Below are positions 1 to 64,000 of a DNA stretch of 64,000 nucleotides, piece after piece. Origin of the DNA: Chondrosia reniformis. Its lineage: Eukaryota > Porifera > Demospongiae > Chondrillida > Chondrillidae. Numbering within the stretch: position 1 is the first letter of the stretch; every line of letters starts with the position of its first letter. The translations under genes were made by a program, and so were the position numbers. Under the pieces are notes generated by a model. It was given only the letters and a program-made list of their open reading frames with translations, made no database searches and was not told where the DNA came from. The stretch is from assembly GCA_947172415.1 (NCBI GenBank), contig OX359192.1, positions 3,784,501-3,848,500 on the forward strand, written 5' to 3'.

Positions 1-455
1 GTTGCTTCATTTATCCCTTAAGAAAGCGATTAAAAGCCACAGTTCCAAACACAAAGGTCAAACCGACAGATTACAGCTGGCAAACCACTTCTAAACCAAA
101 AGGTGGATTCCCACTGCTAATATCTGGTTCCGATTCCGGTAGACTTTTGTATGCCATCAATTTCAAGACCCTATCTCGTAGAAAACGTTTTTGCGCAAGC
201 TTTACGTTACATAGTATGAGTAAAGGTGGTTTTTAAATCCCTTTCGATGGTTCAATGTTCGACGCTTAGGAAGAGAAAGCTACTTTTAAGCTAGAAAAAG
301 AAATCTAGCCGAAGGTCGGCCATTTTTTGACAGATATATATACAGTACAAGTTGCAATATACTAAATATATATATATATATACAAGACTACGAACAGGAA
401 GCCATACGTTAACATAATTTCGGAAAACAATATAAGGGTGCCTGCGGTGCCCCAA
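1..455. other. Non-coding flank left of the satellite
   Basis: I see no gene here. The first 300 bases are mixed-composition unique sequence. From about 335 to 395 there are TA-dinucleotide runs. The motif around 343-358 (ACAGTACAAGTTGCAATAT) is the reverse complement of a motif beside the satellite edge at about 8735-8760 and of the short repeats at 7500-7680, so the satellite edges appear to share a flanking sequence. The function is unknown. Confidence 0.5.
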
Positions 456-3400
456 AAAGGACTTCATTTACAACATATATTAGGTGGCCGACGTTATCGA
501 TGGTGTTACGGATGACATCGTCTGGATACAAGGTATGAGGATGCCCGGGTTCAATACCAGGTTGGGTCCTGAAAAAGAAAAAAAGCATACATCTTATATA
601 TGTATTATATATCTTATATGTAATATATATTGTTTATATCTTATATGCATATTATTTATATATATATATATATTGCATATATACGTAGAGTTAAAAGTGA
701 GTGGTATATAAATAGGACTTCATTTACAACATATATTGGGTGACTGACGTGACCGATGGTGATACGGATGACATCGTCTGGATACAAGGTACGATGATTC
801 CCTGATTCAATACCAGGATGGGTCCTGATAAAAGATAAAAAAGAAAAAAAGCATATATCTTATATATGTATTATATATCTTATATGTAATATATATTGTA
901 TATATTTTATATGCATATTATATAACTTATATATTGCATACATACGTTGTCAAAAGTTAGTGGCATATAAATAGGACTTCATTTACAACACATATTGTGG
1001 AACCCACCTGACCGATGGTGTTATGGATGACATCGTCTGGATACAAGGTACGAGGATGCCCTGGTTCACTACCAGGTTGGGTCCTGAAAATAGAAAAAAG
1101 CATATATCTTATATATGTATTATATATCTTATATGTAATATATATTGTATATATCTTATATGCATATTATATATCTTATATATTGCATATATATTTAGAG
1201 TCAAAAGTGAGTGGTATATAAAGAGGACTTCATTTAAAACATATATTGTGGAACCCATGTGACCGATGGTGTTACGAATGACATCGTCTGGATACAAGGT
1301 ACGAGGATGCCCTGGTTCAATACCAGGTTGGGTCCTGAAAAAAGAAAGAAAAGCCTACATCTTATATATATGTTTTAAATATCTTATATGTATTATATAT
1401 TGTATATATCTTATATGCATATTACATATCTTATATATTGCATATATATGTAGAGTCAAAAGTGAGAGGTATATAAATAGGTCTTCATTTACTACATATA
1501 TTGTGGAACCTACGTGACCGATGTTGTTACAGATGACATCGTCTGGATACAAGGTACGAGGATGCCCTGGTTCAATACCAGGATGGTCTTGAAAAAAGAA
1601 AAAAGCATACATCTTATATATGTATTATATATCTTATATGTAATATATATTGTATATATCTTATATGCATATTATATATCTTATATATGGCATATATATG
1701 TAGAGTCAAAAGTGAGTGGTATATAAATAGAACTTCATTTACAACATATATTGTGGAACCCACCTGACCGATGGTGTTACGGATGACATCGACAGGATAC
1801 AAGGTACGAGGATGCCCTGGTAAAATATCAGGTTGGGTCCCAAAAAAAGGAAACAAGTATACATCTTATATATGTATTATATATTTTATATGTAATATAT
1901 ATTGTATATATAATATATGCCTATTATATATATAGTATATAGCATATAAATGTAGAGACAAAAGTGAGTGGTATATAAATAGGACTTCAGTTACAACAGA
2001 TATTGTGGAACCCACGTGACCGATGGTGTTACGGATGACATCTTCTGGATACATGGCACCAGGATGCCCTGGATCAATTCCAGGTTGGTTCCTGAAAAAA
2101 GAAAAAAGCATACATCTTAAATATGTATTAAATATCTTATATGTAATAGATATTGTATATATCTTATATTCATATTATATATCTTATATATTGCATATAT
2201 ATGTAGAGTCAAAAGTGAGTGGTATATAAATTGGACTTCAGTTACAACATATATAGTGGAACAAACGTGACCGATGGTGTTACGGATGACATCGACAGTA
2301 TACAAGGTGCGAGGATGCCCTGGTTAAATACCAGGTTGGGTCCCGAAAAAAGAAAAAATATACATTCTTATATATGTATTGTATATCTTATATGTAATAT
2401 ATATTGCATATATCTTATTTCCCTATTATATATCTTATATATTGCATATGTATGTAGAGTAAAAAGTTAGTGGTATATAAAGAGGACTTCATTTAAAACA
2501 TATATTGTGGAACCCATGTGACCGATGGTGGTACGGATGACATGGTCTGGATACAAGGTACGAGGATGCCCTGGTTCACAACCAGATTGGGTCCTGAAAA
2601 AAGAAAAAAAGGAGACATCTTATATATGTATTATGTATCTTATATGTAATATATATTGTATATATTTTATATGCATATTTATATATCTTATATAATGCAA
2701 ACATATGTAGAGCAAAAAGTGGGTGGTATATAAATAGAACTTCCTTTACAACATACTTTGGGTGACTGACGTGACCGATGGTGTTACGGATGACATCGTC
2801 TGGATACAAGGTACGAGGATACCCTGGTTCACTACCAGGTTGGGTCCTGAAAATAGAAAAAAGCATACGCCTTATATATGTATTATATATCTTATATGTA
2901 ATATATATTGTATATATCTTATATGCATATTATATATCTTATATATTGCATATATATGTAGAGTCAAAAGTGAGTGGTATATAAAGAGGACTTCATTTAC
3001 AACATATATTGTGGAACCCATGTGACCGATGGTGTTACGAATGACATCGTCTGGATACAAGGTACGAGGATGCCCTGGTTCAATACCAGGTTGGGTCCTG
3101 AAAAAAGAAAGAAAACTTACATCTTATATATGTATAATATATCTTATATGTAATATATATTTTATATACCTTATATGCATATTATATATCTTATATATTG
3201 CATATATATGTAGAGTTAAAAGTGAGTGGTATATAAATAGGACTTCATTTACAACATATATTGGGTGACTGACGTGACCGATGGTGTTACGGATGACATC
3301 GTCTGGATACAAAGTACGATGATTCCCTGATTCAATACCAGGTTGGGTCCTCATAATTGATAAAAAAGAAAGAAAGCATATATCTTATATATGTATTATA

Positions 3401-6400
3401 TATCATATATGTAATATATATTGTATATATTTTATATGCATATTATATATCTTATATATTGCATATATACGTAGTCAAAAGTGAGTGGTATATAAATAGG
3501 ACTTCATTTACAACATATATTGTGGAACCCACTTGACCGATGGTGTTACGGATGACATCGACAGGATACAAGGTACGAGGATGCCCTGGTTAAATATCAG
3601 GTTGGGTCCCAAAAAGAGGAAACAAGTATACATCTTATATATGTATTAAATATCTTATATGTAATAGATATTGTATATATCTTATATTCATATTATATAT
3701 CTTATATATTGCATATATATGTAGAGTCAAAAGTGAGTGGTATATAAATTGGACTTCAGTTACAACATATATAGTGGAACAAACGTGACCGATGGTGTTA
3801 CGGATGACATCGACAGTATACAAGGTGCGAGGATGCCCTGGTTAAATACCAGTTTGGGTCCCGAAAAAAGAAAAAATATACATTCCTATATATGTATTGT
3901 ATATCTTATATGTAATATATATTGCATATATCTTATTTCCCTATTATATATCTTATATATTGCATATGTATGTAGAGTCAAAAGTGAGTGGTATATAAAG
4001 AGGACTTCATTTAAAACATATATTGTGGAACCCATGTGACCGATGATGTTACGGATTACATGGTCTGAATACAAGGAACGAGGATGCCCTGGTTCAATAA
4101 CAGGTTGGGTCCTGAAAAAGAAAAAAAGCATACATGTTATATATGAATTAAATGTCTTATATATAATATATATTGTATATATCTTATATGCGTATTATAT
4201 ATCCTATATATTGCATATATATGTAGAGTCAAAAGTGAGTGGTATATAAATAGGACTTCATTTACAACATATATTGGGTAACTCACTTGACCGATGGTGT
4301 TACGGATGACATCGTCTTAATACAAGGCACGAGAATGCCCTGCTTTAATACCAGGTTGGGTTCTGAAAAAAGAAAAAAAGAAAATATGCATACAACATAT
4401 ATATGTATTATATATCTTATATGTAATATATATTGTTTATATCTTATATGCTTATTTTATATCTTATATATTGCATATATATGTAGTGTCAAAAGTGAGT
4501 GGTATATAAATAGATCTTCATTTACAACATATATTGGTGACCCACGTGACTGATGTTGTTACAGATGACATCGTCTGGATACAAGGTACGAGGATGCCCT
4601 GGTTCAATACCAGGTTGGTCTTGAAAAAAGAAAAAAGCATACATTTTATATATGTATTATAATCATAAATGTAATATATATTGTTTATATCTTATATGCA
4701 TATTATACATATATATATTGCATATATACGTAGAGTCAAAAGTGAGTGGTATATAAAGAGGACTTCATTTGCAACATATATTGGGTAACCCACGTGACCG
4801 ATGGTGTTACGGATGACATCGTCTTAATACAAGGCACGAGAATTCCCTGCTTCAATACCTGGTTGGGCTCTGAAAAAAGAAAAAAAAAACATGCATACAA
4901 CATATATATGTATTATATATCTTATATGAAATATATATTGTTTATATCTTATATGCATATTATATATCTTATATATTGCATATATATGTAGAGTCAAAAG
5001 TGAGTGGTATTTAAATAGGACTTCATTTACAACATCTATTGTGGAACCCACCTGACCGATGGTGTTACGGATGACATCGTCTGGATACAAGGTACGAGGA
5101 TTCCCTGGTTCAATACCAGGTTGGGTCGTGAAAAAGAAAAAAAGCATACATCTTATATATGTATTATATATCTTATATGGAATATATATTGTAAATACCT
5201 TATATGCATATTATGTATCTTATATATTGCATATATATGTGGAATCAAAAGTGAGTAGTTTATATATAGTTACAATTTATATTGTGGAACCCATGTGACC
5301 GATCGTGTTACGGATAACATTGTCTGGATACAAGGAACGAGGATGCCCTGGTTCAATACCAGGTTTGATCCTAAAAAAAGAAAAAATCTTATATATGTAT
5401 TATATATCTTATATGTAATATATATTCTTTATATCATATATGCATATTATATATATATATATATTCCATATAAATGTAGAGTCAAAAGTGAGTGATATAT
5501 AAATAGGACTTCATTTACAACATACATTGGGAGATCGACGTTATCGATGGCGTTACGGATGACATCGTCTGGATACAAGGTACGAGGATGCCCTGGTTCA
5601 AAACCAGGTTTGGTCCTGAAAAAAGAAAAAACACTAATCTTATATATGTATTATATATCTTATATTTAATATATATTTTATATACCTTATATGCATATTA
5701 TATATCTTATATATTGCATATATATGTAGAGTTAAAAGTGAGTGGTATATAAATAGGACTTCATTTACAACATACATTGGGTGACTGACGTGCCCAATGG
5801 TGATACGGATGACATCGTCTGGATACAAGGTACGATGATTCCCTGATTCAATACCAGGTTGGGTCCTGATAAAAGATAAAAAAGAAAAAAGCATATATCT
5901 TATATATGTATTATATATCATATATGTAATATATATTGTAAATATTTTATATGCATATTATATATCTTATATATTGCATATATATGTTTTCAAAAGTGAG
6001 TGGTATATAAATAGGACTTCATTTACAACATATATAGTGGAATCCACCTGACCGATGGTGTTACGGATGACATCGTCTAGACACAAGGTACGAGGATGCC
6101 CTGGTTCAATACCAGGTTGGGTCCTGAAAAAAGAAAAAAAACTTACATCTTATATATGTATTATATATCTTATATGTAATATATATTTTATATACCTTAT
6201 ATGCATATTATATATCTTATATATTGCATATATATGTAGAGTTAAAAGTGAGTGGTATATAAATAGGACTTCATTTACAACATATATTGGGTGACTGACG
6301 TGACCGATGGTGTTACGGATGACATCGTTTGGATACAAAGTACGATGATTCCCTGATTCAATACCAGGTTGGGTCCTGATAAAGGATAAAAAAGAAAAAA

Positions 6401-6740
6401 AGCATATATCTTATATATGTATTATATATCATATATGTATTATATATTGTATATATTTTATATGCATATTATATATCTTTTATATTGCATATATACGTAG
6501 TCAAAAGTGAGTGGTATATAAATAGGACTTCATTTACAACATATATTGGGTGACTGACGTGCCCAATGGTGATACGGATGATATCGTCTGGATACAAGGT
6601 ACGATGATTCCCTGATTCAATACCAGGTTGGGTCCTGATAAAAGATAAAAAAGAAAAAAGCATATATCTTATATATGTATTATATATCTTATATGTAATA
6701 TATATTGTTTATATCTTATATGCATATTATATATATACAT
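456..6740 (+). repeat. Satellite array, about 25 monomers of about 250 bp, tRNA-like strand on plus
   Basis: Head-to-tail monomers repeat the order TATATAAATAGGACTTC, ATTTACAACATATATTG, a block of about 84 nt ending in GGTTCAATACCAGGTTGGG, an A-rich run (GAAAAAAGAAAAAAG), and about 100 bp of alternating ATAT/GCATAT sequence, then GTCAAAAGTGAGTGG. Two subfamilies alternate: one reads GAGGATGCCCTGGTTC, the other ATGATTCCCTGATTC with a longer A-rich run. A segment near 2125-2530 recurs at about 3643-4048 (offset 1518 bp), so there is higher-order structure. Open frames of 60-100 codons occur on both strands with no shared coding signal; I treat them as incidental. Confidence 0.95.
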
Positions 6741-6741
6741 A

Positions 6742-7514
6742 TATAAAGAGATTCAAGTGACCCCTAGGATAATCAGTATTTTAAACAGTACAAGACTTTA
6801 GTCACACTGGTACTGTTGCAGGCTTTGAAATCTTCAACTACTGCATAGAGAGTAGTAGTTGATACAGATCATCCAATTGCAAGGTAGAACACATGGCCCA
6901 CCAATTACCTTTTCACACCTTAGTATAGACTGAAGATGATGCATCTGCATGCCATATATCAGCAAAGCTTCAGTAATAAAGGGGTCTCAGCTAATAACCA
7001 CAGCAGATTTGATTTGCCTTGTGAGGGAGCTAAGAACACCGACGGTTGGTTGCATGCATTAGCATAATCAACAGGGTTAGAGACCATTTTGTAACTTGTA
7101 CACAAGGGACATAAAAGGCCAAGGCCTTTATATACGTATATGATGTCCCTTGTGTACTAGTTACAAAATGGTCTCTAACCCTGTTGATTATGCCAATGCA
7201 TGCAACCAACCGTCGGTGTTCTTAGCTCCCTCACAAGGCAAATCAAATCTGCTGTGGTTATTAGCTGAGACCCCTTTATTACTGAAGCCTTTGTTGATAT
7301 ATGGCATGCAGATGCATCATCTTCAGTCTATACTAAGGTGTGAAAAGGTAATTGGTGGGCCATGTGTTCTACCTTGCAATTGGATGATCTGTATCAACTA
7401 CTACTCTCTATGCAGTAGTTGAGGATTTCAAAGCCTGCAACAGTACTAGTGTGACTAAAGTCTTGTACTGTATAAAATACTAATTATCCTAGGGGTCACT
7501 TGGATCTCTTTAAA
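6742..7514. repeat. Long foldback: two inverted arms of about 370 bp
   Basis: The arm at 6742-7112 is the near-perfect reverse complement of 7142-7514. The outer ends read AAAGAGATTCAAGTGACCCC and GGGGTCACTTGGATCTCTTT, and the inner ends are ACACAAGGGACAT and ATGTCCCTTGTGT. About 30 bp separate the arms, including the palindrome AAAGGCCAAGGCCTTT. Only a handful of mismatches are visible. A transcript would form a hairpin of about 370 bp. No transposase is present. It could be a non-autonomous foldback transposon or a hairpin-RNA source. An open frame of 90 codons (7150-7422) lies wholly in one arm and has no recognisable protein. Confidence 0.9.
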
Positions 7515-7690
7515 TTTGTAACTTGCACTGTGTAGCTAGTACTTGATTGTAATTTTAATATTACATATATCACTTGGATCTCTTAAATTTGTAACTTGTA
7601 CTGTGTAGTACTTGATTGTAATTTAATATTTTATATATTTGCTAGTAACTTGCACTGTGTAGTGTACTTGAGTGTAATTAGCTAACAAAG
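7497..7690. repeat. Short imperfect tandem repeats, about 74 bp
   Basis: Units begin at 7497 and 7571 with CACTTGGATCTCTT and share TTGTAACTTG(C/T)ACTGTGTAG and TACTTGATTGTAATTT. A third, partial unit starts near 7642. The first unit overlaps the outer end of the foldback, so the repeats may be slippage products of its flank. No coding potential is seen. Confidence 0.7.
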
Positions 7691-7793
7691 TATTTCACTA
7701 TACTTATAGACATTCGCTATAAGCAATTTCGTTACTGTATGTAGTACACATGGAAAACGTACTAACATGGATAAGAATAAAGCCTAGTTGAAA

Positions 7794-7912
7794 GTCAGCA
7801 ATATGAATTTACTAATTCTGGACGTTTCGACCCAGAGGTCTTCATGCATCAGCAATATATGAGGAGTGGGAATACAATTCAGTATAAATAGGAAATTAGT
7901 AAATTCATGTTG
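7794..7912. repeat. Inverted repeat of about 24 bp enclosing a hammerhead-like relic
   Basis: GTCAGCAATATGAATTTACT at the left end is mirrored by AGTAAATTCATGTTGCTGAC at the right end with one mismatch. The roughly 70 bp between them hold the ribozyme-like motif described separately and a TATA-like ATTTATAC on the minus strand about 34 nt upstream of it. This suggests a small self-contained repeat element. Confidence 0.65.
7821..7853 (-). ncRNA. Degenerate hammerhead-ribozyme-like motif
   Basis: On the minus strand the order is GCTGATGCATGA, stem AGACC, loop TCT, stem GGGTC, then GAAACGTC. The GAAAC and a GTC cleavage triplet match the hammerhead consensus. However, the CTGATGA core is interrupted (CTGATGCATGA), so catalysis is doubtful. 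The motif resembles the one at 49527-49568 in its stem and GAAACGT block. I read it as a relic or a variant form. The call rests on motif order only. Confidence 0.45.
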
Positions 7913-7914
7913 CT

Positions 7915-8744
7915 GACGCTCAACAAAGCTTTATTCTCGTAATGATCGCAACAAACACTCCTAATTCCTACACATGGACAAGTAAAAATATTAACAGATA
8001 AGACAGAGCTTAAATTACCAAATTAATACGGTCGACCAAACGAATCCAGTCTTTCGCATCAATATAGGAACAACTCTGCCTCAAACTTGACGGGAACGTA
8101 TACAAAAAAGCTTTATCTAACCTTCGCTACAACTCGCCTGTTTGGCAGCTCCTTCTCGTAGGAGAGCATCGACTTGTCATAGCCGTTCTCGAAGGATGAT
8201 CTTCTTCAGCAACGAGTTGGTGACGTTTACGCAACGTCACATGATTCTCAAAATGTGTGTACAGAGCGACATACGAAGGTGTTGGTGACGCATTAGAAAA
8301 ACATCACAATTCATCACCAGCTTGCGCAATCGTAACTTTGAATTCCTCATTATATCTTGATTATTTTGCTCATTTAATTAAGCAAAACTTCGTCAGACGT
8401 TTCTTATACACATGTACCATGATATATGTTGATTTCACAGTTATCTGACAAATTGAAATTTTTAATCAATATAACACATTGTTTGCATATAAATTTCCCA
8501 TAGGTTTTCTATAGTCCTATTGCGTTTTATATGCAGATTTTGTCCTCTGTTTTCTAACAAATGGAGGCCTAAATTAAAAATCCCTTAATTTAAAGTGACT
8601 TTTATACCCTAAACTTTATGATGATATGCCCATTTTGTTTCTAGGTCCTTTCTTGGAGCCATATGAATTATTAAATTACTTAATTATATTATATTATCTA
8701 TTTATTTATTTATATTAGATTACCTTAGTATATATATTGTAACT
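7915..8744. other. Non-coding AT-rich stretch
   Basis: No supported gene. A small perfect hairpin, GTGACGT with ACGTCAC, lies near 8219-8239. The 63-codon open frame at 8257-8448 shows no motif. The right end (about 8700-8760) is a run of T/A followed by TTGTAACTTGTACTGT just before the satellite resumes. Confidence 0.5.
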
Positions 8745-9345
8745 TGTACTGTATATATTGCTTATATATGTAGAGTTAAAAGTGAGTGGTATATAAATAG
8801 GACTTCATTTACAACATATATTGGGTGACTGACGAGACCGATGCTGATACGGATGACATCGTCTGGATACAAGGTACGATGATTCCCTGGTTCAATACCA
8901 GGTTGGGTCCTGATAAAAGATAAAAAAGAAAAAAGCATATATCTTATATATGTATTATATATCATACATGTAATATATATTGTGTATATTTTATATGCAT
9001 ATTATATATCTTATATATTGCATATATACGGAGCCAAAAGTGAGTGGTATATAAATAGGACTTCATTTACAACATATATTGTGGAACCCACCTGACCGAT
9101 GGTGTTACAGATGACATCGTCTGGATACAAGGTACGAGGATGCCCTGGTTCAATACAAGGTTGGGTCCTGAAAAAACAAAAAAGCTTACATCTTATATAT
9201 GTATTATATTTCTTATATGTAATATATATTGTATATATTTTATATGCATATTATATATCTTATATATTGCATATATACGTTGTCAAAAGTAAGTGGTATA
9301 TAAATAGGACTTCATTTACAACACATATTGTGGAACCCACCTGAC
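8745..9345 (+). repeat. Satellite segment, about 2.4 monomers, plus orientation
   Basis: Same monomer and orientation as 456-6740. It ends at about 9345, where GTGGAACCCACCTGACC is followed directly by an inverted copy of the same block, marking a polarity reversal. Confidence 0.93.
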
Positions 9346-9385
9346 CATCAACATTGGTCAGTGGGTTACACAATATATGTTGTAA
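9325..9385. other. Head-to-head polarity switch of the satellite
   Basis: ACCCACCTGACCA and TGGTCAGTGGGT flank the short spacer TCAACAT. Outside this, TACAACACATATTGTGG on the left mirrors CACAATATATGTTGTA on the right. Left of this point the tRNA-like block is on plus, right of it on minus. Nothing is inserted at the centre, so this is a direct inversion junction. Confidence 0.85.
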
Positions 9386-12300
9386 ATGAAGTTCTATTTA
9401 TATACCAATCACTTTTGACTCTACATATATATGCAATATATAAGATATACAATATGCATATAAGGTATATACAATATATATTACATATAAAATTTATAAT
9501 ACATAAATAAGATGTATGCTTTTTTTCTTTTTCAGGACCCAACATGGTATTGAACCAGGGCATCCTCATAGCTTGTATCCAGACGATGTCTTCCGTAACA
9601 CTATCGTTAACGTCGGTCAACCAATATATGTTATAAATGAAGTCCTATTTATATACCACTCACTTTTGACTCTACATATATATGCAATATATAAGATATA
9701 TAATATGCATATAAGATCTATACAATATATATTACATATAAGATATATAATAAATATATCAGATGTATCCTTTTTTCTTTTTTCAGGACCAAACCTGGTA
9801 TTGAACCAGGGCATCCTCGTACCTTGTATCCAGACGATGTCATCCGTAACACCATCGATAACGTCGGTCAACCAATATATGTTGTAAATGAAGTCCAATT
9901 TATATACCACTCACTTTTGACTCTACATATATATGCAATATATATATATTTATAATATGCATATAAGATATAAACAATATATATTACATATAGAATATAT
10001 AATACATATATAAGATGTATGCTTTTTTACTTTTTTCAGGACCCAATCTGGTACTGAACTAGGGCATCTTCGTACCTTGTATCCAGACGATGTCATCCGT
10101 AACAAAATCGGTCACGTGGGTTCCACAATATATGTAGTAAATGAAGTCCTATTTATATACCACTCACTTTTGACTCTACATATATATGCAATATATAAGG
10201 TATATAATATGCATATAAGACATATACAATATATATTACATATAAAATATATAATACATATATAAGATGTATGCTTTTTTTCTTTCTCACGACCCAACCT
10301 GGTATTGAACCAGGGCATCCTCATAGCTTGTATCCAGAGGATATCATCCGTAACATCATCGGTTACGTGAGTTCCACAGTATATGTAGTAAATGAAGTTC
10401 TATTTATATAAAAGTCACTTTTGACTCTACATATATATGCAATATATAAGATATATAATATGCATATAAGATCTATACAATATATATTACACAAAAGATA
10501 TAACATAAATATATATAATTAGTGCTTTTTTTTCTTTTTTATGACCAAACGTGGTATTTAACTAGGGCATCCTCGCACCTTGTATCCAGACGATGTCATC
10601 CGTAACAAAATCGGTCACGTGGGTTCCAGAATATATGTAGTAAATGAAGTCCTATTTATATACCACTCATTTTGACTCTACATATATATGCAATATATAA
10701 GGCATATAATATGCATATAAGATATATACAATATATATTACATATAAAATATATTATACATATATAAGATGTATGCTTTTTTTCTTTTTTCAGGACCAAA
10801 CCTGGTATTGAACCAGGGCATCCTCGTACCTTGTATCCAGACGATGTCATCCGTAACATCATCGATAACGTCGGTCACCCAATATATGTTGTAAATGAAG
10901 TCCTATTTATATACCACTCACTTTTGACTCTACATATATATGCAATATATATATTTTTATAATATGCCTATAAGATATAAACAATATATATTACATATAG
11001 AATATATAATACATATATAAGATGTATGCTTTTTTACTTTTTTCAGGCCCCAATCTGGTATTGAACCAGGGCATCTTCGTACCTTGTATCCAGACGATGT
11101 CATCCGTAACAAAATCGGTCATGTGGGTTCCACAATATATGTAGTAAATGAAGTCCTATTTATATACCACTCAATTTTGACTCTACATATATATGCAATA
11201 TATAAGGTATATAATATGCATATAAGATATATACAATATATATTACATATAAAATATATAATACATATATAAGATGTATGCTTTTTTTCTTTTTCACGAC
11301 CCAACCTGGTATTGAACCAGGGCATCCTCATAGCTTATATCCAGAGAATATCATCCGTAACATCATCGGTTACGTGAGTTCCACAGTATATGTAGTAAAT
11401 GAAGTTCTATTTATATACCAGTCACTTTTGACTCTACATATATATGCAATATAAAAGATATATAATATGCATTTAATATCTATACAATATATATTACAGA
11501 AAAGATATAATATAAATATGTAAAATTAGTGCTTTTTTTCTTTATTCAGGACCAAACCTGGTATTGAACCAGGGCATCCTCGTACCTTTTATCCAGACGA
11601 TGTTATCCGTAACACGACCGGTCACGTGGGTTCCACAATATATGTTGTAAATGAAGTCCTATTTATATACCACTCACTTTTGACTCTACATATATATGCA
11701 ATATATAAGATATATAATATGCATATAAGGTATATGCAATATATATTACATATAAGATATATAATACATATATAAGATGTAAGCTTTTTTCTTTTTTCAG
11801 GACCCAACCTGGTATTTAACCAGGGCATCCTCGTACCTTGTATCCAGACGATGTCATCCGTAACACCATTGGTCAGGTGGGTTCCACAATATATGTTGTA
11901 AATGAAGTCCTATTTATATGCCACTCACTTTTAACTCTACGTATATATGCAATATATATAATATGCATATAAGATATAAACAATATATATTACATATAAG
12001 ATATATAATACATATATAAGATGTATGTTTTTTTTTTCCTTTTCAGGACATAACCTGGTATTGAACGAGGGCATCCTCATACCTTGTATCCAAACGATGT
12101 CATCCGTAACACCATTGATAACATCGATCACCCAATATATGTTGTAAATGAAGTCCTATATATAAAACACTAACTTTTGACTCTACATATATATGCAATA
12201 TTTATATATATATAATATGCATATAAGATATAAACAATATATATTACATATAAGATATATAATACATATATAAGATGTATGCTTTTTATTTCTTTTTTCA

Positions 12301-15300
12301 GGAGCCAACCTTCTATTGAACCAGGGCATCCTCGTACCTTTTATCCAGACGATGTAATCAGTAACATCATCGGTCACGTGAGTTCCACAATATATGTAGT
12401 AAATGAAGTCCTATTTATATACCACTCACTTTTGACTCTACATATATATGCAATATATAAGATATATAATATGCATATAAGATCTATACAATATATATTA
12501 CACAAAAGATATATTATACATATATAATATTGGTGCTTTTTTTTCTGTTTTAGGACCAAACCTGGTATTGAACCAGGGCGTCCTTGTACCTTGTATCCAG
12601 AAGATGTCATCCGTAACACCATCGGTCAGGTGGGTTCCACAATATATGTTGTAAATGAATCCTATTTATATACCACTCAATTTTTGACTCTACATATATA
12701 TTCAATATATAAGATATATAATATGCATATAATATATATACAATATATATTGCATATAAAATATATAATACATATATAAGAAGTATCTTTTTTCTTTTTC
12801 ACTACCCAACCTGGTATTTAACCAGGGCATCCTCATACCTTGTATCCAGACGATGTCATCCGTAACACCATCGATAACGTCGGTCACCCTATATATGTTG
12901 TAAATGAAGTCCTATTTATATACTACTCACTTTTGACTCTACATATATATGCAATATATAAGATATATAATATGCATATAAGATCTATACAATATTTATT
13001 ACACAAAAGATATATTATACATATATAAGATTAGTACTTTTTTTTCAGGACCAATTTATATACCACTCACTTTTGACTCTACATATATATGCAATATATA
13101 TATATATATATATAATATGCATATAAGATATAAACAATACATATTACATATAAGATATATAATACATATATAAGATGTATGCTTTTTTTTCTTTTTTCAA
13201 GACCCAACCTGGTATTGAACCAGGGCATCCTCGTACCTTGTATCCAGACGATGTCATCTGTAACATCATCGGTCACTTGAGTTCAAAATATATGTAGTAA
13301 ATGAAGTCCTATTTATATACCAGTCACTTTTCACTCTACATATATATGCAATATATAAGATATATAATATGCATATAAGATCTATACAATATATAATACA
13401 CAAAACATATATTATACATATATAAGATTAGTGCTTTTTTTCTTTTTTCAGGACCAAACTTGGTATTGATCCAGGGCATCCTTGTACCTTGTCTCCAGAC
13501 GATGTCATTCGTAACACCATTGATAACGTCGGTCACCCAATATATGTTGTAAATGAAGTCCTACTTATATACCACTCACTTTTGACTCTACATATATATG
13601 CAATACATAAGATAAATAATATGCATATAAGATCTATACAATATATATTACACAAAGTATATATTATACATATATAAGATTAGTGCTTTTTTTTCTTTTT
13701 TCATGACCAAACCTGGTATTGAACCAGGGCATCCTCGTACCTTGTATCCAGACGATGTCATCCGTAACAACATCGGTCACGTAGGTTCCACAATATATGT
13801 AGTAAATGAAGTTCTATTTATATACCACTCAGTTTTGACTCTACATATATATGTGATATATAAGATATATAATATGAATATAAGAAATATACAATATATA
13901 TTACATATAAAATATATAATACATATATAAGATGTATGCTTTTTTCTTTTTCAGGACCCAACCTGGTATTGAACCAGGGCATCCTCATACCTTGTATCCA
14001 GACGATGTCATCCGTATCACCATCGTTAACATCGGTCACCCAATATATGTTGTAAATGAAGTCCTATTTATATACCAGTCAGTTTTGACTCTACATATAT
14101 ATGCAATATATAAGATATAAAATATTCATATAAGATCTATACAATATATATTACACAAAAGATATTTATACATATATAAGATTTGTCCTTTTTTTTCTTT
14201 TTCAAGACCCAACCTGGTATTGAACCAGGGCATCCACATACCTCATATCCAGACGATGTCATCCGTAACGCCATCGATAATGTTGGTCACCCAATATATG
14301 TTGTAAATGAAGACCTATTTATATACCACTCACTTTTGACGCTACATATATTATGCAATATATAAGATATATAATATGCATATAAGATCTATACAATATA
14401 TTTTACACAAAAGATATATTATACATATATAAGATTAGTGCTTTTTTTCTTTTTAGGCCCAAACCTGGTATTGAACCAGGGCATCCTCGTACCTTGTATC
14501 CAGAGAATGTCATCCGTAACAACATCAGTCTAGTGGGTTCCACAATATATGTAGTAAATGAAGTCCTATTTATATAACACTCACTTTTAACTCTACATAT
14601 ATATTCAATATATAAGATATATAATATGCATATAAAATATATACAATATATATTACATATAAGATATATAATACATATATAAGATATATGCTTTTTTTCT
14701 TTTTTTCTTTTATCAGGATTCAACCTGGTATTGAATCAGGGAATCATCGTACCTTGTATTTAGACGATGTCATCTGTATCACCATTGGTCACGTCAGTCA
14801 CCCAATATATGTTGTAAATGAATTCCTATTTATATATCACTCATTTTTAACTATACGTATATATGCAATATATATAATATGCATATAAGATATAAACAAA
14901 ATATAATACATAAAAGATATATAATACATATATAAGATGTATGCTTTTTTCTTTTTCAGGACCAAACCTGGTATTGAACCAGGGCATCCTCATACCTTGT
15001 ATCCAGACGATGTCATCCGTAACACCATCGATAACGTCGATTACCCAATATATGTTGTAAATGAAGTCCTATTTATATACCACTCACTTTTGACTCTGCG
15101 TATATATGCAATATATATATATATATATATAATATGCATATAAGATATAAACAATATATATTACATATAAGATATATAATACATATATAAGATGTATGCT
15201 TTTTTTCTTTTTTCAGGACCGAACTTGGTATTGAACCAAGGCATCCTAGTACCTTGTATCCAGACGATGTAATCCGTAATATCATCGGTCACGTGAGTTC

Positions 15301-16734
15301 CACAATATATGTTGTAAATGAAGTCCTATTTATATACCACTCACTTTTGACTCTACATATATATGCAATATATAAGATATATAATATGCATATAAGATCT
15401 ATAAAATATATATTACAAAAAAGATATATTATACATATATAAGATTAGTGCTTTTTCATTTTTAGGACCAAACCTGGTATTGAACGAGGACATCCTCGTA
15501 CCTTGTATCCAGACCATGTCATCCGTAACACCTTCGGTCAGGTGGGTTCCACAATATGTGTTGTAAATGAAGTCCTATTTATATACCACTCACTTTTGAC
15601 ACCGTATATATGCAATATATAAGATATATAATATGCATATAAAATATATACAATATATATTACATATAAGATATATAATACATATATAAGATATATGCTT
15701 TTTTCTTTTTTACTTTTATCATGACCCAACCTGGTATTGAATCAGGGAATCATCGTACCCTGTGTCCAGACGATGTCATCCGTATCACCATCGGTCACGT
15801 CAGTCACCCAATATATGTTGTAAATGAAGTCCTATTTATATACCACGCATTTTTAACTCTACGTTTATATTCAATATATATAATATGCATTTAAAATATA
15901 ATCAATATATATTACATATAAGATAAATAATACATATATAAGATGTAAGCTTTTTTCTTTTTCAGGACCCCACCTGGTAGTGAACTAGGGCATCCTCATA
16001 CCTTGTATCCAGACGATGTCATCCGTAACACCATCGAAAACGTCGATCACCCAATATATGTTGTAAATGAAGTCCTATTTATATACCACTCACTTTTGAC
16101 TCTACATATATATGCAATATATAAGATATATAATATGCATATAAGATCTATATCATATATATTACACAAAAGATATTTTTAAATATATAAGATTTGTGCT
16201 TTTTTTTCTTTTTTAGGACCAAACCTGGTATTGAACCAGGGCATCCCCGTACCTTTTATCCAGACGGATGTAATCCGTAACAACATCGGTCACGTGGGTT
16301 CCACAATATATGTAGTAAATGAAGTCCTATTTATATACCACTCACTTTTGACTCTACATATATATGCAATATATAAGATATATAATATGCATATAAGATA
16401 TATACAATATATATTACATATAAAATATATAATACATATATAAGATGTATGCTTTTTCTTTTTCAAGACCCAACCTGGTATTGAACCAGGGCATCCACAT
16501 ACCTTGTATCCAGACGATATCATCCGTAACACCATCGATAACGTTAGTCACCCAATATATGTAGTAAATGAAGTCCTATTTATATACCACTCACTTTTGA
16601 CTCTACATATATATGCAATATATAAGATATATAATATGCATATAAAATATATACAATATATATTACATATAAGATATATAATACATATATAAGATATATG
16701 CTTTTTTTCTTTTTTTCTTTTATCAGGATTCAAC

Positions 16735-19700
16735 CTGGTATTGAATCAGGGAATCATCGTACCTTGTATTTAGACGATGTCATCTGTATCACCATCGGTC
16801 ACGTCAGTCACCCAATATATGTTGTAAATGAATTCCTATTTATATATCACTCATTTTTACCTATACGTATATATGCAATATATATAATATGCATATAAGA
16901 TATAAACAAAATATAATACATAAAAGATATATAATACATATATAAGATGTATGCTTTTTTTCTTTTTCAGGACCAAACCTGGTATTGAACCAGGGCATCC
17001 TCATACCTTTTATCCAGACGATGTCATCCGTAACACCATCGATAACGTCGATTACCCAATATATGTTGTAAATGAAGTCCTATTTATATACCACTCACTT
17101 TTGACTCTGCGTATATATGCAATATATATATATATATATATAATATGCATATAAGATATAAACAATATATATTACATATAAGATATATAATACATATATA
17201 AGATGTATGCTTTTTTTTCTTTTTTCAGGACCGAACTTGGTATTGAACCAAGGCATCCTAGTACCTTGTATCCAGACGATGTAATCCGTAATATCATCGG
17301 TCACGTGAGTTCCACAATATATGTTGTAAATGAAGTCCTATTTATATACCACTCACTTTTGACTCTACATATATATGCAATATATAAGATATATAATATG
17401 CATATAAGATCTATACAATATATATTACAAAAAAGATATATTATACATATATAAGATTAGTGCTTTTTCATTTTTAGGACCAAACCTGGTATTGAACGAG
17501 GACATCCTCGTACCTTGTATCCAGGCGATGTCATCCGTAACAACATCGGTCACGTGGGTTCCACAATCTATGTAGTAAATGAAGTCCTATTTATATACCA
17601 CTCACTTTTGACTCTACATATATATGCAATATATAGGATATATAATATGCATAAAAGTTATATACAATATATATTACATATAAAATATATAAAACATATA
17701 TAAGATGTATGCTTTTTTCTTTATCACAACCCAACCTGGTATTGAAACAGGGCATCCTCATACCTTGTATCCAGACGATGTCATCCGTAACACCATCGAT
17801 AACGTCGGTCACCCAACATATGTAGTAAATGAAGTCCTATTTATATACCACTCACTTTTGACTCTACATATATATGCAATATATAAGATATATAATATGC
17901 ATATAAAACATATACAATATATATTACATATAAGATATATAATACATATATAAGATATATGCTTTTTTTCTTTTTTTCTTTTATCAGGATTCAACCTGGT
18001 ATTGAATCAGGGAATCATCGTACCTTGTATTTAGACGATGTCATCCGTAACACCTTCGGTCAGGTGGGTTAAACAATATGTGTTGTAAATGAAGTCCTAT
18101 TTATATACCACTCACTTTTGACAACGTATATCTGCAATATATAAGATATATATTATGCATATAAAATATATACAATATATATTACATATAAAATATATAA
18201 TACATATATAAGATGTATGCTTTTTTTTCTTTTTCAGGACCCAACCTGGTATTGAACCAGGGCATCCTTGTACCTTGAATCCAGATGATGTCATCCGTAA
18301 CACCATCGGTCAGGTGGGTTCCACAATATATGTTGTAAATGAAGTCCTATTGATATACCACTCACTTTTGACAACGTATATATGCAATATATAAGATATA
18401 TAATATGCATATAAATATATACAATATATATTACATATAAGATATATAATACATATATAAGATAGATGCTTTTTTCTTTTTTACTTTTCTCATGACCCAA
18501 CCTTGCATTGAACCAGGGAATCATCGTACCTTGTATCCAGACGATGTCATCCATATCGCCATCGGTCACGTCAGTCACACAATATATGTTGTAAATGAAG
18601 TCCTATTTATATACCACTCATTTTTAACTCTACGTATATATGCAATATATATAATATGTATATAAAATATAAACAATATATATTACATATAAGATATATA
18701 ATACATATATAAGATGTATGCTTTTTTCTTTTTCAGAACTCAACCTGGTATTAAACCAGGGCATCCTCATACCTTGTATCCAGGCGATGTCATCCGTAAC
18801 ACCATCGATAACGTCGATCACCCAATATATGTTGTAAATGAAGTCCTATTAATATACTACTCACTTTTGACTCTACGTATATATGCAATATATATATATA
18901 TATAATATGCATATAAGATATAAACAATATATATTACATATAAGATATATAATACATATATAAGATGTATCCTTTTTTCTTTTTTCATGTCCCAACCTGG
19001 TATTGAACCAGGGCATCCTCGTACCTTGTATCAAGACGATGTCATCCGTAACATCATCGGTCACATGAGTTCCAAAAGATATGTAGTAAATGAAGTCCTA
19101 TTTATATACCCCTCACTTTTGACTCTACATATATATGCAATATTTAAGATATATAATATGCATATAAAATATATACAATATATATTACATATAAGATATA
19201 TAATACATATATAAGATATATGCTTTTTTCTTTTATATCTTTTTTCAGGACCCAACCTGGTATTGAATCAGGGAATCATCATACCTTGTATCCAGACAAT
19301 GTCATCCGTATCACCATCTGTCAAGTCTGTCACCCAATATATGTTGTAAATGAAGTCCTATTTATATACCACTCACTTTTAACTCTACGTATATATACAA
19401 TATCTATATATATAATATGAATATAAGATATAAACAATACATATTACATATAAGATCTAAATACATATATAAGATGTATGCTTTTTTTCTTTTTCAGGAC
19501 CCAACCTGGTATTGAAACAGGGCATCCTCATTCCTTGTATCCAGACGATGTCATCCCTTTTACCATCGATAACGTCGGTCACCCAATATATGTTGTAAAT
19601 GAAGTCCTATTTATATACCACTCACTTTTGACTCTACATATATTTGCAATATAAATATATATATATATATAATATGCATATAAGATATAAACAATATATA

Positions 19701-20162
19701 TTACATATAAGATATATAATACATATATAAGATATATGCTTTTTTCTTTTATATCTTTTTTCAGGACCCAACCTGGTTTTGAATCAGGGAATCATCATAC
19801 CTTGTATCCAGACGATGTCATCCGTATCACCATATGTCAAGTCTGTCACCCAATATATGTTGTAAATGAAGTCCTATTTATATACCACTCACTTTTAACT
19901 CTACGTATATACACAATATCTATATATATAATATGAATATAAGATATAAACAATACATACTACATATAAGATCTAAATACATATATAAGATGTATGCTTT
20001 TTTTCTTTTTCAGGACCCAACCTGGTATTGAAACAGGGCATCCTCATTCCTTGTATCCAGACGATGTCATCCCTATTACCATCGATAACGTCGGTCACCC
20101 AATATATGTTGTAAATGAAGTCCTATTTATATACCACTCACTTTTGACTCTACATATATTTG

Positions 20163-20199
<37 letters not shown>

Positions 20200-21316
20200 G
20201 CATATAAGATATAAACAATATATATTACATATAAGATATATAATACATATATAAGATGTATCCTTTTTTTCTTTTTTCAGGACCCAACCTCGTTTTGAAC
20301 CAGGGCATCCTCGTACCTTGTATCCAGACGATGTCATCCGTAACAACATTGGTCACTTGGGTTCCACAATATATGTAGTAAATGAAGTCCTATTTATACA
20401 CCACTCACTTTTGACTCTACATATATATGCAATATATAAGATATATAATATGCATATAATGTATATACAATATATATTACATATAAGATATATAATACAT
20501 TTATAATATGTAAGCTTTTTTCTTTTTTCAGGAACCAACCTTTAATTGAACCAGGGCATCCTCGTACCTTGTATCCAGACGATGTCATCCGTAACACCAT
20601 CAGTCAGGTGGGTTCCAAAATATATGTTGTAAATGAAGTCCTATTTATATACCACTCACTTTTGACTATGTATATAGGCAATATATAAGATATACAATAT
20701 GCATATAAAATATATGCAATACATATTACATACAAGATATATAATACATATATAAGATATACGTTTTTCTTTTTTATCTTTTATCAGGACGCAACCTGGT
20801 ATTGAATCAGGGAATCATTGTACCTTGTATCCAGACGATATCATCCGTATCACCATCGGTCAAGTCAGTCACCCAGTATATGTTGTAAAGGAAGTCCTAT
20901 TTATATACCACTCACCTGTGACTCTACGTATATATGCTATATATATATATATATATATATATATAATGTGCATATAAGATATAAACAATATATATTACAT
21001 ATAAGATATACATTACATATTTAAGATGTATTCTTTTTTTCTTTTTTCAGGATCCAACCTGGTATTGAAACAGGGCATCCTCGTACCTTGTATCCAGACG
21101 ATGTCATCCGTAAAAACATCGGTGACGTGGTTTCCAAAATATATGTAGTAAATGAAGTCCTACTTATATACCACTCACTTTTGACAACGTATATATGCAA
21201 TATATAAGATATATAATATGCATATAAAATATATACAATATATATTACATATAAGATATGTAATACATATATAACATATATTCTTTTTTCTTTTTTTCTT
21301 TTATCAGGACCGAACC
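16735..21316. repeat. Higher-order repeat copy 1 (period 4581 bp)
   Basis: This block, about 18 monomers, is followed immediately by a near-identical copy at 21317-25930. Landmarks are offset by exactly 4581 bp throughout, for example 16951/21532, 17705/22286 and 19994/24575. I noticed only a few substitutions, such as CTTTTATCC versus CTTGTATCC near 17008/21589, CATATGTC versus CATCTGTC near 19833/24414, and AAGATATAA versus AAGGTATAA near 19683/24264. This is a very recent tandem duplication, or an assembly duplication. Confidence 0.9.
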
Positions 21317-24300
21317 TGGTATTGAATCAGGGAATCATCGTACCTTGTATTTAGACGATGTCATCTGTATCACCATCGGTCACGTCAGTCACCCAATATA
21401 TGTTGTAAATGAATTCCTATTTATATATCACTCATTTTTACCTATACGTATATATGCAATATATATAATATGCATATAAGATATAAACAAAATATAATAC
21501 ATAAAAGATATATAATACATATATAAGATGTATGCTTTTTTTCTTTTTCAGGACCAAACCTGGTATTGAACCAGGGCATCCTCATACCTTGTATCCAGAC
21601 GATGTCATCCGTAACACCATCGATAACGTCGATTACCCAATATATGTTGTAAATGAAGTCCTATTTATATACCACTCACTTTTGACTCTGCGTATATATG
21701 CAATATATATATATATATATATAATATGCATATAAGATATAAACAATATATATTACATATAAGATATATAATACATATATAAGATGTATGCTTTTTTTTC
21801 TTTTTTCAGGACCGAACTTGGTATTGAACCAAGGCATCCTAGTACCTTGTATCCAGACGATGTAATCCGTAATATCATCGGTCACGTGAGTTCCACAATA
21901 TATGTTGTAAATGAAGTCCTATTTATATACCACTCACTTTTGACTCTACATATATATGCAATATATAAGATATATAATATGCATATAAGATCTATACAAT
22001 ATATATTACAAAAAAGATATATTATACATATATAAGATTAGTGCTTTTTCATTTTTAGGACCAAACCTGGTATTGAACGAGGACATCCTCGTACCTTGTA
22101 TCCAGGCGATGTCATCCGTAACAACATCGGTCACGTGGGTTCCACAATCTATGTAGTAAATGAAGTCCTATTTATATACCACTCACTTTTGACTCTACAT
22201 ATATATGCAATATATAGGATATATAATATGCATAAAAGTTATATACAATATATATTACATATAAAATATATAAAACATATATAAGATGTATGCTTTTTTC
22301 TTTATCACAACCCAACCTGGTATTGAAACAGGGCATCCTCATACCTTGTATCCAGACGATGTCATCCGTAACACCATCGATAACGTCGGTCACCCAACAT
22401 ATGTAGTAAATGAAGTCCTATTTATATACCACTCACTTTTGACTCTACATATATATGCAATATATAAGATATATAATATGCATATAAAACATATACAATA
22501 TATATTACATATAAGATATATAATACATATATAAGATATATGCTTTTTTTCTTTTTTTCTTTTATCAGGATTCAACCTGGTATTGAATCAGGGAATCATC
22601 GTACCTTGTATTTAGACGATGTCATCCGTAACACCTTCGGTCAGGTGGGTTAAACAATATGTGTTGTAAATGAAGTCCTATTTATATACCACTCACTTTT
22701 GACAACGTATATCTGCAATATATAAGATATATATTATGCATATAAAATATATACAATATATATTACATATAAAATATATAATACATATATAAGATGTATG
22801 CTTTTTTTTCTTTTTCAGGACCCAACCTGGTATTGAACCAGGGCATCCTTGTACCTTGAATCCAGATGATGTCATCCGTAACACCATCGGTCAGGTGGGT
22901 TCCACAATATATGTTGTAAATGAAGTCCTATTGATATACCACTCACTTTTGACAACGTATATATGCAATATATAAGATATATAATATGCATATAAATATA
23001 TACAATATATATTACATATAAGATATATAATACATATATAAGATAGATGCTTTTTTCTTTTTTACTTTTCTCATGACCCAACCTTGCATTGAACCAGGGA
23101 ATCATCGTACCTTGTATCCAGACGATGTCATCCATATCGCCATCGGTCACGTCAGTCACACAATATATGTTGTAAATGAAGTCCTATTTATATACCACTC
23201 ATTTTTAACTCTACGTATATATGCAATATATATAATATGTATATAAAATATAAACAATATATATTACATATAAGATATATAATACATATATAAGATGTAT
23301 GCTTTTTTCTTTTTCAGAACTCAACCTGGTATTAAACCAGGGCATCCTCATACCTTGTATCCAGGCGATGTCATCCGTAACACCATCGATAACGTCGATC
23401 ACCCAATATATGTTGTAAATGAAGTCCTATTAATATACTACTCACTTTTGACTCTACGTATATATGCAATATATATATATATATAATATGCATATAAGAT
23501 ATAAACAATATATATTACATATAAGATATATAATACATATATAAGATGTATCCTTTTTTCTTTTTTCATGTCCCAACCTGGTATTGAACCAGGGCATCCT
23601 CGTACCTTGTATCAAGACGATGTCATCCGTAACATCATCGGTCACATGAGTTCCAAAAGATATGTAGTAAATGAAGTCCTATTTATATACCCCTCACTTT
23701 TGACTCTACATATATATGCAATATTTAAGATATATAATATGCATATAAAATATATACAATATATATTACATATAAGATATATAATACATATATAAGATAT
23801 ATGCTTTTTTCTTTTATATCTTTTTTCAGGACCCAACCTGGTATTGAATCAGGGAATCATCATACCTTGTATCCAGACAATGTCATCCGTATCACCATCT
23901 GTCAAGTCTGTCACCCAATATATGTTGTAAATGAAGTCCTATTTATATACCACTCACTTTTAACTCTACGTATATATACAATATCTATATATATAATATG
24001 AATATAAGATATAAACAATACATATTACATATAAGATCTAAATACATATATAAGATGTATGCTTTTTTTCTTTTTCAGGACCCAACCTGGTATTGAAACA
24101 GGGCATCCTCATTCCTTGTATCCAGACGATGTCATCCCTTTTACCATCGATAACGTCGGTCACCCAATATATGTTGTAAATGAAGTCCTATTTATATACC
24201 ACTCACTTTTGACTCTACATATATTTGCAATATAAATATATATATATATATAATATGCATATAAGGTATAAACAATATATATTACATATAAGATATATAA

Positions 24301-24743
24301 TACATATATAAGATATATGCTTTTTTCTTTTATATCTTTTTTCAGGACCCAACCTGGTTTTGAATCAGGGAATCATCATACCTTGTATCCAGACGATGTC
24401 ATCCGTATCACCATCTGTCAAGTCTGTCACCCAATATATGTTGTAAATGAAGTCCTATTTATATACCACTCACTTTTAACTCTACGTATATACACAATAT
24501 CTATATATATAATATGAATATAAGATATAAACAATACATACTACATATAAGATCTAAATACATATATAAGATGTATGCTTTTTTTCTTTTTCAGGACCCA
24601 ACCTGGTATTGAAACAGGGCATCCTCATTCCTTGTATCCAGACGATGTCATCCCTATTACCATCGATAACGTCGGTCACCCAATATATGTTGTAAATGAA
24701 GTCCTATTTATATACCACTCACTTTTGACTCTACATATATTTG

Positions 24744-24780
<37 letters not shown>

Positions 24781-25930
24781 GCATATAAGATATAAACAAT
24801 ATATATTACATATAAGATATATAATACATATATAAGATGTATCCTTTTTTTCTTTTTTCAGGACCCAACCTCGTTTTGAACCAGGGCATCCTCGTACCTT
24901 GTATCCAGACGATGTCATCCGTAACAACATTGGTCACTTGGGTTCCACAATATATGTAGTAAATGAAGTCCTATTTATACACCACTCACTTTTGACTCTA
25001 CATATATATGCAATATATAAGATATATAATATGCATATAATGTATATACAATATATATTACATATAAGATATATAATACATTTATAATATGTAAGCTTTT
25101 TTCTTTTTTCAGGAACCAACCTTTAATTGAACCAGGGCATCCTCGTACCTTGTATCCAGACGATGTCATCCGTAACACCATCAGTCAGGTGGGTTCCAAA
25201 ATATATGTTGTAAATGAAGTCCTATTTATATACCACTCACTTTTGACTATGTATATAGGCAATATATAAGATATACAATATGCATATAAAATATATGCAA
25301 TACATATTACATACAAGATATATAATACATATATAAGATATACGTTTTTCTTTTTTATCTTTTATCAGGACGCAACCTGGTATTGAATCAGGGAATCATT
25401 GTACCTTGTATCCAGACGATATCATCCGTATCACCATCGGTCAAGTCAGTCACCCAGTATATGTTGTAAAGGAAGTCCTATTTATATACCACTCACCTGT
25501 GACTCTACGTATATATGCTATATATATATATATATATATATATATAATGTGCATATAAGATATAAACAATATATATTACATATAAGATATACATTACATA
25601 TTTAAGATGTATTCTTTTTTTCTTTTTTCAGGATCCAACCTGGTATTGAAACAGGGCATCCTCGTACCTTGTATCCAGACGATGTCATCCGTAAAAACAT
25701 CGGTGACGTGGTTTCCAAAATATATGTAGTAAATGAAGTCCTACTTATATACCACTCACTTTTGACAACGTATATATGCAATATATAAGATATATAATAT
25801 GCATATAAAATATATACAATATATATTACATATAAGATATGTAATACATATATAACATATATTCTTTTTTCTTTTTTTCTTTTATCAGGACCGAACCTGG
25901 TATTGAATCAGGGAATCATCGTACCTTGTA
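21317..25930. repeat. Higher-order repeat copy 2 (period 4581 bp)
   Basis: Second copy of the block above. Identity ends near 25930, where the sequence reads CCAGACGAGGTC instead of TTAGACGATGTC as at the start of copy 2. Its beginning, near 21317, matches 16736 onward. Confidence 0.9.
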
Positions 25931-26369
25931 TCCAGACGAGGTCATCCGTATCACAATCGGTCACTTCAGTCACCCAATATAGGTTGTAAATGAAGTCCTA
26001 TTTATGTACCACTCACTTTTAACTCTTCGTATATATGCAATATATACATATATATAATATGCATATAAGATATAAACAATATATATTACATATAAGATAT
26101 ATAATACATATATAAAATGTATGCTTTTTTTTCTTTTTCAGGACCCAACCTGGTATTGAACCAGGGCATCCTCATACCTTGTATCCAGACGATGTCATCC
26201 GTAACACCATCGATAACTTCGGTCACCCAATATATGTTGTAAATGAAGTCCTATTTATATACCACTCACTTTTGACTCTACATATATATGCAATATATAT
26301 ATATATATATAATGTGCATATAAGATATAAACAATATATATTACATATAAGATATACATTACATATTTA

Positions 26370-28480
26370 AGATGTATTCTTTTTTTCTTTTTTCAGGATC
26401 CAACCTGGTATTGAAACAGGGCATCCTCGTACCTTGTATCCAGACGATGTCATCCGTAAAAACATCGGTGACGTGGTTTCCAAAATATATGTTGTAAATG
26501 AAGTCCTACTTATATACCACTCACTTTTGACAAAGTATATATGCAATATATAAGATATATAATATGCATATAAAATATATACAATATATATTACATATAC
26601 AATATATAATACATATATAAGATGTATGCTTTTTTTTTTTTCAGGACCCAACCTGGTATTGAACCAGGGCATCCTCGTACCTTGTATCCAGACGATGTCA
26701 TCCGTAAAAACATCGGTGACGTGGTTTCCAAAATATATGTAGTAAATGAAGTCCTACTTATATACCACTCACTTTTGACAACGTATATATGCAATATATA
26801 AGATATATAATATGCATATAAAATATATACAATATATATTACATATAAGATATGTAATACATATATAAGATATATGCTTTTTTTCTTTTTTTCTTTTATC
26901 AGGACCCAACCTGGTATTGAATCAGGGAATCATTGTACCTTGTATCCAGGCGAGGTCATCCGTATCACAATTGGTCACGTCAGTCACCAAATATAGGTTG
27001 TAAATGAAGTCCTATTTATATACCACGCATTTTTAACTCTACGTATATATTCAATATATATAATATGCATTTAAAATATAATCAATATATATTACATATA
27101 AGATATATAATACATATTTAAGATGTATGCTTTTTTCTTTTTTCAGCACCCAACCTGGTATTGAACCAGGGCATCCTCATACCTTGAATCCAGTCGATGT
27201 CATCCCTAACACCATCAATAACGTCGGTCACCCAATATATGTTGTAAATGAAGTCCTATATATTTACCACTCACTTTTGACTCTACATATATATGCAATA
27301 TATATACATATATATAATGTGCATATAAGATATAAACAATATATATTACATATAAGATATACATTACATATTTAACATGTATTCTTTTTTCTTTTTTCAG
27401 GATCCAACATGGTATTGAACCAGGGCATCCTCGTACCTTGTATCCAGACGATGTCATCCGTAAAAACATCGGTGACGTGGTTTCCAAAATATATGTTGTA
27501 AATGAAGTCCTACTTATATACCACTCACTTTTGACAAAGTATATATGCAATATATAAGATATATAATATGCATATAAAATATATACAATATATATTACAT
27601 ATACAATATATAATACATATATAAGATGTATGCTTTTTTTTTTTTCAGGACCCAACCTGGTATTGAACCAGGGCATCCTCGTACCTTGTATCCAGACGAT
27701 GTCATCCGTAAAAACATCGGTGACTTGGTTTCCAAAATATATGTAGTAAATGAAGTCCTACTTATATACCACTCACTTTTGACAACGTATATATGCAATA
27801 TATAAGATATATAATATGCATATAAAATATATACAATATATATTACATATAAGATATGTAATACATATATAAGATATATGCTTTTTTTCTTTTTTTCTTT
27901 TATCAGGACCCAACCTGGTATTGAATCAGGGAATCATCGTACCTTGTATCCAGGCGAGGTCATCCGTATCACAATCGGTCACCTCAGTCACCCAATATAG
28001 GTTGTAAATGAAGTCCTATTTATATACCACGCATTTTTAACTCTACGTATATATTCAATATATATAATATGCATTTAAAATATAATCAATATATATTACA
28101 TATAAGATATATAATACATATTTAAGATGTATGCTTTTTTCTTTTTTCAGCACCCAACCTGATATTGAACCAGGGCATCCTCATACCTTGTATCCAGACG
28201 ATGTCATCCCTAACACCATCAATAACGTCGGTCACCCAATATATGTTGTAAATGAAGTCCTATATATTTACCACTCACTTTTGACTCTACATATATATGC
28301 AATATATATACATATATATAATGTGCATATAAGATATAAACAATATATATTACATATAAGATATACATTACATATTTAACATGTATTCTTTTTTCTTTTT
28401 TCAGGATCCAACATGGTATTGAACCAGGGCATCCTCGTACCTTGTATCCAGACGATGTCATCCGTAAAAACATCGGTTAC
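26370..28480. repeat. Two tandem copies of a four-monomer block (period 1004 bp)
   Basis: Landmarks at 26591 and 27127 recur at 27595 and 28131. The block contains a subfamily with GTAAAAACATCGGTGACGTG. Small differences distinguish the copies (for example GACGTGG versus GACTTGG). Confidence 0.85.
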
Positions 28481-29016
28481 GTGGGTTCCACAATATATGT
28501 AGTAAATGAAGACCTACTTATATACCACTCACTTTTGACAATATATATATGCAATATATAAGATATATAATATGCATATAAAATATATACAATATATATT
28601 ACATATAAGATATGTAATACATATATAAGATATATGCTTTTTTTCTTTTTGTCTTTTATCAGGACCCAACCTGGTATTGAATCAGGGAATCATCGTACCT
28701 TGTATCCAGACGAGGTCATCCGTATCACAATCGGTCACGTCAATCACCCAATATAGGTTGTAAATGAAGTCCTATTTATGTACCACTCACTTTTAACTCC
28801 TCGTATATATGCAATATATATATATATATAATATGCATATAAGATATAAACAATATATATTACATATAAGATATATAATACATATATAAAATGTATGCTT
28901 TTTTTCCCTTTCAAGACCCAACCTGGTATTGAACGAGGGCATCCTCATACCTTGTATCCAGACGATGTCATCCGTAACACCATCGGTCACGTCAGTCACC
29001 CAATATATGTTGTAAA

Positions 29017-31450
29017 TTAAGTCCTATTTATATACCACTCACTTTTAACTCCACATATATATGCAATATATATATATACATATAATATGCATATAATATA
29101 TAAACTATTTATATTACATATAAGATATATAATACATATATAAGATGTATGCTTTTTTTCCTTTTTCAGGACCCAACCTGGCATTGAACCAGGGCATCCT
29201 CGTACCTTGTATCCAGACGATGTCATTCGTAACAACATCGGTCACGTGGGTTCCACAATATATGTAGTAAATGAAGTCCTATTTATATACCACTCACTTT
29301 TGACTCTACATATATATGCAATATATAAGATATATAATATGCATATAACATCTATACAATATATATTACACAAAAGATATATTATATATTATACATATAT
29401 AAGATTAGTGCTTGTTATCTTTTTTCAGGAACAAACCTGGTATTTAACCAGGGCATCCTCGTACCTTGTATCCAGACGATGTTATCCGTAACACGATCGA
29501 TCACATGGGTTCAACAATATATGTTGTAAATGAAGTCCTATTTATATACCACTCACTTTTGACTCTACATATATATGCAATATATATATATATATATTTA
29601 ATATGCATATAAGATATAAACTATATATATTACATATAAGATATATAATGCATATATAAGATGTATGCTTTTTTTCCTTTTTCAGGACCCAACCTGGTAT
29701 TGAACGAGGGCATCCTCGTACCTTGTATCCAGACGATGTCATTCGTAACAACATCGGTCACGTGGGTTCCACAATATATGTAGTAAATGAAGTCCTATTT
29801 ATATACCACTCACTTTTGACTCTACATATATATGCAATATATAAGATATATAATATGCATATAACATCTATACAATATATATTACACAAAAGATATATTA
29901 TATATTATACATATATAAGATTAGTGCTTGTTATCTTTTTTCAGGAACAAACCTGGTATTGAACCAGGGCATCCTCGTACCTTGTATCCAGACGATGTTA
30001 TCCGTAACACGATCGATCACATGGGTTCAACAATATAAGTTGTAAATGAAGTCCTATTTATATACCACTCACTCTTGATTCCACATATATATGCAATATA
30101 TAAGATATATAATATGCCTATAAAATATATACAATATAGATTACATATAAAATATATAATACATATATAAGATATATGCTTTTCTCTATTTTATCTTTTA
30201 TCAGGACCCAACCTGATATTGAATCAGGGAATCATCATACCTTGTATCAAGACGATGTCATCCATATCACCATCGGTCAAGTCAGTCACCCAGTATATGT
30301 TGTAAATGAAGTCCTATTTATATACCACTCACTTTTGACTCTACGTATACATGCAATATATATATATATATATATAAAATATGCATATAAGATATAAACA
30401 ATATATATTACATATAAAATATATAATACATATATAAGATGTATGCTTTTTTCTTTTTCAGGACCCAACCTGCTATTGAACCAGGGCATCCTCATACCTT
30501 TAATCCAGACGATGTCATCCCTGACACCATCGATAACGTCAGTCACCCAATATATGTTGTAAATGAAGTCCAAATTATATACCACTCACTTTTGACTCTA
30601 CATATATATGCAATATATAAGATATATAATATGCATATAACATCTATACAATATATATTACACAAAAGATATATTATACATATATAAGATTAGTGCTTTT
30701 TTTTCTTTTTTCAGGACCAAACATGGTATTGAAGCAGGGCATCCTCGTACCTTGTATCCAGACGATGTTATCCGTAACACGATCGGTCACGTGGGTTCCA
30801 CAATATATGTTGTAAATGAAGTCCTATTTATATACCACTCACTTTTGACAACATATATATGCAATATATAACATATATAATATGCATATAAAATATATAC
30901 AATATATATTACATATAAGATATATAATGCATATATAAGATATATGCTTTTTTCTTTTTTTTCCTTTATCAGCACCCAATCTGGTATTGAATCAGGGAAT
31001 CATGGTACCTTGTATCCAGACGAGGTCATCCGTATAACCATCGGTCACGTCAGTCACCCAATATATGTTGTAAATTAAGTCCTATTTATATACCACTCAC
31101 TTTTAACTCCACATATATATGCAATATATATATATACATATAATATGCATATAATATATAAACTATTTATATTACATATAAGATATATAATACATATATA
31201 AGATGTATGCTTTTTTTCCTTTTTCAGGACCCAACCTGGCATTGAACCAGGGCATCCTCGTACCTTGTATCCAGACGATGTCATTCGTAACAACATCGGT
31301 CACGTGGGTTCCACAATATATGTAGTAAATGAAGTCCTATTTATATACCACTCACTTTTGACTGTACATATATATGCAATATATAAGATATATAATATGC
31401 ATATAAGATCTATACAATATATATTACACAAAAGATATATTATACATATA
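29017..31450. repeat. Duplicated satellite blocks (offsets 516 and 2058 bp)
   Basis: The stretch from 29017 recurs from 31075 (offset 2058). The two-monomer piece from 29207 recurs from 29723 (offset 516). These are further local duplications inside the array. Confidence 0.8.
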
Positions 31451-32352
31451 TAAGATTAGTGCTTTTTTTCTTTTTTCAGGACCAAACCTGGTATTGAAGC
31501 AGGGCATCCTCGTACCTTGTATCCAGACGATGTTATCCGTAACACGATCGGTCACTTGGGTTCCACAATATATGTTGTAAATGAAGTCCTATTTATATAC
31601 CACTCACTTTTGACAACGTATATATGCAATATATAAGATATATAATATGCATATAAAATATATACAATATATATTACATATAAGATATATAATACATATA
31701 TAAGATATATGCTTTTTTTCTTTTTTTCCTTTATCAGCACCAAATCTGGTATTGAATCAGGGAATCATGGTACCTTGTATCCAGACGAGGTCATCCGTAT
31801 CACCATCGGTCACGTCAGTCACCCAATATATGTTGTAAATGAAGTCCTATTTATATATCACTCACTTTTAACTCTAAGTATATATGCAATATATATATAC
31901 ATATAATATACATATAAGATATAAACAATATATATTACATATAAAATATATAATACATATATAAGATGTATGCTTTTTTCCTTTTCAGGACCCAACCTGC
32001 TATTGAATCAGGGCATCCTCATACTTTGAATCCAGACGATGTCATCCCTAACACCATCGATAACGTCGGTCACCAAATATATGTTGTAAATGAAGTCCAA
32101 TTTATATACCACTCACTTTTGACTCTACATATATATGCAATATATAAGATATATAATATGCATATAAGATCTATACAATATATATTACACAAAAGATATA
32201 TTATACATATATAAGATTAGTGCTTTTTTCAGGATCAAACCTGGTATTGAAGCAGGGCATCCTCGAACCTTGTATCCAGACGATGTTATCCGTAACACGA
32301 TCCGTCACATGGGTTCCACAATATAAGTTGTAAATGAAGTCCTATTTATACA

Positions 32353-32371
32353 CGCATGTGGAACATGTCCG
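32353..32371 (+). repeat. Left terminal inverted repeat
   Basis: The 19-bp end matches the opposite end with one mismatch (A versus G at its tenth base). It contains the palindromic core ACATGT. It abuts satellite sequence directly. Confidence 0.85.
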
Positions 32372-32537
32372 TAATAGTTCCGATTTTTTGAAGCCCCTTT
32401 TAGGTGCGAAATATTTGAACATTTTACAGGAAGTAGCGTGAATGTCATGTGACTCGCACATGAAGTTAATAAAATTATAATAATCTGTCATGATGACGCA
32501 GCAGAGTGGAAAACGTAATCGATTCATTAGTCCCCTG

Positions 32538-32655
32538 TACGGCGAGGGTCGGCGAAGGACTAGAAATCGAAAATCCTCAGTGGAAGAACGAGAAGGTACG
32601 GCGAGGGTCGGCGAAGGACTAGAAATCAAAAATCCTCAGTAGAAGAACGAGAAGG
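32538..32655. repeat. 59-bp tandem duplication
   Basis: Two adjacent copies start with TACGGCGAGGGTCGGCGAAG and end with AACGAGAAGG, differing at two positions. They lie just inside the left end of the transposon and could be subterminal binding-site repeats. Confidence 0.85.
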
Positions 32656-33310
32656 TTAGATGTTTTATGTAACGTAACATTTCCTTTTAGACTTTTTAAA
32701 TGATTTGTGCAACGTATCATTTTAGACTTTCTAGTTGACGTTACACAAATCATCTAGAAAGTCTGAAATGCTACGTTGTGACGTAGTATTTCAGACTTGT
32801 GTAACGTATCATTTTTGACTTGTGTAACGTAACATTTTAGACTTTTGGATAATGTATCATTTTAGACTTTTGTGTAACGTATCATTTTAGACTTTCTAGT
32901 TGACGTTACACAAATCATCTAGAAAGTCTGAAATGCTACGTTGTAACGTAGTATTTCAGACTTGTGTAACGTATCATTTTTGACTTGTGTAACGTATCAT
33001 TTTAGACTTTTGGATAATGTATCATTTTAGACTTTTGTGTAATGTATCATTTTAGACTTTTGTGTAACGCATCATTTTAGACTTTCTAGTTGACGTTACA
33101 CAAATCATCTAGAAAGTCTGAAATGCTACGTTGTAATGTAGCATTTCAGACCTTTGTGTAACGTATCATTTTTGACTTTTGTGTAATGTATCATTTTAGA
33201 CTTTTGTGTAATGTATCATTTTAGACTTTTGTGTAATGTATCATTTTAGACTTTCTAGTTGATTTGTGTAACGTAGTGTTTTAATATAGACTCTTCAGAT
33301 GATTTGTGTA
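32656..33310. repeat. Minisatellite of GTGTAACGTATCATTTTAGA units with embedded hairpins
   Basis: A motif of about 26 bp, TGTAACGTATCATTTTAGAC, repeats many times with small changes. Three times it contains AGACTTTCTAG, a 19-bp loop, and CTAGAAAGTCT (32724-32763, 32889-32929, 33079-33119). Each is followed by GAAATGCTACGTTGTAA and an inverted partner, so the region is rich in small palindromes. No coding capacity. It is probably subterminal transposon structure. Confidence 0.85.
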
Positions 33311-33402
33311 ATGTAGCGTTTCATTTTAGTTTGTTTAGATTGTTGAAATCTTTTGATATGTGGTGGCTTTGAAAAAAGCCGTTTGTTAGTTCTTCTTTTT
33401 AT

Positions 33403-33729
33403 TTATTTTTCTTCTTTTCTCTTTTTTGCAGCTGGTTCCTTTTCCTCCTCCAGATGTACAAACCTGCACTTCGGGTTTGTACAAGGCCTCCCCCAAAACA
33501 ACATGAATGGCCTCTTGCAGCCCTCAAGCAGGTGAGGTTCCACATGCCTGTATTCACACTCTCCAGGACCTTTTTTACATTTTTCTTGGAACCTACACAG
33601 CATTGGTAGGTTCCCTGGCTTCTTGGTCTTGGCTCTCTTTTCTCCTTTTCCTCCTTTTTCTCCGTTTTCTTTAGGGTTTATTATAGTTATCTGGCATTTG
33701 TCAAGATTTCTGAAGTTGAAGGTTGCCAT
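33403..33729 (-). CDS. Small CCCH zinc-finger protein (108 aa)
   Basis: The open frame starts at an ATG in good context (AAAAATGG) 40-48 bp below a TATA box. It encodes a basic 108-residue protein. Residues about 45-65 hold C-x5-C-x6-C-x3-H, and about 71-92 hold a second Cys/His cluster with wide spacing, C-x11-C-x4-C-x3-H. The ends are lysine/glutamate rich (GEKGGKGEKRAKTKK near residue 25, and a KKRKEEK tail). CCCH fingers usually bind RNA, so an RNA-binding role is plausible but inferred. The gene lies in the 7.3-kb transposon on the same strand as, and downstream of, the transposase-like gene. It has its own promoter, so it looks like an accessory gene. I do not recognise a specific family. 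The first finger is closer to canonical than the second. An AATAAAT polyadenylation-like signal lies near 33399 on the minus strand. Confidence 0.7.
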   Translation of the reverse strand: MATFNFRNLDKCQITIINPKENGEKGGKGEKRAKTKKPGNLPMLCRFQEKCKKGPGECEYRHVEPHLLEGCKRPFMLFWGRPCTNPKCRFVHLEEEKEPAAKKRKEEK

Positions 33730-33768
33730 TTTTGCTGTATCAGCTGTTGTAGCTATGCTGGGTAAAGT

Positions 33769-33777
33769 CTATTTATA
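33769..33777 (-). promoter_or_regulatory. TATA box of the CCCH gene
   Basis: On the minus strand TATAAATAG lies 40 bp before the ATG at 33729. Transcription would start within about 10-20 nt of the ATG, giving a very short leader. Confidence 0.65.
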
Positions 33778-33936
33778 CTGTTAGTTGGAGGGTGTGTCAT
33801 CACGCCCATTATAGGCTGCTTACTCACTTTCTCACCACCTTAACCTTGCACTCAAGGTGAAGATATGACCTTATTATCGACGTATTGTTACCTTGTTTTC
33901 ACTTTATTGTTATTGTCTTGTGTGTAAATTAATATC

Positions 33937-34790
33937 ATTTAATTGTATTTGTCTGTACATCTATGCTGTTCCATATGTGGTTCACTATTGGGACCAGCAC
34001 CAAAGAAATTGTCCATTCAAGGACATTTGGTGGTGTTCCTAGAAATGAAGCCATATGGACAAATCTTCAGCACTTTGGGAAGCCATACTTTTGAGGTAAG
34101 TCCTTTAATTGTATGCATTGTGTTGTGTCACCTAAACTTTTGCTAAAATGATTTTGCACATGTAAGGAACTTTAGCTGTATTTGTCTGTTCATCTATGCT
34201 GTTCCATATGTGGTTCACTATTGGGACCAGCACCAAAGAAATTGTCCATTCAAGGACATTTGGTGGTGTTCCTAGAAATGAAGCCATATGGACAAATCTT
34301 CAGCACTTTGGGAAGCCATACTTTTGAGGTATAAGTCCTTTAATTGTATGCATTGTGTTGTGTCACCTAAACTTTTGCTAAAATGATTTTGCACATGTAA
34401 GAAACTTTAGCTGTATTTGTCTGTTCATCCATGCTGTTCCATATGTGGTTCACTATTGGGACCAGTACCAAAGAAATTGTCCATTCAAGGACATTTGGTG
34501 GTGTTCCTAGAAATGAAGCCATATGGACAAATCTTCAGCACTTTGGGAAGCCATACTTTTGAGGTATAAGTCCTTTAATTGTATGCATTGTGTTGTGTCA
34601 CCTAAACTTTTGCTAAAATGATTTTGCACATGTAAGGAACTTTAGCTGTATTTGTCTGTTCATCCATGCTGTTCCATATGTGGTTCACTATTGGGACCAG
34701 CACCAAAGAAATTGTCCATTCAAGGACATTTGGTGGTGTTCCTAGAAATGAAGCCATATGGACAAATCCTTTAACTGTATGTATTGTGTT
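33937..34790. repeat. 3.6 tandem copies of a 233-235 bp unit
   Basis: The landmark CTGTTCCATATGTGGTTCAC occurs at about 33966, 34199, 34434 and 34669. The fourth copy is truncated after CATATGGACAAATC. Each complete unit carries a plus-strand open stretch of about 40 codons (FHMWFTIGTSTKEIV near its start), ending near GAGGTAAGT in copy 1 or GAGGTATAAGT in copies 2-3, which resembles a splice donor. No family is recognised. It may be a duplicated exon remnant or just a minisatellite. Confidence 0.85.
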
Positions 34791-35050
34791 GGGAAATTTA
34801 AAATGACTTGATGTTATGTACATTGAACACTAACCAGCCAGCAAAGAGGGATACCTAGACTTTGTTAAGTCTTTCATGCATCCTCATTACCAGTAAATTA
34901 GTGAAGTATGTACTAATGACTGACATACATTTCAGCATAACAATGAAGTGGAATATGCATGGCTGGGTAGAATGTTGATCTGAACAGATAGACTCATTAG
35001 CATATGCATGGCCAATCTTCTGAGAAGTGATGGCTTTGAAAAAAGCCTTT

Positions 35051-35175
35051 TATAATAGAGCCACACAACGACTCTTATAATAGAGCCACACAACGACTCT
35101 TATAATAGAGCCACACAACGACTCTTATAATAGAGCCACACAACGACTCTTATAATAGAGCCACACAACGACTCT
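35051..35175. repeat. Five perfect 25-bp tandem repeats
   Basis: The unit TATAATAGAGCCACACAACG plus ACTCT is repeated five times with no visible mismatch. The array ends at the base before the stop codon (minus strand) of the transposase-like gene, so it forms the start of that gene's 3' untranslated region. Confidence 0.95.
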
Positions 35176-38100
35176 CTAATGAAGATTACATACCAATTTC
35201 AAGCAAAGCTTTATGTCCTTAGCATACTTACTGTACATGGTATTATTGGGAGATACTTGGGCTATTTGGAGATCTAAACTACGTTTCTTAGCTGAGATCT
35301 TTTTCCTAAAGTAACGGGCTAGTGAATGATACCTTTCCTTCTGAGAAGGCAACATATGCCTATCTCCTTGCTTATACATACACCGCAATTGATCAAATAC
35401 ATTCAAATCAGTGGAAGAGCCAAGCAATTTGGCAATAGCTTTACACACTGATGATTCAAGAGATACTTCAGGACAACTATTCAGTACCTCATCTACTTGT
35501 ACATCTACAGTACCTTCTGTGTTCAGGTTAGGATCTTGCTCATCATTTCCATTACTATTTTCCGTTTGGACAAAACCATCTTCACCATTTTCAGATGCTT
35601 CAGAACTTTCCTCACTCTGAATTGTTTTCCTACATGGAGTGGAAGACTTAGGAGAAGCCAAAGTAGGCTGGATAAATGTTGCTTCAAATGAAAACTCAGG
35701 TTCACTTGAAACATTCACACAGTTAGCAGAGGAAATATCAGATATGTTACCTTCCCTTTCATTTTCTCTTTCCATGATAATAGGAAGTGTTATTTTCTTT
35801 TCAATAACCTCCTTCCAACAGGATTCGGACCTTTCAGCAACATCTTCCATTGTAGCATTACGGAAATGTAACAATTCAGGCCCTTTAGATGAGATTTCTT
35901 CACCATCCTGCGGGTCATGGAAGCAAAAGCTGCCACATGAGTCTCTGTGCCACCAAACCCCTTCACCACACTTTAAATAAGGACTTATTCTTTTAAGGTG
36001 AGCCTTGTATGAATCTGTCCTTCTATTAATAAACTCTTCCTTGAAGATAGTGCCTGGGTAGGGAGGAAGTTTTGAAGCAGACTGACTAATTCTTGAGTTT
36101 TCCTTTCTGAATTTTAACAAAGGGTTGCTGGTTTTTTGATTCCTTTTGCATTGAAGTCTTTTCAGTATCCCTGGTAGCATGTTTTCTGGCTTGTGATCAG
36201 TACACTTTGCTGCTGATTCAGCACTCTTGAAGATTCTCTCCTCATTTTCAGTGTTGGTTGACCTGCAGCTAACAACTTCATGTTGCATAGGACCATGCAC
36301 AAGTAAAGCATGAAAATAATTTGAGATCATTGTGTCACCAAACAGCTCACAATGCAGCTCATGAACAATATATGCACAATTATAAAACTGTAGGCATTGT
36401 TTGGGACTTCTGTTAGAATCTTTTGAATACAGAATATTGGACAGTTGAACAAGACAGCAAATAAAAGTAGCCACAGTACTTGGAGTATCATATAAGTGGA
36501 ATATGTGAGCTACATCTACTAGTGCTTTACGAAGGTCAGAACCATACAAATTTGCCTTCTTCCACAAGGTACTAAAATAATCACACAATGAAGTTTTTAG
36601 CCTTGAAGGCCCCAAAACCAAGGGCAATTGTCTAAAGACAGCACCTAGATAGCCCTTTAAATCATGGAGAGGCTCACAAGGAAGGACACTGTAGCTATCT
36701 AGATGAAACTCATCTAATGAACTTTCAGGTGCCATCATCAGTAAAGAGGGAACTCTTTGCACTCCCCGGAGCATTTCCTTTAGGACATTTAATCTACCCT
36801 TTTTATCAGACGGATAGTCCTTAACACCCCTTTTCTCGAACTCAATTCTTAACTGATTTGTGTTTAATTCTTCGTAGTACTTTATCTTACCAGGAACTTT
36901 ACCAAAGTGTCCTCCTGTAGCCACTTTAAGATTTTTCTGCAGCGTCCTTTGTTCACACTTAACTGCATGTGGAAAATCTGCAAAACTATTACGGTGACAA
37001 ACACAAGCAACACAAGGATAATTTCCACCACATGTGATCCCAGCTTCAAATTGTGCTGCAGGTTTATCACCCTTGAAGAAACGCAGCCTATCAGTAATTC
37101 TGATTCCAGTTGAACTTAGAACCTCATCACTTAGACCATCCAATTCTGAGAGTCGCTCAGGAATTAAAGTAGCCTGATCTTGTAATGATGAGGACCCATG
37201 AGCAACTACATGAATTTCTCCTTCTTGGAGAAACTCTTCTACATTTTTACCTATTTCATTTTCAGTCATGAACACAATAGGGTCATACATAACCCCAACC
37301 ATTATGGCTAAAATACCATGTGATGCTAGACTTGAGTGGTCATGCCATATCCAGATAGTCCTTGTCCTCTCATATTTGGAAAGGAGGTGTTTCAATTCCT
37401 CCAAACTCAAATTTTCAAATTGATTCATAGAATATCCTGCCCCTTCCCTAAGTACACCTAGAATATATTCCTTACTCATTGCTTCAATCTCAACATCAGT
37501 ATGAAGCCTCATAAATTTTTCATGGGCCTTCAGTAAACCATTTCGAATGTCAAACAAAGGAAATTTACGACTTTGGGCAACAGTTTCAACCCTTTCTCCT
37601 TTGTGATATCGTACTAAAGTAATGGGAATACATGGTATGCCTTCATTTAATACACCATTTTGGACAAGGGAACGGTCAATGTCTACTAATCGCCTTTTGT
37701 TAGGAGGTACGGGTACTGCCATAGATGTGCTTTGGAATCTTTTTTTTGTAGACTTTGGCTTTGGAACTATTTCAAGCCCTGGAATTGAAGGATTAATTTC
37801 TTGAGCAAGTAACCTAATTTTATTACTGCCATCAGTAGCACTGACATCAAACAATTTAGCTATATCATTAGCTATAAACTTTGTATTAGGGTCCCATGTT
37901 TTTAAGCATTCACAAAGTTCTGGAAATTTGCTGCATTCATGTGGTCTCAGTGGATACCGTTTCTTTTTCGGGGCTTTGTCATCACAGGGTGGCTCAAAGT
38001 ATTGTTCTTTACGAAAGCTATCAGCCTTGCTTAAACTAATATTATTTGAATAAATAGCTGGAAGGGTACTAGAATCAAGTATGTCCTTAAACTCTGAGAT

Positions 38101-38373
38101 TAGCTTCTTTTGGGCTTCTGTAACTAATTTATTAACATCACCCTCACTATAACACTTATTTCTAGATTCATTCAGGGGTTTATTACAAGTCTGCTTCTTC
38201 CCATTAAATGTTTTCAATGTTGAACTTCTCTTTGAAGCATTTTCTTTCTCATATTCAGGCACTGAGATATTAAAAAAAGGCTTCAGTGGGAAAGTTTTTT
38301 GAATTTCTGCAAACTGTGTAGCACAAGCTACACAGTTTGACAAAGAATGTTTTTCTTTTTCAGGTGAGGACAA
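35176..38373 (-). CDS. Transposase-like protein with SAP-like segment (main open frame, 1065 aa)
   Basis: Long uninterrupted frame; its nominal first codon is TTG, and the true start is probably the upstream piece at 38726. Residues are numbered from 38373. Visible motifs are WHDHSS (343-348), GDKPAAQFE (435-443), a Cys/His cluster with C448, C454, C457, C459 and H460, a SAP-like helix-turn (about 500-536, LNTNQLRIEFEKRG then KKGRLNVLKEML), RGVQRVPSLL (536-545) and CEPLHDLKG (566-574). An acidic serine-rich region and a basic tail end the protein. The order D345, D436 with a Cys cluster, then E567 in E-P-x-H-D-L-x-x-G parallels D26, D116 and D242 of the TNP2 transposase at 60925-61950 with nearly the same spacing. 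I recall closely similar uncharacterised proteins from corals and anemones. With the flanking inverted repeats, a transposase role is a well-supported inference. DNA binding through SAP and zinc segments is likely. Confidence 0.8.
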   Translation of the reverse strand: MSSPEKEKHSLSNCVACATQFAEIQKTFPLKPFFNISVPEYEKENASKRSSTLKTFNGKKQTCNKPLNESRNKCYSEGDVNKLVTEAQKKLISEFKDILDSSTLPAIYSNNISLSKADSFRKEQYFEPPCDDKAPKKKRYPLRPHECSKFPELCECLKTWDPNTKFIANDIAKLFDVSATDGSNKIRLLAQEINPSIPGLEIVPKPKSTKKRFQSTSMAVPVPPNKRRLVDIDRSLVQNGVLNEGIPCIPITLVRYHKGERVETVAQSRKFPLFDIRNGLLKAHEKFMRLHTDVEIEAMSKEYILGVLREGAGYSMNQFENLSLEELKHLLSKYERTRTIWIWHDHSSLASHGILAIMVGVMYDPIVFMTENEIGKNVEEFLQEGEIHVVAHGSSSLQDQATLIPERLSELDGLSDEVLSSTGIRITDRLRFFKGDKPAAQFEAGITCGGNYPCVACVCHRNSFADFPHAVKCEQRTLQKNLKVATGGHFGKVPGKIKYYEELNTNQLRIEFEKRGVKDYPSDKKGRLNVLKEMLRGVQRVPSLLMMAPESSLDEFHLDSYSVLPCEPLHDLKGYLGAVFRQLPLVLGPSRLKTSLCDYFSTLWKKANLYGSDLRKALVDVAHIFHLYDTPSTVATFICCLVQLSNILYSKDSNRSPKQCLQFYNCAYIVHELHCELFGDTMISNYFHALLVHGPMQHEVVSCRSTNTENEERIFKSAESAAKCTDHKPENMLPGILKRLQCKRNQKTSNPLLKFRKENSRISQSASKLPPYPGTIFKEEFINRRTDSYKAHLKRISPYLKCGEGVWWHRDSCGSFCFHDPQDGEEISSKGPELLHFRNATMEDVAERSESCWKEVIEKKITLPIIMERENEREGNISDISSANCVNVSSEPEFSFEATFIQPTLASPKSSTPCRKTIQSEESSEASENGEDGFVQTENSNGNDEQDPNLNTEGTVDVQVDEVLNSCPEVSLESSVCKAIAKLLGSSTDLNVFDQLRCMYKQGDRHMLPSQKERYHSLARYFRKKISAKKRSLDLQIAQVSPNNTMYSKYAKDIKLCLKLVCNLH

Positions 38374-38417
38374 AGCAGCCCAATTTAAAGAAGAAAAGGC
38401 TTTTACATAGGCTACCT

Positions 38418-38726
38418 TTAAAGATGTAAAGGAAAACCTTTGGCAAAAGCTTTTTCTATCATTTTACAATGAGATTCAAATAAGCTAATGGATTTAAGAC
38501 TTTTTTTCTCAAAATAATTAGGGCCAATCACAAATTGTGGTCCCACAAATAAGCTTTGGAAACATTCTCTAGTGTTATACTCAACCTTCTTAGTCTTCTT
38601 TTTACTCTTCTCCTCAGAAATAGTTTCCTCGGATGTCTCGGCACGCCTTTTAGGCATACATTCATACACCAAAGTGCGGCAAAAGCCACAGTTGAAAGAT
38701 CTTCCCGAATTGTTGACAAATGGCAT
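38418..38726 (-). CDS. N-terminal part of the transposase-like gene (102 aa, out of frame with main part)
   Basis: The ATG frame encodes a Cys-containing start (NCGFCRTLVYEC, near residues 12-23), a lysine-rich stretch, and GPQFVIGPNYFEKKSLKSIS followed by FESHCKMIEKAFAKGFPL. It then meets TAA at 38418. The main frame is open just past this point (SLKVAYVKAFSSLNWAAL) and runs into the 1065-aa part. A one-base frame break near 38420-38440 therefore probably separates two parts of one protein. A short intron is less likely: the only good donor-like AAAGGTAGCC lies after the stop. The break could be a real mutation inactivating this copy or a sequencing error. A cysteine-rich N-terminus of this type is what I recall at the start of the coral homologues. 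Confidence 0.65.
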   Translation of the reverse strand: MPFVNNSGRSFNCGFCRTLVYECMPKRRAETSEETISEEKSKKKTKKVEYNTRECFQSLFVGPQFVIGPNYFEKKSLKSISLFESHCKMIEKAFAKGFPLHL

Positions 38727-39669
38727 CTAAAAACCCGGTGGATAAAAGGAAATATTAGCTAAAACTGTGAGCGTGATAGAGGGCTAACAATGTAAGCCTA
38801 TATCAAAGCAAGGAACAAATAAAAACCACGATGAGTGCCATTGATTCTTCCCGTGAATCACGTAGACTAGTACACGTAAAGGTTGCATACAGAAGTAGCA
38901 TATTGATGATATTGTTACTCTAACTGATTCCACTTACCTCTTAAGACAAAAACGATCTGAAGAAAGAAGCCTTACGTGAAAAACACTTCGGAAAGAATGA
39001 CACGTTTTGTTATGCAATAATATTTACGAATATTTTAGGTGCAAGTTAAGCATTAACGATGCTACGTCATATATGACGATTGAATGACGTCAAAATTTTG
39101 TTTGCAATATTAGGCTGACTGTCACGTGATAATGTCTCCACTCGAACGAAAGAGACGAAATTTACAAGAAAATGACTATTAGACAATGGAGGATTCTTTA
39201 TTAAAGGATTTTTTGATTTCATTCTCTTCAAAAGGTAACAGCCTAAGAGTTCCATGTGTACTCCTGCAATATTCTCTTGTTTCGCTGAGATCTGAAGTGT
39301 TGAAGACCTGAGAGAAAGGTAAGAAAATACATTTTCACTTATTACTCGAAAACTAAAAGGAATTTAAATGGAGTATACACACAATCGTTTGATAATATTA
39401 TTGCGCATTGAATGGTGTCACTATTTACTCTATTTTTGTAATTTCCAATGTCTAATACGGCATTTTCGGAAATTAAGTAACTATCACTTACGGCCGAATA
39501 TCTCAGCCATTAAGCATGCAATCCAAGCGCTGATTTTACTAACGTATTAAGCGTGCATAGCGCTTCAATTCTACACAATTCGTTTAAATATAAAATAATT
39601 CTACATTAAAATAAAAGACAATTAAAAAAGTGTTAGTTAAATATTCTTCTACTTGATTTTCCGGAAATG
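38727..39669. other. Non-coding right part of the 7.3-kb element
   Basis: About 940 bp with no supported gene. It should contain the promoter of the minus-strand transposase-like gene. TTTTTAG directly before the ATG at 38726 looks like a splice acceptor, so a spliced leader exon may lie here. The sequence is AT-rich and has no tandem repeats like those at the other end. Confidence 0.5.
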
Positions 39670-39688
39670 CGGACATGTCCCACATGCG
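39670..39688 (-). repeat. Right terminal inverted repeat
   Basis: Inverted counterpart of 32353-32371, reading CGGACATGTCCCACATGCG on plus. It is followed by CA and then the satellite motif CCACTCACTTTTGAC. Confidence 0.85.
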
Positions 39689-40539
39689 CACCACTCACTT
39701 TTGACTCTACGTATATATGCAATATACAAGATATATAATATGCATATAAGGTATATACAATATATATTACATATTAGATATATAATTCATATATAAGATG
39801 TAAGCTTTTTTTTCTTTTTTCAGGTCCCAACCTGGTATTGAACCAGGGCATCCTCGTACCTTGTATCCAGACGATGTCATCCGTAACACCATCTGTCACA
39901 TGGGTTCCACAATATATGTTGTAAATGAAGTCCTATTCATATACCACTCACTTTTGACTCTACATATATATGCAATATATAAGATATATAATATGCATAT
40001 AAGGTATAGGATATATAATACATATATAAGATGTAAGCTTTTTTTTTTTTTCAGGACCCAACCTTGTATTGAACCAGGGCATCCTCGTACCTTGTATCCA
40101 GATGATGTCATCCGTAAAACGATCAGTCAGGTGGGTTCCACAATATATATTGTAAATGAAGTCCTATTTATATACCACTCACTTTTGACTCTACATATAT
40201 ATGCAATATATAAGATATATAATATGCATATAAAATATATACAATATATATTACATATAAGATATATAATACATATATAAGATGTATACTTTTTTTCTTT
40301 TTCTGGAACCAACCTGGTATTGAACCAGGGCATCCTCATACCTTATATCCAGACGATATCATCCGTAACACCATCGATAACGTCGGTCACCCAATATATG
40401 TTGTAAATGAAGTCCTATTTATATACCACTCACTTTTGACTCTACATATATATGCAATATATAAGATATATAATATGCATATAAGATCTATACAATATAT
40501 ATTACACAAAAGATATATTATACATTTATAAGATTAGTG

Positions 40540-40800
40540 CTTTTTGACTTTTTTCAGGATCAAACCTGGTATTGAAGCAGGGCATCCTCGAACCTTGTAT
40601 CCAGACGATGTTATCCGTAACACGATCCGTCACATGGGTTCCACAATATAAGTTGTAAATGAAGTCCTATTTATACACCACTCACTTTTGACTCTACGTA
40701 TATATGCAATATACAAGATATATAATATGCATATAAGGTATATACAATATATATTACATATAAGATATATAATTCATATATAAGATGTAAGCTTTTTTTT
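40540..40800. other. Empty-site paralogue of the 7.3-kb insertion
   Basis: The monomer here (GGATCAAACCTGGTATTGAA, GCAGGGCATCCTCGAACC, ACGATCCGTCACATGG, ATATAAGTTGTAAATG, then CCTATTTATACACCACTCAC) matches the left flank 32226-32352 and continues into the right flank 39689 onward without the insert. It preserves a single CA at 40676-40677. It therefore documents the pre-insertion sequence. Confidence 0.85.
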
Positions 40801-43800
40801 CTTTTTTCAGGTCCCAACCTGGTATTGAACCAGGGCATCCTCGTACCTTGTATCCAGACGATGTCATCCGTAACACCATCTGTCACGTGGGTTCCACAAT
40901 ATATGTTGTAAATGAAGTCCTATTCATATACCACTCACTTTTGACTCTACATATATATGCAATATATAAGATATATAATATGCATATAAGATATAAACAA
41001 TATATATTACATATAAGATATATAATACATATATATGCTGTATGCATTTTTTCTTTTTTTCTTTTTTCAGAAACCAACCTGGTAATGAAGCAGGGCATTC
41101 TCGTGCCTTGTATCAAGACGATGTCATCCGTAACACCATCGGTCAGGTGGGTCACACAATATAAGTTGTAAATGAAGTCCTCTTTATATACCACTCACTT
41201 TTGACTCTAAGTATATATGCAATATATATATATATATAATATGCATATAAGATATAAACAATATATATTACACATAAGATATATAATACATATATAAGAT
41301 GTATACTTTTTTCTTTTTTCAAGACCCAACCTGGTATTGACCCAGGGAATCCTCGTACCTTGTATCCAGACCATGTCATCTGTAACAACATCGGTCACGA
41401 AGGTTCCACAATATATGTAGTAAATGAAGTCCTATTTATATACCACTCACTTTTGACTCTACATATATATGCAATATATAAGATATATAATATGTATATA
41501 AGATATATACAATATTTAATACATAAAACATTTTTAAAACATATATAAGATGTAGGCTTTTCTTTCTTTTTTCAGGACCCAAGCTGGTATTGAACCAGGG
41601 CATCCTCGTACCTTGTATCCAGGTGATGTCTTACGTAACAACATCGGTCACGTGGGTCACCAATATATGTTGTAAATGAAGCCCTATTTTTATACCACCC
41701 ACTTTTGACTCTACATATATATGCAATATATAAGATATATAATACGCATATAAGATATATACAATATATATTACATATAAGATATTTAATTCATATATAA
41801 GATGTATCCTTTTTTCTTTTTTCAGGACCCAACCTGGTATTGAACCAGGGCATCCTCGTACCTTGTATCCAGACCATGTCATCCGTAACACCATTGGTCA
41901 CATGGGTTACACCATATATGTTGTAAATGAAGACCTCTTTATATACCACTCACTTTTGATTCTACATACATATGCAATATATAAGATATATAATAGGCAA
42001 ATAAGATATATACAATATATATTACATAATAAGATATATAATACATATATAAGATGTATATTTTTTCTTTTTTCGTGACCCAACCTGGTATTTAACCAGG
42101 GCATCCTCGTGTCCTGTATCCAGAAGATGTCATCCGTAACACCATCGGTCATGTGGGTTTGTTGTAAATGAAGTCCTATTTATATACCACTCACTTTTGA
42201 CTCTACATATATATGTAATATATAAGATATATAATATGCATATAAGATATATACAATATATATAACATATTAGATATTTATTACATATTTAAGATGTATG
42301 CTTTTTTCTTTTTTCAAAAACCAACCTGGAATTGAACCAGGGCATCCTCGTGTCCTGTATCCAGAAGATGTCATCCGTAACACCATCGGTCACTTGGGTT
42401 CCACAATATCTTTGGTAAATGAAGTCCTATTTATATCCCACTCACTTTTGACTCTACATTTATATGCTATATATAAGATATATAAAAGGCATATAATATA
42501 TATACAATATATATTACATATAAAATATATAATACATATATAAGATGTATACTTTTTTCTGTTTTCGGGACCCAACCTGATATTTAACCAGGGTATCCTC
42601 GTACCTTGTATCCTGTCGATGTCATCTGTAACACCATCTGTCACGTGGGTTCCACAATATATGTTGTAAATGAAGTCCTATTTATATACCACTCACTTTT
42701 GACTCTACATATATATGCAATATATAAGATATATAATACGCATATAAGATATATACAATATATATTACATATAAGATATTTAATAGATATATAAGATGTA
42801 TGCTTTTTTTCTTTTTTCAGTACCCAACCTGGTATTGAACCAGGGCATCCTCGTACCTTGTATCCAGACCATGTCATCCGTAACACCATTGGTCACATGG
42901 GTTTCACCATATATGTTGTAAATGAAGTCCTCTTTATATACCACTCACTTTTGATTCTACATACATATGCAATATATAAGATATATAATAGGCAAATAAG
43001 ATATATACAATATATATTACATAATAAGATATATAATACATATATAAGATGTATATTTTTTCTTTTTTCGTGACCCAACCTGGTATTTAACCAGGGCATC
43101 CTCGCACCTTGTATCCTGTCGATGTCATCCATAACACCATAGGTCATGTGGGTTTGTTGTAAATGTAGTCCTATTTATATACCACTCACTTTTGACTCTA
43201 CATATATATGTAATATATAAGATATATAATATGCATATAAGATATATACAATATATATAACATATAAGATATTTAATACATATTTAAGATGTATGCTTTT
43301 TTCTTTTTTCAGGAACCAACCTGGAATTGAACCAGGGCATCTTCGTGTCCTGTATCCAGAAGATGTCATCCGTAACACCATCGGTCACTTGGGTTCCACA
43401 ATATCTTTGGTAAATGAAGTCCTATTTATATCCCACTCACTTTTGACTCTACATTTATATGCTATATATAAGATATATAAAAGGCATATAATATATATAC
43501 AATATATATTACATATAAAATATATAATACATATATAAGATGTATACTTTTTTCTGTTTTCAGGACCCAACCTGATATTTAACCAGGGTATCCTCGTACC
43601 TTGTATCCTGTCGATGTCATCTGTAACACCATCTGTCACGTGGGTTCCACAATATATGTTGTAAATGAAGTCCTATTTATATACCACTCACTTTTGACTC
43701 TACATATATATGCAATATATAAGATATATAATACGCATATAAGATATATACAATATATATTACATATAAGATATTTAATAGATATATAAGATGTATGCTT

Positions 43801-46160
43801 TTTTTCTTTTTTCAGTACCCAACCTGGTATTGAACCAGGGCATCCTCGTACCTTGTATCCAGACCATGTCATCCGTAACACCATTGGTCACATGGGTTTC
43901 ACCATATATGTTGTAAATGAAGTCCTCTTTATATACCACTCACTTTTGATTCTACATACATATGCAATATATAAGATATATAATAGGCAAATAAGATATA
44001 TACAATATATATTACATAATAAGATATATAATACATATATAAGATGTATATTTTTTCTTTTTTCGTGACCCAACCTGGTATTTAACCAGGGCATCCTCGC
44101 ACCTTGTATCCTGTCGATGTCATCCATAACACCATAGGTCATGTGGGTTTGTTGTAAATGTAGTCCTATTTATATACCACTCACTTTTGACTCTACATAT
44201 ATATGCAATATATAAGATATATAATATGCATATAAGATATATACAATATATATAACATATAAGATATTTAATACATATTTAAGATGTATGCTTTTTTCTT
44301 TTTTCAGGAACCAACCTGGAATTGAACCAGGGCATCCTCGTGACCTGTATCCAGAAGATGTCATCCGTAACACCATCGGTCACTTGGGTTCCACAATATC
44401 TTTGGTAAATGAAGTCCTATTTATATCCCACTCACTTTTGACTCTACATTTATATGCTATATATAAGATATATAAAAGGCATATAATATATATACAATAT
44501 ATATTACATATAAAATATATAATACATATATAAGATGTATACTTTTTTCTTTTTTCGGGACCCAACCTGATATTTAACCAGGGTATCCTCGTACCTTGTA
44601 TCCTGTCGATGTCATCTGTAACACCATCTGTCACGTGGGTTCCACAATATATGTTGTAAATGAAGTCCTATTTATATACCACTCACTTTTGACTCTACGT
44701 ATATATGCAATTTATAAGATATATAATATGCATATAAGGTATATACAATATATATTACATATAAGATATATAATTCATATATAAGATGTAAGCTTTTTTT
44801 TCTTTTTTCAGGTCCCAACCTGGTATTGAACCAGGGCATCCTCGTACCTTGTATCCAGACGATGTCATCCGTAACACCATCTGTCACGTGGGTTCCACAA
44901 TATATGTTGTAAATGAAGTCCTATTCATATACCACTCACTTTTGACTCTACATATATATGCAATATATAAGATATATAATATGCATATAAGATATAAACA
45001 ATATATATTACATATAAGATATATAATACATATATATGCTGTATGCATTTTTTCTTTTTTCTTTTTTCAGAAACCAACCTGGTAATGAAGCAGGGCATTC
45101 TCGTGCCTTGTATCAAGACGATGTCATCCGTAACACCATCGGTCAGGTGGGTCACACAATATAAGTTGTAAATGAAGTCCTCTTTATATACCACTCACTT
45201 TTGACTCTAAGTATATATGCAATATATATATATATATAATATGCATATAAGATATAAACAATATATATTACACATAAGATATATAATACATATATAAGAT
45301 GTATACTTTTTTCTTTTTTCAAGACCCAACCTGGTATTGACCCAGGGAATCCTCGTACCTTGTATCCAGACGATGTCATCTGTAACAACATCGGTCACGA
45401 AGGTTCCACAATATATGTAGTAAATGAAGTCCTATTTATATACCACTCACTTTTGACTCTACATATATATGCAATATATAAGATATATAATATGTATATA
45501 AGATATATACAATATTTAATACATAAAACATTTTTAAAACATATATAAGATGTAGGCTTTTCTTTCTTTTTTCAGGACCCAAGCTGGTATTGAACCAGGG
45601 CATCCTCGTACCTTGTATCCAGGTGATGTCTTACGTAACAACATCGGTCACGTGGGTCACCAATATATGTTGTAAATGAAGCCCTATTTTTATACCACCC
45701 ACTTTTGACTCTACATATATATGCAATATATAAGATATATAATACGCATATAAGATATATACAATATATATTACATATAAGATATTTAATTCATATATAA
45801 GATGTATCCTTTTTTCTTTTTTCAGGACCCAACCTGGTATTGAACCAGGGCATCCTCGTACCTTGTATCCAGACCATGTCATCCGTAACACCATTGGTCA
45901 CATGGGTTACACCATATATGTTGTAAATGAAGACCTCTTTATATACCACTCACTTTTGATTCTACATACATATGCAATATATAAGATATATAATAGGCAA
46001 ATAAGATATATACAATATATATTACATAATAAGATATATAATACATATATAAGATGTATATTTTTTCTTTTTTCGTGACCCAACCTGGTATTTAACCAGG
46101 GCATCCTCGTGTCCTGTATCCAGAAGATGTCATCCGTAACACCATCGGTCATGTGGGTTT
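40690..46160. repeat. Higher-order repeats: 4000-bp offset block and three 995-bp blocks
   Basis: The segment of about 40690-42160 recurs at about 44690-46160 with an offset of 4000-4001 bp. Between them a four-monomer block of 995 bp is repeated, with landmarks at 42298, 43293 and 44288, and 42606, 43601 and 44596. Differences are few, such as CCTCGTGTCC versus CTTCGTGTCC versus CCTCGTGACC. Confidence 0.9.
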
Positions 46161-46882
46161 GTTGTAAATGAAGTCCTATTTATATACCACTCACTTTTGA
46201 CTCTACATATATATGCAATATATAAGATATATAATACGCATATAAGATATATACAATATATATTACATATAAGATATTTAATAGATATATAAGATGTATG
46301 CTTTTTTTCTTTTTTCAGTACCCAACCTGGTATTGAACCAGGGCATCCTCGTACCTTGTATCCAGACCATGTCATCCGTAACACCATTGGTCACATGGGT
46401 TTCACCATATATGTTGTAAATGAAGACCTCTTTATATACCACTCACTTTTGATTCTACATACATATGCAATATATAAGATATATAATAGGCAAATAAGAT
46501 ATATACAATATATATTACATAATAAGATATATAATACATATATAAGATGTATATTTTTTCTTTTTTCGTGACCCAACCTGGTATTTAACCAGGGCATCCT
46601 CGCACCTTGTATCCTGTCGATGTCATCCATAACACCATAGGTCATGTGGGTTTGTTGTAAATGTAGTCCTATTTATATACCACTCACTTTTGACTCTACA
46701 TATATATGCAATATATAAGATATATAATATGCATATAAGATATATACAATATATATAACATATAAGATATTTAATACATATTTAAGATGTATGCTTTTTT
46801 CTTTTTTCAGGAACCAACCTGGAATTTAACCAGGGCATCCTCGTGTCCTGTATCCAGAAGATGTCATCCGTAACACCATCGG

Positions 46883-47890
46883 TCACTTGGGTTCCACAAT
46901 ATCTTTGGTAAATGAAGTCCTATTTATATCCCACTCACTTTTGACTCTACATTTATATGCTATATATAAGATATATAATAGGCATATAATATATATACAA
47001 TATATATTACATATAAAATATATAATACATATATAAGATGTATACTTTTTTCTTTTTTCGGGACCCAACCTGATATTTAACCAGGGTATCCTCGTACCTT
47101 GTATCCTGTCGATGTCATCTGTAACACCATCTGTCACGTGGGTTCCACAATATATGTTGTAAATGAAGTCCTATTTATATACCACTCACTTTTGACTCTA
47201 CATATATATGCAATATATAAGATATATAATATGCATATAAGATATATAAAATATATATTACATATAAGATATTTAATAGATATATAAGATGTATGCTTTT
47301 TTTCTTTTTTCAGTACCCAACCTGGTATTGAAGCAGGGAATCCTCGTACCTTGTATCCAGACAATGTCATCCGTAACACCATCGGTCACTTGGGTTCCAC
47401 AATATCTTTGGTAAATGAAGTCCTATTTATATCCCACTCACTTTTGACTCTACATTTATATGCTATATATAAGATATATAATAGGCATATAATATATATA
47501 CAATATATATTACATATAAAATATATAATACATATATAAGATGTATACTTTTTTCTTTTTTCGGGACCCAACCTGATATTTAACCAGGGTATCCTCGTAC
47601 CTTGTATCCTGTCGATGTCATCTGTAACACCATCTGTCACGTGGGTTCCACAATATATGTTGTAAATGAAGTCCTATTTATATACCACTCACTTTTGACT
47701 CTACATATATATGCAATATATAAGATATATAATATGCATATAAGATATATAAAATATATATTACATATAAGATATTTAATAGATATATAAGATGTATGCT
47801 TTTTTTCTTTTTTCAGTACCCAACCTGGTATTGAAGCAGGGAATCCTCGTACCTTGTATCCAGACAATGTCATCCGTAACACCCTCGGTC
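46883..47890. repeat. Two tandem two-monomer blocks (period 503 bp)
   Basis: Landmarks at 46883, 47099 and 47134 recur at 47386, 47602 and 47637. These dimers use the same two subfamilies as the 995-bp blocks, so the larger blocks may have grown from such dimers. Confidence 0.85.
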
Positions 47891-48879
47891 ACGTGGGTTC
47901 CACAATATATGTTGTAAATGAAATCCTATTTATATACCATTCACTTTTAATTATACATTTATATGTAATATATAAGATATATAATAGGCATATAAAATAT
48001 ATACAATATGTATTACATATTAAATATATAATACATATATAAGATGTATGTTTTTTTCTTTTTTCAGGATCCAACCTGGTCTTGAACCAGGGCATCCTCC
48101 TACCTTGTATCCAGACGATATCATCCGTAACACCATCGGTCACGTGGGTTCCACAATATATGTTGTAAATGTAGTCCTATTTATATACCACTCACTTTCG
48201 ACTCTACATATATATGTTAATTATAAGGTATATAATATGCATATAAGATATATATAATATATACTACATGTAAGATATATAATAAAAATATTAGATGTAT
48301 GCTTTTTTCTTTTTTCAGGACCCAACCTGGTATGGAACCAGGGCATCCTCGAACCTTGTATCCAGACCTTGTCATCCGTAACACATTCGAGCACGTGGGT
48401 TCCACAATGTATGTTGTAAATGAAGTCCTATTTATATACCACTCTCTTTTGACTCTACATATATGTGAAATATATAAGATATAATATAGGCATAAAAGAT
48501 ATGTACAATATATATTACATATAAGATATATAATACATATATAAGATGTATGCTTTTTTTCTATTTTCGGGACCCAACCTGGTATTGAACCAGGGTATCC
48601 TCGTACCTTGTATCCAGACAATATCATCTGTAACACCATCGGTCACGTGGGTTCCACAATTTATGTTGTAAATGAAGTCCTATTTATATACCACTCACTT
48701 TTGACTCTACATATATATGCAATATATAAGATATATAATATGCATATAAGATATATAGAATATATGTTACATATAAGATATAGCACTTTGAAGATCTCTG
48801 TGTGGCTAGGTGTATTCATGCTTCAGAATCTTGAACTGCACTAGCCAAGGGATTGGGACAGATGTCGCTTGTCAATGAT

Positions 48880-48921
48880 TACCAAACGTTTCTACCCAAT
48901 CTCGGGTCTTCATCAGTGGTA
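48880..48921 (-). ncRNA. Hammerhead-like motif, left arm (probably weakened)
   Basis: Minus strand: stem I TACCA, core CTGATGA, an extra A, stem II GACCC, loop GAGATT, GGGTA, GAA, short stem III AC/GT, cleavage-site T, stem I TGGTA. The last stem II base is A instead of C, so the closing pair is lost compared with the right arm. Confidence 0.55.
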
Positions 48922-49526
48922 GTAAGATTACAGGGCATGGTGACTTATATATTGGTAGGGGGAGGGGCAGGTGAGATGGCTTTGGGCGGGAAAATAATGG
49001 GCGGGAAGCTGGGAGTGTGGGTGGTCACGTGAGGTATATTTTATGCAGTATGATAAAACAAACAGTGCAGTAAGTAAGGAATAAAGAGTGAGTGGACACC
49101 TGGCACAGTCGGCAGTGGCAGAGCATGCTGCACAGGAGTCGCACGACATTGACTGGGGGGGTGCCACAGTGATGGATGTTCAGCAGCAATATCACTAGAG
49201 ATGCCTGCTGGAATCGTGGCACATCCGATCTGAATTGAACACAATGAATAGAGATGAAGGCAACCTCCCCCCGGTTTATGACCTCCTCGTCCGCCAGCCT
49301 CAATCCTCAGACTAGTCAAGCCCCACCCACCCCTTGACCCATCCAGTTACACACTTTCACTATTTATTCCTTACTTACTGCACTGTTTGTTTTATCATAA
49401 TGCATAAAATATACCTCACGTGACCACCCACACTCCCAGTTTCCCGCCCATTATTTTCCCGCCCACAGCCATCTCACCTGTCCCTCCCCCTACCAATATA
49501 TAAGTCTCCATGCCCTGTAATCTTAC

Positions 49527-49568
49527 TACCACTGATGAAGACCCGAAATTGGGTCGAAACGTTTGGTA
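49527..49568 (+). ncRNA. Hammerhead-like ribozyme motif, right arm
   Basis: Stem I TACCA (49527-49531) pairs with TGGTA (49564-49568). Core CTGATGA spans 49532-49538. Stem II is GACCC (49540-49544) with GGGTC (49551-49555) and loop GAAATT. GAA spans 49556-49558. Stem III is reduced to AC/GT, and T at 49563 would be the residue before cleavage. Minimal stem III is a known feature of type I hammerheads in Penelope-like elements. One extra A between the core and stem II departs from consensus and could lower activity. Confidence 0.65.
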
Positions 49569-49628
49569 ATCATTGACAAGCGACATCTGTCCCAATCCCT
49601 TGGCTAGTGCAGATCCAGATTCTGAAGC

Positions 49629-51984
49629 ATATAAGATATATAATACATATATAAGATGTATGCTCTTTTTTCTTTTTCAGGACCCAAACTGGTATAGAAC
49701 CAGGGCATCCTCGTACCTTTTTTCCAGACGATGTCATCCGTAACACTATCGGTCAAGTGGGTCACTCAATATATGTTGTAAATGAAGTCCTATTTATATA
49801 CCACTGACTTTTGACTCTACATATATATGCAATATACAAGATATATAATATGCATATAAGATATATACAATATATATTATATATAGGATATATTAGACAT
49901 ATATAAGATGTATGCTTTTTTCTTTTTTCAGGATCCAACCTGGTATTGAACCAGGGCATCCTCATACCTTGTATCCAGATGATGTCATACGTACCACCAT
50001 CGGTCACGTGGGTCACCAATATATGTTGTAAATGAAGTCCTATTTATATACCACTCACTTTTGACTCTACATATATATGCAATATATAAGATATATAATA
50101 TGCATATAAGATATATACAATATATATTACATATAAGATATATAATACATATATATGTTGTATGCATTTTTTTCTTTTTTCAGAACCCAACCTGGTATTG
50201 AACCAGGGCATCCTCGTACCTTGTATCCTGTCGATGTCATCCGTAACACCATCGGTCAGGTGGGTTCCACAATATATGTTGTAAATGAAGTCCTATTTAT
50301 ATACCACTCACTTTTGACTACCTCTAAATGCATTATATAAGATATATAATATGCATATAATATAAACAATATATATTTCATATAAGATATATAATACATA
50401 TATAAGATATATGCTTTTTTCTTTTTTATCTTTTATCAGGACCCAACCTGGTATTGAATCAGGGAATCATTGTACCTTGTATCCAGACGATGTCATCCGT
50501 ATTACCATTGGTCACGTCAGTCACCCATTATATGTTGTAAATGAAGTCCTATTTATATACCACTCACTTTTGACTCGACATATATATGTAATATATATAT
50601 ATATATATAATATGCATATAAGATATAAACAATATACATTACATATAAGATATATAATACATATATAAGATGTATGCTTTTTACTTTTTCAGGACCCAAC
50701 CTGGTATTGAACCGGGGCATCCTCATACCTTGTATCCAGACGATGTCATCCGTAACACCATCGATAACGTCGGTCACCCAATATATGTTGTAAATGAAGT
50801 CCTATTTATATACCACTCACTTTTGACTCTACATTTATATGCTACATATAAGAATTATAATAGGCATATAATATATATACATTATATATTACAAATAAAA
50901 TATATTATGCATATATAAGATGTATACTTTTTTCTATTTTTAGGAACCCAACCTGATATTTAACCAGGACATCCTCATACCTTGTATCCTGTCGATGTCA
51001 TCCGTGACACCATCGGTCACACAGGTTCCACAATAAATGTTGTAAATGAAATCCTATTTATATACCAATCACTTTAGACTCTAGATTTATATGCAATATA
51101 TAAGATATATAATAGGCATATAAAATATATACAATATATATTACATATAAAATATATAATTCATATATAAGATGTATTCTTTTTCTTCTTTCGGGACCCA
51201 ACCTGGTATTGAACCAGGGCACCCTCGTACCTTTTATCCAGACGATGTCATCCGTAACACCATCGGTCATGTCTGTCACCCAATATATGTAGTAAATGAA
51301 GTCCTATTTATATACCACTCACTTTTGACTGTACATATATATGCATTATATAAGATATATAAATATGCATATAAGATATATTCAATATATATTACATATA
51401 AGATTTAAATACATATATAAGATGTGTGCTTTTTTTCTATTTTCAGGACCCACATTGGTATTGAACAAGGGCATCCTAATACCTTGTATTCAGACGATGT
51501 CATCCGTAACACCATCGATAACGTCGGTCACCAAATATATGTTGTAAATGAAGTCCTATTTATATACCACTCACTTTTGACTCTACATATATAAGCAATA
51601 TATAAGATATATAATATGCATATAATATCTAAACAATATATATTACACAAAAGATATATTATACATATATAAGATTAATGCTTTTTTCTTTTTCAGGACA
51701 AAACCTGGTATTGAACCAGGGCATCCTCGTACCTTGTATCCAGACGATGTCATCCGTAACACCATCGGTCACGTCTATCACCCAATATATTGTGTAAATG
51801 AAGTCCTATTTATATACCACTCACTTTTGACTCTACATATATATGCAATATATAAGATATATAATACATATAATATGCATATAAGATATATACAATATAT
51901 ATTACATATAAGATATGTAATACATTTACAAGATGTAAGATGATTTTCTTTTTTCAGGACCCAACCTGGTATTGAACCAGGGCA
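49629..51984 (-). repeat. Satellite array, about 9 monomers, minus orientation
   Basis: Resumes the satellite after the inverted-arm element with ATATAAGATATATAATAC. It ends at about 51984, where GAACCAGGGCATT runs directly into the AT-rich part of an oppositely oriented monomer. Confidence 0.93.
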
Positions 51985-52800
51985 TTATATATCTTATATA
52001 TTGCTTATATATGTAGAGTCAAAAGTGAGTGGTATATAAATAGGACTTCATTTACAACATCTATTGGGTGACCCACCGACCGATGGCGTTACGGATGACA
52101 TCGTCTTGATACAAGGTACGAGGATGCCCTGCTTCAATACCAGGTAGTTTCATGAAAAAAGAAAAAAAGCATATATCTTATATATGTATTTTATATCTTA
52201 TGTGTAATATATATTGCATATATTTTATATGCATATTATATATCTTATATATGGCATATATATGTAGAGTCAAAAGAGAGTGGTATATAAATAGGACTTC
52301 GTTTATAACATATTTTGGGTGACCCATGTGACCGATAGTGTTACGGATCACATCGTCTGGTTACAAGGTACGAGGATGCCCTGGTTCAATACCAGGTTGG
52401 GTCCTTAAAAAAGAAAAAGATACATACATCTTATATGTATTATATATCTTATATGTAATATATATGGTAAATATCTTAAATGCATATTATATATCTTAAA
52501 TATTGCATATATATGTAGAGTCAAAAGTGAGTGGTATATAAATAGTGCTTCATTTACAACATCTATTGGGTGACCCACCGACCGATGTTATTACGGATGA
52601 CATCGTCTGGATACAAGGTACGAGGATGCCCTGCTTCAATACCCGGTAGTTTCCTGTAAAACGAAAAAAAAAGCATACATCTTATATATGTATTATATAT
52701 CTTATATGTAATGTATTTTGAATATATCTTATATGCATATTTTTTATCTTTTATATTGCATATAAATATAGAATTAAAGTGAGTGGTATATAAATAGGAT
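51985..52800 (+). repeat. Satellite array, about 3 monomers, plus orientation
   Basis: The motif order GAGTCAAAAGTGAGTGG, TATATAAATAGGACTTC, CATCGTCTGGATACAAGG now reads on plus. Monomers here are more diverged than elsewhere (for example GGTAGTTTCCTG in place of GGTTGGGTCCTG), as expected near an array edge. It ends at about 52800 after TATATAAATAGGA. Confidence 0.92.
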
Positions 52801-52947
52801 TTTGATCAGAAATAATCACTGGAACGTATTACGCCATACCAGCCAAGTGACCGAAGTCTGATCTTGGCTGGGGGACCGAAGTCCTATTAAGTTGGCAACC
52901 AGTGATCGCCTCCCAGTCATTCAAAGATGGAAAAAATTCATCAAAGA

Positions 52948-52992
52948 ACCACAGACAGCTGTTTCGCCCTCATTTGGGCTCATCAGTGTGGT
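52948..52992 (-). ncRNA. Type I hammerhead ribozyme, unit 1
   Basis: Minus strand: stem I ACCACA, core CTGATGA, stem II GCCC-AAATGA-GGGC, GAA, stem III ACAG/CTGT with no loop nucleotides, cleavage triplet GTC, then stem I TGTGGT. Every conserved core position matches the hammerhead consensus, and all three stems are fully paired. Cleavage would fall after the C at 52954, counted on the minus strand. Confidence 0.88.
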
Positions 52993-53306
52993 ACACTTCA
53001 ATGATGGTAAATTGGATGACTGCCCTCACTTATAAATCCACCACAAGTGAAACCCTTGTGGTTTCATTTTAAGTGAGGATGGAGGCTACAGTCTAAGTGA
53101 GACTGAACACTCAAAATGATAAAGGGAGTTAATTGCACTAAGCCTGTGCAAAGGCTAAAATGATCAGAAATAATGAATGGAACGTATTACGCCATACCAG
53201 CCAAGTGACCGAAGTCTGATCTTGGCTGGGGGACCGAAGTCCTATTAAGTTGGCAACCAGTGATGGCCTCCCAGTCATCCAAAGATGGAAAAAAATTCAT
53301 CAAAAA

Positions 53307-53351
53307 ACCACAGACAGCTGTTTCGCCCTCATTTGGGCTCATCAGTGTGGT
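53307..53351 (-). ncRNA. Type I hammerhead ribozyme, unit 2
   Basis: Identical in core and stems to the unit 1 ribozyme, 359 bp downstream. Confidence 0.88.
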
Positions 53352-53665
53352 ACACTTCAATGATGGTAAATTGGATGACTGCCCTCACTTATAAATCCAC
53401 CACAAGTGAAACACTTGTGGTTTCATTTTAAGTGAGGATGGAGGCTACAGTCTAAGTGAGACTGAGCACTCAAAATGATAAAGGGAGTTAATTGCACTAA
53501 GCCTGTGCAAAGGCTAAAATGATCAGAAATAATGAATGGAACGTATTACGCCATACCAGCCAAGTGACCGAAGTCTGATCTTGGCTGGGGGACCGAAGTC
53601 CTATTAAGTTGGCAACCAGTGATGGCCTCCCAGTTATCCAAAGATGGAAAAAAATTCATCAAAAA

Positions 53666-53710
53666 ACCACAGACAGCTGTTTCGCCCTCATTTGGGCTCA
53701 TCAGTGTGGT
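53666..53710 (-). ncRNA. Type I hammerhead ribozyme, unit 3
   Basis: Identical in core and stems to unit 1, again at 359-bp spacing. Confidence 0.88.
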
Positions 53711-54024
53711 ACACTTCAATGATGGTAAATTGGATGACTGCCCTCACTTATAAATCCACCACAAGTGAAACACTTGTGGTTTCATTTTAAGTGAGGATGG
53801 AGGCTACAGTCTAAGTGAGACTGAGCACTCAAAATGATAAAGGGAGTTAATTGTACTAAGCCTGTGCAAAGGCTAAAATGATCAGAAATAAAAACTGGAA
53901 CGTATTACGCCATACCAGCCAAGTGACCGAAGTCTGATCTTGGCTGGGGGACCGAAGTCCTATTAAGTTGGCAACCAGTGATGGCCTCCCAGTCATCCAA
54001 AGATGGAAAAAAATTCATCAAAAA

Positions 54025-54069
54025 ACCACAGACAGCTGTTTCGCCCTCATTTGGGCTCATCAGTGTGGT
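54025..54069 (-). ncRNA. Type I hammerhead ribozyme, unit 4
   Basis: Identical in core and stems to unit 1, again at 359-bp spacing. Confidence 0.88.
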
Positions 54070-54383
54070 ACACTTCAATGATGGTAAATTGGATGACTGC
54101 CCTCACTTATAAATCCACCACAAGTGAAACACTTGTGGTTTCATTTTAAGTGAGGATGGAGGCTACAGTCTAAGTGAGACTGAGCACTCACAATGACAAA
54201 GGGAGTTAATTGCACTAAGCCTGTGCAAAGGCTAAAATGATCAGAAATAATCACTGGAAAGTATTATGCCATACCAGCCAAGTGACCGAAGTCTGATCTT
54301 GGCTGGGGGACCGAAGTTCTATTAAGTTGGCAACCAGTGATCGCCTCCCAGTCATCCAAAGATGGAAAAAAAATCATCAAAGA

Positions 54384-54420
54384 ACCACAGACAGCTGTTT
54401 CGCCCTCATTTGAGCTCATC
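54384..54420 (-). ncRNA. Broken hammerhead, unit 5
   Basis: The stem III, GAA and one side of stem II remain. Stem II carries a mismatch (GCTC against GGGC), and the stem I/CTGATGA side is cut by the junction to satellite (TCATC then ATGTGGG). It should be inactive. Confidence 0.75.
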
Positions 54421-57314
54421 ATGTGGGTTCCACAATATATGTTGTAAATGAAGTCCTATTTATTTACCACTCAGTTTTGACTCTACATATATATGAAATA
54501 TATAAGATATGTAATATGCATATAAGATATATACAATATATATTATATATAGGATATATTAGACATATATAAGATGTAAGCTTTTTTTCTTTATTCAGGA
54601 TCCCACCTGGTATTGAACCAGGGCATCCTCATAACTTGTATCCAGATGATGTCATACGCACCACCATCGGTCACATGGGTCACCCAATATATGTTGTAAA
54701 TGAAGTCCTATTTATATACCACTCACTTTTGACTACGTATATATGCAATATATAAGATATATAATATATAATATGCATATAAGATATAAACATTATATAT
54801 TACGTATAAGATGTATAATACATATATAAGATGTATGCTTTTTTCTTTTTCAGGACCCAAACTTGTATTGAACCAGGGCATCCTCGTACCTTGTATCCAG
54901 ACGATGTCATCCATAACACCATTGGTCACGTGGGTCACCCAATATATGTTGTAAATGAAATCCTATTTATACACCACTCACTTTTGACTACGTATATATG
55001 CAATATATAAGATATATAATATAAAATATGCATATAAGATATATTCAATATATATTACATAAAGATATATAATACATATATAAGATGTATGCTTTTTTTT
55101 CTTTTTTCAGGAAACCACCTGGTATTGAAGCAGGGCATCCTCGTACCTTGTATCCAGACGATGTCATCCGTAACACCAAAGGTTACGTGGGTCACCCAAT
55201 ATATGTTGTAAATGCAGTTTTATTTACATACCACTCACTTTTGACTCTATATATATATGCAATATATAAGATATATAATATGCATATAAGATATATACAA
55301 TATATATTACGTATGAAATATATAATACATATATAAGATATATGCTCTTTTTTTAAGGACCCAACCTGGTGTTGAACCAGGGAATCCTTCTACCTTGTAT
55401 CCAGACGATGTCATCCGTAACACCATCGCTCACGTGGGTCACCCAATATATGTTATAAATGAAGTCCTATTTATATGCTAATCACTTTTGACTCTACATA
55501 TTTATGCCATATATAACATGTATTATAAACATATAAGATATTTACAATATATATTACATATAAGATATATAATACATATATAAGATGTATGCTTTTTTTC
55601 TTTTTCAGGACCCAACCTGGTATTGAACGAGGGCATCCTCGTACCTTGTATCCAGACGATGTCATCCGTAACACCAACGGTTACGTGGGTCACCCAATAT
55701 ATGTTGTAAATGAAGTTTTATTTACATACCACTCAGTTTTGACTCTACATATATATGCAATATATAAGATATATAATATGCATATAAGATATATACAATA
55801 TATATTACATATAAGACATATAATACATATATAAGATGTGTTTTTTCCTTTTTCAGGACCCAACCTGGTATTGAACCAGGGCATCCTCGTACCTTGTATC
55901 CAGACGATGTCATCCGTAACACCATCGGTAACGTTGGTTACCCAATATACTTTGTAAATGTAGTACTTTTATATACCACTCACTTTTGACTCTACATATA
56001 TATGCAATATATAAGATATATAATATGCATATAAGATATATACAATATATATTACATATAAGATATAAAATACATATATAAGATGTGTTTTTTCCTTTTT
56101 CAGGACCCAACCTGGTATTGAAACAGGGCATCCTCGTACCTTGTATCCAGACGATGTCATCCGTAACACCATCGGTCACGTGGGTCACCCAATATATGTT
56201 GTAAATGAATTCCTATTCATATACCACTCACTTTTGATTCTACATATATATGCAATATATAAGATATATAATATGCATATAGATATATACAATATATATT
56301 TTATACAATATATATAATACATATATAAGATGTATGCTCGTTTTTCTTTTTTCAGGTGACCCAACCTGGTATTGAACCAGGGCATCCTCGTACCTTGTAT
56401 CCAGACCATGTCATCCGTAACACCATCGGTCATGTGGGTCACCCATTATATGTTGTAAATGAAGTCCTATTTATAAACCACTCACTTTTGACTCTACCTA
56501 TATATGCAATATATAAGATATATAATATGCATATAAGATCTCTACAATATATATTACATATAAGATATATAATACATAAATAAGATGTATCCTTTTTTTT
56601 TTCAGGACCCAACCTGGTATTGAACCAGGGCATCCTCAAACTTTTATCCAGACGATGTCATCCGTAACAATATCGGTCATGTGAGTTCCACAATATATGT
56701 TGTAAATGAAGTCCCATTTATATACCACTCACTTTTGACTCTACATATATATGCAATATATAAGTTATATAACATGCATTTAAGATATATAAAATATATA
56801 TTACATATAAGATATATAATATGCATTTAAGATATATACAATATATATTACATATAAGATATATAATACATATATAAGATGTATGCTTTTTTCTTTTTTC
56901 AGGACCCAACCTGGTATTGAACCAGGGCATCCTCCTACCCCATATCCAGACGATTTCATCCGTAACACCATCGGTCACGTCAGTTCCACAATATATGTTG
57001 TAAATGATGTCCTATTTAGATATCACTCACTTTTGACTCTACATATATATGCAATATATAAGATATATAATATGGATATTAGATATATACAATATATATT
57101 ACATATAAGTTATATAATACATATATAAGATGTATGCTTTTTTCTTTTTTAGGACCCAACCTGGTAGTGAACCAGGGCATCCTCGTACCTTGTATCCAGA
57201 CGATGTCATCCATAACACCATCGGTCACGTGTGTCACCCAATATACTTTTTAAATGAAGTCCTTTTATATACCACTCACCTTTGACTCTACATATATATG
57301 CAATATATAAGATA
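54421..57314 (-). repeat. Satellite array, about 11 monomers, minus orientation
   Basis: Resumes within the CACATGGGTTCCACAATAT block. Several monomers carry GGGTCACCCAATATATG, which gives the best acceptor-stem pairing of the tRNA-like block. It ends at ATATATAAGATA, where CACTGCAAAAG of the EnSpm element begins. Confidence 0.93.
56358..56440 (-). other. Representative tRNA-like block of the satellite monomer
   Basis: On the minus strand the block of about 83 nt starts GACCCAC and ends TTGGGTC, giving 6 of 7 acceptor pairs. A D-arm follows: CCG, loop ATGGTGTTA with the GG pair and flanking A residues, CGG. The T-arm is CCTGG, 7-nt loop TTCAATA, CCAGG, matching the tRNA T-loop and the B-box pattern GWTCRANNC. 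The A-box region (TGACCGATGG in other copies) is close to the class II tRNA form TGGCCGAGTGG. No convincing anticodon stem is present, so this is not a working tRNA. A tRNA-derived, SINE-like origin is inferred. Confidence 0.55.
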
Positions 57315-57490
57315 CACTGCAAAAGTATCTCCAAAATACAATTTGGATACTCAGTTGGATACTATGAGTATTCAGGAAATATTCAAGGTGGGATACTGGT
57401 AAGTATACAATTTGGATTGAACCCCCTAATATTCAACATTGTATATGGCAGTATCCAAGAGTAATGAATATCTTTAGGAAACTATGAATA
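57315..57490 (+). repeat. EnSpm left terminus with subterminal repeats
   Basis: The CACTG end is followed by GTATCTCC, TTGGATACT (twice), GGGATACTGG and AGTATCCAAG, direct and inverted copies of a GGATACT core. Subterminal repeats of this kind are the usual transposase-binding array of CACTA elements. Confidence 0.7.
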
Positions 57491-57938
57491 TTATTAGCTA
57501 TACGTCCCTATCATAACTGATGTACATGTATATACACTGGCCAATGACATGCATATTCATGATCTATGTACTTATTTATATAATGATAATACATTATTCA
57601 TGATGTATGTAGTTTAATTAATATTATTGTACTTATAATTTAATTTGTTTCATCATTGTTCATGAAAGAAAATCATTATTGTTACAAAATTACATAAATA
57701 TTAATAAAATAAGTCAACTTAATAAATTAAGTTCAAAATGAGCAAATGTAATTTAAATGCTAAACCAGATCTAGAGAACTTGAAGAAGATGCATGCATAT
57801 GGGTTAACACAGCTATCTACTTACCTGATTCATAATATGCAATATTGCCTCATTATCACCTAAAAAGAACAAGTATAATAGGTAAGATCTAGAGTTAAGC
57901 AACTTCAAAATTACTACACATAATACGTATATTCATAC

Positions 57939-59235
57939 CTAATCATTTCTTATGGCCCACTCTGGTGCATCAATAGGAGGCTTTCGATCCGAATTCTCTC
58001 CTTCTCTTCTTTGCTTCTTTTCTTGAGGCATAAAACCAGAGGCTCTTTCTCGGTAGGATCTATCCAGGTCTGCTTCACCAATAATTGTATTTAATTCTTT
58101 AAAGGGAACAATGTATTATAATATATGTTAAGCATTCCGGAAATTATTAACACACCCTCAGATCTCCATGACAATCGATGCTCAACCAATGTGCCATCTT
58201 CATCTGATGACTCGTCAGTCATAAAGGCTGGACTCAATTTCTCCCACTTGTTAATATTTTCATGGCTGATCACAGCAGTCCTTTGTACCCAAAGCTGCGT
58301 ACAAAACAAAATGAACAAATATAATTTGAACACCAAATGTTAAGATGCAAAAATATCAATCTGGTTTCAGCAAAACATTTACTAACCCTGTGTTTTCGAG
58401 ATGTTTTCCTCTTCCTGCTCATAGTAGAGCTCTTATCTTCCTCTGAAAGAAGATCTTTTCTTCTTGAGGATTCATACAACCTGACAACTGCCCCTATAAA
58501 AGCACACTTTACAAAGTAATATCATTTTACATGCACAACTGCATGGCTCAAAATCATGAGATTTTGAAACTTACTTTTAACCTTGGAAGGTGATATGGAA
58601 TCATCTGCCTGAACAACAGCTGTGTTTAATTTCTTTTTTGCCTTCATATTTTGGCTGCTAACAGAACTGCAAAGAAAAAGAAATATATGACATGACAAAC
58701 CAGACACCTGCTCAAATTATCACATGTAGGGATTGGAAAGCCATACAAAACCTATACGTAGCTATTAGCAGAACAAAGCAAATGAAAAATTAAAGTTTCA
58801 TCGTAAAACTCACGGCTCAGACACGTTAAATTGATCTTCACAATCGAAGTTTTCATAAGTTGACTTCACAAGATTCTAAAGAGAAATGAAATTCCAAGCA
58901 GACTTTGGACAGAATTCAAACATAATGGTAATATAAAGACACTTTTAAAACAATCTTACAGTTATCTTCCTTGGCAAGCGTACTGCAGCTGTCTTGTTTA
59001 TTTGGGAGTTAGGAACAGAACATTCTCTAACTTTGGCCAACTGCTCTTCAAAGTTATCAACTTTTTTCTCTAAGAGTACAAACTTGGCTTCAAACTCATC
59101 CAATCTTCTGTTGAGAGACTCTATCTCTGTTTGAGCTGTGGCTACCAAATCTTCTACACTTTGTAATCGATTGTGACTTGTCATGGATGGAGGAACCTGT
59201 ACTGGCACAGAACCATAAAAGGAACCAGCGGACAT
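57939..59235 (-). CDS. Six-exon companion gene of the EnSpm element, coiled-coil protein (277 aa)
   Basis: I read six exons by GT/AG signals and phase: 59235-58960, 58875-58814, 58666-58575, 58493-58387, 58294-58156 and 58096-57939. Donors include GTAAGA, GTGAGT, GTAAGT, GTTAGT and GTGTGT. The total is 834 nt, exactly 278 codons with the TAG stop, and all phases agree. An upstream in-frame ATG at 59262 would add nine residues. Exon 1 encodes a coiled coil (heptads around IESLNRRLDEFEAKFVLLEK). Exon 4 is basic (MSRKRKTSRKHR). Exons 5-6 hold LSPAFMTDESSDEDGT, LSWRSE, LNTIIGEADLD and SDRKPPIDAPEWAI, a conserved-looking block I believe recurs in uncharacterised animal proteins. Nuclear localisation is likely from the basic stretch. 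It may act as the element's second protein, comparable in position to the DNA-binding TnpA of plant Spm; that role is inferred. Confidence 0.75.
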
Positions 59236-59262
59236 CTTACAGTTAAAAGTAGCTGAACACAC

Positions 59263-59609
59263 GAATGAAAATAGCGATTTTAGAAGTCTAAAATGTTAAG
59301 CCTATCTTTGCATATATACCCATCTAATACTAAAAATAGATATTACAAAACACTGAAGCAGCAGATGGTTGCAATGAATCATGCTAACCTATAGTGGAAG
59401 TGACTATTACTAACCTAAAAACAGTCCTAATTGAATATACATAAGGCTGTGTAAACAATGAGTAATGCATATATAATCTATACTCTTTTAGTAACATTAC
59501 TTGCAATTAAAATGCAGCAGAATGTACGTATGTGACTCTAAAAGTTACTAAACAAACTTGTTCCCTATATAAAGCACTAGTTTAACTGCTCTCTAAGTAG
59601 GAAATTGAA
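59263..59609. promoter_or_regulatory. Shared divergent promoter region with TATA box for the transposase gene
   Basis: About 350 bp separate the two divergent genes of the EnSpm element. TATATAAAG at 59566-59574 lies about 36-44 bp before the transposase ATG at 59610, giving a short leader. I see no equally clear TATA box for the minus-strand gene. Confidence 0.6.
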
Positions 59610-62600
59610 ATGAGCTGCATAGCTGATCATGACTTACCCAAGAGTAAGAGGCCAAAGCCTAGCCTCTGTCCCTGCTGCAATCGACTGGTATCTAAAAGTA
59701 CCATCAAGAGACACAAAAACCTATCTAAACTAAAGAATAGAGGACAAAACCAAGCGGAACCACATGCAAGTTCCTCTCAAGTTGTGCATAGGATCCAGGA
59801 AGACAGTTGTAATAGTGCAGAAGAATCAGATATAGATATGCCGTTTGATTGTGTTTCCTTGGAATATTCAACTGAAGGTGAACTGAATACTGTTTTTAGT
59901 GAAGAGGAGGAGGATGTATGTTATTACTAGTAACACAATCATTTCTATCAATTTTGATATATCAACTGATTCTACATAATTATATAGGAAATAAATGAAG
60001 AAGTTACAGTGGCAGATTGTATATCAGAGAGGACACTTAATGAGCAGATGGAATCACTGGCAGAAATACTTCCACCAATTGAGAGTAATATTGATGATTA
60101 TGGCGAAAGTGATAGAGACAAGGTAGAGAACTTCTCACTATCATCCCCTGAGATGTAATATATATATATATACAATCAATGACCAACCAACCTTTTACGC
60201 AGAGAGACAAAAATATCTATGTACATTTGCTCACTAGGTTAAAAGACTATTGAAAGAATGGTCTTGATAGAGTAATATATACACAGCCCAATTGCAAGTT
60301 GTATTGAAACTACAAAATCTACTCTCTTGTAGGAAACCCATTCCCAGTCTACCACACCAACAGAAAACGTTCAGGAAAAGGCAACCAATATTTTTCAAGA
60401 AATAGCTATCTTCATTTTGATGTTTCATGTACACCACAACATTTCCGAAAATGCCACCAATGCACTTGTCAACTTTCTAAAGGGTCTCATGGAATCGATA
60501 GCATCCTCAAAAATGATGCATGAAGAGATAAAAATATTATCACAACTTATTCCTAGAAATTCTTCAACCTTAATAAAAAATCTGGACTTAAATACTGAGA
60601 TCAAGAGAAAAATCTCATGCCCATAATGTCACCAACTATATGACTATAGTGGTACAAGGCCAATTAGAGGATTGAATTGTACTTTTGTTAAATATCCAAA
60701 CCACCGGCAGCAAAACTTAGAAAAACCTGTGATCAACCCCTGTTGAATGAAGTACAAAAAGGTGAAAAGCTGTTCTATCAACCGAAGTGCTTTTACATAT
60801 ATCAGCTACTTGCAGATACTCTTGAAAACGTGATTAAGAGACCAGGGTTTTTGAAATTACGTAATTCGTGGAAAAACAGAAACAAACATCCTAGACTTCT
60901 TGGTGATATATATGATGGTACAATATGGAAAAATTTAATACAGTGGATGGAAGGTCTTTTCTCAAAGATCCAAATAATTTAGCCCTTATGATGAATGTTG
61001 ATTGGTTTCAACCTTACAAACGAAGTCCATACAGTATTGGAGTAATCTACTTTGCAATCCTCAATTTGCCTAGACATCTCCGCTTCAAACCGAAAAATGT
61101 TATTACATATTCTGTTATACCTGGACCAAATGAGCCTAAAGGAGTAATGAATAGCTACTTAAAAATACTTGTAGAAGAGCTTAAGCAACTATGGCAAGCA
61201 GTATATCTATCTGGCACTGGTGTTTTCACACAAGTAAGAATTCGTGCAGCAGTTGTTTTGGTCGCTTGTGATACACCAGCAACAAGAAAAGTTTTAGGAT
61301 TCACCTCTCACAATTCCATCAAGGGTTGTTCTAAGTGCCTTATTTCAATGAGAAATGCTCGTAGCCAGGAACATATGACTAAAGGAAATGACTTCGAAAA
61401 TGAAGGCAGTTCTGATGAATCAAATGAAGATGAAAGTGATGCCATGTTCTCTAATGAATATTGTCAAAAATATATTGATTCTAGCACCTGGCCGGTCAGA
61501 GATTCTAGTCAACATAAAGAGATTGTGTATTTACACCAACAATGCAAAACAAAACAGGAGGAAAAGGAAATAGAGAAGAAGTACGGCATTAAGTATTCTG
61601 TTATGAACGAACTACCTTACTTTGACTGTGTTGGACTTCATACAATTGATCCTATGCACAATCTGCTGCTTGGTATTTCAAAGCTTATGATGAAGACATG
61701 GAAAGAAATTGGTTACTTGAAGGACACTACCTTTAAGGAAATCCAGGAGGAAGTAAATGCCTTCACATTACCTCAGTTTGAGGGAAGAATTCCTAGAAAA
61801 ATAGGATCACAATTTATGGGGTTTACAGCAGATCAATGGAGAAGTTGGACTACCATTTTTTCTTTACCAGTTATGAAATTAGAACTTCCCGAAAACGATT
61901 ATAACTGCTGGGCATATTTTGTATTTGGCTTGCTGCATGTTATGTACTAAAACCATCTCAGAAGAAGAAGTAGCACAAGCTCATGTTTTACTTCTTAGGT
62001 TTCTTGAATGCTATTTGAAGCTTTATAAAGAGGAAAGGCTCGTTCCTAATCTACACCTAATGCTTCATCTTAAGGAGTGCATGTTAACGTTTGGCCCTAC
62101 ATACTCAATATGGCTATTTAGCTTTGAAAGAATGAATGGACTATTAGGATCAATTCCAACAAACAACAAGTACATTGAGGAACAGTTTTTCCATAGGTTT
62201 CTTTTAACTCAACGCATAACCTGGAAAAAAGAAACATTTGAGACAAAGACAATAGCTAAAGATGACAAAGAAAGCACACTTCTTGACACAAATCAACCTG
62301 AAAATAGCAGGAGTGTATTAATAATGACGGCTTGGGAGGAGCATGGTATACAATCACTAGTTAACCAGGAAAACCTAGCAAAACATCTGAAACTCTGCTT
62401 GCAAATACCAATAGTGGTTGATCATCAAGAAAAGCATTTGCAGTTCTATACCCTTGAGGAAAAAGAAAGACAAGACATTATCAAAACAATGGGAGAAGGT
62501 TATAGCAGGATTATAGTTGCCCAGGAGATTAGAGAAATAACCATTGGAAATAACTCATTTTCTCCATTAAGTGACAGGAAGTCTTGGGTTTTGGCATTCA

Positions 62601-62987
62601 AGAAAAAAATGGTGAAGGTGACTATGAAATTGAAGCTTCATTAGGACAAATAGTCAAGATATTAAAGGTCACACTGGAAACTGTAGATTCCACTGCAAAG
62701 TCATTCTTTCTAATACACCTGCTCTGGTTTCAAAGACACCCAAACAAATATTATCTACCTTCTCCCTGTGGTTTGTGAAATTCAACTACTGACTCCAACT
62801 CCTTCATCCCGATACAATTTATTATATGTCCAACTGCAATTAAACCTACAGAGGTAACATTAGGAGGAATGAAAGAAGATGCTATAGTGGCAGTACCACT
62901 TCCAACTTTAGCAATAGCTCTACCAACGCCATCATTTCACATAATGGCAAGCATTGGACACTTTGACTCTTATATACAGAAAGATTG
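59610..62987 (+). pseudogene. Decayed TNP2-type EnSpm/CACTA transposase gene
   Basis: Exons 59610-59915, 59988-60122 and 60333 onward join in phase 0 (donors GTATGT and GTAGAG; acceptors TATATAG and TTGTAG). Exon 1 has a CPCC-x(12)-H zinc-like start (CPCCNRLVSKSTIKRHK) and an acidic stretch. Then come RPGFLKLRNSW and DIYDGTIW (60743-60982). The 60925-61950 part, numbered from its ATG, has NVDWFQP (24-30), IPGPNEP (65-71), CDTPATRK (115-122), CSKC (135-138) and LHTIDPMHNLLLG (238-250). HLMLHLKECMLTFGP and WLFSFERMNG follow at 61919-62644. The gene is broken by a TAA at 60624-60626 and frame shifts near 60700-60740, 60930-60980, 61922-61926 and 62600-62640. A last open stretch (VTLGGMKEDAIVAVPLP) ends near 62987. 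The family assignment is firm; this copy should not make active transposase. Confidence 0.85.
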
Positions 62988-63907
62988 AACATGCATGCAT
63001 GTTAATTAAATATCTCATGATTTTTTCTGCAAATTATATTGTATATTGAATATTGTAATTATTAATTGTAACTACATATATATCTAGATGTACTTTATTG
63101 TGGGACCATTTGAGAATCTATAATATTCAAAGCCTTTACACCATAATTAAACTTATTCAACCCTACCCAAAGACGCAACATCTTGACAACTGAGATGGTC
63201 AATTGCATGGACACAACACCTGCTAAACAATCACACTTTACAGCCACACTGTCACAGACTAATATGTACGACATTACAATCAACCATCAACCTGCCCAAA
63301 GACGCAACATCTTGACAGGTGTTGCCCAAAGACGCAACATCTTGACAACTGAGATGGTCAATTGCCATGGAGGATTTAACTTAAATTATTGTCCTAATCT
63401 TAATATGCATTTGGTTACTAAAATGTCAAAAATGTCATCTGGAGTCCAACCAACCAATAACGCACTGTGAGACTGAAGTCTCTTTCAGTGATGATGAATG
63501 CAAGTATATACTCCCTCATCATTACAATAATTTTGCAACTTCACCTAAACCACTAAACAACAAATACATTGACAATGCAAAGTTGAGTAAAGATTGTTAC
63601 TATATTTAGAAAACATATACATCTTAATATACTTAAACCACAAAACCACAAGCATGAACCATCTAGTATGAGCAATGTATACAGTCATGCCTCTATTTTT
63701 AGCAGAGTCTGCAATTACAGAAGCTTCTAAACTTAGAAAACAATCTGGTATAAAAATTCCGAATATGGACCACTTTAAGATTCATAAGCATTTTTTTTTC
63801 ATTTTTGCCTATTGTGGAATATGGAAGAAAAATACAGTAGTGGTGTTACCGAGAGCAATACAAATCACACTAGTGAAACTAAAGGCAAAGCAACTCAACC
63901 AAATCTA
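62988..63907. other. EnSpm internal stretch with short direct repeats, no clear gene
   Basis: CCCAAAGACGCAACATCTTG occurs at about 63166, 63295 and 63324, and ACAACTGAGATGGTCAATTG follows the first and third copies. Open frames at 63183-63470 and 63675-63908 run through this repeated or AT-rich sequence and show no known motif. Confidence 0.5.
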
Positions 63908-64000
63908 ATGAGCAGGAAAAGAAGGTCTAAGTCTATAGATGAAAAAAGAAGAATGAGAAATCAACGTAAGAAAAGAAAAAGAAAACAAAAGAATTTAAAA
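63908..64000 (+). CDS. Start of a possible basic open frame, cut by window end
   Basis: From the ATG at 63908 the frame is open for 31 codons to the window edge and is almost entirely Lys/Arg rich (MSRKRRSKSIDEKRRMRNQ onward). This could be the nuclear-localisation or DNA-binding start of a further gene, or just a purine-rich repeat. Nothing else can be said without the next bases. Confidence 0.25.
   Translation, partial: MSRKRRSKSIDEKRRMRNQRKKRKRKQKNLK

What the first reader, a model, noticed from the sequence alone, without database searches (positions are those of the whole stretch)
52803..54420. Tandem array of 359-bp units, each with a perfect type I hammerhead ribozyme
Four complete copies carry CTGATGA, a paired stem II, GAA, a loopless stem III ACAG/CTGT, the GTC cleavage triplet and stem I ACCACA/TGTGGT, at constant 359-bp spacing. 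Two other strong hairpins occupy each unit. This is the layout of a self-cleaving, possibly circular, non-coding RNA (retrozyme- or satellite-like), and the core shows no decay in units 1-4.
Basis: partly seen in the sequence, partly recalled or inferred. Interest (0 to 1): 0.88.

Follow-up and report, generated by a model that had tools for sequence, protein, structure and literature searches.

The report
Sponge self-cutting jumping RNA repeat
A kidney sponge chromosome carries tandem copies of a 359-base repeat whose RNA should cut itself with a hammerhead ribozyme, and the ends of its genomic copies suggest that the machinery of Penelope-like jumping genes spreads it, which would answer an open question about how such repeats move in animals.

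Summary
In detail: window 52803-54426 carries four head-to-tail ~359-bp units plus a truncated fifth, and each of the four has a type I hammerhead on the minus strand (Rfam 34.6 bits, cut-off 34). The genome matches Chondrosia reniformis (kidney sponge), chromosome 4. The new part is how it inserts. Sampled insertions are often two arms joined head to head, with outer 3' ends at two fixed sites, A and B, 40 nt apart (about 57 in the sister family). Where both outer ends are such sites, one is A and the other B in 22 of 23 (family 1) and 17 of 19 (family 2). 28 of 40 loci share 7-15 bp of flank. Seven of seven sampled paired solo insertions of a Penelope-like element in this genome show the same signature. 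This is genomic evidence that a PLE-type enzyme mobilises animal retrozymes, a link proposed before. The window copy itself has only an A end, no partner arm and no target duplication. A tail pseudoknot is not supported by covariation. Cleavage and circular RNA are untested.

The parts
52803..54426 (-). retrozyme array: four full ~359-bp units and a truncated fifth; RNA strand is minus
   Evidence: strand from the hammerhead hits
52948..52992 (-). type I hammerhead, unit 1; predicted cut between 52954 and 52953
   Evidence: Rfam RF00163 34.6 bits; cut site after GUC from the sequence
53307..53351 (-). type I hammerhead, unit 2; predicted cut between 53313 and 53312
   Evidence: Rfam RF00163 34.6 bits
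53666..53710 (-). type I hammerhead, unit 3; predicted cut between 53672 and 53671
   Evidence: Rfam RF00163 34.6 bits
54025..54069 (-). type I hammerhead, unit 4; predicted cut between 54031 and 54030
   Evidence: Rfam RF00163 34.6 bits
53121..53160 (-). A-to-B tail of unit 1 (40 nt between the two insertion-end sites) with complementary words UUGCAC/GUGCAA and AGCC/GGCU
   Evidence: end map; pairing not backed by covariation
53480..53519 (-). A-to-B tail, unit 2
53839..53878 (-). A-to-B tail, unit 3 (GTACAA variant)
54198..54237 (-). A-to-B tail, unit 4
52803..52803 (-). outer 3' end of the array, at site A (e152)
54238..54426 (-). truncated fifth unit; array 5' end at e322, inside hammerhead stem I/core, joined to satellite (CCAC-like microhomology by eye); no target duplication found
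52025..52802 (+). flanking ~250-bp AT-rich satellite, plus orientation
54433..57314 (-). flanking ~250-bp satellite, opposite orientation
   Evidence: aligned at both ends of the stretch, signature positions between

Best explanation
This is a non-autonomous animal retrozyme. The minus strand is transcribed as a head-to-tail RNA, the hammerheads cut it to 359-nt monomers, and a host ligase closes these to circles (inferred from published retrozymes). A Penelope-like element (PLE) reverse transcriptase with a GIY-YIG nuclease then takes this RNA, cuts AT-rich DNA with a stagger, and primes from both DNA strands: one cDNA starts at site A and the other at site B, 40 nt apart on the RNA. Each cDNA runs 5'-ward, sometimes for several units, and the two are joined in the middle. 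The result is head-to-head arms of tandem units bounded by A on one side and B on the other, inside a short target duplication. Shown: units, ribozyme motif, dispersal, A/B ends, shared flanks, and the same signature in PLE solo insertions. Inferred: cleavage, circles, the enzyme acting in trans, the order of steps. The window's own array has the A end only, so it is a one-ended or rearranged case.
For: Hammerheads in the four full units. The best-scored family 1 hits group into 40 insertions. Of 23 family 1 insertions with A/B sites at both ends, 22 are A/B, 1 A/A, 0 B/B; family 2, 17 of 19 A/B, 1 A/A, 1 B/B. With duplicated loci collapsed by hand: 19 of 20 and 13 of 15. A shared flank word of 7 bp or more in 28 of 40 loci against 119 of 1560 cross-paired flanks. 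Units within a locus differ by 1.25%, between loci by 5.0% (39 units, 24 loci; 0 of 2000 shuffles as low); family 2 1.1% against 5.8% (13 units, 10 loci). A PLE with RVT_1 and GIY-YIG over cut-off: 7 of 7 paired solo insertions have one A and one B end, head to head, with 8-15-bp shared flank words. The published PLE 'tail' lies between two reverse-transcription start sites, and that enzyme cuts and extends both DNA strands (PMC11167929, main text read); inverted pLTRs with an optional 31-bp tail on one of them and 8-10-bp duplications in Adineta PLEs (PMC3846280, passages).
Against: The window copy has no B end and no target duplication. 17 of 40 family 1 and 21 of 40 family 2 sampled insertions do not show two A/B-type ends: 10 and 16 have one such end plus a 5' end, 7 and 5 an unclassified end. 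12 of 40 loci share less than 7 bp of flank. The retrozyme tails share no sequence with the tail of the Penelope-type PLE (one BLAST hit beside a PLE proved to be a neighbouring retrozyme-like tail); only the layout is shared. No covariation supports the family 1 tail pairing, and the PLE tail folds no better than shuffles (z -0.14). Long arrays hold units nearer to other loci than to their own (L014: 1 of 5 nearest in own locus; window: 2 of 4). The PLE sample was drawn from B-ended best hits, so A/A pairs could have been missed. No RNA data.
Confidence: 0.78

Rival explanations
1. A tandem satellite that carries a relic ribozyme and spreads by unequal crossing-over, not by retrotransposition.
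For: Tandem layout inside another satellite; the window array has no target duplication and its units 1 and 5 share variants against units 2-4, as local rearrangement could give.
Against: Dispersed insertions with fixed outer ends and shared flanks at most sampled loci; hammerheads over cut-off in the four full units and in a sister family.
Confidence: 0.07
2. Another retrotransposon (a LINE) mobilises it, with ordinary twin priming making the inverted arms.
For: LINE twin priming also gives inverted arms (recalled); target duplications of this size are compatible.
Against: In twin priming as I recall it one start is internal and variable; here both starts are fixed and the pair is nearly always one A plus one B, as in the PLE solo insertions. 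I did not search for LINEs.
Confidence: 0.08
3. The helper is the Naiad-type PLE (GIY-YIG upstream of the RT) and not the Penelope-type one.
For: Naiad pLTRs carry a hammerhead with CTGATGA and GAAACRGCTGTC as in the retrozymes (by eye), and a hairpin followed by GTTCCCCTAT as in family 2.
Against: The 17 Naiad 3' pLTR copies in the best 40 of 2244 candidates end at one site (query 408-412) and no A/B pair was seen; shorter, A-ended copies would rank lower and may have been missed.
Confidence: 0.2
4. A DNA transposon or MITE with long terminal inverted repeats.
For: Inverted arms and target duplications.
Against: The two ends differ by 40 or about 57 nt, arm lengths vary from tens of bases to several units, and inner ends are scattered.
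Confidence: 0.02
5. An endogenised viroid-like or delta-like infectious RNA.
For: Small, structured, ribozyme-bearing unit.
Against: Hammerhead on one strand only; no exact match of a core pattern in viral contigs; several divergent genomic subfamilies.
Confidence: 0.02

Closest known systems
Metazoan non-LTR retrozymes with type I hammerheads (Cervera and de la Pena 2020, PMC7229834: abstract, passages, one results section and discussion read)
   Same: Type I hammerhead, 170-400-nt unit, tandem copies, duplications larger than 4 bp when present, PLE helper proposed.
   Different: What I read of it does not describe two fixed end sites or head-to-head arms; 'sponge' and 'Porifera' do not occur in its main text.
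Penelope-like elements (Poseidon of Anolis, PMC11167929; Adineta Penelope, PMC3846280)
   Same: Two start sites with a 30-40-bp tail between them, tail on one of two inverted repeats, cutting and extension of both strands, hammerhead motif nearby.
   Different: PLEs code for RT + GIY-YIG and carry minimal hammerheads (PMC7761336, passages); the retrozyme has no long ORF and carries a fuller one.
Plant LTR retrozymes (PMC4918200, search listing only)
   Same: Hammerhead-bearing non-autonomous element, circular RNA.
   Different: Type III hammerheads in LTRs with 4-bp duplications (as summarised in PMC7761336 and PMC7229834).
Newt satellite 2 and other hammerhead satellites
   Same: Tandem repeat with a type I hammerhead (unit size recalled; newt satellite named in PMC7229834).
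   Different: Here the family is dispersed with defined ends.

Membership tests
Metazoan retrozyme | type I hammerhead | tested here: met
   RF00163 34.6 bits in the four full units, gathering 34; family 2 loci up to 43.1 bits
Metazoan retrozyme | unit of ~150-450 bp in tandem or monomeric copies | tested here: met
   359 bp, four full units and a partial one; family 2 354 bp
Metazoan retrozyme | no protein-coding capacity | tested here: met
   no closed frame of 120 aa or more overlaps the array
Metazoan retrozyme | no LTR, primer binding site or polypurine tract | not tested
   not searched for
Metazoan retrozyme | dispersed insertions with target duplications over 4 bp | tested here: met
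   28 of 40 loci share 7 bp or more, cross-paired controls 119 of 1560; not met by the window copy itself
Metazoan retrozyme | self-cleavage and circular RNA in tissue | not testable with these tools
   no RNA data
Penelope-like element (autonomous) | RT and GIY-YIG ORF | tested here: not met
   no long ORF in the array; so not a PLE itself
Penelope-like element (insertion signature) | two fixed 3' ends with a tail on one of two inverted arms | tested here: met
   22 of 23 and 17 of 19 insertions with two such ends, out of 40 and 40; PLE yardstick 7 of 7; the window copy shows one end only
Plant LTR retrozyme | type III hammerhead in LTRs | tested here: not met
   hammerheads match the type I model

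The most novel reading that the evidence does not exclude
One PLE reverse transcriptase complex reads a single retrozyme RNA (circle or multimer) from two obligatory start sites at once, one per DNA strand, with A used on one strand and B on the other; the short stretch between them is the cis-signal by which a non-coding RNA hijacks PLE enzymes, and this explains both the inverted arms and the tandem arrays of animal retrozymes.
Probability: 0.55. Interest if true: 0.78.

Novelty: new member of a known kind. Interest (0 to 1): 0.6.

Why it matters
Animal retrozymes occur in several phyla, but the enzyme that spreads them has only been proposed (PLEs are called a strong candidate in PMC7229834). 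Fixed paired ends that match PLE biochemistry turn that proposal into a specific, testable statement, point to the stretch of RNA that is used, and add a sponge to the hosts.

Tried and rejected
Second ribozyme on the plus strand and other RNA families in the array: none above threshold (Hammerhead_HH9 27.5 bits at the truncated end, cut-off 52, and weak viral-pseudoknot hits far below theirs). Tail pseudoknot: a first count on 20 of 32 distinct family 1 tails, which I had picked, plus one misfitting family 2 row, looked supportive (90.2% of 204 cells paired, 5 pairs changed on both sides); with all 32 tails the support is gone (89.0% of 310 cells, 1 pair changed on both sides, 122-313 of 500 shuffles as high). 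I dropped it, and lowered best confidence 0.80 to 0.78 and novel-case probability 0.60 to 0.55. The E1 tail match beside a PLE in L051: on reading the sequence it is a neighbouring family-1-like tail with the PLE inserted beside it. Naiad PLE as partner: single 3' end in the best 40 hits. Twelve tail-motif places, chosen from the 100 listed, were looked at for a PLE frame: none recognised by eye, no family search run; a thirteenth, L064, has the tail 3.7 kb from Naiad remains and no shared frame recognised. Viral contigs with the core pattern: 0. One-turn family 2 monomers (L044, L067-L069, L071, L072; L070 has a short inverted piece) and family 1 inner ends in e105-152 (11 of 26 arms, zone chosen after looking) hint at a stop after one turn, but linear multimers could give the same. 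Literature: searches listed at most 20 papers each (of 41, 15, 7, 3 and 3,052); no title or abstract start shown there reports retrozyme end sites. Two PLE-hammerhead papers cited in PMC7761336 are not held: I tried two PMC ids from its reference list.

Full report
Where it is. The genome holding the window has 117,379,552 bases in 15 contigs. Contig 15 is 17,451 bases; its first 10,000 bases hold mitochondrial genes in code 4 (recognised by eye). Total, chromosome and mitochondrial lengths agree with the kidney sponge Chondrosia reniformis, assembly GCA_947172415.1 (PMC12181767: search listing, and passages). The window is then chromosome 4, 3,784,501-3,848,500. The species is inferred from sizes.

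Observation. Four units and a truncated fifth lie at 52803-54426. Each of the four carries a minus-strand Hammerhead_1 match of 34.6 bits against a gathering score of 34, at 359-bp steps. Unit 5 breaks off inside stem I/core. The array sits in a ~250-bp AT-rich satellite that fills much of the window. One unit folds better than 100 of 100 shuffles (z -5.4). In a predicted circular fold stems I and II form, and CUG/CAG pair in place of stem III.

Family. The unit has 125 matches with 40 of 1046 first-look candidates scored, a lower bound. The Rfam model finds 51 places over its cut-off (73 of 11,921 candidates scored; the window copies are not among the rows, so the list is incomplete). Many belong to a second family of 354-bp units; one such unit aligns with the window unit along its length, with CTGATGAG and CGAAACAGCTGTC identical. 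The tail word GTGCAATTAACTCCC with at most one mismatch occurs 743 times, its reversed control 3 times. Twelve sampled places were divergent family 1 subfamilies and short solo tails.

Ends. Counted from the cleavage site on the ribozyme strand, classified outer ends of family 1 fall at e145-157 (A) or e192-201 (B), of family 2 at e137-149 (A) or e193-205 (B). The retyped tables give 40 insertions each. Family 1: 22 A/B, 1 A/A, 0 B/B, 10 with one A or B end and a 5' end, 7 with an unclassified end. Family 2: 17 A/B, 1 A/A, 1 B/B, 16 with one A or B end and a 5' end, 5 with an unclassified end. The zones were set after seeing the data, and the places are best matches, not a random sample. With loci of identical architecture collapsed by hand the counts are 19 of 20 and 13 of 15. 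Both outer ends are 3' ends of the ribozyme strand, so the arms meet head to head.

Target duplications. The two flanks (22 bp each plus 5 bp of element) share a word of 7 bp or more in 28 of 40 loci (window, L010-L048); flanks of different loci do so in 119 of 1560 pairings. Some flanks are themselves AT-rich repeats. The window copy shares 5 bp.

Template. Full units of one locus differ by 1.25% on average and units of different loci by 5.0% (26 against 715 pairs); in L010 the two inverted units are identical. This fits both arms being copied from one RNA. In long arrays (L014, window) some units are nearer to other loci, so multimeric templates, template switching or later change are also possible.

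The PLE yardstick. L050 and L051 hold open frames of 772 and 750 aa with RVT_1 and GIY-YIG over cut-off and a minimal hammerhead-like motif CTGAGGAAGACCCCCAGGGTCGAAACGTT (by eye; Rfam lists no hammerhead there at E <= 5). A genome search with the PLE end plus tail gave 47 matches with 40 of 1283 candidates scored. Fourteen of these form seven pairs, and each pair is a solo insertion with one arm ending at A, the other 31-36 nt further at B, head to head, sharing 8-15 bp of flank. The remaining 33 matches end at or near B without a close partner; whether they are insertion ends was not examined, and A/A pairs would not rank here. The layout equals that of the retrozymes. In the purified Anolis PLE, reverse transcription starts at two adjacent internal sites that bound the genomic tail, and both target strands are cut and extended (PMC11167929, main text). 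Adineta Penelope elements have inverted pLTRs with an optional 31-bp tail on one of them and 8-10-bp duplications (PMC3846280, passages). Cervera and de la Pena proposed PLEs as helpers of animal retrozymes (PMC7229834, discussion and one results section).

Signal. Between A and B, family 1 has complementary words (AGCC/GGCU and UUGCAC/GUGCAA) and family 2 a hairpin of a different sequence (CTTTAAGATC/GATCTTAAAG) at the aligned place. This is suggestive, no more: on all 32 distinct family 1 tails 89.0% of 310 cells pair, no better than shuffled controls, with one pair changed on both sides. The PLE tail can form a 6-bp hairpin but folds no better than shuffles. No primary sequence is shared with the PLE tail.

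What remains open. Which PLE supplies the enzyme; whether the template is a circle; what in the tail is recognised; and why the window copy lacks a second end: it adjoins a change of satellite orientation, so it may be a one-ended insertion joined by microhomology, or later rearranged. Cleavage is untested.

Noticed in passing
window 454-57314: A ~250-bp AT-rich satellite fills much of the window and switches orientation near 9330/9347 (at a near-palindrome with GTGGAACCCAC), near 51984-51988 and at the retrozyme; the right retrozyme junction falls at about the same satellite position as the 9330 switch.
   Followed up: partly
window 33346-33385 and 33403-33768, minus: A histone 3'-UTR stem-loop match (34.2 bits, cut-off 34) lies just downstream of a short ORF with a lysine-rich end and weak, sub-cut-off CCCH zinc-finger matches: perhaps a non-histone gene with a histone-type 3' end.
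   Followed up: no
window 60916-61947: ORF with Transposase_21 (tnp2) match, E 5e-15.
   Followed up: no
window 35176-38463, minus: 1095-aa open frame with no Pfam match at E 0.1.
   Followed up: no
L049, L065, L066, L064: Naiad-like PLE (name recalled): GIY-YIG upstream of RT-like motifs (YRYIDD by eye; Pfam RVT_1 not matched in the L049 frame), ~400-bp direct pLTRs, hammerhead-like motif of the retrozyme type; one copy sits inside the same satellite as the window.
   Followed up: partly
L073-L079: Several arms of the PLE solo insertions end (5') at pLTR position 323-327, the 5' edge of its hammerhead-like motif; cause unknown.
   Followed up: no
L051:3698-3786 and 1250-1268: A PLE copy sits at the B site of a family-1-like tail, with an apparent TAACTCCCTTTTA duplication (read by eye).
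   Followed up: partly
L044, L067-L069, L071, L072: Family 2 monomers of about one unit (350-360 bp matched) that start and stop near site A; L068 and L071 share flanks and look like one event.
   Followed up: partly
genome-wide: 743 tail-word matches; among 12 sampled places several are solo ~35-50-bp tails without a retrozyme body.
   Followed up: partly
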